Origin: Methylotenera sp.
GTDB lineage: Bacteria; Pseudomonadota; Gammaproteobacteria; Burkholderiales; Methylophilaceae
NCBI GenBank assembly: GCA_030682715.1
Contig: JAUXNQ010000016.1
Location: forward strand, 1 to 56,020
Reading direction: 5' to 3'
DNA: 56,020 nt
Shown here: in pieces, positions 1 to 56,020 of the stretch
How positions within the stretch are numbered: the first letter of the stretch is position 1
Layout of the letters: every line of letters starts with the position of its first letter
Program-made: the position numbers and the translations under genes
Notes under the pieces: model-generated
The model's database searches: none
Told to the model about the DNA's origin: nothing
What the model saw: only the letters and a program-made list of their open reading frames with translations

Positions 1-1704
1 GACTTCGGTTAATTTGTCCATGAGTGCATTCACGCCATCACAGAGGCTAGCAATTGCACCCGTCTTGCCCGCTAACGAAACGCGACTGCTTAAGTTACCA
101 GCTTTCGCTGCTTCAATAATAATCTGCGTCTCTGATACCGCTTGTGCTAGTGAAGCAGATGCATTATGTTGTTCTGTAATATCAATCGCAAATTTAACTA
201 CTTTAAAAGGCTTACCATTAGCATCTAATACTGGATTATAGGAGGCTTGCAAATAAATCTCTTTACCTCCTTTGCCAAAACGTTTGAATATACCAGACTC
301 AAACTTACCCGATCTTAAGTGATCCCATAATTGTTTATACTCTGGTCCATTTCGATACTCAGCATCTACAAACATACTATGATGATGACCTAAAATCTCA
401 CCTTCGCTGTAACCAGTAAGCCCAGCAAAAATATGATTAACCTTTCTGATTTTACCATCCAGCGAAAACTCAATAACACCTAATGAGCGGTTGATAGACT
501 CAATTTGACCTTGATTATCAGCCTCTTTTTCTTTGAGCTCTGTAATATCGATTGTGTAATTAACAATTTTAAACGGCTTGCCATTGAAATCATTAACAGG
601 GTTATATGAAGCTTGAATCCACACTTCACGCCCATCTTTTGCAATACGCTTGTACTGACCTGCATCACTGTTTCCTTGTTGCAACTTGCTCCACAAGGTA
701 GAGTAGGCATCACTTTTTGCGTAAACAGGATCCAATACGATACTTACATGCTTTCCTGTAAGCTCAGTCGCTTTGTATCCAAGCATATCAAGATAAATAT
801 CATTTGCGCGCAGTATAGTGCCGTCTAAATCTAGCTCAACAACACCTTGTGTTTTGTTTAATGCTTCTACCTGACCCTTATTGTCAAGATCTTTGGTTAT
901 GTCGCGCCACTCTAGCACGTTACCAACATAATTTTTCTCATGATCATATATAGCTGTCACATACAGCCACATATTTAATGGTCCAAGCTTAATTTGGGTT
1001 GTGTATGGCAAGCGGGATGGGTCTGATAAGAGCTTTCTTTGATGTGCGGGGTTTTTATGAAAAACATCAACACTGGTACCAAGAATTTGGTCAGGATTGA
1101 AATCAGGAAGTGCTTGGCGGAAAATCTCCAGATTAGCTTTAAATAGCATTGTTGTTGCATCGTTAAAATATGTAACGATGAAGTCTCGGTCAATTGCCAT
1201 AACTGCTGCCGATGATGCATCCATTGCACTACGAATTCGAACTGCCTCAAGCTCACTATTGATACTATGCATTCTTTCAGCAGTAATATCAGTCATATAA
1301 CTTACTACTTTTACGATACGACCTTTCGCATCTGGGATAGGACTAAAGTAGCCTTGGAACCATCGAACACTACCATCCTTAGCGACAAAACGGTATCGTC
1401 CTGTATCATTTTCACCACTAGATAACTTACTCCACAGACTAATCACTTCTGGGGTATCACGTTCATCAGGGCTAATAAATTCAATATGCGTATGACCAAC
1501 CATATCAGCAGATTGGTAACCTAAAGCATCTAGCCAGTTTTTATTGACTTTTAGAATACTGCCAGAAGTATTGTATTCAACTACACATCTCGCTTTATCG
1601 ATTTCAAGCTGTAAGGCGTGAAACTCTGCTATTTCATCTTCAAGTTGCTTTAATTTTTTGCCTCGGAATAAATCGCTAATCGCATTGATCAAACCCAAAA
1701 CCAT
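1..1704 (-). CDS. Methyl-accepting chemotaxis protein with four PAS domains, N-terminal part (runs off left edge)
   Basis: An open frame of 568 codons with no stop reads to the window edge, so the C-terminus lies outside. Translation gives a short leader, then four PAS-like domains at roughly residues 30-135, 145-265, 280-385 and 395-510. The third and fourth are close relatives: both carry the pattern KR-x-(A/G)K-(D/G)G-(R/K)E-x-(W/I)-(I/Y) followed by QASYNPV and IDIT. After PAS4 the chain resembles a HAMP-like segment (AGNLSSRV, MDKLTEV). A methyl-accepting signalling domain is expected beyond base 1 but is not seen. No transmembrane helix is visible, so this looks like a cytoplasmic, Aer-like or redox/ligand-sensing receptor. 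It lies 46 bases downstream of cheW and probably belongs to the cheA-cheW operon. The ATG at 1704 directly abuts AAGGAG, so the in-frame TTG two codons later (1698) may be the real start. Confidence 0.85.
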   Translation of the reverse strand, partial: MVLGLINAISDLFRGKKLKQLEDEIAEFHALQLEIDKARCVVEYNTSGSILKVNKNWLDALGYQSADMVGHTHIEFISPDERDTPEVISLWSKLSSGENDTGRYRFVAKDGSVRWFQGYFSPIPDAKGRIVKVVSYMTDITAERMHSINSELEAVRIRSAMDASSAAVMAIDRDFIVTYFNDATTMLFKANLEIFRQALPDFNPDQILGTSVDVFHKNPAHQRKLLSDPSRLPYTTQIKLGPLNMWLYVTAIYDHEKNYVGNVLEWRDITKDLDNKGQVEALNKTQGVVELDLDGTILRANDIYLDMLGYKATELTGKHVSIVLDPVYAKSDAYSTLWSKLQQGNSDAGQYKRIAKDGREVWIQASYNPVNDFNGKPFKIVNYTIDITELKEKEADNQGQIESINRSLGVIEFSLDGKIRKVNHIFAGLTGYSEGEILGHHHSMFVDAEYRNGPEYKQLWDHLRSGKFESGIFKRFGKGGKEIYLQASYNPVLDANGKPFKVVKFAIDITEQHNASASLAQAVSETQIIIEAAKAGNLSSRVSLAGKTGAIASLCDGVNALMDKLTEV

Positions 1705-1750
1705 CTCCTTATAAGCATCAACTCATACTTATTTTTTGTTAACTATTGCT

Positions 1751-2245
1751 TTAAGCAGCCACCGCATCTACTAAAGCCATTTCCTGGCTAGTCATTAACT
1801 GCTCAATATCAACCAAAATCAACATACGCTCAGCAACTGTGGCTAAGCCGACAATATATTTTGTATCAATACTTGTCACTAAAGATGGCACGTCTCGAAT
1901 CTGCTCTTCTTTTAAAGCGATTACATCAGATACCCCATCTACTACAATGCCAACCACACGGCCATGCAAGTTGAGAATTATTACTACTGTAAATTCGTTG
2001 TATTCAACCTTACCTAAGTTAAATTTAATGCGTAGATCAACAATTGGTACAATTTTCCCGCGTAGATTCACAACACCTTTAATAAACTCAGGGGTGTTAG
2101 CTATCTGTGTCACTGCATCATAGCCGCGAATTTCTTGTACCTTTAAAATTTCTAGGCCATACTCTTCTGCACCCAAAACAAAGGTCAAATACTCACCTTC
2201 GGCACTTTTAGCCTTTGAATTACTCATTACATTATCTGTACTCAT
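1751..2245 (-). CDS. cheW: Chemotaxis adaptor protein CheW
   Basis: This 164-residue single CheW/SH3-like domain scaffolds receptors to the CheA kinase at the cytoplasmic array. Diagnostic segments are the [10 protein letters not shown] stretch near residue 38, then [23 protein letters not shown] at about 50-72 and VDGVSDV near 103. The length is normal for CheW. AAGGAG lies ten bases before the chosen ATG; a second ATG six codons in is possible. It starts 14 bases after the cheA stop, so the two are co-transcribed, with the PAS receptor following. Confidence 0.95.
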
Positions 2246-2259
2246 CTTATTTAAGCTCC

Positions 2260-4581
2260 TTAGGCATTACTTTGCATATGCTGATTATTTTGATTAGAAA
2301 ATGAAGCTGCACCTGTTATATAGTTAGTGGATTGCCCCATTTGTATCAGAGCAGCTACATCCAAAATTAAAGCGACTGAACCATCACCCATGATAGTCGC
2401 TCCAGATACGCCAGGAATCCTTTTAAAGTTAGTTTCTAAACTCTTAATAACAACCTGTTGCTGACCTACTAACCTATCAACAAACAAAGCTGATTTCTTA
2501 CCATCTGACTCTAATAGCACCAACACGCCTTGTGTTGGATCAGTAATATCCGTTGCGTGATTAAACAAACTATGTAGTGCAATAATCGGCAAATACTCAC
2601 CTCGCACATGGACCATTCGACCTTCGCCAGTGACAGTCTTAATATCTTCAGCACGAGGTTGCAAGGTTTCAACAATCAGATTAAGTGGAATAACATATAC
2701 ACTCTGCCCCAACGATACGGACATACCATCCAGAATTGCAAGTGTTAATGGTAGAGAAATTGAAATTGTTGTACCAAATCCTAGCGCAGAGCGTATGTCA
2801 ACTGATCCACCCATTGCCGTAATATTTCTTTTAACCACATCCATTCCTACACCGCGACCTGAGACATCGGTCACAACTTCTGCGGTAGAGAATCCAGGTG
2901 CAAAAATTAGCGAGAACACTTCACTATCGGTCATATTCTCACTAACAGGCAACCCATTTGACTGCGCTTTAGCAAGAATCTTATCTCGGTTTAAACCAGC
3001 ACCATCATCTGTTACTTCTATCACGATACTGCCGCCTTTATGAGCAGCAGAGAGTGTTAAAGTACCAGAGTCACTCTTTCCAGCTTTTCTACGATTTTCT
3101 GGAATTTCAATACCATGATCCACACTATTACGAACTAAATGCGTGAGTGGGTCAACAATACGTTCAATCAAGCCTTTATCAAGCTCTGTTGCAGCACCTA
3201 CCGTGACAAAATCCACTTTTTTATTTAGCTTAGCAGCTAAATCACGCACCATCCGAGGAAAGCGTGAAAACACAAAATCCATTGGCATCATACGAATTGA
3301 CATCACGGACTCTTGCAAATCTCGTGTATTACGCGTTAATTGACCTACACTATTAATTAACGCCTCATTATGAACTGGGTCTAGCATACTAATGCGTTGT
3401 TCAATCATGGCTTGCGTAATCACCAACTCACCAACTAAATTAATTAGTTGATCAACCTTCTCAACACCTACACGAATTGAAGATGCTTCTGCACTGGCTG
3501 GTACTTTATCAGACTCACGGCGACCAGCATTTCTGCGGTCAGCATCTTGTGAAGCTGTACTCACAGGAGTAGCTTCTACTTTTGCAGTACTAGCTGCAAG
3601 TTGTGCACTAGTAGTGCCGCTATTTGCTAGCGTAAGTGCTGTATCATCACCAATCAGATTGGCTTTAACAGCATCTGGGTGAGGTTGGAATGGTGCAAAA
3701 AAACCGTAGCCTTCCTCTTGCTTTTCTTTACCCTCTTCTTCAAAAAGGCCATACCCTACTTCTTCTTGAACTAAAACTTTGGTGCCTGTATCCGCTTTAG
3801 ATTCGACTGTTTCTGCAACTACAGGCTTTATCTCAGCAACTTGAGGTGCTTTTACAGGTGACGCGTCCGTTTTGAGTGTAATGACTAAATCATCTGGATC
3901 TACAATAAACGAACAGATGGAAACAATATCAGCTTGAGATGAATCTGTGGTTAGGGTGATGACAAAGTGCCCATCTGATTGTTTGCTGAGCGCAACCAAG
4001 CCCAAGAGGCCCAACTCTTCTTGTAAGTTTTCAACATCTTTTTCTGTGATATCTGGCATCACAATATTGAAACAACTGGTCCCATCAGGAATTTCATTTT
4101 GTGCAATTTCTGCAACAGCAGAAAACTCAACTGGTGGAGGTGTAGCGCTTACTGACACTGTTGAATCAGTAGCTACAGGAGTTGCTACTGCGCCTGCTTC
4201 AGAAAGTTGCTTTAACATCATTTTAACGTCAGCGACCTGCTCTTGATCCACCTCGGTGGCTAAACGATGTCCATCCAACTCCATTTTTAGAACATCTTTA
4301 GCCGCAAGGAATGCATCAACATGTTCAGCAGTCAGTGCCATTTCATTTTTACGAATTTTATCCAACAAATTTTCCAGCACATGCGTAATTTCGGTCATAT
4401 CCATAAAACCGAAAGTAGCCGCACCACCTTTAATTGAGTGTGCTGCTCGGAAAATTGCGTTCAATTCCTCATTATCAGGATTTGCAATGTTAATGCCCAA
4501 GAGCAAACGCTCTGCCTCAGCTAACAGTTCTTCAGCCTCATCAAAGAAGACCTCATAAAACTGACTCATATCAATTGTCAT
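2260..4581 (-). CDS. cheA: Chemotaxis histidine kinase CheA
   Basis: This is the central sensor kinase of flagellar chemotaxis (773 residues from the chosen start). It passes phosphate to CheY. Domains in order: an HPt domain with the phosphoryl-accepting His48 in AAHSIKGGA; a variable CheY-binding and linker region at about 130-390, rich in Ala, Val and Thr; a dimerisation helix pair containing [15 protein letters not shown]; an HATPase domain with [12 protein letters not shown] (N box), [10 protein letters not shown] (G1) and [10 protein letters not shown] (G2); and a C-terminal CheW-like domain. The frame is open 35 codons further upstream, but ATG 4581 has GGAG seven bases before it and begins at the conserved [16 protein letters not shown] region. 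The 294 bases upstream to cheY are AT-rich with no clear gene. Confidence 0.95.
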
Positions 4582-4875
4582 TGCCGCACTCCATATATTT
4601 ATGCGCTTACATACAAGACGTATGGTTTGCGCAAATACCGCCGCTTCATTTATCTCAAATTCGCAGTAACTCCTATTGGAAATCACTATATTTGAAGGAG
4701 ATTAAAAACCCCAACCTCATTAGAATTAAAAACTTCCACCTGTAAAAAATAAAGGCCTAATTAGAATCACTTAAGAAATAAATTGCTTATTATTATTTTT
4801 TATTTAAAAATTTATTACGGATACGTAATCTTTTTGTTCCAATAAGAAAGACTACCAAATACCCAACAAAAGCCT

Positions 4876-5244
4876 TTATGAACCAATTACTTTTTGCACA
4901 ACTTCAATCAAACGCTTAGGATCAAAAGGCTTAACCAACCAACCATTAGCACCAGCAGCTTTACCTTTTGCCTTCATTTCATCACTTGACTCAGTTGTTA
5001 ACATTAAAATTGGCACTTTCTGATATGAGCCTAACTCTCTTAAATTTTTAATTAATGTTAAGCCATCCATAATTGGCATATTTTGATCGGTTAACACTAG
5101 ATCTACAGTTTTCTCTTTAGCTTTATTGAGACCGTCCTGCCCATCCACGGCCTGAACCACATCATAACCTGCAGCCTTCAGACTAAATGCCACCATTTGG
5201 CGCAGAGATCCTGAGTCATCTACTGCTAGTATTGTTTTTGCCAT
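4876..5244 (-). CDS. cheY: Chemotaxis response regulator CheY
   Basis: This 122-residue stand-alone receiver domain, when phosphorylated by CheA, binds the flagellar switch. The acid pocket is D9-D10, the phospho-acceptor is Asp53 in LVLTDQNMPIMDG, the switch Thr is at 83/84 in LTTE, and the conserved Lys105 is in LVKPF. It has no output domain. It lies between the CheZ-like gene and cheA on the same strand but is separated by over 100 bases on either side, so it may have its own promoter (candidate at 5326-5352). Confidence 0.93.
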   Translation of the reverse strand: MAKTILAVDDSGSLRQMVAFSLKAAGYDVVQAVDGQDGLNKAKEKTVDLVLTDQNMPIMDGLTLIKNLRELGSYQKVPILMLTTESSDEMKAKGKAAGANGWLVKPFDPKRLIEVVQKVIGS

Positions 5245-5325
5245 TTATTTACTCACTTTTTACTGTTAACAAACAATCACTCTTGCCACAAAAATCAGAG
5301 CGCTTTTATGCTTAACTTACACTGC

Positions 5326-5352
5326 CTAACGGCAGAAAACTTAATATATTTA
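5326..5352 (-). promoter_or_regulatory. Possible sigma-28 promoter for cheY
   Basis: On the minus strand the sequence reads TAAATATA, 11 bases, GCCGTTAG. Against the FliA consensus TAAAGTTT-N11-GCCGATAA this is 5/8 and 6/8, with the spacing exact. It lies about 80 bases before cheY. The match is modest and alternatives were not excluded. Confidence 0.3.
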
Positions 5353-5363
5353 GCCTTAACACT

Positions 5364-5912
5364 CTAAAAAAGATCAATTTCACCCGTTGCCATGTCTTTC
5401 TGGCCAACTGATCGACGTAATCCACCTGATAAAGCATGACTACCTACTTGCAAACTATTACTCATTTCTTCTAAAAACTTCACAATCTCTTCATGCTCAT
5501 GGTTGGGGTCCATCTCATTACTATGCGACTCTACCTCATGCAATAAGTCTTTTAACCCATTAACACGTTTAATTGTTCTTGCGATCAACTGACTAGTTAG
5601 ATCTTGAAATTGAAGACTAGTGACAGCCACATTGACTTCGTCGCCAATTTTAGATTTGAACAGCTCAAGCTTTTCTAGCACTGGTTTATCTATTGCATAT
5701 TTTGCAGCCAACGCATCTAATACCTGCTGCTGCTCACAAACAGCCTCATGAACCGCTGTAAAACTAGCGCTTAATTTCTCAATAGCCTCACTCAATAGAA
5801 ATGTTGTTTGCAGCAAATCTGCTTCAACCTCTATTAAATGTTGTTTACCATGGTCAGAGACCGCAGCAAGCAGCTTTCGTAACTCCGCAATTGGTAATGT
5901 TTTTATTTCCAT
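5364..5912 (-). CDS. cheZ: CheZ-like CheY-P phosphatase
   Basis: This 182-residue, largely helical protein carries LQFQDLTSQLI at about residues 100-110. In E. coli CheZ the catalytic pair is D143 and Q147 in FQDLTGQ. Here D104 and Q108 sit in the same arrangement, so the phosphatase site looks intact. The protein is shorter than E. coli CheZ (214). It ends in an acidic-hydrophobic tail, GEIDLF, which could play the part of the C-terminal CheY-docking peptide of CheZ; that is inference. The location next to cheY and motAB supports the role. The FQD-x-T-x-Q pattern also occurs in other chemotaxis helical-bundle proteins, so the symbol is a best guess. Confidence 0.7.
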   Translation of the reverse strand: MEIKTLPIAELRKLLAAVSDHGKQHLIEVEADLLQTTFLLSEAIEKLSASFTAVHEAVCEQQQVLDALAAKYAIDKPVLEKLELFKSKIGDEVNVAVTSLQFQDLTSQLIARTIKRVNGLKDLLHEVESHSNEMDPNHEHEEIVKFLEEMSNSLQVGSHALSGGLRRSVGQKDMATGEIDLF

Positions 5913-5973
5913 ACAACAACGATCCTAACGCGTTGAGACCACTTAATTAAACAATTTATAATTATTCAAATCC

Positions 5974-6001
5974 TTATCATCGCTTTTACAACTAAACTTA
6001 A
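5974..6001 (-). promoter_or_regulatory. Weak sigma-28-like promoter before the CheZ-like gene
   Basis: The minus strand reads TTAAGTTT, 12 bases, GATGATAA: 7/8 and 6/8 to the FliA consensus but with a spacer one base too long. It lies about 60 bases upstream of the CheZ-like start. Confidence 0.22.
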
Positions 6002-6029
6002 GGGCAAAGGCAAACCACATAACATTAAT

Positions 6030-6971
6030 TCATCGATTACTTTGATTCAATACACTATCCACGGTAGCACTATCTGCATCTGATGCCAATGTCGCTTCGC
6101 CATCATCTTTTAAGGCGTCCATCTCGGCCTGTTTATTCATTACAATAATACTAATGCGCCTATTAATTGGATTGAGTGGATCCTCTTTATCAAACAATGA
6201 CACTGAAGACAGACCAACAACCCTAAGCAGCTTCTCTTCATTCATCCCTCCAGCAATCAACTCTCTTCGTGATGCGTTGGCACGATCGGAAGAAAGCTCC
6301 CAATTGCTGTAACCTTTCTCACCGCTAGAGTAAAGCGCAGCATCGGTATGTCCAGACAAGCTAATTTTATTGGTAACCCCATTAAGCATCTGTCCAATTT
6401 CTTTCAGTATCTGTTTAGCATACGGCTGCAATTCTGCTTTTGCGGACTCAAACATTGGTCTATTTTGCTCATCTACAATCTGGATTCGCAAGCCTTCGGT
6501 AGTAATATCCAAAATTAACTGTTTTTTAAACTTACTTAAAGTCGGACTATTCTCAATTGCCATTTCTAGCTTATTTTTAAGCTCAACTAACTTTTCAGCT
6601 TCTGCTTTTTCCAGTGCGGCTTTCGCATCTTTAACATCAACTGCCTTCTGCTTACCTGGCGGCCCATCAACAGGCTTTACCTGCCCTTCTTTTTTTGTCA
6701 GATCTTTACCACCACCGCCTTTAATTAAAGTTTCACTCGCCCCCACAGATGTTCCGCCCATAAGCGCCACTTTTAAAGGTGTTTTAAAATACTCTGAAAT
6801 ACCCTCTCTTTGCGCTTTTGAAGTTGAGCCTAACAACCACATTAACAAGAAAAATGCCATCATTGCAGTAACAAAGTCAGCGTAGGCAATTTTCCACGCA
6901 CCACCATGGTGCCCTCCACCGCCTTTTTTGATCTTTTTTACGATAATCGGCTTGCGTAGCTCCTCAGCCAT
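6030..6971 (-). CDS. motB: Flagellar motor stator protein MotB
   Basis: This 313-residue peptidoglycan-anchored stator subunit starts with a basic, Gly/His-rich tail (KKIKKGGGGHHGG). A single membrane helix follows, with the proton-carrying aspartate Asp32 in IAYADFVTAMMAFFLLMWLL. A plug and linker region occupies about 60-150. A C-terminal OmpA/MotB domain shows LSGHTDA near residue 205 and the NWELSSDRA motif near 223. The His-Gly rich start is typical of proteobacterial MotB working with the long MotA. It begins 11 bases after motA and forms an operon with it. The window also encodes a second stator pair, MotC/MotD. Confidence 0.96.
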   Translation of the reverse strand: MAEELRKPIIVKKIKKGGGGHHGGAWKIAYADFVTAMMAFFLLMWLLGSTSKAQREGISEYFKTPLKVALMGGTSVGASETLIKGGGGKDLTKKEGQVKPVDGPPGKQKAVDVKDAKAALEKAEAEKLVELKNKLEMAIENSPTLSKFKKQLILDITTEGLRIQIVDEQNRPMFESAKAELQPYAKQILKEIGQMLNGVTNKISLSGHTDAALYSSGEKGYSNWELSSDRANASRRELIAGGMNEEKLLRVVGLSSVSLFDKEDPLNPINRRISIIVMNKQAEMDALKDDGEATLASDADSATVDSVLNQSNR

Positions 6972-6982
6972 AACAACTTCCC

Positions 6983-7843
6983 CTATTTGCCTTTAGCTTG
7001 CTTAACATGTGTTTCAAGTTCAGCAAAGCCAGGACGCTCTGTTGAGTAAAGTACTTTACGACCAAACTCAACTGCAATAGCTGGCGCATAGCCATTAAGG
7101 CTTGCTAGCAATGTCACTTTAACCGTTTGATACATTTTAGTACTCTCTTCTAACTTCTGCTCTAACAGCCCAGAAAGCGGGCCAACGAAACCGTACGCAA
7201 GCAAAATACCTAAAAAAGTACCGACGAGTGCATGCCCAATCAAAACCCCCAACTCATTAGGTGGGAGATGCAAACTTTCCATTGTATGCACAACGCCCAT
7301 CACCGCAGCAACAATACCGAACGCTGGCAAACCATCGCCAAGTTTAGCAATACAATGCGCAGGCACATGTCCTTCCATATGGTGCGTTTCAATTTCATTA
7401 TCCATCAAATTCTCAACCTGGAACGCGTCCATATTGCCAGAAACCATTAGGCGCAAATAATCTGTAATAAACTCAATTAAGTGATGATCATGCAGCAATG
7501 CTGGATATTTACTAAATAAAGGACTTGCCTCAGGATTCTCAACATCATTCTCAATGGACATCATGCCATCTTTACGAATTTTGGTTAAGATTTCAAATAA
7601 CAGCGCGAGCAAATCCATATAAAGGGCCTTGTTAAATTTAGACCCTTTAAACACTGTAGGTAAAGCTTTAACTGTCGCTTTAATCGCTTTACTATCATTA
7701 CCTACAACAAAAGCACCTAACGCGCCGCCAAAAATCATCACAACCTCAAGCGGTTGCCATAAGCCACCTAAATGGCCACCAGCCATAGCATAGCCGCCAA
7801 AAACTGCTCCGCAGATAACGACGTACCCAATGATAACAAACAT
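6983..7843 (-). CDS. motA: Flagellar motor stator protein MotA
   Basis: This 286-residue inner-membrane proton-channel subunit has four membrane helices: two at residues 1-50 (with GGHLGGLWQPLEVVMIFGGALGAFVVG) and two at about 170-225 (GLPAFGIVAAVMGVVHTM and LIGHALVGTFLGILLAYGFVGPL). The large cytoplasmic loop between them carries the charged residues that touch FliG. The length matches the MotA type paired with MotB, rather than the shorter PomA/MotC type. The upstream 230 bases contain a TTGACA on the minus strand (7951-7956) without a convincing -10 box. Confidence 0.96.
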   Translation of the reverse strand: MFVIIGYVVICGAVFGGYAMAGGHLGGLWQPLEVVMIFGGALGAFVVGNDSKAIKATVKALPTVFKGSKFNKALYMDLLALLFEILTKIRKDGMMSIENDVENPEASPLFSKYPALLHDHHLIEFITDYLRLMVSGNMDAFQVENLMDNEIETHHMEGHVPAHCIAKLGDGLPAFGIVAAVMGVVHTMESLHLPPNELGVLIGHALVGTFLGILLAYGFVGPLSGLLEQKLEESTKMYQTVKVTLLASLNGYAPAIAVEFGRKVLYSTERPGFAELETHVKQAKGK

Positions 7844-8073
7844 ACTTTCGTACTCCAGATTTTGATACTACAATTTTCAAACATTCATAATAGATTAGCC
7901 AATATAACGTAAAGTAATTACTTGAATAAAGCAATTTTTTACAAATCCTCTGTCAACTCATGGAGCAACATGAATATTAAGCGATCTATAAAAATTTAAT
8001 ATTTATTAAATAATCATGCGCTTATCGAAAAAACCACTATGAGAAACCATTAAGATTTATAGCAATAAATTTA

Positions 8074-8895
8074 TTATATTTTCCACACGTATAACTTCTT
8101 TTCATTATTACCAGCCTGAATCACCTCTGTTGGCTCAACATTCTCAATCTCGAATTCATAGCTCACCAATAATGCCCCTGGTGGCATTTGAGCTTGTGCT
8201 TTTAGCCACAAATCAGACATTGCAGCAGGCGACAAATACGCAAAAATGAGATCATAGCTTGCAAAATCTAACAAACGATAATCACCAATTTTAAAATCTA
8301 CTTTTGAGTGTTTAAATTTTGCACGCAACTTGCTAATCAGCCAAGGCAGTGGTGCTATTTCAATTCCATCTACCAGGCAATCAGGTCTATTCTTCTCAAT
8401 ATACATAGACATACCACCGAAACCACTACCAATATCAATAATGCGCATAGACGGACGAGGGGGTATTAATGTTAAAACTTGTTGCCAAATTTTTGGTGTA
8501 GAGGGGAAAAATGGGACTTGCGTACGAAAAGTTGTCCAGTACAAACTGAGACTGAGCAAAAAACCTAACAAATAGAAGATACTTGGAATGTGCCACTGAG
8601 ACATGACCCAAACAGCCAATGGGAAGAAAAAATGTATCCAGCGCCACCATTTAGCCATATTCACTATATTAGCAAACCATACAGCTAGCGTAGCGTGCAT
8701 CAATACTAGAATCAACAGGTACCAAATTGATACAGAATCAAAAGCCCATAGTGATTGAGCTTTAATAATCCATGCAAATGATAAAACAAAACAAAAGGCA
8801 CTAGCCTGTATTAAAACAGCAAGCGTAGCTGGCTTTAGATTGAGTTTATTTAAAAATAACTGCAGCATTTGATGCCAATTTAATATTTGATACAT
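8074..8895 (-). CDS. Membrane-anchored class I SAM methyltransferase (FAM173-like)
   Basis: The first roughly 115 residues are hydrophobic and predict about four membrane helices. They are followed by a compact Rossmann methyltransferase domain. The SAM-binding glycine loop is IIDIGSGFGG, the acidic end of strand 2 is in DGIEIAPLP, and LIFAYLSPAAM is followed by PPGALLVSYEFEI. This arrangement (GSG loop, then an F/I-YLxP-x-M segment, then PG-xLVS) resembles the bacterial relatives of FAM173/ATPSc-KMT protein-lysine methyltransferases. The target is unknown. The gene sits between motA and flhC on the same strand, so a motility protein is a tempting but unproven substrate. ATG 8895 is preferred over the ATG nine codons upstream because AGGGA precedes it. 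Confidence 0.7.
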   Translation of the reverse strand: MYQILNWHQMLQLFLNKLNLKPATLAVLIQASAFCFVLSFAWIIKAQSLWAFDSVSIWYLLILVLMHATLAVWFANIVNMAKWWRWIHFFFPLAVWVMSQWHIPSIFYLLGFLLSLSLYWTTFRTQVPFFPSTPKIWQQVLTLIPPRPSMRIIDIGSGFGGMSMYIEKNRPDCLVDGIEIAPLPWLISKLRAKFKHSKVDFKIGDYRLLDFASYDLIFAYLSPAAMSDLWLKAQAQMPPGALLVSYEFEIENVEPTEVIQAGNNEKKLYVWKI

Positions 8896-9003
8896 ACTCG
8901 CATTCCCTGTAATGCAGAGCATGTACCGATGTTTTTATTATATTTTTTTGTACTATCGGGCTATCAAAACTTTAACACAGAAAAGGAACATTATAAGCAC
9001 CTA

Positions 9004-9582
9004 TTAGGCGCTTAAAGTTACAACTTTGTAAGTGAGCTCTTTTGCTTTTTTAGTTTTCCCAGCTCTTGACGGGACATGACATAAATTACAAACATAACTT
9101 CCATTTAAATCATAAGCGTTGACAATAAAATTGCCGCCACAACAACTGCAACTTTGCAACTTAAGCATTTTGCTCTCAACAAAACGTACCATCGTCCAAG
9201 CACGTGTCATAGATAAGACTGGCTCAACACCTTCTTCAGTCTCAACTTGCTGTAAATAAAGACTATAAGCCTTAATAATTGCATGAATACCAGTTTCTCC
9301 AGTGTAATCAAGCATAAACTTATAAATATTATAAAAAATGGAAGAGTGTATATTAGGCTGCCAAGTTAAGAACCAATCAGTTGAAAATGGCAACATACCC
9401 TTTGGAGGTGAGACACCCTTAAGCTCTTTATACAGTTTGATTAATCGCTCACGTGACAAGGTGGTTTGAGATTCCAGCAATTGCAATCTCGCACCTAGCT
9501 TAATCATCTGAATTGCTAGCTGAATCTGCTCTGACTCGTTTACTACACTTTTGGTAGAAGTCACTGGACTTTTATTTTCCAT
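9004..9582 (-). CDS. flhC: Flagellar master regulator subunit FlhC
   Basis: This is the DNA-binding half of the FlhD4C2 complex, which switches on class II flagellar genes (192 residues, normal length). The zinc site is visible as C145-x-x-C148 and C165-x-x-C168 in SCSCCGG and VCNLCHV. The core includes [21 protein letters not shown]-like sequence at about 48-67. It follows flhD by 40 bases, the usual order, and forms one transcription unit with it. The N-terminal 15 residues are a divergent Ser/Thr-rich extension. Confidence 0.95.
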
Positions 9583-9622
9583 GGTAGTTTCCTTCTTAGT
9601 TTTATCAACACTATCAACAAGC

Positions 9623-9940
9623 CTAAACTATGGTTTCAGCAACTTGCCCTGACATTAATATAGCAGTATGCAAGTGAGCTTGTGAGCGATCTTTTGTATA
9701 GTTAGTAAGCATACCTAAGATTGCACCATCATCAAAGCGAAACCTCGCCAGCATGACATTTGCACTGCTTAATTTTACCAACTGCATATTACTTAAACCT
9801 TCTAAAAGGTCTGCAATTTCACTGCTGATTCCCAAGCGGAAGATTGCGGTAGCTTTATCTGCCCGAATAAGCTGTTGCGCCAGCATTAAATAGTTGAGGT
9901 TGGCATCTCTGATTTCCGACATCAATTCTATTTCAGTCAT
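9623..9940 (-). CDS. flhD: Flagellar master regulator subunit FlhD
   Basis: This 105-residue helical protein is the partner that forms the FlhD4C2 ring with FlhC. Typical sequence: [29 protein letters not shown] at about residues 9-37, then a helix-turn-helix-like [20 protein letters not shown] near the C-terminus. Its promoter region is the unusual gap to flhB, which carries two minus-strand sigma-28 promoter matches and a long hairpin in the predicted leader. Confidence 0.94.
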
Positions 9941-10066
9941 TTTAATTTCCGATTCTTAATTTATTGCAACTACCAGAGCGTACAAACTATGGTTGAACAC
10001 ACTCTGAGCCTTTTCAGTGCAATTAACAAGAATGGGTTGTCGGTTTTTTTTGTGAGCGAACAAGAC

Positions 10067-10109
10067 AAGGCTGTGTAGGTGCTTGTCTTACAAGCACCTA
10101 CACAGCCTT
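10067..10109. repeat. Perfect 20-bp inverted repeat (hairpin) in the flhD upstream region
   Basis: The arms at 10067-10086 and 10090-10109 are perfectly complementary over 20 bp with a 3-base loop, CTT. Read on the plus strand it is followed by TTTTAAATT, terminator-like; on the minus strand no T-run follows. It would lie inside the leader of flhD transcripts started at the sigma-28 sites. The arm contains TGTAGGTGCTTG, which resembles the ends of the GTAGGG repeats at 53.6-55 kb. Confidence 0.85.
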
Positions 10110-10205
10110 TTAAATTACTTAAAATGTAACGCCTGTATTTAGAAAATAACTATCTATAAAATACAGATATAAAATTCTTAACTTTTTTAAATTCGATAAA
10201 AATCC

Positions 10206-10232
10206 TAAAGTTTTAACAATGTACACCGTTAA
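10206..10232 (+). promoter_or_regulatory. Sigma-28 (FliA) promoter candidate towards flhB
   Basis: TAAAGTTT, 11 bases, ACCGTTAA: 8/8 at -35 and 6/8 at -10 against TAAAGTTT-N11-GCCGATAA, with the exact spacing. It would give a leader of about 360 bases before flhB and would make the operon that contains fliA partly self-controlled. Confidence 0.6.
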
Positions 10233-10266
10233 TGTGTAGCCACACGTAACAAACCAACAAACACAT

Positions 10267-10293
10267 TTAACGGTATTACCTAACACACCTTTA
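10267..10293 (-). promoter_or_regulatory. Second, weaker sigma-28 promoter candidate towards flhD
   Basis: The minus strand reads TAAAGGTG, 11 bases, ACCGTTAA: 6/8 in each box. Its -35 box overlaps the -10 box of the stronger site at 10291-10317 by three bases, giving a tandem pair. Confidence 0.4.
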
Positions 10294-10317
10294 ACGGCTG
10301 CACTTTAAAAAACTTTA
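10291..10317 (-). promoter_or_regulatory. Strong sigma-28 (FliA) promoter candidate towards flhD
   Basis: The minus strand reads TAAAGTTT, 11 bases, GCCGTTAA: 15 of 16 positions match the FliA consensus with perfect spacing. Transcription would start near 10284 and run through the hairpin into flhD, about 345 bases downstream. Confidence 0.68.
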
Positions 10318-10598
10318 GGGTAATTTGTAAAAAAAATTGAAAAATTTAGATAAAATTTAATAAGCTATTGTTTTTAATATATATATTTATTAAATTATTT
10401 TGAAAATTAATTTAAAAATAGGATTACCAATACAAGCCAATCACTCCAAATCATACAAATGCAGTAGGAAAGCAGGGTTTTCACCTGCTTATTCTCAAGA
10501 TGTAAGTTTGTCATTTTAATTAATAATGTAGTTAATTAAAAAAGTAGTTAATTTTCGAAGTTAGACTTAATGGCATTATTTAAGTACTAGGACGCATA

Positions 10599-11786
10599 AT
10601 GGCTGAAGAAAGCGATTTAGAGAAAACGGAAGAGGCCTCCCCCAAGCGCTTAGAAAAAGCGCGTGAGGAAGGTGACGTTCCACGCTCTCGCGAGCTTGCA
10701 ACAGTAACAGTATTGCTGGCAGCTGGTTTTTCTATGCTAATGATGGGCGGCCAGTTAGGTGACGCCTTAAAAAAAACCATGAGCGCTGGCCTAACGCTTG
10801 AGCGTGCCTATGCTTATGATCCTATGATTCTTTTAATGAAAATATCAGATAATATTTTCAATCTGTTAATAGCTTTCTTACCGTTAGCACTGGTTTTATT
10901 TGTGGTTGCCATCGCTTCGCCAGCACTAATTGGCGGATGGGTATTTAGCGAAAAAGCACTTGCGCCAAAATTTGGAAAGCTAAATCCAATTAAAGGCTTG
11001 AGCAATATGTTTTCCAAAAACTCTGTTGCTGAGTTGGTTAAATCTATTGGAAAAGCAATATTAGTAGGCGGGGTTTCTTATATTGTCATCGTCAATGACA
11101 TGGAGTCTATTCTTTCACTTTCATTGATGCCTTTAAGTCAAAGTATTGCTGAAGTAATCGATTTATTGCTGGTTAGCTTTTTAGCAATCGTTAGCGTTCT
11201 GGTTTTTATCGCAGCCATTGATGTGCCTTTTCAGCTATATCAATACGCTGAAAAACTGAAAATGACTAAAGAAGAAGTGAAGCGCGAATCTAGAGAATCA
11301 GATGGTAACCCTGAAATTAAAGCAAGAATTCGTCAGCAACAACGTGAAATGTCTAGGCGCCGAATGATGTCTGAGATTCCCAATGCTGATGTCGTCATCA
11401 CTAACCCTACTCATTATGCTGTTGCTATTCAATATAAAGAAGGCGGCATGCGCGCCCCTGTTGTCGTGGCTAAGGGTGCAGATGCGGTTGCATTGAAAAT
11501 ACGGGAAGTTGCTGATGAGCACAAAATCCTTATCGTCGAATCGCCTAAGCTGGCACGTGCAATATATGCACACACTGAACTAGAGCACGAGATCCCTGAG
11601 GCTTTATACACAGCAGTCGCTGAAATACTGGCTTACGTGTTTCAAATGCGTCTATTCAAAAAAGATGGTGGTTATCAACCAGAAGTACCAAGCATATTAC
11701 CAGTACCTGATGAATTAGACCCTCATAGCTTAATGCCACTTCGTGGGGTAGACGACACACCTATTGAATCTGGAGTTACCGCCTAA
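10599..11786 (+). CDS. flhB: Flagellar type III export switch protein FlhB
   Basis: This inner-membrane export-gate protein (395 residues) sets the change from rod/hook to filament substrates. It has an acidic, charged N-terminus (EKTEEASPKRLEKAREEGDV), four membrane helices at about 33-50, 88-112, 150-165 and 186-208, and a cytoplasmic domain with the self-cleavage motif N269-P270-T271-H272. The length is slightly above that of E. coli FlhB (382). AGGA lies six bases before the ATG. Its stop overlaps the flhA start by one base. It is the first gene of the flhB-flhA-flhF-flhG-fliA-motC-motD run. Confidence 0.97.
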   Translation: MAEESDLEKTEEASPKRLEKAREEGDVPRSRELATVTVLLAAGFSMLMMGGQLGDALKKTMSAGLTLERAYAYDPMILLMKISDNIFNLLIAFLPLALVLFVVAIASPALIGGWVFSEKALAPKFGKLNPIKGLSNMFSKNSVAELVKSIGKAILVGGVSYIVIVNDMESILSLSLMPLSQSIAEVIDLLLVSFLAIVSVLVFIAAIDVPFQLYQYAEKLKMTKEEVKRESRESDGNPEIKARIRQQQREMSRRRMMSEIPNADVVITNPTHYAVAIQYKEGGMRAPVVVAKGADAVALKIREVADEHKILIVESPKLARAIYAHTELEHEIPEALYTAVAEILAYVFQMRLFKKDGGYQPEVPSILPVPDELDPHSLMPLRGVDDTPIESGVTA

Positions 11787-13867
11787 TGAATCCAATTAAC
11801 TTACCAGCTTGGATGAGCAACTTTGGTAGCCGCACTGTTGCGGCGCCTTTGATCATTGTTTTGTTGCTATCCATGATGATATTGCCCTTGCCTGCTATCG
11901 CATTGGATGTGTTATTCAGCTTTAACATTGCACTATCTATCATGGTATTGCTCATTGGGCTACAAACCAGAAAAGCACTAGATTTTATTGCGTTTCCTAC
12001 TGTGCTACTCGTCACTACGATGCTTCGATTATCGCTAAACGTGGCCTCTACTCGTGTAGTACTCACTGAAGGCCATACTGGCCCAGATGCAGCGGGTAAA
12101 GTGATTGAGGCATTTGGTCACTTTTTGATTGGCGGCAACTATACGGTTGGTATTGTGGTATTTATCATCTTAACTATCATCAACTTTACCGTTGTGACAA
12201 AAGGTGCAGGACGTATTGCTGAAGTTGGCGCACGCTTTACATTGGATGCAATGCCAGGTAAGCAAATGGCTATTGATGCTGACTTGAACGCAGGGTTAAT
12301 AGGCGAAGATGAGGCACGCAAACGCCGCACTGAGATTAGTCAAGAGTCTGAATTTTACGGCGCAATGGATGGTGCGAGTAAATACGTACGTGGTGATGCA
12401 ATTGCAGGCATCTTAGTCACGATCATTAATATTGTGGGTGGCTTAGTAGTTGGCATGGTACAACATGGGCTCTCATTTGATGATGCAGTCAAAATTTACA
12501 CTTTACTTGCAATTGGTGATGGTTTAGTTGCTCAAATTCCCTCATTAGTTATTTCTGTTGCTGCTGGTGTGGTTGTATCTAGAGTTGCCAACACTGAAGA
12601 TATTGGCGGCCAATTAACCACTCAATTATTTTCCAACCCTAGAGTGATTTACGTGACTGCCGCAATTATCGGTGGCATGGGTATTATTCCCGGCATGCCT
12701 AATTTTGCATTTTTAACATTAGCAACTTTTCTTGCGGCTATCGCTTACCTTGTTAATGAAGGACAAAAAGTCACCAATGAAGAACCTGTGATTGAAGAAA
12801 CGCTAACCGCACCCTCTGAAGTAGAAGAAGCCAGCTGGGATGACGTGACACCTGTAGATACTGTGGGGTTGGAAGTTGGCTATCGTTTAATTCCACTAGT
12901 AGATAAATTACAAGGCGGTGATTTACTTAAACGAATTAAAGGTTTGCGCAAAAAGTTTGCTAATGAAATTGGTTTTCTCGCCCCTACTGTTCATATTCGC
13001 GACAATCTTGAATTAAAGCCTTCAGGTTATCGAATCACATTAAAGGGTGTTGAAATTGCTACTGGGGAATCTAATTACGGTCAGTACTTGGCGATTGACC
13101 CAGGGATGGTGACAGGCCCTCTGGCTGGACTAATTACAACAGACCCTGCTTTTGGTTTGCCTGCGGTATGGATTGATGCAGCAACCCGCGATGAGGCTCA
13201 AAGTATGGGATACACCGTGGTAGATGCTGGCACTGTGATCGCGACTCATTTAAACCATATTATTTCCATGCATGCAGCTGAGTTATTAGGTCGCCAAGAA
13301 GTACAACAGTTACTAGATCACATTAGCAAAGAGTCTCCAAAACTAGTTGAAGATTTAGTCCCTAAACTTATGCCGCTCTCTGTTGTGCAAAAAGTACTAC
13401 AGAACTTGCTCGTAGAGGGTGTTCATATTCGAGATATGCGTACGATAGTTGAAACACTTTCAGAGCATGCAAGCCAGACTCAAGATACCAATGATTTAAC
13501 TGCATTAGTTCGTGTGCAACTAGGCCGTGCCATCGTGCAACAACTGTTCCCTACAGGTAATGAAGTGACGGTGATGTCACTTGATAACAACTTAGAACGA
13601 CTGCTACTACAAGCCATGCAAAATAACACTGGTGGCTCAGCGATGGAACCTGGCATGGCAGAGACGTTATCAAGACAAGCTGAGGAAGCAGCAAGGCAAC
13701 AAGAACAAATGGGCTTAACCCCAGTGTTATTGGTATCTGCTCCGCTTAGAGCTGCACTTGCTAAATTCCTACGCCGTGCTGTGCCAAACCTTCGTGTACT
13801 TTCACATGAAGAATTACCTGATTCAAAAACTATACGCGTCACTAGTCTTATTGGAGGTTCGGCATGA
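11786..13867 (+). CDS. flhA: Flagellar type III export ring protein FlhA
   Basis: This large export-gate component (693 residues, standard) has about eight N-terminal membrane helices over residues 15-315. The conserved cytoplasmic loop (FHIPEP region) includes the segment from AGRIAEVGARFTLDAMPGKQ to EDEARKRR at about 141-180. The C-terminal half is the soluble nonameric ring that docks chaperone-substrate complexes (VDKLQGGDLLKRIKGLRKKF near 372; LGRQEVQQLLDHISKESPKLVEDLVPKLMP near 499). The start overlaps the flhB stop by one base and the end overlaps flhF by four, a sign of translational coupling. Confidence 0.97.
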   Translation: MNPINLPAWMSNFGSRTVAAPLIIVLLLSMMILPLPAIALDVLFSFNIALSIMVLLIGLQTRKALDFIAFPTVLLVTTMLRLSLNVASTRVVLTEGHTGPDAAGKVIEAFGHFLIGGNYTVGIVVFIILTIINFTVVTKGAGRIAEVGARFTLDAMPGKQMAIDADLNAGLIGEDEARKRRTEISQESEFYGAMDGASKYVRGDAIAGILVTIINIVGGLVVGMVQHGLSFDDAVKIYTLLAIGDGLVAQIPSLVISVAAGVVVSRVANTEDIGGQLTTQLFSNPRVIYVTAAIIGGMGIIPGMPNFAFLTLATFLAAIAYLVNEGQKVTNEEPVIEETLTAPSEVEEASWDDVTPVDTVGLEVGYRLIPLVDKLQGGDLLKRIKGLRKKFANEIGFLAPTVHIRDNLELKPSGYRITLKGVEIATGESNYGQYLAIDPGMVTGPLAGLITTDPAFGLPAVWIDAATRDEAQSMGYTVVDAGTVIATHLNHIISMHAAELLGRQEVQQLLDHISKESPKLVEDLVPKLMPLSVVQKVLQNLLVEGVHIRDMRTIVETLSEHASQTQDTNDLTALVRVQLGRAIVQQLFPTGNEVTVMSLDNNLERLLLQAMQNNTGGSAMEPGMAETLSRQAEEAARQQEQMGLTPVLLVSAPLRAALAKFLRRAVPNLRVLSHEELPDSKTIRVTSLIGGSA

Positions 13868-15198
13868 ACATTAGACGATTTTTCGGTAAAAGCTCGCGAG
13901 AAGCGCTGACAATGGTTCGCAAAGAACTAGGAGATGATGCTGTGATTCTTTCTAACCGAGCGGTATCTGGTGGTAATGAAATTATGGCTTTTAGCGAACA
14001 TGAGATGAATGCGATGGTTAATGATGGCCAAACCGTGCATGCGTTTAATTATGATCAAGCTAAACATCATGACGAGCCAACAGCGTTATTATCATTACTG
14101 AACAAAGGTGCTCGTGAAGAGCATCAAAGCGTTGATGCTAAAAAGATTGATGGTCAATTAAAAAGTTCAAACACGCAAGCCAGTACTAATAATGCTCACC
14201 AACATACCAGCGCAAGCAGTGCCGCCACTAGCAAACAAATGGTATTCATGCTGAATGAGATGCGTAATATGCGCAATGTGATTGAGTCACAACTTGCCAC
14301 TATTGCTTGGAGCAATGTTCAGCAACGCGACCCCATTAAATCTGAGATACTTGGTGCATTATTGGGGGCTGGCTTTAGCCCTGCATTATCAAGATATTTA
14401 GCAGAAAAACTACCCGAAAATTTAGATAGCAAAAAAGCTAATGCGTGGGTGAAATATATTTTAGGTAAAAATCTAAATACCATAGAGAATGAAACCGAGG
14501 TATTAGACCAAGGCGGCGTGTTTGCATTAATTGGCCCGACTGGCGTAGGCAAAACCACAACGACAGCAAAACTTGCAGCACGCTATGTCATGAAGCATGG
14601 CACACAAAACCTAGGGCTAATTACAACGGATGCATACCGGGTTGGTGGTCACGAACAACTCAGAATATACGGCAAGATTTTAGGTGTGATGGTCTACGCA
14701 GTTAAGGATGAAACCGACCTCGCCATTGCGCTTAATGAATTGAAAAACAAACACACCATTTTGATTGACACTGTAGGTGTAAGTCAGCGTGACCGCATGG
14801 TGACGGAACAAATCGCACTACTTTCAAGTAGTAAAACGCCAATTAAAAAATTACTGTGCTTAAACGCAACGAATACTGGTGAAACGCTCACGGATGTAAT
14901 TCAAGCTTACAAAGGAAAAGGTCTTGATGGCTGCATTATCACTAAATTAGATGAAGCTGCCACGATTGGTAATACACTTGATGTCATTATTCGAGAAAAA
15001 TTAAAACTTTACTATACGGCTAACGGACAGCGTGTTCCTGAAGATATTAATCTAGCCAACAAAATAGAATTGATTCATTTGGCATTAAATTTAAAATCAC
15101 CTGCAAACAAACCATTTCAATTTTTAACCGAAGAACTACCATTTGTCATGGGACAAGCAGGTAGCACTGGTAACGTCTCTCAATTAGCGGAGATTTAA
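13864..15198 (+). CDS. flhF: SRP-type GTPase FlhF, flagellar placement
   Basis: FlhF is a signal-recognition-particle family GTPase that places the flagellum at the cell pole (444 residues). It has three parts: a basic N-terminal B domain (MNIRRFFGKSSREALTMVRK), a variable Ser/Thr/His/Gln-rich linker at about 85-125, and an NG GTPase domain. The G1 loop is GPTGVGKTTTTAK at 224-236, followed by TTDAYRVGGHEQL, the DTVG G3 motif (IDTVGVSQRDR) and TKLDEAATIG. All nucleotide-binding motifs look intact, in contrast to the neighbouring FlhG. The start overlaps flhA by four bases (ATGA). Confidence 0.96.
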   Translation: MNIRRFFGKSSREALTMVRKELGDDAVILSNRAVSGGNEIMAFSEHEMNAMVNDGQTVHAFNYDQAKHHDEPTALLSLLNKGAREEHQSVDAKKIDGQLKSSNTQASTNNAHQHTSASSAATSKQMVFMLNEMRNMRNVIESQLATIAWSNVQQRDPIKSEILGALLGAGFSPALSRYLAEKLPENLDSKKANAWVKYILGKNLNTIENETEVLDQGGVFALIGPTGVGKTTTTAKLAARYVMKHGTQNLGLITTDAYRVGGHEQLRIYGKILGVMVYAVKDETDLAIALNELKNKHTILIDTVGVSQRDRMVTEQIALLSSSKTPIKKLLCLNATNTGETLTDVIQAYKGKGLDGCIITKLDEAATIGNTLDVIIREKLKLYYTANGQRVPEDINLANKIELIHLALNLKSPANKPFQFLTEELPFVMGQAGSTGNVSQLAEI

Positions 15199-15200
15199 TC

Positions 15201-16040
15201 ATGTCAAACTTTAACAGTAGCGTCATGCATAACGATCAAGCGGCAGGATTAAGACGCATTATGGCGAAACCGAAGCCTAGAGTTGTATCGGTTTTATCTG
15301 CCTCGCCATCACAAATTCAAACTCGTTTAATTACAAATCTTGCCGCCTCTATGGCTAATCAAGGTAGTGATGTACTAGTGATGCACGCATCAGAAAGTAC
15401 TATTGAGTACAGTGATGGATTGGATCACGCCCCTTCTCTATTAGATATAATCTTAGAAAAAAACACGTTGCAGCAAGCAATCAAATCAACTAAGTATGGT
15501 TTTTCTTGCGTTAAATTAATGCAAAATAATCTATTAACTAACCCAAGTAACAACCATACTTCTAGCCAACTTAATCTGCTTTTTAACCAATTGGCTCAAC
15601 AGTATGACATGGTACTGGTAGACACGATGCTTAACAGAGCTAACGTACTACCTTTAAATAAACTCAACGAGAGTGAGATTATTATTCAGCTCTCACGCAA
15701 GCCTGAGTCTATTACTCAAGCATATTCACTGATTAAGCAACTATGCAGTGAGCTAGGCAGGCGTTCTTTTGGTATCATTGTAGATGATTCAACCGACGCG
15801 CAGGCGCAAGTAGTATTTCGCAATATATCGCAGGTAGCAAAACGCTTTATGCAAATTGAATTAGATTTTTTTGGTGCAATTCCTGCTGACAGTCATTTAA
15901 ACCGCGCCTCCAAATTAGGACGCTCCGTTATTGACGCATTTCCGCTTGCAGTAGCATCTACTGCACTAAAACAAATTGCACAACGCTTAGATTACAAGCA
16001 TGATAATATTTTTAACAATAAACAGGCATCATACAACTAA
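15201..16040 (+). CDS. flhG: FlhG (FleN)-like MinD-family protein with degenerate ATP site
   Basis: Position between flhF and fliA, length (279) and overall MinD/ParA-like pattern identify it as FlhG, the regulator of flagellar number. The N-terminal DQAAGLRR (residues 12-19) matches the DQAxxLR motif by which FlhG activates the FlhF GTPase. The Walker A motif (KGGVGKT in the family) should follow VVSVLSA, but the sequence is SPSQIQTRL, with no glycine pair and no catalytic lysine. The DxD-type acidic motif after strand 2 reads VMHASEST, also lost. A Walker B-like MVLVDTML is left. I infer a non-ATPase paralogue that may act only through FlhF. The frame is intact and codon use matches its neighbours, so it is not a pseudogene. 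Confidence 0.85.
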   Translation: MSNFNSSVMHNDQAAGLRRIMAKPKPRVVSVLSASPSQIQTRLITNLAASMANQGSDVLVMHASESTIEYSDGLDHAPSLLDIILEKNTLQQAIKSTKYGFSCVKLMQNNLLTNPSNNHTSSQLNLLFNQLAQQYDMVLVDTMLNRANVLPLNKLNESEIIIQLSRKPESITQAYSLIKQLCSELGRRSFGIIVDDSTDAQAQVVFRNISQVAKRFMQIELDFFGAIPADSHLNRASKLGRSVIDAFPLAVASTALKQIAQRLDYKHDNIFNNKQASYN

Positions 16041-16054
16041 GCTAAAGACGATTT

Positions 16055-16789
16055 ATGTACACAGCGCATGGGAAAAAAGATCAAAAAGACGTTTTGCTGG
16101 ATCAGCATGCTATCTTAGTTAAAAAACTGGCCTATCAATTAAAAGCCAAGCTTCCACCTAGCGTAGAGCTTGATGATTTGATACAAGCGGGCATGATGGG
16201 CCTACTGGATGCGGTTAATCGCTATGAAGATACACACGGCGCCCAATTTGAGACATATGCCGCACAAAGAATAAGAGGCTCAATGCTTGATGAGTTACGT
16301 AGCTCAGATTGGTTACCCCGTAGTATTCGTAAAAACATGCGCGATGTTGAGCACGCAATCAGTCAGTTAGAACAACAGTTAGGCCAAGCCCCTACTGAAA
16401 ACGATGTTGCCAAGAAGCTTAATTTATCTCTCGCCCAATACCATGAAATGCTTGGTGATTGTAGTGGGCACCAACTTGTTTACTACGAAGACTTTCATGA
16501 AGCTGACAGTGGAGAACACTTTTTAGATCGCTTCCAAACCGATCACAATAGCGATCCAATTAAAGGTTTGCTCCTTGGTGACTTCAAAGACGCACTGATT
16601 GCTGCGATAGACTCATTACCTGAACGAGAAAAGATTTTGCTAGGTTTATATTACGAACAAGAATTAAACTTAAAAGAAATTGGTGCGGTAATGAGTGTTT
16701 CAGAATCGCGCGTATGTCAATTACATAGTCAGGCAGTCGCTAGGCTACGTGCTAACTTAAGAGAGAAGTCATGGACTGGGGCAGCTTAA
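16055..16789 (+). CDS. fliA: Flagellar sigma factor FliA (sigma-28)
   Basis: This 244-residue sigma-70-family factor transcribes late flagellar and chemotaxis genes. Region 2 contains VELDDLIQAGMMGLLDAVNRY at about 38-58 and FETYAAQRIRGSMLDELR at about 67-84. Region 3 follows with RSIRKNMRDVEHAI. Region 4 holds the helix-turn-helix LNLKEIGAVMSVSESRVCQL near 207-226. These sequences fit FliA rather than RpoD or RpoH. The downstream motC start lies 19 bases inside the 3' end. Matches to its own recognition sequence lie upstream of both flhB and flhD. Confidence 0.96.
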   Translation: MYTAHGKKDQKDVLLDQHAILVKKLAYQLKAKLPPSVELDDLIQAGMMGLLDAVNRYEDTHGAQFETYAAQRIRGSMLDELRSSDWLPRSIRKNMRDVEHAISQLEQQLGQAPTENDVAKKLNLSLAQYHEMLGDCSGHQLVYYEDFHEADSGEHFLDRFQTDHNSDPIKGLLLGDFKDALIAAIDSLPEREKILLGLYYEQELNLKEIGAVMSVSESRVCQLHSQAVARLRANLREKSWTGAA

Positions 16790-17511
16790 TTGGCATCACC
16801 ATTGCCTTTACTGGCATACTAATCGGTCAATCTATCGAAGGTGGCCATATGAGCTCGCTAATACAGCCAGCCGCCTTCTTAATCGTATTATTTGGCACTT
16901 TTGGTGCTGTATTACTGCAAACCAATACTCAAACATTCATCCAAGGCATTTTGATGCTACGTCAGGTTTTTACACACCCTATTGATGACAGAGAGGCATT
17001 AGGTAAACGTATTATCGGCTGGAGTACTTATGCACGAAAAGAAGGTATTTTCATGCTGGAACCCCACATGAGAAGAGAAACAGATCCTTATATTATTAAA
17101 GGCCTAAGGCTCATGATTGATGGCACGCCACCTGAAAAAATACGTGAAATTTGTGCAATTGATATGTATTTTCATGAAATGGAGTTACGTAATGCCGTTA
17201 AAATTTGGGATGCAGCTGGTGGCTACGCACCTACTGTTGGCATTCTAGGAGCAGTGCTTGGCTTAATTCATGTCATGGAAAATCTATCAGACCCAAGCAG
17301 ACTAGGAAGCGGCATTGCAGTCGCATTTGTCGCGACAATCTATGGCGTTGGGTTTGCAAACCTAGTGTTCTTACCAATTGCAGGTAAACTTAAAGCACAT
17401 ATACAACATGAAATGAAGTGGCGAGAAATGTTGGTCAATGCATGGGTTTCTATTGCGAGCGGCGATCACCCAAGAATCGTTGAAGAACGCCTAGATGGCT
17501 ATTTAAAGTAA
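16771..17511 (+). CDS. motC: Second flagellar stator channel protein, MotC/PomA type
   Basis: This 246-residue MotA-family protein is shorter than MotA at 6983-7843. It has helices at about 3-22 and 30-48 (SLIQPAAFLIVLFGTFGAVLL) and a second pair at about 150-200 (AAGGYAPTVGILGAVLGLIHVM; GIAVAFVATIYGVGFANLVFLPIA). The shorter, cleaner form is that of MotC/PomA stators paired with MotD/PomB. The ATG lies within the fliA coding sequence (19-base overlap), so it is probably translated by coupling. Together with MotD it gives the cell a second stator set, as in Pseudomonas MotCD. Confidence 0.92.
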   Translation: MDWGSLIGITIAFTGILIGQSIEGGHMSSLIQPAAFLIVLFGTFGAVLLQTNTQTFIQGILMLRQVFTHPIDDREALGKRIIGWSTYARKEGIFMLEPHMRRETDPYIIKGLRLMIDGTPPEKIREICAIDMYFHEMELRNAVKIWDAAGGYAPTVGILGAVLGLIHVMENLSDPSRLGSGIAVAFVATIYGVGFANLVFLPIAGKLKAHIQHEMKWREMLVNAWVSIASGDHPRIVEERLDGYLK

Positions 17512-17540
17512 GTGCCTTTTACTCAATAATTTGAACCGTC

Positions 17541-18341
17541 ATGATTAGAAGAAAACCATTTGATGAAGATGAAAGTAACCCCGATCGGTGGCTAGTTTCG
17601 TATGCCGACTTCATCACGCTGCTATTTGCATTTTTTGTAGTGATGTACGCAATATCATCAGTCAACCAAGGCAAATATAACCAGCTGACCTCCTCTATGG
17701 GGACAGCATTCACTGGCAATGTAATCTCGGGCGTTAACCAAAAAGGCTTAGGAGCAGAAGGTAAAATAAAAGGACAACAAAGCTCTATTATTAAACCCTT
17801 GCCTTTATCACACATCTACAATGAAAAACAAAAAAGAGAGCGTGAATCTATGGCGAAAATGGGGCTAGATGTATCAAACGCGCTATCTCCTTTAGTCAAC
17901 GATGGCAAAGTACGCGTCATACAAAATGAACGTGGTGTACGCATTGATATCAACGACAGCCTATTATTCAACCAAGGTGTTGCTGGTCTATCCCCTGCGG
18001 CAAATACGATCATCAATGACATCGCAATATTACTCAAAGAGAACCAACGCCTGATACAAGTTGAAGGCCATACCGATAACATTCCCATTCATAACGAAAC
18101 TTTCTTTTCCAATTGGGAGTTATCAGCAGTAAGAGCAAGTAGCGTAGTAAGAATGCTAAGCAGTTCAGGTATTGCAGATAAACGTTTAAGCGCACTCGGT
18201 TTTGGGGCATCACAGCCGATTAGTGAAAATGAAACACCAGATGGCCGCGCAAAAAACAGACGTGTATCCATCATGGTGCTTTATGAAGTTCCAACACCTG
18301 ATGACACTTCTAATGTCATTAAACCTCAAAAAATTAATTGA
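17541..18341 (+). CDS. motD: Second flagellar stator anchor protein, MotD type
   Basis: This 266-residue MotB-family protein lacks the His/Gly-rich start of MotB. It has a short acidic N-terminus (FDEDESNPDRW), then a membrane helix with Asp23 in VSYADFITLLFAFFVVMYA, a plug/linker segment, and an OmpA-type peptidoglycan-binding domain (VEGHTDNIPI near 174; NWELSAVRAS near 190; GRAKNRRVSIMV near 234). It lies 29 bases after motC and ends the operon. The D23 proton-binding aspartate is intact, so the stator should be active. Confidence 0.93.
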   Translation: MIRRKPFDEDESNPDRWLVSYADFITLLFAFFVVMYAISSVNQGKYNQLTSSMGTAFTGNVISGVNQKGLGAEGKIKGQQSSIIKPLPLSHIYNEKQKRERESMAKMGLDVSNALSPLVNDGKVRVIQNERGVRIDINDSLLFNQGVAGLSPAANTIINDIAILLKENQRLIQVEGHTDNIPIHNETFFSNWELSAVRASSVVRMLSSSGIADKRLSALGFGASQPISENETPDGRAKNRRVSIMVLYEVPTPDDTSNVIKPQKIN

Positions 18342-18469
18342 AAAATCCAATTTATTAAGAGAGTTGGGTACTAAAAGTGTCAAGAGATTATTCAAACAAA
18401 TATCTTTAGCGAAACCACTAAAAGCTGTCCGTATTAGCATTATTTCAAACGTAATATCAAAACATAAAA

Positions 18470-18513
18470 TTAAAAAACCCCGCTCAGAAACTAATATTAA
18501 CTTCTAAGTGGGG
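18470..18513 (-). terminator. Intrinsic terminator of the PepSY gene
   Basis: CCCCGCTCAGAA (18478-18489) pairs with TTCTAAGTGGGG (18502-18513) apart from two positions. On the minus strand the stem is followed by a run of six T. It may also slow transcripts arriving from motD. Confidence 0.75.
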
Positions 18514-18577
18514 TCAAAAATTAAGCGCCTATTCGCCTATATAATAGTGACTAGCGCATAGGTTTATTGTGTGAAAA

Positions 18578-19105
18578 TTACTCTTTACCGATTTGGTACT
18601 CTTCGTAGCTCACTTCGACAATCTTGCCAGTAGTCGCATCAACTTCTACTTTAACTTCTTCATTGTCAGCCTCTAAAATATCAAACTCGTACGATGCTTT
18701 ACCATCTGACTCTAGCTCATACTCTGTTTCAACTACAGTACCAGGATGTGCAGCTAACGCTGTTGCTTTGGCATCGGCCTCACTTACTTTAGCAAGTGCT
18801 TTGAATCTAGGATCATCAGCTTTAACTTCTTCCTCAATTTCTGTTACTTTGCCAGTTTTAGCGTTACATTCAACATCCCATGCTTTACCGTCAGCAGTTT
18901 CAATATCAAACTCATAAACGCCCACTTTTTTCTCAGACTTAAACTCTACTTTAACAATTTTTCCATCTTTTTCTGACAAAGCGGCTTTTACACACTTACC
19001 TAAACTATCATAAGCTTTTGGCTTAAGTGAGCCATGATCGGCAACTGCCGAGTTAGCAAAAAACACTGCTGCAATTAAAGTAGATCCTAAAGATAGACGA
19101 AACAT
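18578..19105 (-). CDS. Periplasmic PepSY-domain protein
   Basis: This 175-residue acidic protein has a signal peptide (about 22 residues, cleavage after SAVA in ANSAVADHG). Two PepSY-like repeats follow at about 32-95 and 105-172. Each has a helix, then strands with [11 protein letters not shown] / [11 protein letters not shown] and (C/D)-(N/A)-x-TGK(V/I)-x-E. Two cysteines (about 38 and 79) could form a disulphide. PepSY modules are thought to inhibit or regulate proteases and to act in the envelope; the actual function here is unknown. It is a single gene with its own terminator. Confidence 0.82.
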
Positions 19106-19322
19106 AATTAACTCCTATTATTGTTAGTGAAGTATAAAAAATAAGTAAATCTATTACTATTTTTCAATTTTACCAAACAAGTGATAAGCATTTGATTGAT
19201 TTACAAAACTATTACATTTCTGGTTGTAATCAACCAATATTAACGACCATCCATCTAAAACCCACGATTAATTGAATCCAATTCGCTATTGATTGCAAAC
19301 CTAAGTGTTTGAGCAAGGGCAA

Positions 19323-19349
19323 TAAAAAACCCAGCACTAGGCTGGGTTT
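19323..19349 (-). terminator. Intrinsic terminator of typA
   Basis: AAACCCAGC (19327-19335) and GCTGGGTTT (19341-19349) form a perfect 9-bp stem with loop ACTAG. On the minus strand a T-run follows, 19 bases after the typA stop. Confidence 0.88.
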
Positions 19350-19367
19350 AAAGTCATCAACTAATAA

Positions 19368-21176
19368 TTAGTCTTTTGATGCACGTTTACGCTCATGCTC
19401 AAGCAAGTAACGTTTACGGATACGAATCGTTTTAGGGGTAATTTCCACTAATTCATCATCATCAATAAACTCAACTGCTGATTCTAAAGACAATGCAATT
19501 GGCGTAATCAAGCGCACAGCTTCATCGGTACCTGATGAGCGAATATTGGTCAGTTGTTTACCTTTAATCGGGTTCACAATCAAATCATTATCACGGCTGT
19601 GAATACCAATTACCATACCTTCATATAACTTGTCGCCTGGTACAGAGAACATTTTACCGCGATCCTGCAACTTCCAAAGTGCATAAGCCACAGCTTCGCC
19701 ATTTTCAGCTGAAATCAACACGCCATTACGACGACCTGGCATATCAGCTTTTACTGGTGCATATTCATCAAACACATGGCCCATTAAACCAGTACCACGT
19801 GTCATTGTTAAGAATTCGCCTTGGAAACCAATCAAACCACGCGCTGGAATTCTATATTCCAAACGTGTACGGCCATTACCGTCAGATTCCATATTTTGCA
19901 TTTCACCACGGCGACGGCCTAATTCCTCCATCGCAGCACCTTGATGCTCATCTTCTAAGTCAACAGTAAGAATTTCGTATGGCTCACATTTTTCGCCATT
20001 AATTTCACGGTAAACAACTTTTGGTTTACCTACTGCCATCTCGAAACCTTCGCGACGCATATTTTCAAGCAAGATAGTTAAGTGCAATTCACCACGACCA
20101 GAAACGCGGAACACATCAGCATCTTCAGTATCTTCAACACGTAAAGCAACGTTAACTAAAAGCTCTTTAGTTAAACGATCACGAATTTGACGTGAAGTTA
20201 CAAATTTACCTTCAGTACCAGCTAATGGTGAAGTGTTCACCATAAAGTCCATGGTCAATGTTGGCTCATCTACACCTAAATGTGGCAAACCAACTGGGTT
20301 TTCACGGTCACAAATAGTGAAACCAATACCAATATCATCTAAACCAGAAATAATCACAATATCGCCAGCTTCAGCCTCTTCAACAGGCACACGCTCCAAA
20401 CCGCGGAAACCGAGCACTTGGTTGATTTTACCCGTAGCGATTTGTTTAGTTTCATTCATCACTGTCACAGCTTGGCCAGGCTTGATTTTACCGTTAGTAA
20501 CACGACCAATACCTAAACGACCCGTGTAAGTTGAATAATCCAACGCTGAAACTTGCAACTGTAAAGGTGCATTGCTATCACCAACTGGCGGCGCAACGTG
20601 GCTTAAAATCGTTTCAAACAAAGCACGCATATTGTCGCTAGGCTTATTCATATCTAACATAGCATAGCCATTAATTGCTGATGCATACACGACTGGGAAG
20701 TCTAACTGCTCATCTGTTGCACCTAAGTTTGCGAACAAATCAAATGTTTGGTTCACTACCCAGTCAGTACGTGCACCAGGACGGTCTACTTTATTAATAA
20801 CAACGATTGGTTTTAAACCAAGCGCCAACGCTTTTTTCGTTACAAAGCGTGTTTGTGGCATCGGGCCTTCAACCGCATCTACTAACAGAACCACGCCATC
20901 CACCATACCTAATACACGCTCAACCTCACCACCAAAGTCCGCATGGCCTGGGGTATCTACAACGTTAATATGCGTACCCTCGTAATTAAGCGCAGTGTTT
21001 TTTGCCAAAATGGTAATGCCACGTTCTTTTTCAATATCGCCACTGTCCATCACACGCTCAGACACAGTCTGATGAGATGTAAATGTACCTGCTTGATGTA
21101 AAAGTTTATCAACCATAGTTGTTTTACCATGGTCAACGTGGGCAATAATTGCGATATTTCTTAAATTACGAGACAT
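19368..21176 (-). CDS. typA: Ribosome-associated GTPase TypA/BipA
   Basis: This translational GTPase of the EF-G family (602 residues, normal) assists 50S assembly and stress or cold growth. The G domain shows AHVDHGKT (12-19), the switch II DTPGHADF (near 74-81) and NKVDRPGA (near 128). The family-specific C-terminal domain carries RIPARGLIGFQGEFLT and IRKRYLLEHERKRA at the end. The gene stands alone between its own terminator and the divergent helicase promoter. With the neighbouring DEAD-box helicases it makes a cluster of genes often needed in the cold; that grouping is inference. Confidence 0.97.
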   Translation of the reverse strand: MSRNLRNIAIIAHVDHGKTTMVDKLLHQAGTFTSHQTVSERVMDSGDIEKERGITILAKNTALNYEGTHINVVDTPGHADFGGEVERVLGMVDGVVLLVDAVEGPMPQTRFVTKKALALGLKPIVVINKVDRPGARTDWVVNQTFDLFANLGATDEQLDFPVVYASAINGYAMLDMNKPSDNMRALFETILSHVAPPVGDSNAPLQLQVSALDYSTYTGRLGIGRVTNGKIKPGQAVTVMNETKQIATGKINQVLGFRGLERVPVEEAEAGDIVIISGLDDIGIGFTICDRENPVGLPHLGVDEPTLTMDFMVNTSPLAGTEGKFVTSRQIRDRLTKELLVNVALRVEDTEDADVFRVSGRGELHLTILLENMRREGFEMAVGKPKVVYREINGEKCEPYEILTVDLEDEHQGAAMEELGRRRGEMQNMESDGNGRTRLEYRIPARGLIGFQGEFLTMTRGTGLMGHVFDEYAPVKADMPGRRNGVLISAENGEAVAYALWKLQDRGKMFSVPGDKLYEGMVIGIHSRDNDLIVNPIKGKQLTNIRSSGTDEAVRLITPIALSLESAVEFIDDDELVEITPKTIRIRKRYLLEHERKRASKD

Positions 21177-21262
21177 TGTCTTGCTACCAGTTCATTGAAA
21201 GGCGGCGATTTTAACACATTAAGCCCTAAGAGTGATTTAACTATCTACAAATATAGTAAAAA

Positions 21263-21279
21263 ACACTTTGACAAAGTGT
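21263..21279. promoter_or_regulatory. 17-bp palindrome overlapping the -35 box
   Basis: ACACTTTG, A, CAAAGTGT is a perfect inverted repeat with a one-base centre. It covers the TTGACA box of the helicase promoter. The position suits a repressor operator; no cognate regulator is seen nearby. Confidence 0.55.
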
Positions 21280-21295
21280 AATTAATGCATATAAT
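21268..21295 (+). promoter_or_regulatory. Consensus sigma-70 promoter for the helicase operon
   Basis: TTGACA (21268-21273), 16 bases, TATAAT (21290-21295): both boxes are perfect matches and the spacing is near optimal. Transcription would start near 21302. Confidence 0.85.
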
Positions 21296-21593
21296 GCGCA
21301 CAACTTAGAACTTTAAATAGCTTAATTAACTGGCTTTAAAAAGTTTTAGATTCATCGCCCTGACCCTCAGTCACTCGTGAAATTTTGAAGTGACTATCTT
21401 TAGATTTAATTTTAAATCTATCTTTACTGGTTAGCGGCTATGCCCGTGCGCTGGTAAATAAAGCATCTCGAAACTATATATTTGAAATTTGCTTTTTGCG
21501 TTATGTTGCTTTTTACAACATCACTGTAAACATACATGTATTTGCTCGCGCCCTTTTATTGTTTTTATAAAACTGCTTTTGAAAGGGACTATC

Positions 21594-23321
21594 TTGTCTT
21601 TTGAATCATTAAATCTACACCCTACTATTATCCGTGCTTTAGAGGAATCAGGCTATACAGCCCCAACCCCTATTCAAGCGCAAGCAATTCCTGTTGTGAC
21701 AGAAGGTCACGACTTAATGGCTTCAGCACAAACTGGTACAGGTAAAACTGCGGCATTTATGTTGCCAGCGCTAAACTTACTAGCAACGCCGCACGAGTCT
21801 AAAAGCCGCGGCCCGCGTATTTTAATCCTTGTACCTACACGTGAACTTGCAACACAAGTGAATGAAGCTGCACGTAAATATGGTAAATTCATCCGTGCAC
21901 GTACAGTAAGTATCGTAGGTGGCATGCCTTACCCACTACAAAACAAACTATTATCACAACCGCTAGATATTTTAGTAGCAACGCCAGGCCGTCTGTTAGA
22001 CCATATGGAACGTGGCCGTATTGATCTATCACGCCTACAAATGTTGATATTAGATGAAGCTGACCGTATGTTAGACATGGGTTTCTTACCTGATGTTGAA
22101 CGTATTTGCGAGCAACTTTCTGCAGAGCGTCAAACATTATTGTTCTCAGCGACATTAGATGGCGACATCGCACGTATTGCGAACAAAATTCTTAAAAATC
22201 CTAAAACAATTCAAGTAGCTGCACAACGTGAAAAACACGCAAACATCGAGCAACGCTTGCACTTTGTGGATGACATGACACACAAAAATAAACTGCTTGA
22301 GCATTTATTGATTGCTCCTGAAGTGAACCAAGCGATCATTTTCACAAGCACAAAACGTCACGCTGATGTGTTAGCGGAAGATTTGTACGCAGCTGGTCAT
22401 AAAACAGCCGCATTACATGGTGATATGACACAAGGTGCGCGTAACCGTACACTGACTAAATTACGTCATGGTGATGTAAAAATATTAGTAGCGACTGATG
22501 TTGCTGCGCGTGGTATCGACGTACACGGCATTACACACGTAATCAATTACGATCTACCTAAATTTGCTGAAGACTATGTACACCGTATTGGTCGTACTGG
22601 TCGTGCTGGCAACACTGGTATAGCCATTTCATTCGCGTCGAACATGGATAGACATATTCTACGTAAAATCGAACAATTTACTGGCAACACCATGTCGCCA
22701 GCAGTGATTGAAGGTTTTGAACCAAAACGTGCAATGAAGATGGATGGTCCTAGCGGCAGCCGTCGTGACGGTCATAAACCAGGTGGTCGTGGCGGCTTTA
22801 AACCACGTGATGACCGTGGTGGTTACAAAGGTCGTGATGATCGCAATGGCGCTAGCCGTGATAGCGCTCCTCGCAGCGAAAACCGTTTTGAAAACCGTGG
22901 CAATCGTGACTCAGCACCACGTGAAGCAAATGGTAATTCAGCTGGCTATGCGCCAAAACCTGAATTTAACCGTTCAGAAAGACCAGCTGGCGACCGTGCA
23001 CGTAGCTTTGGCGACCGCGCAGCGTTTGACAAATCTGGTGACCGTAGCCGTGGCAACAACGCTGGCACACCTAACCGTAGCTTTGGCGATAGCGTAGCTT
23101 TTGGTAAAAAACCATACTCACGCGACGGCCAACGTAGCGAAGGCCGTTCTGATCGTAGCGCAGCACCTGCTGCACGTCGTGATGGCGCTCGTAGTGATGG
23201 TGCCCGTAGTGACAGCCGTCCTGCTGGTCGTAGCGACAGCCGTGGCCCAGCACGTGCTTTTGCTGGCGCGAACGCAAGCGCAGGCAATGGTGCTCCACGT
23301 CGCTCACGTAGTTTTGCATAA
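21594..23321 (+). CDS. rhlE: DEAD-box RNA helicase, RhlE-like, with long RGG/RSD-rich tail
   Basis: This ATP-dependent RNA helicase has 575 residues from the chosen TTG. The helicase core has AQTGTGKT (45-52), PTRELATQ, DEAD (154-157), SAT (185-187) and HRIGRTGR (330-337). Residues from about 375 on form a low-complexity, Arg/Gly/Asp/Ser-rich tail with repeated RSFGDRxAF, ARSDGARSD and GRSDSRG units, likely disordered and RNA-binding. The TTG at 21594 has AAAGGGA seven bases before it and starts at the conserved SFESLNLHP; an upstream ATG at 21489 would add 35 unlike residues and is less likely. It is followed 18 bases later by a second helicase. Confidence 0.92.
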   Translation: MSFESLNLHPTIIRALEESGYTAPTPIQAQAIPVVTEGHDLMASAQTGTGKTAAFMLPALNLLATPHESKSRGPRILILVPTRELATQVNEAARKYGKFIRARTVSIVGGMPYPLQNKLLSQPLDILVATPGRLLDHMERGRIDLSRLQMLILDEADRMLDMGFLPDVERICEQLSAERQTLLFSATLDGDIARIANKILKNPKTIQVAAQREKHANIEQRLHFVDDMTHKNKLLEHLLIAPEVNQAIIFTSTKRHADVLAEDLYAAGHKTAALHGDMTQGARNRTLTKLRHGDVKILVATDVAARGIDVHGITHVINYDLPKFAEDYVHRIGRTGRAGNTGIAISFASNMDRHILRKIEQFTGNTMSPAVIEGFEPKRAMKMDGPSGSRRDGHKPGGRGGFKPRDDRGGYKGRDDRNGASRDSAPRSENRFENRGNRDSAPREANGNSAGYAPKPEFNRSERPAGDRARSFGDRAAFDKSGDRSRGNNAGTPNRSFGDSVAFGKKPYSRDGQRSEGRSDRSAAPAARRDGARSDGARSDSRPAGRSDSRGPARAFAGANASAGNGAPRRSRSFA

Positions 23322-23339
23322 TTTAAGTAAAGACTTTAA

Positions 23340-24743
23340 TTGAACAGTATCCAACAAATGACAGAAATCGTAACGACTGACAGCCCAAGTTTCAGCACAT
23401 TAGGACTCGCACCTGAGCTCTTACGTGCATTAACTGAATCTGGTTACACCACTCCAACTCCAATTCAGGCACAGGCTATTCCTGTTGCCTTGGCTGGAGG
23501 GGATGTAATGGCAGGCGCGCAAACAGGCACAGGTAAAACTGCGGCTTTTGCGCTCCCCCTGCTACAGAAGTTATTACCGCTAGCCAATAGCAGCACCTCC
23601 CCTGCCAAGCATCCCGTGCGTGCGTTAATTTTAACGCCAACACGTGAGCTTGCTATACAGGTGGAAGAAAGCGTCAAAGCGTATGCTAAACATACGCAAT
23701 TGCGCTCACTGGTTGTCTATGGTGGCGTAGATATTAAAACACAGACACCTCACCTTAAAACGGGTGTGGAAGTGTTGGTAGCGACGCCTGGCCGTTTGTT
23801 GGATCATATTGAACAAAAAACTCTGCAACTCAACCAAGTACAAATGTTAATACTTGATGAAGCTGACAGAATGCTAGACATGGGCTTTATGCCTGATTTG
23901 AAACGCATTTTGGCGCTATTGCCAAAACAGCGTCAGAATTTAATGTTTTCAGCGACATTCTCAAACGAAATTAAAAAATTAGCAGATGATTTTTTAACCA
24001 AGCCTCAACTGATTGAAGTTGCTCGCAGCAACGCCACCAATGACAATGTGACGCAAAAAGTATATCAAGTTGCGCAATCAGATAAAGAAGCTTTGCTGAT
24101 TCAGCTACTAAAAGAAGCCGATGCAAAACAAGTCATCGTATTCACCAAAACAAAATTAACGGCGAGCCGTTTAAGTCGTAGCCTAGTTCGCGAAGGCATT
24201 GCAGCAGATGCCATTCATGGCGATAAAAATCAACAAGAACGTATTAAAGCATTAGATGCTTTTAAAGCTGGCACTGTCACTGCGCTTATTGCAACGGACG
24301 TTGCGGCGCGTGGTTTAGATATTAGTGAACTGCCGATGGTGATTAACTATGAAATTCCAAGCGCGCCAGAAGACTATGTACATCGTATCGGTCGTACAGG
24401 ACGTGCAGGTGCAAGCGGTGTTGCCATTTCATTTGTCAGCGATGATGAAGAAAAATATCTCGTAGAAATCGAAAAGTTAATCAAACGCCAAATTACCAAA
24501 GAAACGGTAGCGCTAGATAAACCTAAAGCAACATCACGCACACGTAGTCACGCAAGCAATCAGGTTAAAGATCAAGAAGCACCAACCCGACGCTTACCTG
24601 CTAAGAAAAAGAGTGCAGACCCATGGTTTGATAAGCCTTACGAACCAAGCACAGAACAAAATAATGTGGTCGCCAGTAGACAAATTAACACCAAGAAAGC
24701 TCCAGTGGCTGCATTACTTGGTGGATTGTTGTTTAGAAAGTAA
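23340..24743 (+). CDS. Second DEAD-box RNA helicase, RhlE-like
   Basis: This 467-residue helicase is related to the preceding gene. It has the Q motif GYTTPTPIQAQAIP, AQTGTGKT (60-67), PTRELAIQ, VLVATPGRLLDH, DEADRMLDMGF, SATFS and HRIGRTGR. Its tail is short and basic (about 85 residues) instead of RGG-rich. It is probably co-transcribed with the upstream helicase. The start could be TTG 23340 or the ATG 18 bases later (23358); neither has a strong ribosome-binding site. The pair looks like an old duplication that diverged in the C-terminal tail. Confidence 0.92.
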   Translation: MNSIQQMTEIVTTDSPSFSTLGLAPELLRALTESGYTTPTPIQAQAIPVALAGGDVMAGAQTGTGKTAAFALPLLQKLLPLANSSTSPAKHPVRALILTPTRELAIQVEESVKAYAKHTQLRSLVVYGGVDIKTQTPHLKTGVEVLVATPGRLLDHIEQKTLQLNQVQMLILDEADRMLDMGFMPDLKRILALLPKQRQNLMFSATFSNEIKKLADDFLTKPQLIEVARSNATNDNVTQKVYQVAQSDKEALLIQLLKEADAKQVIVFTKTKLTASRLSRSLVREGIAADAIHGDKNQQERIKALDAFKAGTVTALIATDVAARGLDISELPMVINYEIPSAPEDYVHRIGRTGRAGASGVAISFVSDDEEKYLVEIEKLIKRQITKETVALDKPKATSRTRSHASNQVKDQEAPTRRLPAKKKSADPWFDKPYEPSTEQNNVVASRQINTKKAPVAALLGGLLFRK

Positions 24744-24762
24744 TCTATCTCTAAAAGTCATG

Positions 24763-24781
24763 TAGGGCAGTTAGTGCCCTA
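24763..24781. repeat. Small hairpin after the helicase operon
   Basis: TAGGGCA and TGCCCTA form a 7-bp stem with a 5-base loop. It is preceded by TG, so it starts like the TGTAGGG repeats found elsewhere in the window. Confidence 0.6.
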
Positions 24782-24789
24782 GTTAATTC

Positions 24790-24811
24790 GGGGCAGTAAT
24801 TGCCCCTTTTT
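24790..24811 (+). terminator. Intrinsic terminator of the helicase operon
   Basis: GGGGCA (24790-24795) pairs with TGCCCC (24801-24806), followed by five T. It lies 47 bases past the second helicase stop. Confidence 0.85.
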
Positions 24812-24859
24812 ATTGGCTACAGTTATAAAGCTATTCCACCAAATAACCCTACTACATAG

Positions 24860-25130
24860 TCATTCCGTGCTTTCGCGTGTGAATAACCAGCTGAAGCTGG
24901 TATATTCCACGGTGAAGACCTTACTTTGCTTGCCAGTCTACTGGCATAGCAAATTGGGGAAGCCAAGCACTGGCTCACGGTCTGACACGGAATCCAGTGA
25001 CTTAACGACGCTGGATTCCGACTTTTCGCGCTTCCACTTAGCACTTAGCACTTAGCACTTAGCACTTAGTGCTTTAGTGCTTAATGGAGCGGTGAGGACC
25101 TTTACGGTCTCGTCGGTATGACGATTTTGT
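24860..25130. repeat. Degenerate interspersed repeat with GTCATTCC / CTGGATTCC arms
   Basis: The segment begins with GTCATTCCGTG. It holds CCAGCTGAAGCTGG, and a 9-bp inverted repeat GGAATCCAG (start near 24989) / CTGGATTCC (end near 25019). It ends with CGGTATGACG, a rough inverse of the start. A near-direct repeat, GGTGAAGACCTTAC and GGTGAGGACCTTTAC, lies inside. This style is common for non-coding repeats in proteobacterial genomes; the precise family is not identified. Confidence 0.5.
25035..25069. repeat. (CACTTAG)5 tandem heptamer array
   Basis: Five perfect head-to-tail copies of CACTTAG occupy 35 bases, followed by related AGTGCTT units. The copy number could vary between strains. No reading frame depends on it. 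Confidence 0.9.
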
Positions 25131-25186
25131 GCGATGGGAACAGCATCGGATTATTTGATGGAACAACTATATTTGATCAGGCGTAT

Positions 25187-25615
25187 TTATTGCCCCTGTT
25201 GATTCCGCATAAAGTCAGCCACGCCATATAGCTGATTGGCTAGTTTTTTCATCAACGCTTCGTCATACTCCAACTGATGCATGGCTTTAATCATGCAATA
25301 CATCCATTGATCACGCGCTGACTCACCGATTGCAAACGGCAAATGACGCGCACGCAGCATTGGATGGCCATAGCGCTCGATATATAGCTGCGGCCCACCT
25401 GTCCACCCTGTTAGAAACATAAACAGCTTCTCACGCGCAGAAGTTAAATCTGATTGATGCATATCTCGGATAGGCTTTGCCTTGGCGTCACTATCCATGA
25501 TGTCGTAGAACGTCTCTACCAATAGACGTATATTTTGGATGCCAACTTCTTCACCACCGAGCAGCTCAAAAAATGTACGCTTACCACTACCCGCTTCTTC
25601 TATTTCATTCAACAT
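25187..25615 (-). CDS. Group II truncated haemoglobin
   Basis: This 142-residue haem protein of the 2-on-2 globin fold binds oxygen or nitric oxide in the cytoplasm. Family marks: FYDIM at about 36-40 (B10 Tyr37), FLTGWTGGPQLY (67-78), YGHPMLRARHLPF with the proximal His91, and Trp104 at the G8 position in RDQWMYCM. The length is typical for the TrHb2/YjbI class. It lies downstream of purT on the same strand with a hairpin repeat between them. Its role here (oxygen supply or NO defence) cannot be decided from sequence. Confidence 0.93.
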   Translation of the reverse strand: MLNEIEEAGSGKRTFFELLGGEEVGIQNIRLLVETFYDIMDSDAKAKPIRDMHQSDLTSAREKLFMFLTGWTGGPQLYIERYGHPMLRARHLPFAIGESARDQWMYCMIKAMHQLEYDEALMKKLANQLYGVADFMRNQQGQ

Positions 25616-25627
25616 ATGCTTATCACC

Positions 25628-25701
25628 TTAAATGTAGGAACTTCTTGTAACGCAGTTTGTAGACCGCATTACAAATGTGCTTTTGTTATCCCTACATTTA
25701 A
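25628..25701. repeat. Nested palindromic element between purT and the haemoglobin gene
   Basis: The outer arms TTAAATGTAGG (25628-25638) and CCTACATTTAA (25691-25701) are perfect over 11 bp. The inner arms TTGTAACGC and GCATTACAA differ at one position. Ends of TGTAGG/CCTACA and the inner GCGTTACAA resemble the repeats at 53.6-55 kb. The purT stop codon lies inside the right arm. Confidence 0.75.
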
Positions 25702-26897
25702 ATATCAACTGGCGTCACTAGACTAGCAGCTAATTTTGCACTCACTCTAGCTTCTGTAATATCTTTACCTGTCGCTAATGCAACGCCCATCCGCCTTTTA
25801 GTAAAAGACTCTGGCTTACCAAATAAGCGAATATCAGCATTATTCACGGCTAAGGCTTTTTCTACACCGTCAAAAGCTAGTTGCTGGGTATTATGCCCAC
25901 CATAGATAACTGCGCTAGCACCTGATTCTCGCAGGCTTACATCAACGGGCAATCCTAAAATTGCACGCGCGTGCAGATCAAACTCACTGAAACGTTGCGT
26001 GGCCATCGTCACCATGCCTGTGTCATGTGGACGAGGGCTTACCTCACTAAACCAAACGTGGTCGCCTTTCACAAACAGCTCAACGCCAAACAAGCCCAAA
26101 CCACCTAAGCTATCAGTGACCGCTTTAGCAATACGTTTAGATTCTTCCAGTGCTTTAGTAGCCATTGGTTGCGGCTGCCAGCTTTCGACATAGTCACCTT
26201 TCTCCTGCACATGACCAATTGGATCACAGAAGTAAGTGGTGATTTCGCCTTGTGCATTTTTCGCACGGACGGTTAATAAAGTAATCTCATAGTCAAAATC
26301 AATTTGACCTTCAACAATAACTACGCCTTGGTTTACACGTCCACCTGATGCAGCGTAATCCCAAGCTGATGATACTTCACTTGCCTGCGTAATACGTGAC
26401 TGTCCCTTACCAGAGGATGACATCGTTGGCTTGATAAAACATGGATAGCCTATACCAGCATCAATAGCCGCTTGAAGCTCAGCTTCGCTTCTGGCAAAGG
26501 CATAAGGTGATGTTGGCAGATTAAGATCTTCAGCCGCGAGCCTGCGAATACCTTCGCGATTCATGGTCAATTGAACTGCTTTAACGGTAGGAATGACGGT
26601 TGCCACGCCAGATTTTTCAATATCTGCAAGTGTTGATGTATTTAAGGCTTCAATTTCAGGCACAATCAAGTGAGGTTTTTCAAGCGCGATTAACTGGCGC
26701 AATGCTTGATCGTCCGTCATATCAATCACATGAGCACGATGTGCAACCTGATGGCCTGGTGCATTTTTATAGCGATCGACGGCAATCACTTCAACACCTA
26801 GGCGTTGCAAAGCGATAATCACCTCTTTACCAAGCTCACCACTACCTAAGAGCATGACACGGGTTGCATTAGGACTTAAAGGGGTTCCGATTCGCAT
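25698..26897 (-). CDS. purT: Formate-dependent GAR transformylase PurT
   Basis: PurT is an ATP-grasp enzyme that makes formylglycinamide ribonucleotide from GAR, formate and ATP, an alternative to PurN in purine synthesis (399 residues, normal). The N-terminal pre-ATP-grasp fold shows [18 protein letters not shown] (17-34). The ATP-grasp domain has [13 protein letters not shown] near 155-168, and [26 protein letters not shown] covers the metal/substrate end. Use of formate suits a C1-metabolising cell, but PurT is widespread. The last codons overlap the palindromic element. Confidence 0.96.
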
Positions 26898-27053
26898 AGG
26901 GATTCTTTCATTTGAATATTGCTGGAATCATACCATGCAGCTATTTTTAAGAAAATTAGAGATACATTTAATTTACAAGAAAATAGAAAATGAATAGTCT
27001 TAGTGAACGCATAGTTCCTGCTTAACATGCTTAATGAATTGCGTTTAAGCTGA

Positions 27054-28469
27054 TTAAACTTTGATTTGATGTTTATCCATACGGTAGCGCATCGTCATCC
27101 GTGTAATTCCAAGTTTTCTTGCCGCTTCAGAAACGTTATATTTGGTCTCAACCAGCACTTGCAACAATATAGACTTCTCTGCCGCATCTAAAGCAGACTG
27201 CTGAGAGTCTATTGAAACAGTAGGAACGAACTCTGCCAAACGGGAGTTTGGTAACGCTAAATCAATATCAGTTAATTCACCATTGTGACAAAGCAACATA
27301 GCACGGCTCACTTGGTGCTTTAATTCACGGACATTACCTGGCCATGCATAAGTTTGAATGGTACTCATTGCCTCACGCGTAAAATGTGGACTAGGTAAAC
27401 CATAGCGTCTAGCGGTTTGTGCAGCAAAACTTTTTGCCAACAACATGATATCTTGACCGCGATCACGTAATGGCGGCATAAAAACACTCATCATATTAAG
27501 TCGGTAATACAAGTCTTGCCTAAAGCGTCCGTTCTGTGACATTTCATGTAAATCACGATTAGTCGCCGCTACAAAACGAGCAGGTACAGCACGCTCTTTA
27601 GTTGAGCCGATACGTCGAACCACTCGACGTTCTAGCACGTTAAGCAATTTTGCCTGTAGTACTAATGGCAACTCACCGATTTCATCTAAAAACAAAGTGC
27701 CGTCTTCTGCTGCCTCAATCAAACCAGGACGTGAGCTCACCGCACCAGTAAAGGCGCCTTTCTCATGGCCAAATAACTCACTTTCCATCAACTCAGCTGG
27801 CAATGATGCACAATCTACATGAACAAAGGGCTTGTCACTGTTTGCACATGACAAATGCAATGAACGAGCAGCCACATCTTTGCCAGTTCCTGTTTCACCC
27901 CCTATCAGGACAGTAGGTGGCACGCTGTCATTTGATACTAGCTGCGCAATGCGTGCGATTTGCATTTTTACATTTTGCATTGCAGGGCTATCCCCCAACA
28001 ACTCCACGCCTTCCGACGCATGTGCATTACGCTGGCGTGAGTAATCAAGACTTTTGCTCTGCATGGCCGCAGTTTCGGCTTTTTGAATCGACAACAGCAG
28101 CTCTTCAAGGTCTATTGGTTTTTTAAGATAATCAACGGCTCCTTGTTTCATTGCATTGACGGCATCACTAATTTCACCATGCGCTGTCATCACAATCACC
28201 ACCGCGCCTTTAGCAACAAACTCTGTCAGTAGATCTAAACCATTACCATCAGGTAATCGCATATCTAATAAAACAATGTCTGGGGGAAATTGTTTAACAA
28301 TATCGCGTGCATCTTGCAGGCTCTCTACGTGCGCGCATTCATACCCCGATTTTTGTAATCGACGCACTACAGCACGCGCAAATAATGCCTCGTCTTCAAC
28401 AATCAATATTTTCGATTGCTGTTTAGCTAAGGTTGAGGCTTCACTATTACTGAGATGTGCTAGTTGCAA
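27054..28469 (-). CDS. Orphan NtrC-family sigma-54-dependent response regulator
   Basis: This 471-residue three-domain activator has a receiver domain with phospho-acceptor Asp69 (VLLDMRLPDGNG), a AAA+ domain with Walker A GGETGTGK (190-197), the sigma-54-contacting GAFTGA loop (238-243) and FLDEIGELPL, and a Fis-type helix-turn-helix at about 430-468 (VSEAARKLGITRMTMRYRM). No histidine kinase gene is near. The start is TTG at 28469 with AGGAG six bases before it; no in-frame ATG fits better. It is divergent from a TonB-dependent receptor whose upstream region carries paired palindromes and a sigma-54 promoter pattern, so that receptor is the likely target. Confidence 0.93.
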   Translation of the reverse strand: MQLAHLSNSEASTLAKQQSKILIVEDEALFARAVVRRLQKSGYECAHVESLQDARDIVKQFPPDIVLLDMRLPDGNGLDLLTEFVAKGAVVIVMTAHGEISDAVNAMKQGAVDYLKKPIDLEELLLSIQKAETAAMQSKSLDYSRQRNAHASEGVELLGDSPAMQNVKMQIARIAQLVSNDSVPPTVLIGGETGTGKDVAARSLHLSCANSDKPFVHVDCASLPAELMESELFGHEKGAFTGAVSSRPGLIEAAEDGTLFLDEIGELPLVLQAKLLNVLERRVVRRIGSTKERAVPARFVAATNRDLHEMSQNGRFRQDLYYRLNMMSVFMPPLRDRGQDIMLLAKSFAAQTARRYGLPSPHFTREAMSTIQTYAWPGNVRELKHQVSRAMLLCHNGELTDIDLALPNSRLAEFVPTVSIDSQQSALDAAEKSILLQVLVETKYNVSEAARKLGITRMTMRYRMDKHQIKV

Positions 28470-28736
28470 TTATTACTCCTGTGATACAAATCTAAATTTT
28501 ATGATTGTGCTAGATCAACAAGAAATATTATCAGCAAGAAACATTCCAAACATCTTTATTTATAAGAGCTCTCAAAAATATGCCAAAAAAATCAAGAAGA
28601 AAATTAAGCTAAACCAAATTAAAAACACTTTCATAAGCAATACTTAGCACTACGAATACCTCCAAAAAAAGCTATTCGCTTATGTAATGAATTAGTAGCT
28701 AATACACTTACCAATCAAACCAATATCACTATACTC

Positions 28737-28772
28737 AACCAATAAATGGTTCATTACAACCATTTATTGGTT
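28737..28772. promoter_or_regulatory. Perfect 15-bp inverted repeat, likely activator site 1
   Basis: AACCAATAAATGGTT (28737-28751), spacer CATTAC, AACCATTTATTGGTT (28758-28772). It is an upstream-activator-like palindrome about 145 bases before the sigma-54 promoter. Confidence 0.7.
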
Positions 28773-28778
28773 TAAAAC

Positions 28779-28810
28779 AACCACCATTATGGTTTATTAC
28801 AACCACTTAT
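28779..28810. promoter_or_regulatory. Related half-degenerate palindrome, likely activator site 2
   Basis: The core ATGGTTTATTACAACCACTT (from 28789) matches site 1 at 20 of 22 positions over 28789-28810. The two cores are 43 bases apart, about four helical turns, so two dimers would sit on the same DNA face. Confidence 0.6.
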
Positions 28811-28901
28811 CAAAATGTTCAATCAATTATAATTAGCAAATAAATCTTTAATATAAGTCAATTCAATCACTTAAACTAAGACTTACCATTAGCATTAAAA
28901 T

Positions 28902-28917
28902 AGGAATGTTTTTTGCT
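28902..28917 (+). promoter_or_regulatory. Sigma-54 (-24/-12) promoter candidate for the TonB receptor
   Basis: AGGAATGTTTTTTGCT has GG (28903-28904) and GC (28915-28916) exactly ten bases apart and the TTGC of the -12 element; the -24 element (TGGCAC) matches only around GG. It is about 70 bases upstream of the receptor ATG. Confidence 0.5.
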
Positions 28918-28984
28918 TTTTAATCTTTTGTTATAAAAACATTAAAATATAAATATAGCTTAGAATTTCTATCGAAAGTACATC

Positions 28985-31393
28985 ATGAAAAAACCATTAA
29001 TGAAACTCACATCTGTAGCCGTGATGCTTGCATTTGCAAACACGCCTGCACTTGCTGATGACACCGCAATTAATATTAAAAAAATTGAGGTATATGGCAC
29101 TACACCACTACCTGGTATTGGTTTGCCGTTAAATAAAGTACCAGCAAATATCCAAATGGCATCGCCAAAAGAGGTTGCTAATCAAGCTGGTGTTTCAATT
29201 GCTGATTACATGATGAACAATATGCAAGGGGTTACAGTGTCAGATATGTCTGGCAACCCATGGCAACCAGAAATTAACTTCCGTGGCTATTCTGCTTCCT
29301 CTTTATTAGGTAATGCTCAAGGCCTATCTACCTATGTGGATGGTGTACGTGTTAACGAGCCATTTGGCGATGTAACGCTTTGGGACAAGATTCCTAGCTT
29401 TGCGATTGGCAACATGCAAGTAGTGCCTGGCTCAAACCCATTATTCGGCTTAAACACTTTGGGTGGCGCTATTGCTATTCAAACCAAAAGTGGCCGCGAT
29501 AATCAAGGCATAGCATTAGAATATGAAGCTGGCTCATGGGGTCGTCAACGTGCATTGATTGAAGCTGGTGGTGTATCTAAAGATGGTTCTGTCGATTACA
29601 TGCTAGGCTATCAACACACAACAGAGGATGGCTGGAGAGATTACTCACCATCACACCTCAACCAGTTATTTGGTAAATTAGGCTGGCAGAATGAAACTAG
29701 TAAGTTGGACTTAACTTATATCAGTACAGACAACAATCTAATCGGTAATGGCTTTACACCTGAAAACCTATTAAATGGTGATCGCGATCAAATTCACACT
29801 CGCCCAGACTTTACCAACAATTACTCACACTTCTTAGCGTTAAATGGCTCTCATTGGTTTAATGAAGACACCATGTTTTCTGGTAATGTGTACTACAGAA
29901 AATCTAATCGTCATACTAAGAATGGCGACTTATGGGAAGGTGAATCTGATGGTACAGGTACAATCGGGAACTACGTAGGTCAGTTTGATACTGATGAAGA
30001 ATATACTGGTTCAGTAATGAATCGTAGTAAAACCACACAAGATACTTATGGTGCAACAGGCCAAATGACTTTTGGCCAAGATTGGATGGGCAAGAAAAAT
30101 CAATTTGTAATTGGTGCAGGCTACGACTATACGCTAATGCGTTATAAACAATCAGAGTTAATTAATGTTTACAGCGAAGGTGACAATGAAGTGTTTGATG
30201 GAAATCGCACGCCGATTTTCAACAGCCCAGCTTACGACTCTGGTGATCAGTTTGGCGTATTACCTGGCACTCAAACAACTGGCCTAACAGGCAAACAATA
30301 CACTGCTCGCTTATTTGCAACAGATACATTATCACTCAATGATCAATGGCATTTAACAGCTGGTGCCAGTTGGAACTTCACTCGTGTAGATAACGTGGAT
30401 ACGTTAAGGGGCGATCGCTCTGCGACCAACCCTAATAGCTTGACTGCAAAAGATAGCTATACACGCTTAAATCCAACCATAGGCTTGACACATACGCCTA
30501 CTGATAACTTAACGCTTTACACGTCATATAGTGAATCTAGCCGTGCACCAACCTCAATTGAATTAGGCTGTTCAAACCCAGCAGCGCCATGCTTACTACC
30601 ATCAGCAATGGCAGATGATCCTCCTCTAAACCAAGTGGTTGCGAAGACCTATGAGTTTGGTGGTCGCGGTCTACTAACTGACAACATTCGTTGGAATGCA
30701 GGCTTGTATCAAGCAATCAACCATGATGATATTCAATTTACAGCGGCAGGCTCATCTAACGGTGCGGGCTACTACAAAAACGTAGGTAGAACTAAGCGCC
30801 AAGGGATTGATATGGGCTTGGCTGGTGATGCTGATAAGTTCAAATGGAGTGCTTCTTACAGCTATGTTCGCGCAACTTATGACTCTGATGTTTCATTTGT
30901 AAGCTCTTCAAATTCATCAGAAGATGGTGACAGCATCATATACGTAAAACCAGGTGATCGTATCCCATCTATCCCAGCGCACCAGTTGAAACTACGTGGT
31001 CAATATGCTGTAACACCATCATGGACAATTGGTACTAATGTGATCGGCTTCTCAGACGCTTATGTTTGGGGTAACGAGAACAATCAACATCGTGCCAATA
31101 GTGCTAACTGTGTTGCTGACACTGAAGAGTGTGCAACAGGAAAAGGCAAAGTTAGCGGCTATTTCATTGTTAACTTAGACACGCAATACAACATTGGTAA
31201 CGGTTGGAAAGCATTTGCTAAAGCCACCAACATTTTTGATCGTGAGTACAATGTAAGTGGCCGCTTAGCAGAAACAATGTTTGCTGCTGATGGTACTTAT
31301 GGTACTGAATCAAAACAACTTGGCATATTAGCTGGTGCACCACGCGCAGCATGGATTGGTGCTCGTTATGAGTTTGGTGGTCCAAATAAGTAA
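28985..31393 (+). CDS. TonB-dependent outer-membrane receptor
   Basis: This 802-residue gated beta-barrel imports a scarce ligand using TonB energy. The signal peptide is MKKPLMKLTSVAVMLAFANT plus PALA. A possible TonB box is IKKIEVYG, followed by a plug domain (NFRGYSASSLLG, YVDGVRVNEPFGDVTLWDKI, VVPGSNPLFGLNTLGGAI) and a long barrel ending in GAPRAAWIGARYEF. The ligand is not known. The cysteine pair in ELGCSNPAAPCLLP may form a loop disulphide. Regulation by a sigma-54 response regulator would be unusual for iron receptors (Fur is expected). Metal, lanthanide or organic ligands are all possible. The chain ends GGPNK, not in the usual aromatic residue. Confidence 0.92.
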   Translation: MKKPLMKLTSVAVMLAFANTPALADDTAINIKKIEVYGTTPLPGIGLPLNKVPANIQMASPKEVANQAGVSIADYMMNNMQGVTVSDMSGNPWQPEINFRGYSASSLLGNAQGLSTYVDGVRVNEPFGDVTLWDKIPSFAIGNMQVVPGSNPLFGLNTLGGAIAIQTKSGRDNQGIALEYEAGSWGRQRALIEAGGVSKDGSVDYMLGYQHTTEDGWRDYSPSHLNQLFGKLGWQNETSKLDLTYISTDNNLIGNGFTPENLLNGDRDQIHTRPDFTNNYSHFLALNGSHWFNEDTMFSGNVYYRKSNRHTKNGDLWEGESDGTGTIGNYVGQFDTDEEYTGSVMNRSKTTQDTYGATGQMTFGQDWMGKKNQFVIGAGYDYTLMRYKQSELINVYSEGDNEVFDGNRTPIFNSPAYDSGDQFGVLPGTQTTGLTGKQYTARLFATDTLSLNDQWHLTAGASWNFTRVDNVDTLRGDRSATNPNSLTAKDSYTRLNPTIGLTHTPTDNLTLYTSYSESSRAPTSIELGCSNPAAPCLLPSAMADDPPLNQVVAKTYEFGGRGLLTDNIRWNAGLYQAINHDDIQFTAAGSSNGAGYYKNVGRTKRQGIDMGLAGDADKFKWSASYSYVRATYDSDVSFVSSSNSSEDGDSIIYVKPGDRIPSIPAHQLKLRGQYAVTPSWTIGTNVIGFSDAYVWGNENNQHRANSANCVADTEECATGKGKVSGYFIVNLDTQYNIGNGWKAFAKATNIFDREYNVSGRLAETMFAADGTYGTESKQLGILAGAPRAAWIGARYEFGGPNK

Positions 31394-31442
31394 ACAACTT
31401 GATGTAAAAACTAGCAGTCGCCGTTAGGTTCGATTGCTTAGT

Positions 31443-31474
31443 AAAAAGGGTTACAGCTTGCTGTAACCCTTTTT
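31443..31474. terminator. Strong bidirectional terminator
   Basis: AAAAAGGGTTACAGC (31443-31457) pairs perfectly with GCTGTAACCCTTTTT (31460-31474) over 15 bp with loop TT. It serves the receptor gene and probably the convergent ABC permease gene. Confidence 0.93.
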
Positions 31475-31517
31475 TATTAGTTGCGCTTCTGTTCTTCTGT
31501 TAAAAATACAAACTAGA

Positions 31518-34025
31518 TTAAATACTATTTAGTAACTGCCTAGGCGGAATATTCAAAAAACTACGCAGCCCCAACCACGCAGCTAATGGAATCAAAACTG
31601 CTGCAATTAGTATACTTAACACAACCAAACTAAGGTTAAATTGAAACGGTATATTGAGAATATTGACACTAATGTAATACGCTAAAAAATTTGCGCCAAT
31701 TGATGCCACGAGTGCGGAGATAAATCCAATGCAAGAAAATTCTGCAATATAAGCAATACTCACCTGTTTACGTGACGCGCCAAACACACGCATCAGCGTT
31801 GCTTCTGCCACACGCTCTTCTCTAGTAGCCACAAGTGCGGCGTACAACACTGCAACACCTACAATTAAGCTAAACACAAAAACATACTCAATTGCCTGAC
31901 TCATTTTTTGCATGATGCCACGTACTTGTTGCATGAGTGCCGCAATGTCAATCACGGTTAAATTAGGGTACTGCTTCACCAGTTGATTGAGTGATTTCTC
32001 TGCACCAATAGGCAAATGAAAACTACTGATATGACTAGCAGCAAATGTATCTAGCACCCCTGGTGGTGTCACCGCAAAGAAATTAGCGCGCATCGTATCC
32101 CACTCTACTTTTCTAAGGCTTGTCACAGTAAGTGTTAATGGGCTACCCGCGATATCAAATAACAGTTGATCGCCAATTTTAATATTAAGACTGTTGGCCA
32201 AGCCTTCTTCTAGCGAGATTAATGGCTTCCCATGTTCATTATCTTGCCACCAGCGCCCTGCAACTAGTTTATTGTCACTTTGCATCTGTGCAGTCCATGA
32301 CAAGTTAAACTCACGTTCTGCAAGTCGTTTTGCACGCTCGTCTTGCCATGTTGCCGTATTGATTAGCTGCTTATTTTTGCTAACTAATCGTGCACGTACC
32401 ATTGGAAAAATAGCCGCATCTTGAATGTTTTGTTGAATAAAAAACTGATTTACTTGATTAATTTGAGCAGGTTGAATATTAATCACAAATCGATTCGGCG
32501 CCCCCTCTGGTAGAGAAGCCTGCCAATTACGAATTAAATCACCGCGTATGAGCGTGAGTAGCATAATCACCATCAACCCCATGCAAAAGCCGATCATTTG
32601 CACAGTTGACAAGCCAACTCGCCGTTTTAAACCTTGTATACCCAGATTAATTGAGGCCAATACGCTATTTTTAGGCGTTATCATCAAAAATCGCTGCGAT
32701 AAATAAGTGAGCGCATAAACAAAGCCTAATACAATTAGGCTTAATACAAGCATCGCAACAATCGTTGAAACTGCAATATTCACATCTTGTGCCTGCCAAA
32801 AAATCATGATTATCATGACCAAAGCGGCTGGTAGAAACTTGGCCTGCGTTGAAAGCGGTTGTAATAGTGTATCTCGTCTTAGGATATTCATCGCCGAAAG
32901 GTTTCGCATTTGCCATGCATGTGGTAGCACGACAGCTACCATCATCCCGATACTAGCCAAAAACCCTATCAGTACTGGCCTTGCAGATACAGGCGGTAAT
33001 GTTTCCACAAACAAACTACCTGCCAATTGTGCTAACCCTAGCTGGGCGACAAAGCCAAGCAGAGCACCAACCAATGCGCTGAATAGCGCGATAATTAAAG
33101 TTTGAATCGTTAATATCTGCAATACCGTATTTTGTTGAGCGCCAAAGCAGCGCATCAAGGCAAATGTATTTAAACTTTGCTTGATATAAGGCAGACTTGA
33201 TAACAGCATGGCCACCATCGCCAATACCACACTCACCATGGCAGATAGCCCTAAGAACTGCTGCGCTTTATCTAATGCAGTTTTTATTTCAGGACGAGCA
33301 TTACGGACATCATCCATTCGCTCACCTCTACCCAATGTAGGTTTTGCCAGTTCAGAATAACGATTAATTTCTTCTGGGCTAGCCGCCAGCAAAAGTTGGT
33401 ACTTCACACGACTGCCATACTGAATAAGTTGGGTTGCAGCTAAATCAGCAGCGTTCATCATCAATCGAGGCGCAAAGCTAAATATATTGCCACCTCGTGA
33501 AGGCTCGCGTAGCAATATCGCGCTTACCACTAAACTAAGCTCACCGACTTGAAGTTGATCACCTACCTGAACATCTAACAAAGTGGCTAATCGTGGCTCT
33601 ATCCAAACCTCACCAGCCTGAGGAGAAGTCTGCACAGCATGGCCTGTATCATCTGGATGTTGACCTATTGTTAAGTGCCCTCGCAAAGGAAAATTTGGTT
33701 CAACAGCCTTAATTTCAACTAACTGACTAGACTCGCCGTGAATCACCATACTGGGAAATTCATAAGTACGTGTTATCGAAATTGCTTGTGATTTTGCACG
33801 CTCAATAAAAGCATTCGGAATAGGATGGTCAGCTAAAACCGCTAAATCTCCACCAATCAACAAGCTACCTTGTTGATTAAGTGCAGACTCAATACGCTGC
33901 GTAAAAAAGCTCACCGCAGTAATCGCTGCAACCGCCAACACTAAGGCGAAGACTAACACTCTTAACTCACCAGCGCGCCACAAACTAATGGTTTGCGACC
34001 ATGCCAACCTAGCCGCTAATATCAT
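31518..34025 (-). CDS. ybbP: FtsX-family ABC transporter permease (YbbP-like)
   Basis: This 835-residue membrane protein has the ten-helix double-FtsX plan. There is one N-terminal helix (LVFALVLAVAAITAVSFF), a large periplasmic domain (50-240), helices near 255-375, 395-440 and 470-490, a second periplasmic domain (500-690), and final helices at about 700-830. Proteins of this type work with LolD-like ATPases in moving lipophilic compounds or in envelope upkeep, without secreting a known single substrate. It overlaps the ATPase gene by four bases and is certainly co-translated. The neighbouring divergent esterase gene is the usual partner (the ybbA-ybbP / tesA arrangement of E. coli). Confidence 0.93.
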   Translation of the reverse strand: MILAARLAWSQTISLWRAGELRVLVFALVLAVAAITAVSFFTQRIESALNQQGSLLIGGDLAVLADHPIPNAFIERAKSQAISITRTYEFPSMVIHGESSQLVEIKAVEPNFPLRGHLTIGQHPDDTGHAVQTSPQAGEVWIEPRLATLLDVQVGDQLQVGELSLVVSAILLREPSRGGNIFSFAPRLMMNAADLAATQLIQYGSRVKYQLLLAASPEEINRYSELAKPTLGRGERMDDVRNARPEIKTALDKAQQFLGLSAMVSVVLAMVAMLLSSLPYIKQSLNTFALMRCFGAQQNTVLQILTIQTLIIALFSALVGALLGFVAQLGLAQLAGSLFVETLPPVSARPVLIGFLASIGMMVAVVLPHAWQMRNLSAMNILRRDTLLQPLSTQAKFLPAALVMIIMIFWQAQDVNIAVSTIVAMLVLSLIVLGFVYALTYLSQRFLMITPKNSVLASINLGIQGLKRRVGLSTVQMIGFCMGLMVIMLLTLIRGDLIRNWQASLPEGAPNRFVINIQPAQINQVNQFFIQQNIQDAAIFPMVRARLVSKNKQLINTATWQDERAKRLAEREFNLSWTAQMQSDNKLVAGRWWQDNEHGKPLISLEEGLANSLNIKIGDQLLFDIAGSPLTLTVTSLRKVEWDTMRANFFAVTPPGVLDTFAASHISSFHLPIGAEKSLNQLVKQYPNLTVIDIAALMQQVRGIMQKMSQAIEYVFVFSLIVGVAVLYAALVATREERVAEATLMRVFGASRKQVSIAYIAEFSCIGFISALVASIGANFLAYYISVNILNIPFQFNLSLVVLSILIAAVLIPLAAWLGLRSFLNIPPRQLLNSI

Positions 34026-34708
34026 ACTTGTGCCATTTCTAATAGAACACCGTGTTCTAATTTAAACAGCCGCTTACAACGATTAGCCAACTTAATATCA
34101 TGTGTGACCAGTACCAATGTAGTGCCAGCTTCTTTATTCATATTAAACAGCAACTCAATAATCATTTGACCTGTCGCACTATCCAAATTACCTGTAGGCT
34201 CATCCGCAAATAAAATACTAGGCTGTGTGGCAAAAGCACGTGCAATTGCCACACGCTGCTGCTCACCGCCAGACAATTGCTTAGGATAATGCTGAACACG
34301 ATGACTAAGCCCAACCTTATCTAAAGCTTCAAGGCTTAACGCTTCAGCTTTAGGATGGCTTTTTAATTGCAGAGGAAGCATCACGTTTTCTAATGCAGTC
34401 AGTGCGGGTAATAATTGAAATGACTGAAACACAAAACCCATGTCTTTAGCACGCACCGCGGCGCGACCGTCTTCATTTAAACTACTAAACAGGCCACCTC
34501 TAATTTGAACGCTTCCGCTGGTAGGGACGTCCAACCCTGCTAGCATGCTAAGTAATGTAGATTTACCTGAACCTGAGCTCCCGATGATGGCAATTTGGTC
34601 ACCATCTGAAACGCTCAGATTTAGGCCACTTAAGATGCGAATTTCGTTATCATGGTTAGTAATTTCGTAGTGCAAGTCTTGCGCTTGAATCATTGGAGAT
34701 TGTTGCAT
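34022..34708 (-). CDS. ybbA: ABC transporter ATP-binding protein (YbbA/LolD-like)
   Basis: This 228-residue ATPase of the MacB/LolD class has Walker [10 protein letters not shown] (43-51), Q-loop [10 protein letters not shown] (92-101), the signature LSGGEQ (145-150), Walker [13 protein letters not shown] and the switch VTHD. It powers the FtsX-type permease encoded just downstream. The start codon is two bases from that of the divergent esterase, so the two promoters must overlap or lie within coding sequence. Confidence 0.94.
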
Positions 34709-34710
34709 TC

Positions 34711-35355
34711 ATGTCATTCCGTTTATTGTTCGTATTAAAAACCCTATTGCTTAGTTTGTTTTTTTCGCACTTCGTTGCATGGTCAATGCCTGCTTTTGCA
34801 GAAAATCCAAAAATAATGATTTACGGTGATAGTTTATCGGCTGCGTATGGTATTCCACAGCAACTAGGATGGGCATCGTTATTGCAACAAAAGCTAGCCT
34901 CAGAACAATATCAATATGAAGTTATCAACGCGAGCATTAGCGGCGAAACTACAAGTGGCGGAGTCAGCCGCATTCAAAAGGCCCTAGACCAAATAAAACC
35001 TAGCATTATCGTTTTGGAGCTTGGTGCAAATGATGGTCTGCGCGGGCTACCTATTCAAGAAATGACCAATAATCTCAACACGATTATTCAGCAAAGCAAA
35101 AAATCTGGTGCGAAAATACTACTGGTTGGGATGAGAATTCCACCGAACTATGGCCCGCAATACACAAAGCTTTTTAGCCAAAGCTATGTAAAGCTGAGCC
35201 AAGAACACCAAATTCCGCTTGTACCATTTATGTTAGAAAACATCGCAGCCAAAGCAAACCTAATTCAAGATGATGGCCTACATCCCAATGCCATTGCTCA
35301 ACCACTGGTTTTAGAAAACATTTGGCCTCAACTAAAAAAACTACTTAAGGAATAG
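34711..35355 (+). CDS. tesA: Periplasmic GDSL-type esterase / acyl-CoA thioesterase I (TesA-like)
   Basis: This SGNH hydrolase splits acyl esters or thioesters in the periplasm (214 residues). The N-terminus is a signal peptide (hydrophobic stretch RLLFVLKTLLLSLFF, cleavage after PAFA). Block I IYGDSLSAAYG gives nucleophile Ser41. The oxyanion Gly is in SGETTSGG, the Asn is in LGANDGLRG and the Asp-His pair is in DDGLHPNA. ATG 34711 is chosen because it starts the signal peptide; an upstream TTG would overlap the ybbA gene. The location opposite ybbA is conserved in many proteobacteria. Confidence 0.93.
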   Translation: MSFRLLFVLKTLLLSLFFSHFVAWSMPAFAENPKIMIYGDSLSAAYGIPQQLGWASLLQQKLASEQYQYEVINASISGETTSGGVSRIQKALDQIKPSIIVLELGANDGLRGLPIQEMTNNLNTIIQQSKKSGAKILLVGMRIPPNYGPQYTKLFSQSYVKLSQEHQIPLVPFMLENIAAKANLIQDDGLHPNAIAQPLVLENIWPQLKKLLKE

Positions 35356-35433
35356 CCACCATGCTTTACTAGCTTACTCTACTTTTAAACACTTACAATT
35401 TTGGTACTAGTAGGACATAGCTAACTAGTACAA

Positions 35434-36876
35434 TTAAAGTGCTAGACTTTCCGCTTGCCAAGTAATTTCTAAGCCTAACTCATCCTTAGTCGCCTTTAGC
35501 TCGTGTGCTACGCCAACTCCTGGTATGTATGCGAGGGTATCTTGCCAGTACACCAACGGCAAATGATCACGCTGCCAAGGCGGGATGTTAGCAGCCTGGA
35601 GTAAGTGCTTAAGCGTTCTCGTTGGTCTTAATGCGTCGGGCTTAAAACGCTCACCACCACTACGGTTAGTAATTCTCAGCCTAGCCATCCCAAACTTAAG
35701 GGCCAACCCTGCGCCTTCAACTTGTTTGAAAAACAATCTGCCTCCATTGGGCACCACAAGTTCACTTTCACCATTCCAGACCATATCAAACGGCTCATTA
35801 ACTTGGTCAACAGAAAGGTAAGCCCTTTGCTGATAACGCCTTAATGTGTAATGCTGAATGTTAATACCCAACTCTGCATCGGGCTTGGCGTTGAGCAACT
35901 GCTTTAACATCTCAGTCAGGTGATCCGATGTTGGCATAAAGAGATAATGCTGAGCGAACCACCACCGCAATAGATTCTTTGCGCGAGATACACTTAATTG
36001 ACTTAAACCTTGCAAACAAACACTGTTATTCATCAGCAACGTTTGTGCATCTATTTCCGCCAGTGTATCTAACAAAGCATCGGCTTCAGCCAGATGTGAT
36101 GCGGTTCTTGCCAGCACGGATTTAACACTGGGGTAACGTGCCTGCAAAATAGGCATGACATCATGACGCACAAAATTACGCTCATATTGCGTGTTGTCAT
36201 TACTTTCGTCATCGCACCACTGAATACCTGCCTGCATAGCATAATCATATAGCGCTAGCCTCGAGACGCCCAGTAACGGCCTAATCAGGCCACGGGTTTG
36301 GTCAACCTCAGCCATGCTGCTAAGACCCTTCACCCCTGCCCCACGCATAAGTTGCAACATCAAGGTTTCAGCCTGATCATCTTGATGATGCGCAGTCACC
36401 ACATAATCTGCTTGTATAGAAAGTCTTTCATCAAACAATGCTTGATAGCGTAACTGACGTGCTGCTGCCTCAATCCCTAATTTACTAGATCGATCTACAT
36501 TGACATGCACCACTTTGATTGGCACATTAAGTGCCCTGCACTGCTCCACACACAACGCTGACCAAGCATCTGCATTAGGGCTTAGGCCGTGATGCACATG
36601 TAAGGCGTGCAACTCAAGGCGTAGCAAAGGCTTTAAAGCAACCAACAAATGCAAAAGTGCTGATGAGTCTAAACCACCACTTAATGCCAGCAACAACTTG
36701 GATGCTGGCGATGATGCTAATGAATTTTCATCAGCAAATAAGTGTTGAGTAAAAAAAGAATGTAGTTTGGATAGTACGGGGTGAAGTTCACTTGAAACAG
36801 GCTGGCTTGCTAAAGCTTGCTTACCAGCCCTTTTGATAGAAGCGTTACTTTTCAGCAACTTCTTTGAATTTTCCAT
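35434..36876 (-). CDS. tilS: tRNA(Ile)-lysidine synthase TilS
   Basis: TilS places lysine on C34 of the AUA-reading tRNA-Ile so that it reads AUA and is charged with Ile. The protein has 480 residues. The PP-loop SGGLDSS is at 66-72, followed by [10 protein letters not shown] and [21 protein letters not shown]; a C-terminal tRNA-binding domain contains RSGGERFKP. An N-terminal extension of about 60 residues precedes the P-loop, longer than E. coli TilS, and its first 32 bases overlap the end of accA. The frame continues without interruption, so the start is likely but not certain. Confidence 0.95.
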
Positions 36877-37816
36877 AGCTCATTAAGCGCTCATAACGGC
36901 TCACTAATAATGTTTTAATTGATTTAGATTTATAGCGAGTCAACTCTTCTTTTAACGCTGATCTTAATGACGCCATCATTTCTTCTGGCGCGCGATGTGC
37001 ACCACCCATCGGCTCAGGTACAATTTTATCTATTAAACCTAATGCTTTCAGTTTATCCGCAGTAATCGCAAGCGCCTCAGCTGCGATTGAGGCTTTGTCT
37101 GCGCTCTTGTATAAAATAGAGGCGCAGCCTTCTGGTGAAATTACTGAATAAGTACCATATTGCAACATGAGTAATTGATCAACAACACCTAATGCTAAAG
37201 CACCACCAGAGCCACCCTCACCAATAATCACACCGATAATTGGTGTTTTCAGTTCAGCCATGACATACAAGTTGCGTGCAATCGCTTCAGACTGTCCGCG
37301 CTCTTCTGCACCGATGCCAGGATATGCACCTGGGGTATCAATGAGCGTGATAATTGGTATATTGAATTTTTCAGCCAAGCGGAATAAACGCAAAGCCTTG
37401 CGATAACCTTCTGGACGTGGCATACCAAAGTTACGGTATTGACGCTCTTTGATATCACGGCCTTTTTGATGTCCAATCACCATCACTGGCTGGCCTTCAA
37501 ACCTAGCAATACCGCCAACAATCGCAGGATCATCTGAGAATGCACGGTCGCCATGAAGCTCTTCAAAATCTGTAAACAAGGCCTGAATATAATCTAATGT
37601 ATATGGGCGCTGCGGATGACGCGCCAACTGAGAGATTTGCCAAGCAGTTAAATTGCCATAAATATCTTCAGACAGTTTTTTGTTTTTCTTTTCTAATGCT
37701 GTCAATTCTTTTGAGATATCCAAGTTATCGTGGTCATCATGTGATGAGCGCAGACTCTCGATTTTCGCTTCTAATTGAGCGATTGGCTGTTCAAAATCTA
37801 AATAAGTAATTTTCAT
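36845..37816 (-). CDS. accA: Acetyl-CoA carboxylase carboxyltransferase subunit alpha
   Basis: AccA (323 residues) with AccD transfers CO2 from biotin to acetyl-CoA in the first step of fatty-acid synthesis. Visible marks: [19 protein letters not shown] at the start, [22 protein letters not shown] near 102-123, [33 protein letters not shown] and the oxyanion [12 protein letters not shown]. The zinc finger belongs to AccD and is absent, as expected. It is part of the common betaproteobacterial order dnaE-accA-tilS, all on the minus strand, with tilS overlapping its end. Confidence 0.97.
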
Positions 37817-37980
37817 ATCGTTATATTTTGTCTCAAATTATCTGATTCTATAATGCCTATTATTAGTGCTAGGTACACACCTACGTAGTTAGCACAAGCA
37901 TTACAGAAACGCTAAGTTTGCATAAACACGTTGAATTTCAGTGGCTTTCAGACCACCGACACCGCGATATCCACAATGCG

Positions 37981-40900
37981 CTAATTATATAGGATTTTTA
38001 CGTTATTCTTACTCAACCATTCGGTTAAACTCGCAATCAATTCATCATGCAAATCCACTCGCCAATCATTACCCAGCATGAGTTCAACTTTACTGGTTTG
38101 ATTATGATACTCAATTTTAATCGGGCACCCACGGTATTCATCTGAAGCACTCACACAATAAGGCTTTAGTAATGTCTTTAATTTAAGTGCATCGGATTGG
38201 CCATTACACATGATTTTTAGGAAGCTAGCTCGGCTATTTCTTAATGCAGAAAGGTCATATAGCTTCCTAGCATTTACACGAACACCGCCAGAAAATTCAT
38301 CGTGACTCACTCGGCCTTCAACAATCACCAACTGGTCATCTTTTAACAGCTGCTGCGATTGATTCAATAAATCATTGCCAACCACCACCTCAATTCTAGT
38401 TGTGCCATCATCCAAGCCCACAATTGCCATTTTACCGCGCGCAGTCATACGGTTACGTACGCCAGAAACGATACCTGCTAATAGCTGCGGCTGGTCTTTA
38501 GGCGCTAAATTTGCCAATGTTGTACTGATAAACTGACTTAAATCTTTTTGATACGACCAATAAGGATGGCCGCTAAAATAAAAGCCAAGGGCTGCTTTTT
38601 CTTCTTGTAAGCGCTGTTGCTCAGGCCATGGCGAAACACTAGGCAATACATGTACAGATTGATCAGATGCCTCACCAAATAAACTATTCTGATTACTATT
38701 AGCGTTAGTTTGCTCAGCTGCACTAATCGCCAAGGCTACGCCAGCCAATAGTGCATGTCGATTAGGCTCCAGCTTATCAAACGCACCTGCTCTAATGAGT
38801 GACTCAATGACCCGTCTATTTACTTTACGCAAATCTAAACGGCTACAAAAATCAAATAAGCTCGTAAATGGACCATCTGTTCTCCGCGCCTGTAAAATCA
38901 CATCAATCGCGGCAGAACCTGTGCCTTTTACTGCACCCAAACCATACAAAACTTGGCTTTTACTAATAGGCTTAAACTTAAATTCACTTTCATTCACATC
39001 AGGCGGCAATACTTCAACCTGATTCGGCGCACAATCGTCATAAAATATGTGCACACTGTCGGTATTATTCATATCAGCAGACATCGTCGCTGCCAAGAAT
39101 GCCGCTGGATAATGTGTTTTAAGAAATGCCGTATGGTAAGCAACGAGCGCGTAGGCTGCAGCGTGAGACTTGTTAAAACCATAACCTGCAAACTTTTCGA
39201 GCAAGTCAAACAAATCACTGGCCTGCTGCTCAGTCATGTTGTTTTTGGTCGCACCCTCAGTAAATATCTTACGCTGGGCATCCATCTCTTCTTTTTTCTT
39301 CTTACCCATCGCACGACGTAGCAAGTCAGCACCGCCCAGACTATAGCCCGCCACAACCTGCGCAATCTGCATCACCTGCTCTTGGTAAACCGCAATGCCG
39401 TAGGTTTCTTTCAAAATCGGCTCAGTCAGTGGGTGCGGATACTCAACACGTTGCTTACCATGTTTACGGCGGCAGTAATCTGGAATCAAATCCATTGGGC
39501 CTGGACGATACAAAGCCACCAAAGCAATAATATCTTCAAAACAGTCAGGCATCGCTTGTTTAAGCATGTCTTTCATGCCGCGCGACTCTAACTGGAATAC
39601 CGCTGTGGTATTAGCTGTTTTTAATAGTTGAAACGTTGGCTTGTCATTGATTGGTAAAGTTTCAAATGACAACGGCGGCAAGTTACTTTCAGCACGCTGC
39701 TTATTGGCATTTTCTAATGCCATATCTAAAATCGTCAGCGTACGTAAGCCCAAAAAGTCGAACTTAACCAGCCCTACTGCTTCAACGTCATCTTTATCAT
39801 ACTGGCTAACCAAACTTGCACCATCAGGCTGGCAATACACAGGTGAAAAATCTGCAATTTTACTTGGTGAAATCAACACACCACCAGCATGCATACCGAT
39901 ATTACGTACCAAACCTTCTAGTCTTAAAGCAAGCTCAAGCAGCTCTTTGACTTCTTCTTCACTCTCTCGGCGTTCGGCTAATTGCGGCTCTTTCTCTAAA
40001 GCGTCAGACAGCGTAATGCCAAGCTCAAGCGGTATTAGCTTTGCAATGCCATCCACAAAGTTAAATGGTAAATCTAGCACACGTCCAACATCGCGAATCA
40101 CGGCCTTTGCCGCCATGGTACCGAAGGTGGCGATCTGTGAAACAGCATCAATCCCATATTTCTGCTTCACGTAGTCAATTACACGGTCGCGACCCTCCTG
40201 ACAAAAGTCGATATCAAAGTCAGGCATGGAAACGCGGTCTGGGTTTAAGAAACGCTCGAACAATAAGTTGTATTCCAATGGATCTAGGTCAGTAATACCT
40301 AGACTATACGCAACTACGGAGCCAGCACCAGAACCCCGACCAGGTCCTACTGGTACGCCATTATTTTTAGCCCAATTAATAAAGTCGGCCACAATCAAGA
40401 AATAACCAGCAAAACCCATCTGGTTAATCACATTGGTTTCAAAGTCTAATCGTGCTGAGTAAGCTTCTTGTTTACTAGTGCGAATCTGCTCATCTGGGAA
40501 CAGCACTTCCAGTCTTTTCTCCAACCCTAATCGCGCTTCTGAAATCAAGTAATCATTCAGGCTTTCATTATTAGGTGTGGGAAACTGTGGTAAGTAGTTT
40601 TTGCCTAATGTCAGGTTTAAATTACAACGCTTCGCAATTTCCACACTATTGGTAAGTGCCTCTGGCATATCTGCAAACAGCACTGCAATATCAGCCTGCG
40701 TTTTAAAATATTGCTCAGTAGTAAAGTTCTGCGGACGTCTTTTATCTGCAAGCACATAGCCTTCTGCAATGCAAGTTCTAGCCTCGTGTGCACGATAATC
40801 ATCTGGGGTAGTAAACTGTATGGGATGCGTTGCGACGATTGGCAAGCTTAGCTCGTGCGCAATGTGACGAACATGCTGAATATATTGTTCTTCGCTTGCC

Positions 40901-41463
40901 TTATTTGCATCAGTGGCGATGCGTTGCACTTCTAAATAAAAGCGTTCTGGAAATAACGCTTGCCACTGATTCGCAAGTTTTTTAGCTAAGCCTAAATTAC
41001 CCTGTGTACAGGCTTGTCCGATATCACCAGCAAGACTACCAGACAATAGCAGCATGCCTTCAGTACCAGCCTCAACAAACCAATCGCGCTTAAATTCCGC
41101 ACGGCCACGATACTGATTGGTTAAGTAAGCACGACTTAACAAGTGGCACAACGTTAAGTATCCCTCATGTGACTGACACAGCAGTAACAAACGCGAAGGT
41201 TGCTCCCGATTATCAGTATTTTCCAGCCAAATATCACAGCCGACAATAGGCTTAACACCATTACCACGAGCGGCTTTATAGAACTTAATTGCACCGAACA
41301 AATTGCTTAAGTCAGTCAGTGCAAGTGCTGGCATTTGGTCACTCACCGCCTGCTTGACGTAGTCGTCTATTCGCACAATGCCATCAACAATAGAATATTC
41401 GCTGTGGCAACGCAAATGGACAAAACTAGGAGAAACTGAAGGGCTTGGTGTCGTTTGTAGCAT
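37981..41463 (-). CDS. dnaE: DNA polymerase III catalytic subunit alpha
   Basis: This replicative polymerase (1160 residues, standard) has an N-terminal PHP domain starting at LRCHSEYSIVDG (17-28) and a palm with the catalytic acidic cluster PDFDIDF (414-420; D415, D417 and D419). RGSGAGSVVAYSLG lies near 376-389 and YQEQVMQIAQ near 690. A helix-hairpin-helix and an OB-fold domain (KMAIVGLDDGTTRIEVVV) follow, and a C-terminal tau-binding region ends the protein. No intein or frame break is present. The first about 14 residues are Ser/Pro-rich and dispensable-looking. It precedes accA by 164 bases, which hold no complete gene. Confidence 0.98.
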   Translation of the reverse strand: MLQTTPSPSVSPSFVHLRCHSEYSIVDGIVRIDDYVKQAVSDQMPALALTDLSNLFGAIKFYKAARGNGVKPIVGCDIWLENTDNREQPSRLLLLCQSHEGYLTLCHLLSRAYLTNQYRGRAEFKRDWFVEAGTEGMLLLSGSLAGDIGQACTQGNLGLAKKLANQWQALFPERFYLEVQRIATDANKASEEQYIQHVRHIAHELSLPIVATHPIQFTTPDDYRAHEARTCIAEGYVLADKRRPQNFTTEQYFKTQADIAVLFADMPEALTNSVEIAKRCNLNLTLGKNYLPQFPTPNNESLNDYLISEARLGLEKRLEVLFPDEQIRTSKQEAYSARLDFETNVINQMGFAGYFLIVADFINWAKNNGVPVGPGRGSGAGSVVAYSLGITDLDPLEYNLLFERFLNPDRVSMPDFDIDFCQEGRDRVIDYVKQKYGIDAVSQIATFGTMAAKAVIRDVGRVLDLPFNFVDGIAKLIPLELGITLSDALEKEPQLAERRESEEEVKELLELALRLEGLVRNIGMHAGGVLISPSKIADFSPVYCQPDGASLVSQYDKDDVEAVGLVKFDFLGLRTLTILDMALENANKQRAESNLPPLSFETLPINDKPTFQLLKTANTTAVFQLESRGMKDMLKQAMPDCFEDIIALVALYRPGPMDLIPDYCRRKHGKQRVEYPHPLTEPILKETYGIAVYQEQVMQIAQVVAGYSLGGADLLRRAMGKKKKEEMDAQRKIFTEGATKNNMTEQQASDLFDLLEKFAGYGFNKSHAAAYALVAYHTAFLKTHYPAAFLAATMSADMNNTDSVHIFYDDCAPNQVEVLPPDVNESEFKFKPISKSQVLYGLGAVKGTGSAAIDVILQARRTDGPFTSLFDFCSRLDLRKVNRRVIESLIRAGAFDKLEPNRHALLAGVALAISAAEQTNANSNQNSLFGEASDQSVHVLPSVSPWPEQQRLQEEKAALGFYFSGHPYWSYQKDLSQFISTTLANLAPKDQPQLLAGIVSGVRNRMTARGKMAIVGLDDGTTRIEVVVGNDLLNQSQQLLKDDQLVIVEGRVSHDEFSGGVRVNARKLYDLSALRNSRASFLKIMCNGQSDALKLKTLLKPYCVSASDEYRGCPIKIEYHNQTSKVELMLGNDWRVDLHDELIASLTEWLSKNNVKILYN

Positions 41464-41634
41464 AAGGCAATTTTACCTTATTGATGGGTATCGTTGTAAG
41501 CAAAGTAGGCACTTAAAACGATAAATAAATTGCGCAAAACTTCATATTTAGTGCTTGCAAAAATATAGTTTTTAATCATTACTGAAGTAGTCATCACAGC
41601 AAAACACGCTAAGTAAAACTAGTACAGCAAAACA

Positions 41635-41665
41635 AACATAGGTGAAATAAATATTCACCTATGTT
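41635..41665 (-). terminator. Terminator after chpA
   Basis: AACATAGGTGAA (41635-41646) pairs perfectly with TTCACCTATGTT (41654-41665), 12 bp with a 7-base loop. On the minus strand a broken T-run (TTTGTTTT) follows. It separates chpA from dnaE. Confidence 0.75.
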
Positions 41666-41727
41666 AACGCTTGTAAACTACTCGTGCTTGTAATCTATAA
41701 GACCAACAATGAAGTTAGGTTAAAGCA

Positions 41728-44700
41728 CTAATGATTGAGTAAAACATGAACCTGCTCAATCAGCACTTCATCCTGTACGGGTTTACCTAGGAAAGCATTC
41801 ACGCCAATTTCTGTTGCCACATTACGATGTTTTTCTGCGGTACGCGAGCTAATAATGATGAGCGGTGTACTAGCTGTCTGTATGTTATCTCTTACATAGC
41901 GAGAAAACTCAAAACCATCCATACGCGGCATTTCGATGTCGGTCAAAATAATAGCGGGAGATATTTGCTGCAATTTCTGAATCGCATCCATACCATCATT
42001 GGCAGTCACTACCTCAAACCCATCACGCTCCAGCACGCGTGAAAGTACTTTACGCATGGTGAGAGAGTCATCAACAACCAAGGCAACTTTCTTCAACTGC
42101 TCAACCACTGGCGCCACATTGGTGACCTTAATTGCACCGCTTGATAACGCTTCTCTATTTGCCAGCAATACTGGGTTAATCACCAAAATAATGGCACCAT
42201 CGCCCATCACCGTCGCGCCGATCATGCCTGGCACATGCGCCAACTGGGTTCCCATAGGCTTCATCACCACCTCTTGGTTACCAATCAACTCATCTACATG
42301 TAACGCCGTGCGGTAAGCCCCGCTACGCAGTAAAACAACAGGGGTATAAGTATGCGCTTGCGCTATGTGATTAACATCACCAACTAGTTTTGACAAGAAA
42401 TGTAATGGGTACTCTCTGCCTGCCCAAGTAATCTTGTTTGCATTATAGGCATCGCTTAAATCTATGGATTTAAGCTTTTGCACCTGCTCAACCATCACCG
42501 ATGGAATCGCATAAGTTTGATTACCAACACGTGCAAGCACCACTTGCGCAACAGATAGCGTCACAGGCAAGTAAATATTGAACATTGCACCCAAGCCTGA
42601 TGCATTGCTGACATCAATACGTCCACCCAACGCAGCAATATCGCTACGCACAGCATCTAGCCCTACCCCGCGTCCAGCAATCTGCGATATGGTTTCAGCA
42701 GTAGAGAATCCAGGTTCAAATATAACTGTCATTAGTGCTTGATCAGATATTTCCTGATCTGCATTGAACAAGCCCCTCTCAATCGCTTTTTGTTTGACTT
42801 TAGCCAGATTAACGCCTGCGCCATCATCCGTAATCACCAGTGTAATTTCGTCATTTTCCAAGCTAACTTTCAGCTTGATGTGTCCAACTTCAGGTTTACT
42901 TAGCTTAACGCGCTCAGCGGCTGACTCTAGCCCATGTGCAACTGCGTTACGTAACAGATGCTCTAGAGGTGCGCCCATCTTATCCAACACACCGCGATCA
43001 AGCTCAATAGTTTCGCCTTCAATGGTCATTTCAACGCGTTTATTCAATTCCCTCGCTGTTTGGCGTACGATACGTTGCAACCGCTCAGAAATAGTTGAAA
43101 ATGGCAACATACGTACGCTCATCAAACCTTGTTGCAACTCACGATTCATGCGGTTTTGTTGTTGCAATGCTGCGTCTGTCTGATCAAGATTAAGTAGTAA
43201 ACCATGTTGAATGGTCGCCACGTCGTTCACACTCTCGGCCATCATACGAGTAAGCTCTTGCAGGCGCGTAAATCGGTCAAACTCTAGTGGGTCAAATGTC
43301 TCATTTGCCTCTTGCAACAAGCTCATGCGAGATTGCAACTGCGTTTCCGCTTCAATTTCCAACTCGCGTAGATAGCTACGCAATCTGCTAACACTGTCAG
43401 TTAAATCAGTAGAGGACTGCTTGAAATTTTGCATTTCTCTATCCATGCGAGAGCGCATGATAGAAACCTCACCAGCTTCATTAATCAGCCTATCTAACAC
43501 ATCAGCGCGCATACGTAAGAATTGCGTTTTACGCTCGCTCTGTCTTGTAGTTTTTGGTGTGGCCGTTTTAACTTGAGCTGGTAAGTCTTTAGCCATGCCC
43601 ATATCACCAACAATATCCTCTAACATATAGCCAATGCGGTCGAACTCAAGAAACATTGCATCGAAATCATCGGACGTCACTTGGTGCCTCAATGCGCGAA
43701 TCACATGGTCTTCCATCCCATGTACGCTATCACCAATCACCGCCTGCCCCGCCATACGAGCACTACCTTTTAAGGTATGTAACGCACGTTGTAATGAATC
43801 TGGATATTCAGCTTCTTTTGGATTGGTACGCCAGCCTCTTAAATCTTTGCCAATTTGCGGAATTAACTCACGCGCTTCTTCAATAAATAGTGTGAGCAAC
43901 TCTTCATTGACGATTGCATCTTTACGCTGCAAAGCCTGCTCTGCCGCAAGTAAGGTATCCTCCCCTACTGGAACCTCAGCTAATATCTCAATCGGGTCTG
44001 TAATACTTTCTTCATTAACAATCGGCTCTATTTGGCTTACTTTTGTTTTAGGCCTTGGTTTTGATTTTCTCTTAGAACTTTCTGCTTTTTGCACTTCTAA
44101 GACAGCAGCTTCTGCAAATTGTGCTGCAGAAGCTTGCATAGCGGCAGTTGATTCGCTCAACGCAACAATCAAAGCACGTGAAGACCTAGGATTTTTTAAT
44201 GCTTTGGCTTTTTCCAACCCATCTGACAATGCCTTAACCACGCTACCATAGAGCGTGATATGTTGTGATGTCCAAACGCTATGATGTTCATCTAACCAAC
44301 GCTCTAAGGCTCTTGCTAAGTCACCAATTGACTTAAAGCCTGCGGTTAATGCATTGCTGCCCAGTGTATGCGCTGCGCGGTAACTCTCTGGTGTTGGCAA
44401 ATCAGCAGAATCGACCACCAACATCGCTTGCGCATCAACAAGTGTTTGCAAGTGCTGTTGGGCTTCGCCCAAAAAGATATTAAAGAAAGCTTTGCTTAAT
44501 TTACGTGTACCGCCAATTATCACTTCTTCTTTTTGCACTTTAGGCTGAGCGATAGCTAACGATTGCTCAAGCTCGGATGCTAACTCAGCTGCTTGTTGCT
44601 GGAATGGACATGGCGTTAAACTAACTTTTTGGTGTTGCTGCAACAAGGCTACCCACGTTGCAAACTCAGCACTAACTTTTTCAACAAAAGCTAAAATTGC

Positions 44701-46818
44701 GGGTGTAGGAAAAGTTTTACGATCTAAGACAATATTAAGCAGATTTTCTACAGCCCAAGCCACTTCACCCATGCCTAGCAGCCCAACAGTACGGCCACTA
44801 CCTTTCAATGTATGGTAGGCTCTTCGCACCTCAACAAAAGCATCACTATCTGTAGCATTAACGCGCAAGGCTTGTAGATTTTGAGCCAGTGACGCAAGCA
44901 CCTCCTCAGCCTCGGCTAAGAAAATATCTTGTAGTTCAAGATCAAACGCTTGATCAATCACTTCATCTACCAAAAGCTCGACTTCAGCTACTGGAACGAT
45001 AGCAAGCGGAGTGGAAGTCACTACAACTTCATCATCACATAGATTTAAATCAATCGCGGAAAGATCAATCTCCAGCGCATCATGAGCAACATTAAGCCCT
45101 AATGAAGCAGCTGCTTGTTCCAAGCGAAGCAATGCTTCAGCTAACGCATGTTCCGCTTCTGCATGAACATGCGGCAGCTCTTCTGCGTACAAACCTAACA
45201 TACTTAGATTTTCAGCAATCAGCTCAAAAATAGATTGTATGTCTTTACTGTCTTTATTTATTTGACTATCGCTACTTCTAAAGTGATCCACAAAAGTAGC
45301 ACTTAACTGTGCAACAGATTTCGGCACAGGCATTTCTAGCATATCGAATGCAGCTGAAACTTGTTGTAAAGACTTACCAGCCTCTTCAAGCTCATTGATA
45401 CTTTCTGGGTTTCTGAAGAAACTATCCAACGCTTTTTCTACAATAGTTAATGCAGCCAACACCTGTTTAGCAACAGCCTCTACCAAAGAGGCATCATGTT
45501 GAGTAGTAGTAAATGCTTCAAGTGCTGGCGCTAAAACTTCGCCCAGCATCACTGCATTTAGCCGTGAAATTTGTGTAGTAATTTTTTGGCTAGCTTCAGC
45601 ATCAAGCTGATGGTAATTATCACAACTTGACTCTAGCAGATTCAATGAAGCAGCTATTTCTATAAATGCAGCATCATTTAGCTTAGCAACATCATTCTGC
45701 AAAGTAGCAATGCTTTGATGGGTTACATTAAATAAATTGACAACGTCTTCATGATTAACACCCTGTTGAACAGTATTCTGAATATGTTCTAACTTATTCA
45801 GCAATGTCGCTAAGTCGTTTGCGCTAGTCGTTACATCACTTGAGCTAATGCTAGCCCATAAATCTTTAAATGTAGGAATATCAGCAACTAATTGTGCCAA
45901 GGCTGCCTGCTCGGCTGCATTAGAACTGGCTGCTGCCACCGCTTGTGCTGCTGAAGGTAAAGCAGCGTCTAGTTCAAACGTATTTTTAACTGCAGAAATC
46001 GTCTCTGAACTTCTATCGCTTATTGCAACGTAATAAAGTAAATCACGTAATAGGCGGGATGGTACTTTTGCTTCCCCCATCGCTACATTACGTAACTGCC
46101 GGTCTAATTTGCTGCAAAGCTTTTTAGCGCCTGGGTTCTCCGCCACCTTATCTTGTGCAAGTGCATCAGTAAACGCAGTGGCAGTCCACCATAGCGTTTT
46201 CGGTGCATTTCTAGACTGAACTTCTTGAACCTTAGTCACCGCTTGACGCATACCATCCAATGCTACAGGATCTTTTGTACGTAACCAGTCTAACAAAGAC
46301 TTTTGAAAAGCAGCTCTTTGCTCCGATACAAAAATTGGTATGGATGACTCTTCAATTGGGTTGCTTGGCAGGTCCTTGGGTGCACTATTATCAACATCGG
46401 GAAAGAATAATTCACTCTCATCCAATGACTCACCTTGTGCCTCAACGATAGGCTTGAGCGACTTGTACAGTCTTATTGGCTGGTCAGGCATACCATTAAG
46501 CAAATCTTGCAGATACTTAGATAGCGTCTCAACCGCTACAATGAGCGATTCCATTACCTCTTGAGTCACGGGAATCAACTGCTTTGCTAAACTATCAGCA
46601 AGTTTTTCCAACTCATGACAATAGCGTTTACATCCTTCCAATCCCACCATATCAAGTGCGCCGCTCACTTGATACAAATGTGCGATGGTAAATCTTAAGT
46701 TCGCAAACTCACTTGGAGTTTGATTGACCTCGTTAAAGCTTTCCAGCACTTTTTTCAGCGATTGATCAATCTCATCTTTAACCCAAGACAACGGGCCAGT
46801 ATCAAATGCTTCAGGCAT
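41728..46818 (-). CDS. chpA: ChpA/PilL hybrid histidine kinase controlling type IV pili
   Basis: This 1696-residue CheA-type kinase belongs to the Pil-Chp pathway (twitching, surface sensing). Three recognisable HPt domains have His669 (YHTLKGSGR), His817 (AHTLGSNA, lacking the usual Lys) and His1014 (LHTLKGSAR). The N-terminal region has a degenerate HPt-like helix bundle (LYQVSGALDMVGLEG, 48-62) with no acceptor His, followed by helical repeats to about 600. The kinase core has N box HLLRNAVAHGLE near 1288, DDGAGVN near 1331 and GRGVGLDAVR near 1383. A CheW-like domain (1420-1560) and a receiver domain with Asp1627 (ILTDIEMPRMDG) complete it. It is the last gene of pilG-pilH-pilI-pilJ-chpA. 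Confidence 0.95.
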   Translation of the reverse strand: MPEAFDTGPLSWVKDEIDQSLKKVLESFNEVNQTPSEFANLRFTIAHLYQVSGALDMVGLEGCKRYCHELEKLADSLAKQLIPVTQEVMESLIVAVETLSKYLQDLLNGMPDQPIRLYKSLKPIVEAQGESLDESELFFPDVDNSAPKDLPSNPIEESSIPIFVSEQRAAFQKSLLDWLRTKDPVALDGMRQAVTKVQEVQSRNAPKTLWWTATAFTDALAQDKVAENPGAKKLCSKLDRQLRNVAMGEAKVPSRLLRDLLYYVAISDRSSETISAVKNTFELDAALPSAAQAVAAASSNAAEQAALAQLVADIPTFKDLWASISSSDVTTSANDLATLLNKLEHIQNTVQQGVNHEDVVNLFNVTHQSIATLQNDVAKLNDAAFIEIAASLNLLESSCDNYHQLDAEASQKITTQISRLNAVMLGEVLAPALEAFTTTQHDASLVEAVAKQVLAALTIVEKALDSFFRNPESINELEEAGKSLQQVSAAFDMLEMPVPKSVAQLSATFVDHFRSSDSQINKDSKDIQSIFELIAENLSMLGLYAEELPHVHAEAEHALAEALLRLEQAAASLGLNVAHDALEIDLSAIDLNLCDDEVVVTSTPLAIVPVAEVELLVDEVIDQAFDLELQDIFLAEAEEVLASLAQNLQALRVNATDSDAFVEVRRAYHTLKGSGRTVGLLGMGEVAWAVENLLNIVLDRKTFPTPAILAFVEKVSAEFATWVALLQQHQKVSLTPCPFQQQAAELASELEQSLAIAQPKVQKEEVIIGGTRKLSKAFFNIFLGEAQQHLQTLVDAQAMLVVDSADLPTPESYRAAHTLGSNALTAGFKSIGDLARALERWLDEHHSVWTSQHITLYGSVVKALSDGLEKAKALKNPRSSRALIVALSESTAAMQASAAQFAEAAVLEVQKAESSKRKSKPRPKTKVSQIEPIVNEESITDPIEILAEVPVGEDTLLAAEQALQRKDAIVNEELLTLFIEEARELIPQIGKDLRGWRTNPKEAEYPDSLQRALHTLKGSARMAGQAVIGDSVHGMEDHVIRALRHQVTSDDFDAMFLEFDRIGYMLEDIVGDMGMAKDLPAQVKTATPKTTRQSERKTQFLRMRADVLDRLINEAGEVSIMRSRMDREMQNFKQSSTDLTDSVSRLRSYLRELEIEAETQLQSRMSLLQEANETFDPLEFDRFTRLQELTRMMAESVNDVATIQHGLLLNLDQTDAALQQQNRMNRELQQGLMSVRMLPFSTISERLQRIVRQTARELNKRVEMTIEGETIELDRGVLDKMGAPLEHLLRNAVAHGLESAAERVKLSKPEVGHIKLKVSLENDEITLVITDDGAGVNLAKVKQKAIERGLFNADQEISDQALMTVIFEPGFSTAETISQIAGRGVGLDAVRSDIAALGGRIDVSNASGLGAMFNIYLPVTLSVAQVVLARVGNQTYAIPSVMVEQVQKLKSIDLSDAYNANKITWAGREYPLHFLSKLVGDVNHIAQAHTYTPVVLLRSGAYRTALHVDELIGNQEVVMKPMGTQLAHVPGMIGATVMGDGAIILVINPVLLANREALSSGAIKVTNVAPVVEQLKKVALVVDDSLTMRKVLSRVLERDGFEVVTANDGMDAIQKLQQISPAIILTDIEMPRMDGFEFSRYVRDNIQTASTPLIIISSRTAEKHRNVATEIGVNAFLGKPVQDEVLIEQVHVLLNH

Positions 46819-46919
46819 TATTTACTTCCATCTTTAGTTTGTAGTTTTTCATGGCGTTTTTGTGTCTTATGCTAAAAATTAAACTTCTACGCAAAATATT
46901 AAGCAAAATATTTAAATGT

Positions 46920-48704
46920 CTAAAGTTTAAAACCAGCCACTGAATCACGTAATTCCTCTGCCAACGATGTGAGCTGCCCAACAGATTCAGCAGTGAGCTT
47001 TGTACCTTCTGTGGTCTGGGTTGTAATTTCTTGAATCATCTGCATGTTGTTTGCTACCGTTGTAGCAGATTCTGTTTGCGCACTAGTCGCGGCAGAAATA
47101 GACTGAATCAATCTTGCAAGATTTGTAGTAACCGATTCAATCTCATTCAGTGCTTGTCCCGCAGCATCTGCAACACGCGCACCCTCAACTACACCCTCGG
47201 TACTTTTCTCCATCGCGGCAACCGCGCCATGCGTATCGGTCTGAATAGTTTTCACAATCGCACTAATTTGCTTAGTCGCCTCAGATGAACGCTCCGCCAA
47301 ACGCTGAACCTCCTCGGCAACCACCGTAAAGCCTCGACCAGCTTCACCCGCAGACGCTGCCTGAATCGCAGCATTCAACGCTAAAATATTCGTTTGCTCG
47401 GTAATGTCTGAAATCAACTCAACGATTTCACTAATCTCTTGTGAGCTTTCACCCAAACGTTTAATACGTTTAGAGGTTTCTTGAATCTGGGTACGAATCT
47501 CGTTCATCCCTGAAATAGTATTTTGCACCGCTTGCGAACCTTGAATAGCAGCCTCCAATGAACGTTGCGCCACCTGAGAAGCCTGCTCCGCATTACTAGA
47601 CACCTGCAAGATAGACCGCGTCATATCATTAACAGCTTGGGTAGTTTGTGTAATTTGTGACGCTTGTGTCTCAGCAGCAGTCAGCAACTGCTCAGAAGTT
47701 CCCTGCGCGACAGAAGTCGCAGAAGTCACTTGCTCGGTTGCTCGGTTAATTTCAACAACAAGGTCTCGCAAGCTATCAATCGTATAGTTAATAGAGTCAG
47801 CAATCGCACCAGCAATATTGTCGCGTACTTCCGCTTTTACAGTTAAGTCTCCATCAGCTAAGTCACCCATCTCATCTAGTAACTGCAAAACTGCCTCTTG
47901 GTTTTCCTGGCCCTCTTTGGCAAGCTGACTTGTTAAAGTAATCGATTGTGCGGCCTGTTTCTTACCAAAGAAATACATCAAAGTAAGCAACACTAAACCT
48001 AGTAACAATAAACCAATCAATACCAACTGAATAAATCGAGTTTGTGATTCAATCAACGCCTTGTTTTCTTTAGCAATAGCCTGCGTAAACGTGTTACCTG
48101 CTTGTTTAGATGTTTCAAAAGCTGCGGTTAAATCTAGCAATGGTGCTGACGCTGCAACCGTACCTAAAGGTAAAGCAGGAATATAACGCTTATTTGCCAC
48201 TTCAAAAAAGTTCTCGCCAGCATGAATCACATCATCTAAAGGCGCTGCTAACTTTTGATTATTCAAGTTTGTGCGCCAATATTCAGAACGTGCTTTGAAC
48301 AACGCTTCACTTTTTGCTGCATTTGATAAGGCGTTATCACGTTTTTGGTTGTTAAAATTGGTAGATGCCACATAAGCCTCGTTATATGAAGCAAACGCAT
48401 CTAATGGAAACATTGGCGGAGGATTAGTGTCAGCCGTCAGCTTTTCATAAGTGTCTAATATGTTATAAATAGGGCCATTCACGCGAACCTGGTTAATTAC
48501 CCAGAAACTCAATAAAGCAAATAAAATAAATGCCACAATCTGCAAGAAAAGCTGGCGATAACCCGAACCAATGGCTGCATCAGGCTTACTTTTCTTAGAA
48601 ATCTTTGAGTTAGAAATTTTTTCTTTAACGTTATTAAAGAACCCACCTATCAAAGATCCCACTTGTGGTGGTAGGCTTTTTATCGCTGCAAGATTTAATG
48701 CCAT
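46920..48704 (-). CDS. pilJ: Type IV pilus methyl-accepting chemotaxis protein PilJ
   Basis: This inner-membrane receptor of the Pil-Chp pathway has 594 residues from the chosen ATG. The short cytoplasmic start is followed by a helix ([19 protein letters not shown]), a periplasmic PilJ-type domain at about 75-205, a second helix ([20 protein letters not shown]) and a HAMP-like segment. The signalling domain has the strongly conserved hairpin tip [20 protein letters not shown] and [24 protein letters not shown] 48704 follows GGGG at a good distance; an in-frame TTG four codons earlier is less likely. It ends in AGFKL with no CheR-docking pentapeptide. Confidence 0.95.
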
Positions 48705-48800
48705 TGTTAACCCCAATTTCTAAATTTATTATGCCTACTTAACAACTTAAGAACCAAAATAACTATTGCTTTACTAGACTTCCATTTCATTAGATATGCA

Positions 48801-49319
48801 CTAATGCGTTGGCTGGACAAAGCTTTTATTTTGCACAAGCGCTTCTACATCAAGTTCCAACCAATCATTACCCTCTGTATCTATGAAACCATTCACACTA
48901 TAAAAACTAGAGGCATTCTCAGTAGTCTGAGCTTGCATAGCTTGAATACTACGCAACCCGATTAAACTATCCACTAACAAGGCAACCTGTTCTGTAGATT
49001 CTGTACTAAGCAACAGAATACGATTATTAACCGATTTTAACGTTGCTGGCATCCCCATAAACTGTGCTAAGTCTGAGATGCTATATAAATTACCACGGAC
49101 GTTAGCAACTCCCAAAAACCACGCTTTAGTAAATGGGACTGATTGCAATGGTGGTACTGGCAACACTTCTTTTACGTCTTGCAGATTAATTAAAAACTTT
49201 TTATCGCCGACAGTCACGCCTAATCGAGATGAGGACTCCCCTCCTATCTGACTCGCAGCATCTTTCAGCTTGGCAAGAATCGCCTCTTGAAACTCACGTA
49301 AATTAGATGTTTGCGCCAC
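48801..49319 (-). CDS. pilI: Type IV pilus CheW-like adaptor PilI
   Basis: This 172-residue CheW-domain protein couples PilJ to ChpA. Marks: LGVTVGDKKFLINLQDVKEV near 53-72, AWFLGVANVRGNLYSISDLAQ at about 86-106 and VDSLIGLRS near 136. It differs clearly from the flagellar CheW at 1751-2245. It sits between pilH and pilJ with short gaps, in the classical order. Confidence 0.93.
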   Translation of the reverse strand: MAQTSNLREFQEAILAKLKDAASQIGGESSSRLGVTVGDKKFLINLQDVKEVLPVPPLQSVPFTKAWFLGVANVRGNLYSISDLAQFMGMPATLKSVNNRILLLSTESTEQVALLVDSLIGLRSIQAMQAQTTENASSFYSVNGFIDTEGNDWLELDVEALVQNKSFVQPTH

Positions 49320-49401
49320 GATTTATTATCAATCCCAATCAATATTATTAAAATAAAGAAAAACGAATCACTTTAAAGAGATAAAACCCACAAACTAATG
49401 A

Positions 49402-49773
49402 CTACTCAATTGTTTTAATTAAGGCTAACAAATCGGCTTCTATAACAGGCTTAGTTACACAAGCTTTAGCGCCCATTTTCAATGCCCAAGCCAAATCTGT
49501 TGCTTGAGACTTACCCGTACACAAAATCACGGGGATATGCGCAGTTGCAGGATTTTTTGTCAGCGTGCGCGTCACCTGAAAACCTGTCAATCCTGGCATA
49601 ACAACATCACACAACACAAGATCTGGTGGATTATCATTCACTTTATTTAAGCACTCTTCACCGCTCTCTGCACCAATCACTTGGTAGCCAGCAGTTTCTA
49701 ACATTTCGGTGAGAAAAAAACGGTCTGTTGCTGAATCATCGACGACTAAAATAGTTTGTATTGCCATATTCAA
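49402..49773 (-). CDS. pilH: Pilus response regulator PilH
   Basis: This single receiver domain (123 residues) of the Pil-Chp pathway balances PilG output. Acid pocket D12-D13, phospho-acceptor Asp56 (VLCDVVMPG), Thr/Ser switch (ILCTGKS) and Lys in CVTKPV are present. It starts inside the last codons of pilG (4-base overlap). Confidence 0.92.
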   Translation of the reverse strand: MNMAIQTILVVDDSATDRFFLTEMLETAGYQVIGAESGEECLNKVNDNPPDLVLCDVVMPGLTGFQVTRTLTKNPATAHIPVILCTGKSQATDLAWALKMGAKACVTKPVIEADLLALIKTIE

Positions 49774-50213
49774 TCCACCTCTTTTTGATGACTTTTAGCT
49801 TTAGCAGCATAAATCTGCACGGCTTCTATCAGTGTTTCTTGGGTAAAGGGTTTGGTAAGGTACTGATCTGATCCGACCATACGACCGCGTGCACGGTCGA
49901 ACAAGCCATCTTTGCTAGACAGCATAATGACAGGTGTTGTTTTATAACGCGCATTTCTTTTAATGAGAGAGCAAGTCTGATACCCATCAAGCCTGGGCAT
50001 CATAATATCAACAAAAATTAAATCAGGATGTTCATTAGAAATTTTTGCTAATGCATCAAAACCATCCTCTGCGAGAATGACTTGGCAACCAGAGGCTTTA
50101 AGAAATATCTCAGCACTACGACGAATCGTATTGCTATCATCTATGACCATGACTTTGATTGTTGAGAGCTGATCTAATGTCAGCTTTTCCTGAAACGGCT
50201 TTTCCTGGGTCAC
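49770..50213 (-). CDS. pilG: Pilus response regulator PilG
   Basis: This 147-residue receiver domain protein, the first gene of the pil-chp operon, promotes pilus extension in Pseudomonas. It has an N-terminal addition of about 18 residues, acid pair D25-D26, phospho-acceptor Asp69 (IFVDIMMPRLDG), SSK and LTKPF. The 250 bases upstream are AT-rich, shared with the divergent FIST gene. Confidence 0.92.
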   Translation of the reverse strand: MTQEKPFQEKLTLDQLSTIKVMVIDDSNTIRRSAEIFLKASGCQVILAEDGFDALAKISNEHPDLIFVDIMMPRLDGYQTCSLIKRNARYKTTPVIMLSSKDGLFDRARGRMVGSDQYLTKPFTQETLIEAVQIYAAKAKSHQKEVD

Positions 50214-50348
50214 CAGTAAGCTCCTTTATTTTATATGCATCACTACTTTAATTAGCTTTCGTGCACTTATTGTGCTTCATTTTATATATAGTCTGTCTTA
50301 ATAAGCAATACTATTTGAAATATTATTCAAAATAATAATAATATTTAT

Positions 50349-50377
50349 TTCAACCACTCTTAAGGGTAGTCTATAAT
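50349..50377 (+). promoter_or_regulatory. Possible sigma-70 promoter for the FIST gene
   Basis: A perfect TATAAT (50372-50377) is preceded at 17 bases by a weak TTCAAC (50349-50354). The leader would be about 85 bases. Confidence 0.4.
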
Positions 50378-50465
50378 AAAATTACAAATCATTACAATTT
50401 ATAAATAAAAATCTAGCGCAACAATAAAAGATTTGACGGTCAATGGAGTTCACCAAGGGGTAAGC

Positions 50466-51617
50466 ATGATAATTAGGCAAGAATCATTAACAGCTAAAAT
50501 GACACTTAAGGATTTATCCTCCATACCTCCTTTACCGTCAGCTAATTTGGTACTGGTATTTGGATCAGTTAAACGCTTTGGTGAGGCAAAGCTACAAAGC
50601 ACATTAAAAGCACGCTACCCCACCGCACAAATCATCGGCTGCTCTACCTCTGGTGAAATCACAGCCTCTGGCGTTTATGATGATAGCCTACAAATTACCG
50701 CTATTCTGTGGGAAAAAACAGTACAACGCGTGACCCATACCAAAATGACTGGGATGCAAAACTCATTTGAAACGGCCGTAAGCTTAGCCAAACAATTAAA
50801 GTCAGATAGTTTAAAAGCCGTGCTGGTGTATTCAGACGGCCTAAATGTAAACGGCTCTGAATTGCTAGAGGGCTTTAAAAGCGAGCTTGGTGAAACGCCG
50901 ATTATGGGCGGTATGGCAGGTGATGGTTTTAACTTCAGCAAAACTGTACAGCTATTTAACGACACAGTCTCAGATAGTCTCGTCATTGCCGTTGGCTTAT
51001 ATGGCAACAGCTTAATTGCCGCAACTGGCGTTGGCCTTGGTTGGAAGCCATATGGCCCACCTCGTAAAGTCACTAAATCTGAAAAGAACGTAGTACTTGA
51101 GCTTGATGGAAAACCAGCATTGCCAATATACAACATGTATATTGGTTCGCACTCAGCCAAAGACCTACCAGGCAGTGGCTTAAAGTTCCCATTTGCAATT
51201 ATTGAAGAAGGCAAACGCGATATTGAAAAAATTCGCACATTGCTAGCTATAGACCCCAAAACCAACAGCCTCACCTTTGCTGGCAACGTTGATGAAGGCG
51301 AAACGGTGCGGTTCTGTCAATCAACGCATGATCGATTAGTGGAAGGTGCTGGCGATGCCGCACACTTAGTATCTAATAATGCCAACGTAAACCAAACAGG
51401 TTTAGCTATTTGCGTAAGCTGTGTTGGACGTAAAGGCGTAATGGCAGAACTGGTGACTGATGAAGTGAAGCTAGTACAACAGATTTTAGGCGGCCAAACC
51501 GCGATTACTGGCTTTTACTCATACGGTGAATTTGCACCAAGACCAGATACTAACGACAGCGTACTGCATAACCAAACCATGACGATTGGTTATTTAAGTG
51601 AAGATCTACTCGCTTAA
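50466..51617 (+). CDS. FIST-domain sensory protein
   Basis: This 383-residue protein consists of the FIST N domain (LVLVFGSVKRF, IIGCSTSGEI, PIMGGMAGDGFNF) and the FIST C domain (ELDGKPALPIYNMYIG, FPFAII, GLAICVSCVGRKGVM, TGFYSYGEFAP). FIST modules are proposed sensors of small ligands such as amino acids and normally feed signalling proteins. Here it stands alone without an output domain, divergent from pilG, so partnership with the Pil-Chp or another receptor is possible but unproven. ATG 50466 follows AAGGGG by five bases; the earlier in-frame TTG at 50433 has no such site. Confidence 0.9.
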   Translation: MIIRQESLTAKMTLKDLSSIPPLPSANLVLVFGSVKRFGEAKLQSTLKARYPTAQIIGCSTSGEITASGVYDDSLQITAILWEKTVQRVTHTKMTGMQNSFETAVSLAKQLKSDSLKAVLVYSDGLNVNGSELLEGFKSELGETPIMGGMAGDGFNFSKTVQLFNDTVSDSLVIAVGLYGNSLIAATGVGLGWKPYGPPRKVTKSEKNVVLELDGKPALPIYNMYIGSHSAKDLPGSGLKFPFAIIEEGKRDIEKIRTLLAIDPKTNSLTFAGNVDEGETVRFCQSTHDRLVEGAGDAAHLVSNNANVNQTGLAICVSCVGRKGVMAELVTDEVKLVQQILGGQTAITGFYSYGEFAPRPDTNDSVLHNQTMTIGYLSEDLLA

Positions 51618-51793
51618 ATGACTGCGAAAATTACTGCGCAGGTTTGAACAAACATGAGTAAACAGGCAAGTAGCTACCCTAAAATAAATAGTGAATGTAA
51701 ACAAGCACCAACCTAACCCACACTAGAGTTATGGTTGATTGCTTGCGCTATAAACGATAGAGTTAGCTCCTTTACACACAAGGAGAATTTAGC

Positions 51794-52294
51794 ATGGCAA
51801 CCGTGACCCTAAAAGGCAACCCAGTTAACGTTGGTGGCAACCTACCACAAGCAGGCCAAACAGCCCCTAACTTTGCACTCGCTAATGCAAAACGTGAATT
51901 AGTTTCACTAGATGCATACTCTGGTAAACGCAAAGTATTAAACATTTCCCCAAGTATCGACACACCGACTTGCGCAACATCAGTACGTACATTCAACCAA
52001 AAAGCGAGCAGCGTAGCTAACACAGTCGTATTATGTATTTCTGCTGACTTACCTTTCGCACAAAGCCGCTTTTGTGGTGCAGAAGGCATTGAGAACGTAG
52101 TCACACTTTCTACATTCCGTGACACTGCAAAATTTGCAACAGACTTCGGCGTATTCATTACCGACAGCAGCTTAGCAGGCTTAACAGCACGTGCGGTTGT
52201 GGTGTTAGATGAAAACAATAAAGTGCTACACAGTGAATTAGTGGCTGAAATTGCTGACGAGCCTAACTATGATGCAGCATTAGCTGTTTTGTAA
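51794..52294 (+). CDS. tpx: Thiol peroxidase Tpx
   Basis: This atypical 2-Cys peroxiredoxin (166 residues) reduces hydroperoxides with thioredoxin. The peroxidatic Cys60 is in [15 protein letters not shown] and the resolving Cys94 is in [10 protein letters not shown], the usual 34-residue distance. The C-terminal segment [19 protein letters not shown] is typical. AAGGAG lies eight bases before the ATG. It is a single gene with a terminator at 52314-52345. Confidence 0.96.
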
Positions 52295-52313
52295 GTTTTA
52301 GATTTGAATGACT

Positions 52314-52345
52314 AAAGCCCAGCAGATTAATTTGCTGGGCTTTTT
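52314..52345 (+). terminator. Intrinsic terminator of tpx
   Basis: AAGCCCAGCA pairs with TGCTGGGCTT over a short AT loop, followed by T5. Confidence 0.92.
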
Positions 52346-52549
52346 CAAATGATTTAATATTGAATCACTTAATTATTGATGTCATAGTTGATTTTTTTGA
52401 TTTTGAATGTATTTTTAACGCCAATGGACCGCCCAATATGATTTTATTATACAACTCATATAAATCTATCTGAAAAAACATCCTATGACACTAGTTTTTA
52501 GCCAATTTGAAGCCTACTTAAGATTAGATATTTGGAGAGGAGTCACTAC

Positions 52550-52897
52550 ATGCTAACTAACTGGATTGTCGCCTTAGTAGCCACTAGTTTCTTGCTAGGC
52601 TTTATGAAACCAATGCTTACTGAGCAGGTACATGCATTCATATCCATAGCAACATACTTAGTTATGTGGTTCATCCTTTGGATCTTCGAAAGGAAAGCGC
52701 GACCAATTTACTCAAATGTACCCTATGTAATTCTTGTGTTTGTCGTCTCTATTGCTGCACTTTCATTTATCGCTATCATTATTCCAAGCATTTCGGAGCC
52801 TATTCTTTTTTTTCGCGCCCTCATATTTCTTGCCGCGCTTATCTACCTTTTTTCATCTACCGCACGAATGTACGTTGATGTGTGGCTTGGAAAATAG
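52550..52897 (+). CDS. Small four-helix membrane protein of unknown function
   Basis: This 115-residue protein is almost wholly hydrophobic, with helices at about 4-20, 30-50, 58-80 and 84-102 and a short basic loop ERKARPIY. No family recognised. The ATG at 52550 is preceded by GGAGAGGAG and seven bases, a strong ribosome-binding site; an in-frame TTG six codons earlier is not needed. The stop is 18 bases before an attC-like site, as in integron gene cassettes, and this gene differs in style from the core genes around it. No promoter of its own was identified. Confidence 0.7.
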   Translation: MLTNWIVALVATSFLLGFMKPMLTEQVHAFISIATYLVMWFILWIFERKARPIYSNVPYVILVFVVSIAALSFIAIIIPSISEPILFFRALIFLAALIYLFSSTARMYVDVWLGK

Positions 52898-52915
52898 ACA
52901 AAAGCTAATAATTAT

Positions 52916-52996
52916 GCCTAACAAACGCCTTGAGATTGACACTCGACTGACTGGCCTCACCACCTCTTCCCACGGTCATCAAGCTACACATTAGAC
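52916..52996 (+). other. attC-like recombination site (degenerate)
   Basis: GCCTAAC (R'' position, 52916-52922), six bases, CTTGA (52929-52933), a centre of 45 bases, TCAAG (52979-52983), six bases, ATTAGAC (R' position, 52990-52996). The R and L boxes pair across the site, with unpaired spacers of equal length, as in attC hairpins; GCCTAACAAACGC is a very common attC opening. The right core is ATT where GTT is required, so the site may be inactive. The next gene starts seven bases after it. No integrase gene is in the window. Confidence 0.5.
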
Positions 52997-53003
52997 CTAA
53001 CCG

Positions 53004-53513
53004 ATGAAATATCTCGACACAGCATTTGCGCAACTCGAATTTGCAATCAAGTTGATGCAAGCTGCAGAGGATGGGCGAATTAAGCGTGAGGATATAGACC
53101 TACCGCTTACAATTTCCGAAGGTAGTTCAGTTTTAGTGTTAGCTGATCAGGTAATTCATACCGACACAGACTTTATAAATGCACTGCAAAACAATGTGTC
53201 TATGGCCTTCGGTGCAGCAGCTATCACATTAAATCAGTGTCGGGAAGAAATGAAAATCTCTCTACCAATCACCATAAACACAGAACTTGAACAATGGATC
53301 TCCCTTGTCTATCAAATTCGCAATGCATTTGCACATAACATAGCTGAGCCAATATGGAAAATAAAGCCGAAGTATGCCCGCCACTTTCAAGTGAACTCTG
53401 TTTCCATCAACCTTTCATCGCTTAATAAACAGCACTTCAACTATGATCAACTTGGAGGAGCAAAAGCCCTATTTCTCCTTAGAGACTATGGAAGGACACA
53501 TCTACTTTTCTAG
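53004..53513 (+). CDS. Hypothetical protein with HEPN-type RNAFAH motif
   Basis: This 169-residue, mainly helical protein contains YQIRNAFAHNI; R106-N-A-F-A-H111 is the Rx4H signature of HEPN domains, in which a polar residue follows Arg. Many such proteins are RNases of toxin, abortive-infection or defence systems, while others are inactive partners. No nucleotidyltransferase (MNT) or other antitoxin gene flanks it. It begins immediately after the attC-like site, with a poor ribosome-binding site, as is common in cassettes. Functional assignment is only by motif. Confidence 0.6.
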   Translation: MKYLDTAFAQLEFAIKLMQAAEDGRIKREDIDLPLTISEGSSVLVLADQVIHTDTDFINALQNNVSMAFGAAAITLNQCREEMKISLPITINTELEQWISLVYQIRNAFAHNIAEPIWKIKPKYARHFQVNSVSINLSSLNKQHFNYDQLGGAKALFLLRDYGRTHLLF

Positions 53514-53575
53514 CCAAGCCCGCGTAGGGCGTACTCGTTAGCAGTGCGCACTACGCGCTGCTAAATAGCCATCCA

Positions 53576-53710
53576 TGTAGGGGCACTTGACCCACGCGTT
53601 ACAACTCATACTAATCACTACCGCGTGGGGTTAAGCCAGCATTTGGCTTCCCCACAGAATATAGTCGCTTATAAACAAGCTTCCTATTCTGAGTAAAACC
53701 CGACCCTACG
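53576..53710. repeat. GTAGGG-type palindromic repeat, copy A
   Basis: TGTAGGGG at the left and CCCTACG at the right mark the ends. Inside are CCCACGCG/CGCGTGGG, AAGCC/GGCTT and CAGAATA/TATTCTG stems. The 61 bases 53631-53691 are repeated at 54900-54960 with two differences. Confidence 0.8.
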
Positions 53711-53764
53711 CAAACTGGCGAAAACGTTCATCAATGATACAATTTTTAATAATAAGGAGTTACC

Positions 53765-54271
53765 ATGTCTTTTCTAAGCAAACTCAAAGGCGATAACGCA
53801 GCGCTACCTCCTCAGCCATCCACAAAATCTGTTGCGCTTGCGTGGCTGGGCGGTTTTTTGGCCATTGCCGCCGTTGCCTCACTGAATGATTTTCTTTCAG
53901 TTGCCTTGGTGCTCGGGTCGTTTGGCGCATCATGCGTCCTAGTTTTTGGCTATCCTGACGTGCCGTTTTCTCAACCAAGAAATGTAGTTGCTGGCCATGT
54001 CATCAGCTCTCTGGTTGGCCTTGTATTTCTTTTTGCCTTCGGCCCACATTGGTGGTCTGTCGCTCTCGCCGTGGGTACAGCTATCGCCCTGATGATGCTA
54101 ACTCGTACAGTGCATCCACCCGCTGGATCAAACCCAGTGATCGTATTCTTAATGCAACCAAGTTGGGGATTTTTACTGTTCCCAACATTGGTTGGTGCAT
54201 TGGTGTTGGTGGCTGTCGCTCTGGTTTATAACAATGCGACCCGTGATGCAAAGTACCCAAAATACTGGTAG
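53765..54271 (+). CDS. HPP-family integral membrane protein
   Basis: This 168-residue protein has the family signature TRTVHPPAGSNPVIV at about 111-125 and four predicted membrane helices (28-45, 50-65, 78-108, 135-160). Related plant and cyanobacterial HPP proteins have been linked to nitrite transport; the bacterial role is mostly unknown, so no substrate is assigned. AAGGAG with seven bases before the ATG supports the start. It stands alone between repeat copies A and B. Confidence 0.88.
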   Translation: MSFLSKLKGDNAALPPQPSTKSVALAWLGGFLAIAAVASLNDFLSVALVLGSFGASCVLVFGYPDVPFSQPRNVVAGHVISSLVGLVFLFAFGPHWWSVALAVGTAIALMMLTRTVHPPAGSNPVIVFLMQPSWGFLLFPTLVGALVLVAVALVYNNATRDAKYPKYW

Positions 54272-54275
54272 CCAA

Positions 54276-54353
54276 GTAGCGTGGGCACTTGTGACCCACG
54301 CATTGCAACATTATTACCTGTCACTACAGCGTGGGGTATAAACCCCACCCTAC
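54276..54353. repeat. GTAGGG-type palindromic repeat, shorter copy B
   Basis: It begins GTAGCGTGGGCACTTGTGA and ends CCCCACCCTAC. CCCACGC...GCGTGGG pair. It shares the CACTTG-ACCCACGC(G/A)TT(G/A)CAA start with copies A and C but lacks the AAGCC and CAGAATA blocks. Confidence 0.7.
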
Positions 54354-54376
54354 CCAACTTAATTTAACACCTTAAA

Positions 54377-54838
54377 ATGCGCACCTATCGCACGCCTATT
54401 TTCAAGCTGATTGCATATGCTTGGGCTTTGCCAAACACAGCACTTGGCATATAACTTGGGCTTGCTATGCTCGCACTTGGCGGCAGAGTGCGTATCGTGG
54501 CTGGAATCGCTGAGTTTTATGGCGGCTGGATGGGAAACTTCTTTGCATCACGCCCTCGCCCGTTTTGCTTTGGTGCTATCACACTTGGTCATGTGATTTT
54601 AGATACATGCCTCAAGGAACTTATCGCACTGCGAGCGCACGAACATGTGCATGTTAGGCAATACGAGCAATGGGGGGTGTTCTTTTTGCCTGCTTACGCG
54701 TTGTCTAGTCTGTGGGAAGTGTGTCATGGTCGCAATGGGTACAGAAATAACTTCTTTGAAAGGCAAGCCTATGCGGCTGAAGATAAGAATAATTTGCAGA
54801 CTAGCCGATTAAATGAAATAGCTAATGACACGCATTAA
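54377..54838 (+). pseudogene. HExxH-motif protein gene interrupted by an in-frame stop
   Basis: From ATG 54377 the frame reads MRTYRTPIFKLIAYAWALPN plus TALGI, then TAA at 54452-54454, then continues in the same frame LGLAMLALGG and on to 54838. The main part contains ALRAHEHVHVRQYEQWG, an HExxH zinc-binding pattern (H58, E59, H62 counted from ATG 54467), and NNFFERQAYAAE near the end with a possible third ligand Glu. The first 25 residues look like the missing hydrophobic start of the same protein. Either a nonsense mutation (TTA to TAA would do it) has killed the gene, or translation restarts at ATG 54467 and gives 123 residues. Function unknown; zinc-peptidase-like. Confidence 0.6.
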
Positions 54839-54842
54839 TCAG

Positions 54843-54980
54843 GTAGGGTGGGTCATTAGTGACCCACGCGTTGCAATATTACCCATTACTACGCATTGGT
54901 TAAGCCAGTATTTGGCTTCCCCACAGAATATAGTCGCTTATAAACAAGCTTCTTATTCTGTGTGAAAACCCAACCCTACA
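54843..54980. repeat. GTAGGG-type palindromic repeat, copy C
   Basis: It begins GTAGGGTGGG and ends AACCCTACA. It shares 59 of 61 bases with copy A over 54900-54960, including the AAGCC/GGCTT and CAGAATA/TATTCTG stems. Confidence 0.8.
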
Positions 54981-55038
54981 CAGCTACTACTCATGCGTTA
55001 TAGACACACCTTGTAACTATCAACAGCGTAGCAATAAA

Positions 55039-55254
55039 ATGGCAAAAACGATGATAAAAAATATAGTATATGTAGCAGTTGGATTATTGGTTTCGTTTGC
55101 AGTGTCTGCGGCCCCTGCTTCTTGGTACTTATGGAAAAGTAAACTGGATGGCAGCATGTGGTGCACACAAACACTGCCTGGTGACGGTTGGGTAAAATTA
55201 GATGGGCCGTATAAAGACGCGCATTGCAAAATAATTGGGCGCCCTGGCAAATGA
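55039..55254 (+). CDS. Small exported protein of unknown function
   Basis: This 71-residue product has a clear signal peptide (KNIVYVAVGLLVSFAVSAA, cleavage after SAA). The mature peptide is about 46 residues, with two cysteines (C42 and C63) that could form a disulphide and aromatic-rich sequence (SWYLWKSKLDG). No family recognised. Similar short secreted proteins exist in proteobacteria, but no role can be given. It follows repeat copy C by about 60 bases. Confidence 0.65.
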   Translation: MAKTMIKNIVYVAVGLLVSFAVSAAPASWYLWKSKLDGSMWCTQTLPGDGWVKLDGPYKDAHCKIIGRPGK

Positions 55255-55309
55255 TAATTAAAACAATCTAGTTGTTTACGCTTTTAGTACGCTAATTTAA
55301 CAAACCAGC

Positions 55310-55801
55310 TTAAATCTTTACAAACTCACCTTCATCTGCACCTGCCAATAAAGCCAACAAGTCTTGCCCTTTAAGTGCTATGGCATAGCCTAATACACCA
55401 CTGCCGATTACCACTGCTTGATAATTGCGTACGCTTTTATCAACCAACACACGCACAGTTTCTGGCAACGCAATTGGTGGCACTGCACCCACCACATAAC
55501 CTGTGGCTTCTGGTACTTCATCATATTCTGCCATGCGCAGTTTACGTTCGTCCAGATGTTTTCTCAGCACGCCCCAATCGGCACGGCCACCACCTGCCAC
55601 TGCTAATAATGTGTATTTACCAAAATCTGCTTTGAAAACCACACTACGCACTACGGAAGCTGGGTCTAAGCCTTTGGCTGAGAGTAGCGCTTCTAAATCA
55701 CGGATAGGTTTACTGTCCTCACTCAGTGGGATTTCAATCATTTCAAACACAATGTTTTTAGATTGCAGTAAATCGATGACAGGGGAATGAATATCAGCCA
55801 T
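55310..55801 (-). CDS. YbaK/ProX-type aminoacyl-tRNA deacylase-like protein
   Basis: This 163-residue protein has the YbaK/EbsC fold. It shows VVRSVVFKADFGKYTLLAVAGGGRADW with the catalytic-type Lys near 53, a TGYVVGAVPPIALP loop near 100-113 and VIGSGVLGYAIAL near 136-148. Members hydrolyse mis-charged tRNAs such as Cys-tRNA-Pro or Ala-tRNA-Pro; the exact specificity is not readable here. A stand-alone gene. Confidence 0.85.
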   Translation of the reverse strand: MADIHSPVIDLLQSKNIVFEMIEIPLSEDSKPIRDLEALLSAKGLDPASVVRSVVFKADFGKYTLLAVAGGGRADWGVLRKHLDERKLRMAEYDEVPEATGYVVGAVPPIALPETVRVLVDKSVRNYQAVVIGSGVLGYAIALKGQDLLALLAGADEGEFVKI

Positions 55802-55890
55802 GGCAGATCCTTAATATAGCGCTAATAATTAGTGTATTTGACGTTGCTGCCCTTACATTTTTCTACTGGGTATTTTTGCGCATATAAACT

Positions 55891-55912
55891 ACTCGGCCGC
55901 AAGCGACCGAGT
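55891..55912. repeat. Hairpin next to the transposase end
   Basis: ACTCGGCCGC (55891-55900) pairs with GCGACCGAGT (55903-55912) with one mismatch and a 2-base loop. IS200/IS605 elements carry subterminal hairpins of this kind; a terminator is the alternative, but no T-run follows on the minus strand. Confidence 0.5.
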
Positions 55913-55913
55913 T

Positions 55914-56020
55914 TTAGAACAAACCCGACTGTTGGCTACTTTCTTCACCTTTGCTCATTTCTGCAAGCTGGTTTTGAACATATTCTCTGATTACTTCTTC
56001 GTTGGCGTTGCCTATCGTTT
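55914..56020 (-). mobile_element. tnpA: C-terminal end of an IS200/IS605-type TnpA transposase (runs off right edge)
   Basis: A minus-strand frame enters from the right edge and stops at 55914-55916. The 34 visible residues begin TIGNANEEVIREYVQNQ and end SQQSGLF. The pattern (G-N-A-x-EEVIR-x-Y-x-x-x-Q) fits the last helix of Y1 transposases of the IS200 family. Catalytic HUH and Tyr residues would lie outside the window, so integrity cannot be judged. Confidence 0.6.

Follow-up and report, generated by a model that had tools for sequence, protein, structure and literature searches.

In the methylotroph Methylotenera sp. and in many related betaproteobacteria, the master regulator operon flhDC appears, from the DNA preceding it, to carry a promoter of the late sigma factor FliA (sigma-28), which would turn a one-way cascade into a loop. 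In enterobacteria, flagellar control with FlhDC on top is taught as a one-way hierarchy, in which flhDC stands above FliA and is read by sigma-70, and flhB belongs to class II. For the 56,020-nucleotide stretch analyzed here (the window), we consider it probable that two FliA promoters face each other between flhD and flhB, the minus-strand one serving flhDC and, by read-through, mot-che, and the plus-strand one serving flhB-fliA, with early starts made by promoters other than sigma-28 and with late positive feedback as the outcome. The direct basis of this explanation consists of the sequence, its conservation, the exactness of the spacers, and the likeness of the sites to other sigma-28-like sites of the genome.

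Putative sigma-28 promoters between flhD and flhB

The sites found in the flhD-flhB gap and the genes on either side of it are as follows.

10291..10317, minus strand: putative sigma-28 promoter toward flhDC (minus site); 15/16, -35 box TAAAGTTT at 10310-10317, 11-base spacer (N11), -10 box GCCGTTAA at 10291-10298
10206..10232, plus strand: putative sigma-28 promoter toward flhB-flhA-flhF-flhG-fliA (plus site); 14/16, -35 box TAAAGTTT, N11, -10 box ACCGTTAA
10267..10293, minus strand: third match, overlapping the minus site; 12/16, N11, matrix score 13.7
9623..9940, minus strand: flhD (PF05247, 6.4e-42)
9004..9582, minus strand: flhC (PF05280, 2.4e-88)
8074..8922, minus strand: methyltransferase-like ORF between flhC and motA (PF13649, 1.3e-4, below its cut-off)
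6983..7843, minus strand: motA (PF20560/PF01618)
from motA down to about 1751, minus strand: motB and che genes (from the ORF list, named by eye)
10599..11786, plus strand: flhB (PF01312, 1.2e-129), first of flhB-flhA-flhF-flhG-fliA-motC-motD
16055..16789, plus strand: fliA (sigma-28; Sigma70 regions 2, 3 and 4, identity as FliA from context)

The consensus boxes TAAAGTTT and GCCGATAA were taken from an earlier sequence-only reading of this DNA, and the E. coli sites share their form. The three matches listed in that reading, with their coordinates, 11-base spacers and scores of 15/16, 12/16 and 14/16, were all borne out by the sequence. The presence of the sites is thereby confirmed, and from it we infer their action as promoters. 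By matrix, the minus and plus sites scored 19.1 and 18.0, respectively, which were the two best scores of the window and the only ones above 14. With the start set 8 bases after the -10 box, transcription would begin near 10283 (minus) and near 10240 (plus). The cognate sigma factor gene fliA is present in the same window, and sites of the same form occur elsewhere in the genome.

Matches with at most three mismatches numbered five in the window, against 0.87 expected, and none of 100 shuffles reached five. The pattern TAAAG-N15-CCGNTAA occurred at six places in the 2.45 Mb genome, three of them within the 658-base flhD-flhB gap, and the minus site was the sole one-mismatch match and the best in the genome. 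At most two mismatches were found at 10 places genome-wide: two lie in the gap, five precede flgM-, flgK-, fliC-, fliD- and flaG-like ORFs (the fliD-like one has its site inside the ORF ahead of it), a further one stands before a small ORF and a PAS-like protein, and two lie inside other ORFs. These five names were assigned by eye, and the flgK-like ORF was also matched by PF00460 (rod family). The scoring matrix was built from seven genome sites outside the gap, namely those five plus two with three mismatches each, one of them a second site upstream of fliC and the other upstream of an ORF positioned like flgA.

At up to three mismatches the genome showed no excess (55 matches against 58 for a reversed control pattern), and the case therefore rests on the best-ranked sites and on conservation, not on raw counts. 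This missing excess, together with the low GC content of the gap (29%) and a -10 box that here reads CCGTTAA and not CCGATAA, speaks for regarding the motifs as chance matches in AT-rich DNA or as sites of another DNA-binding protein. The recurrence of the same form at other sites of the genome makes such an origin very improbable, as do the conservation, the exactness of the spacer, the bias toward one strand and the distribution across families described below.

Conservation of the sites in Methylophilaceae

The best 80 of 113 flhD loci, chosen by FlhD similarity, were fetched, and 35 of them have a divergent adjoining flhB; with the window, these gave 36 flhD-flhB gaps. A site toward flhD with a score of at least 13 and an exact N11 spacer was found in 33 of the 36 gaps, and one toward flhB in 18. 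Spacers other than N11 gave zero to three such sites, except toward flhD at N10 (nine) and N18 (eight), where the same AT-rich stretch may have been read in a shifted register. With a score of at least 12 and spacers of 10 to 12 bases, the flhD and flhB sites were found in 34/36 and 25/36 gaps (3.9% and 2.8% in shuffles). The flhB site is accordingly weak or absent in 11 to 18 of the 36 gaps, which counts against the proposed pair of promoters.

Identities were taken from a motif-free MAFFT alignment of the gaps, in which the gap mean was 0.53. In the minus site, the -35 box reached 0.97, second among 570 eight-base windows, and the -10 box 0.80, with 0.48 in the spacer; the corresponding values for the plus site were 0.85, 0.71 and 0.42. 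The sequence-only reading had placed FliA promoters ahead of flhDC and of the flhB-fliA operon, to be checked by alignment with relatives, and in these relatives both the boxes and the spacer length are kept.

The third match had been read as a second flhD promoter whose boxes overlap those of the first, so that only one could be used at a time. A score of at least 12 was found at its position in only four of the 36 gaps, the window included, and one of at least 10 in seven, and its own -35 columns showed 0.33 identity. We therefore abandoned the either/or arrangement, and the third match probably does not act as a separate promoter.

Distribution of the flhD site beyond the family

Among the 45 other fetched loci within the best 80 of 113, the flhD site scored at least 13 in 34, and the misses include three loci with less than 360 bases of upstream DNA. 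In the part of the same set from L035 on, where no locus is named Methylophilaceae, it was found in 33 of 38. The site was seen in Herminiimonas, Undibacterium, Noviherbaspirillum, Massilia and Sulfuriferula, with one Noviherbaspirillum genome lacking it.

An order-wide sample of 103 flhD loci from 99 genomes, less biased than the 80 loci picked by FlhD similarity, had the site in 35 loci, against four on the opposite strand and 0.6% in shuffles. All 35 have the N11 spacer; N10 gave seven and other lengths zero or one of 103. The site was frequent in families f1 (5/5), f41 (5/5), f33 (7/8), f7 (6/9) and f24 (5/8), sparse in f15 (2/8) and f4 (1/8), and not found in f30 (0/9), f48 (0/7), f20 (0/5), f45 (0/4) and f22 (0/4), counts in which the AT-trained matrix may miss sites of GC-rich genomes. 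Its occurrences are concentrated in some families, and the flhD site is thus of wide but not universal occurrence. In open-access literature, searched by titles and the starts of abstracts, we found no report of a sigma-28 promoter on flhDC in betaproteobacteria; a 2018 paper is said to deal with intragenic FliA promoters.

Downstream genes and the putative late mot-che promoter

On the plus-strand side, the neighbors from flhB to motD overlap or lie within about 30 bases of each other in the ORF list. On the flhD side, the best sigma-28 score between flhD and motA in the window was 7.8. Among the 32 Methylophilaceae loci with a downstream motA, the flhD-to-motA stretch gave 28 with the flhD site only, one with both sites and three with neither, and a separate sigma-28 site in the 300 bases before motA was found in none (0/32).

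The latter result favors a different assignment, in which the minus promoter serves late mot-che or a leader RNA and flhDC is merely carried along with no real feedback, the sigma-28 transcript being poorly translated for FlhD or ending partly at a leader hairpin. The use in E. coli of a FliA promoter inside flhC for motAB-cheAW, listed in PMC4183435, and the release of the sigma-28 small RNA MotR from the E. coli motAB-cheAW leader, according to PMC10578931, point the same way. Against it, 39 named loci from outside the family comprised 33 with the flhD site and 10 with a site scoring at least 13 just before motA, nine of the latter also having the flhD site, which thus persists at loci with a separate motA site. 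We judge this assignment rather unlikely. In 52 loci of the order sample, the flhD site occurred in 16, a motA site in 13, both in four and neither in 27. These tallies suggest that the late mot-che promoter has moved in evolution, and from lineage to lineage it seems to stand upstream of flhDC, inside flhC or before motA.

Read-through from the minus site to mot-che is not assured, because the simple scan for terminators gave three terminator-like sites on the flhD strand in 7700-9700, one of them inside flhC (1.2 in shuffles of both strands). The internal gaps of mot-che, of 117-230 bases, leave room for other promoters.

Some further features of these loci were recorded. The distance from flhD to the start of motA is 1.8-2.4 kb in most named relatives, enough to hold a gene between flhC and motA. 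A weak sigma-28-like site (score 10.2) lies before cheY at 5326-5352 (minus). The genome has a second flhD gene, L192 (G000:C49:4922-5224), preceded by a best sigma-28 score of 6.8, and no flhC was found in the stretch surrounding it.

Leader hairpin, candidate FlhDC box and possible early promoters

Two further elements were located in the gap.

10067..10109, minus strand: strong hairpin with a 3-base loop in the flhD leader; core kept in 36/36 gaps
10468..10527, plus strand: candidate FlhDC box and -10 (TAATAAT), as a class II promoter of flhB; block 10468-10492 at 0.72 identity

From the start predicted for the minus site, the flhD leader would be about 340 bases long. Its hairpin core, TTTGTAAGACAAA, is nearly constant; in 32 of the 36 gaps it is found 115-131 bases upstream of the start of flhD, and in several Oxalobacteraceae a comparable core begins 147-153 bases upstream of flhD. 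The 17 pairs of the stem are mostly kept, 11 of them with standard pairs changed on both sides, for instance in Methylobacillus. The hairpin had no match in Rfam at the gathering score, and the Rfam scan as a whole gave only sub-threshold matches. In the simple scan the hairpin was terminator-like on the flhD strand, where the gap has four such sites against 0.4 in shuffles. The hairpin is a candidate for a new leader RNA or for the operator of an RcsB-like regulator, whose sites its core resembles.

Such a covarying, terminator-like leader hairpin again favors the assignment of the minus promoter to mot-che or a leader RNA, in opposition to which the 10 bases after the stem are not T-rich in most relatives (one to seven T, without a long T run). 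A Salmonella study, reportedly and going by its title, describes the sigma-28 transcript of fliA as translationally inert, which also counts for that assignment. The feedback account is weakest in requiring FlhD protein to be made from a sigma-28 transcript whose leader is long and structured.

On the flhB side, the block GAAAG..CACC...TTATTC with TAATAAT resembles, by eye, blocks of the same genome before flgB (L241) and fliE (L236), and is a candidate for the FlhDC box of this genus. Given the conservation of this block and its likeness to those before flgB and fliE, flhB would probably combine class II with class III control. A first regular expression written for the block retrieved those of flhB and flgB and missed that of fliE, which was seen by eye, and a second, too strict, matched none of the 36 gaps; the block therefore rests on the alignment. 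Thus, the view of flhB as a FliA target held in that a FliA-type site is kept, yet it was incomplete, the FlhDC-box-like block making flhB probably class II and III.

As for the early start of flhDC, a sigma-70 promoter scan of 9900-10650 gave two candidates for flhD, no more than shuffles did (2.8). The blocks 9998-10006 and 10036-10045 near the flhD start (family consensus GTACTTTG and TTGTCGGTT, plus strand) are among the most conserved of the gap and are possibly an early flhDC promoter or a regulator site.

Arrangement of the two putative promoters

The sequence-only reading had called the promoters divergent. This applies to the genes; since the plus promoter is the left-hand one of the two, the promoters themselves face each other, and 58 bases separate their -10 boxes in the window. 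The predicted transcripts would overlap at their 5' ends.

10240..10283, no strand: stretch of about 44 bases that both sigma-28 transcripts would cover with their 5' ends, from the site positions

The footprint of the polymerase reaches to about +20, and at this spacing two polymerases would just fit nose to nose. From the sequence, the geometry makes interference possible, and an excludon-like switch may be considered, in which colliding polymerases and pairing 5' ends make flhDC-mot-che and flhB-fliA alternate instead of being transcribed together. Among the 22 gaps in which both sites score at least 12, the -10 boxes are 58-67 bases apart in 16, although the DNA between them has low identity (0.36, MAFFT), and this favors such a switch beside the facing geometry itself. 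Overlapping 5' ends have a precedent in Listeria flagellar genes (PMC7154746), and an antisense RNA at E. coli flhD is mentioned in PMC9600491. The remaining six gaps have the boxes 89-131 bases apart, however, the plus site is lost or weak in many relatives, and a constant distance may be inherited. On balance, alternation of this kind seems distinctly unlikely.

Proposed regulatory loop

Taken together, the preferred reading is that of two facing FliA promoters with late positive feedback. Early promoters other than sigma-28 would start flhDC, and FlhDC would then start flhB-fliA through the candidate FlhDC-box promoter. Once free of FlgM, FliA would transcribe mot-che together with flhDC, and its own operon, and the outcome would be late positive feedback on the master regulator flhDC. 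The promoter activity, start points, read-through to motA, gating by FlgM and net sign of the feedback in this scheme are what we infer. The sequence-only reading had the sites and the contrast with E. coli right, and missed the facing geometry, the hairpin, the mot-che genes behind flhDC and the wider spread.

If true, a sigma-28 promoter on flhDC itself, shared by several families, would close the hierarchy into a direct positive loop with hook completion as its gate; bistable or latched motility would then be predicted for many environmental and plant-associated bacteria. More tentatively, and less likely than not, a broad betaproteobacterial loop that latches the motile state after hook completion might be combined in Methylophilaceae with a nose-to-nose, interference-coupled switch between flhDC-mot-che and flhB-fliA.

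Comparison with known systems

The enterobacterial class I pattern, with no sigma-28 site before flhD, does not apply to the window, where the score is 19.1 against a best of 5.3 in the 800 bases before flhD of E. coli K-12, IS1 element included. The native E. coli DNA flanking IS1 scored 2.5 and 1.9, and the contrast drawn earlier with E. coli, which has no sigma-28 site before its flhD (best 2.5 in native DNA), therefore stands. A class-wide FlhD search gave matches in 14 of 276 genomes, eight of them above the cut-off, a number too small to extend the comparison past E. coli.

The matrix recovered the known E. coli FliA promoter inside flhC with a score of 20.4. According to PMC4183435, that promoter is likewise a sigma-28 site of the same consensus in the flhDC-mot-che locus and serves mot-che. 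It lies inside flhC, after flhD, and E. coli flhDC is therefore not transcribed from it, whereas here the site lies before flhD. Action of FliA on its own operon is also shared with E. coli and Salmonella, since fliAYZ is among the E. coli FliA sites in PMC4183435 and FliA autoregulation is stated in PMC10963238. Here, in contrast, fliA is in the flhB-flhA-flhF-flhG operon, whose putative promoter faces another sigma-28 promoter. In Salmonella, as described in PMC3946378, a product of the fliA operon likewise raises flhDC late; that FliZ-HilD loop is indirect, whereas here the sigma factor itself would act directly on flhDC. Finally, the excludon of the Listeria mogR locus also has opposed flagellar transcripts with overlapping 5' ends, but there, according to PMC7154746, a long antisense leader running across flagellar genes depends on SigB, while in the present case a single sigma factor seems to have both promoters as targets and the overlap would be about 44 bases.
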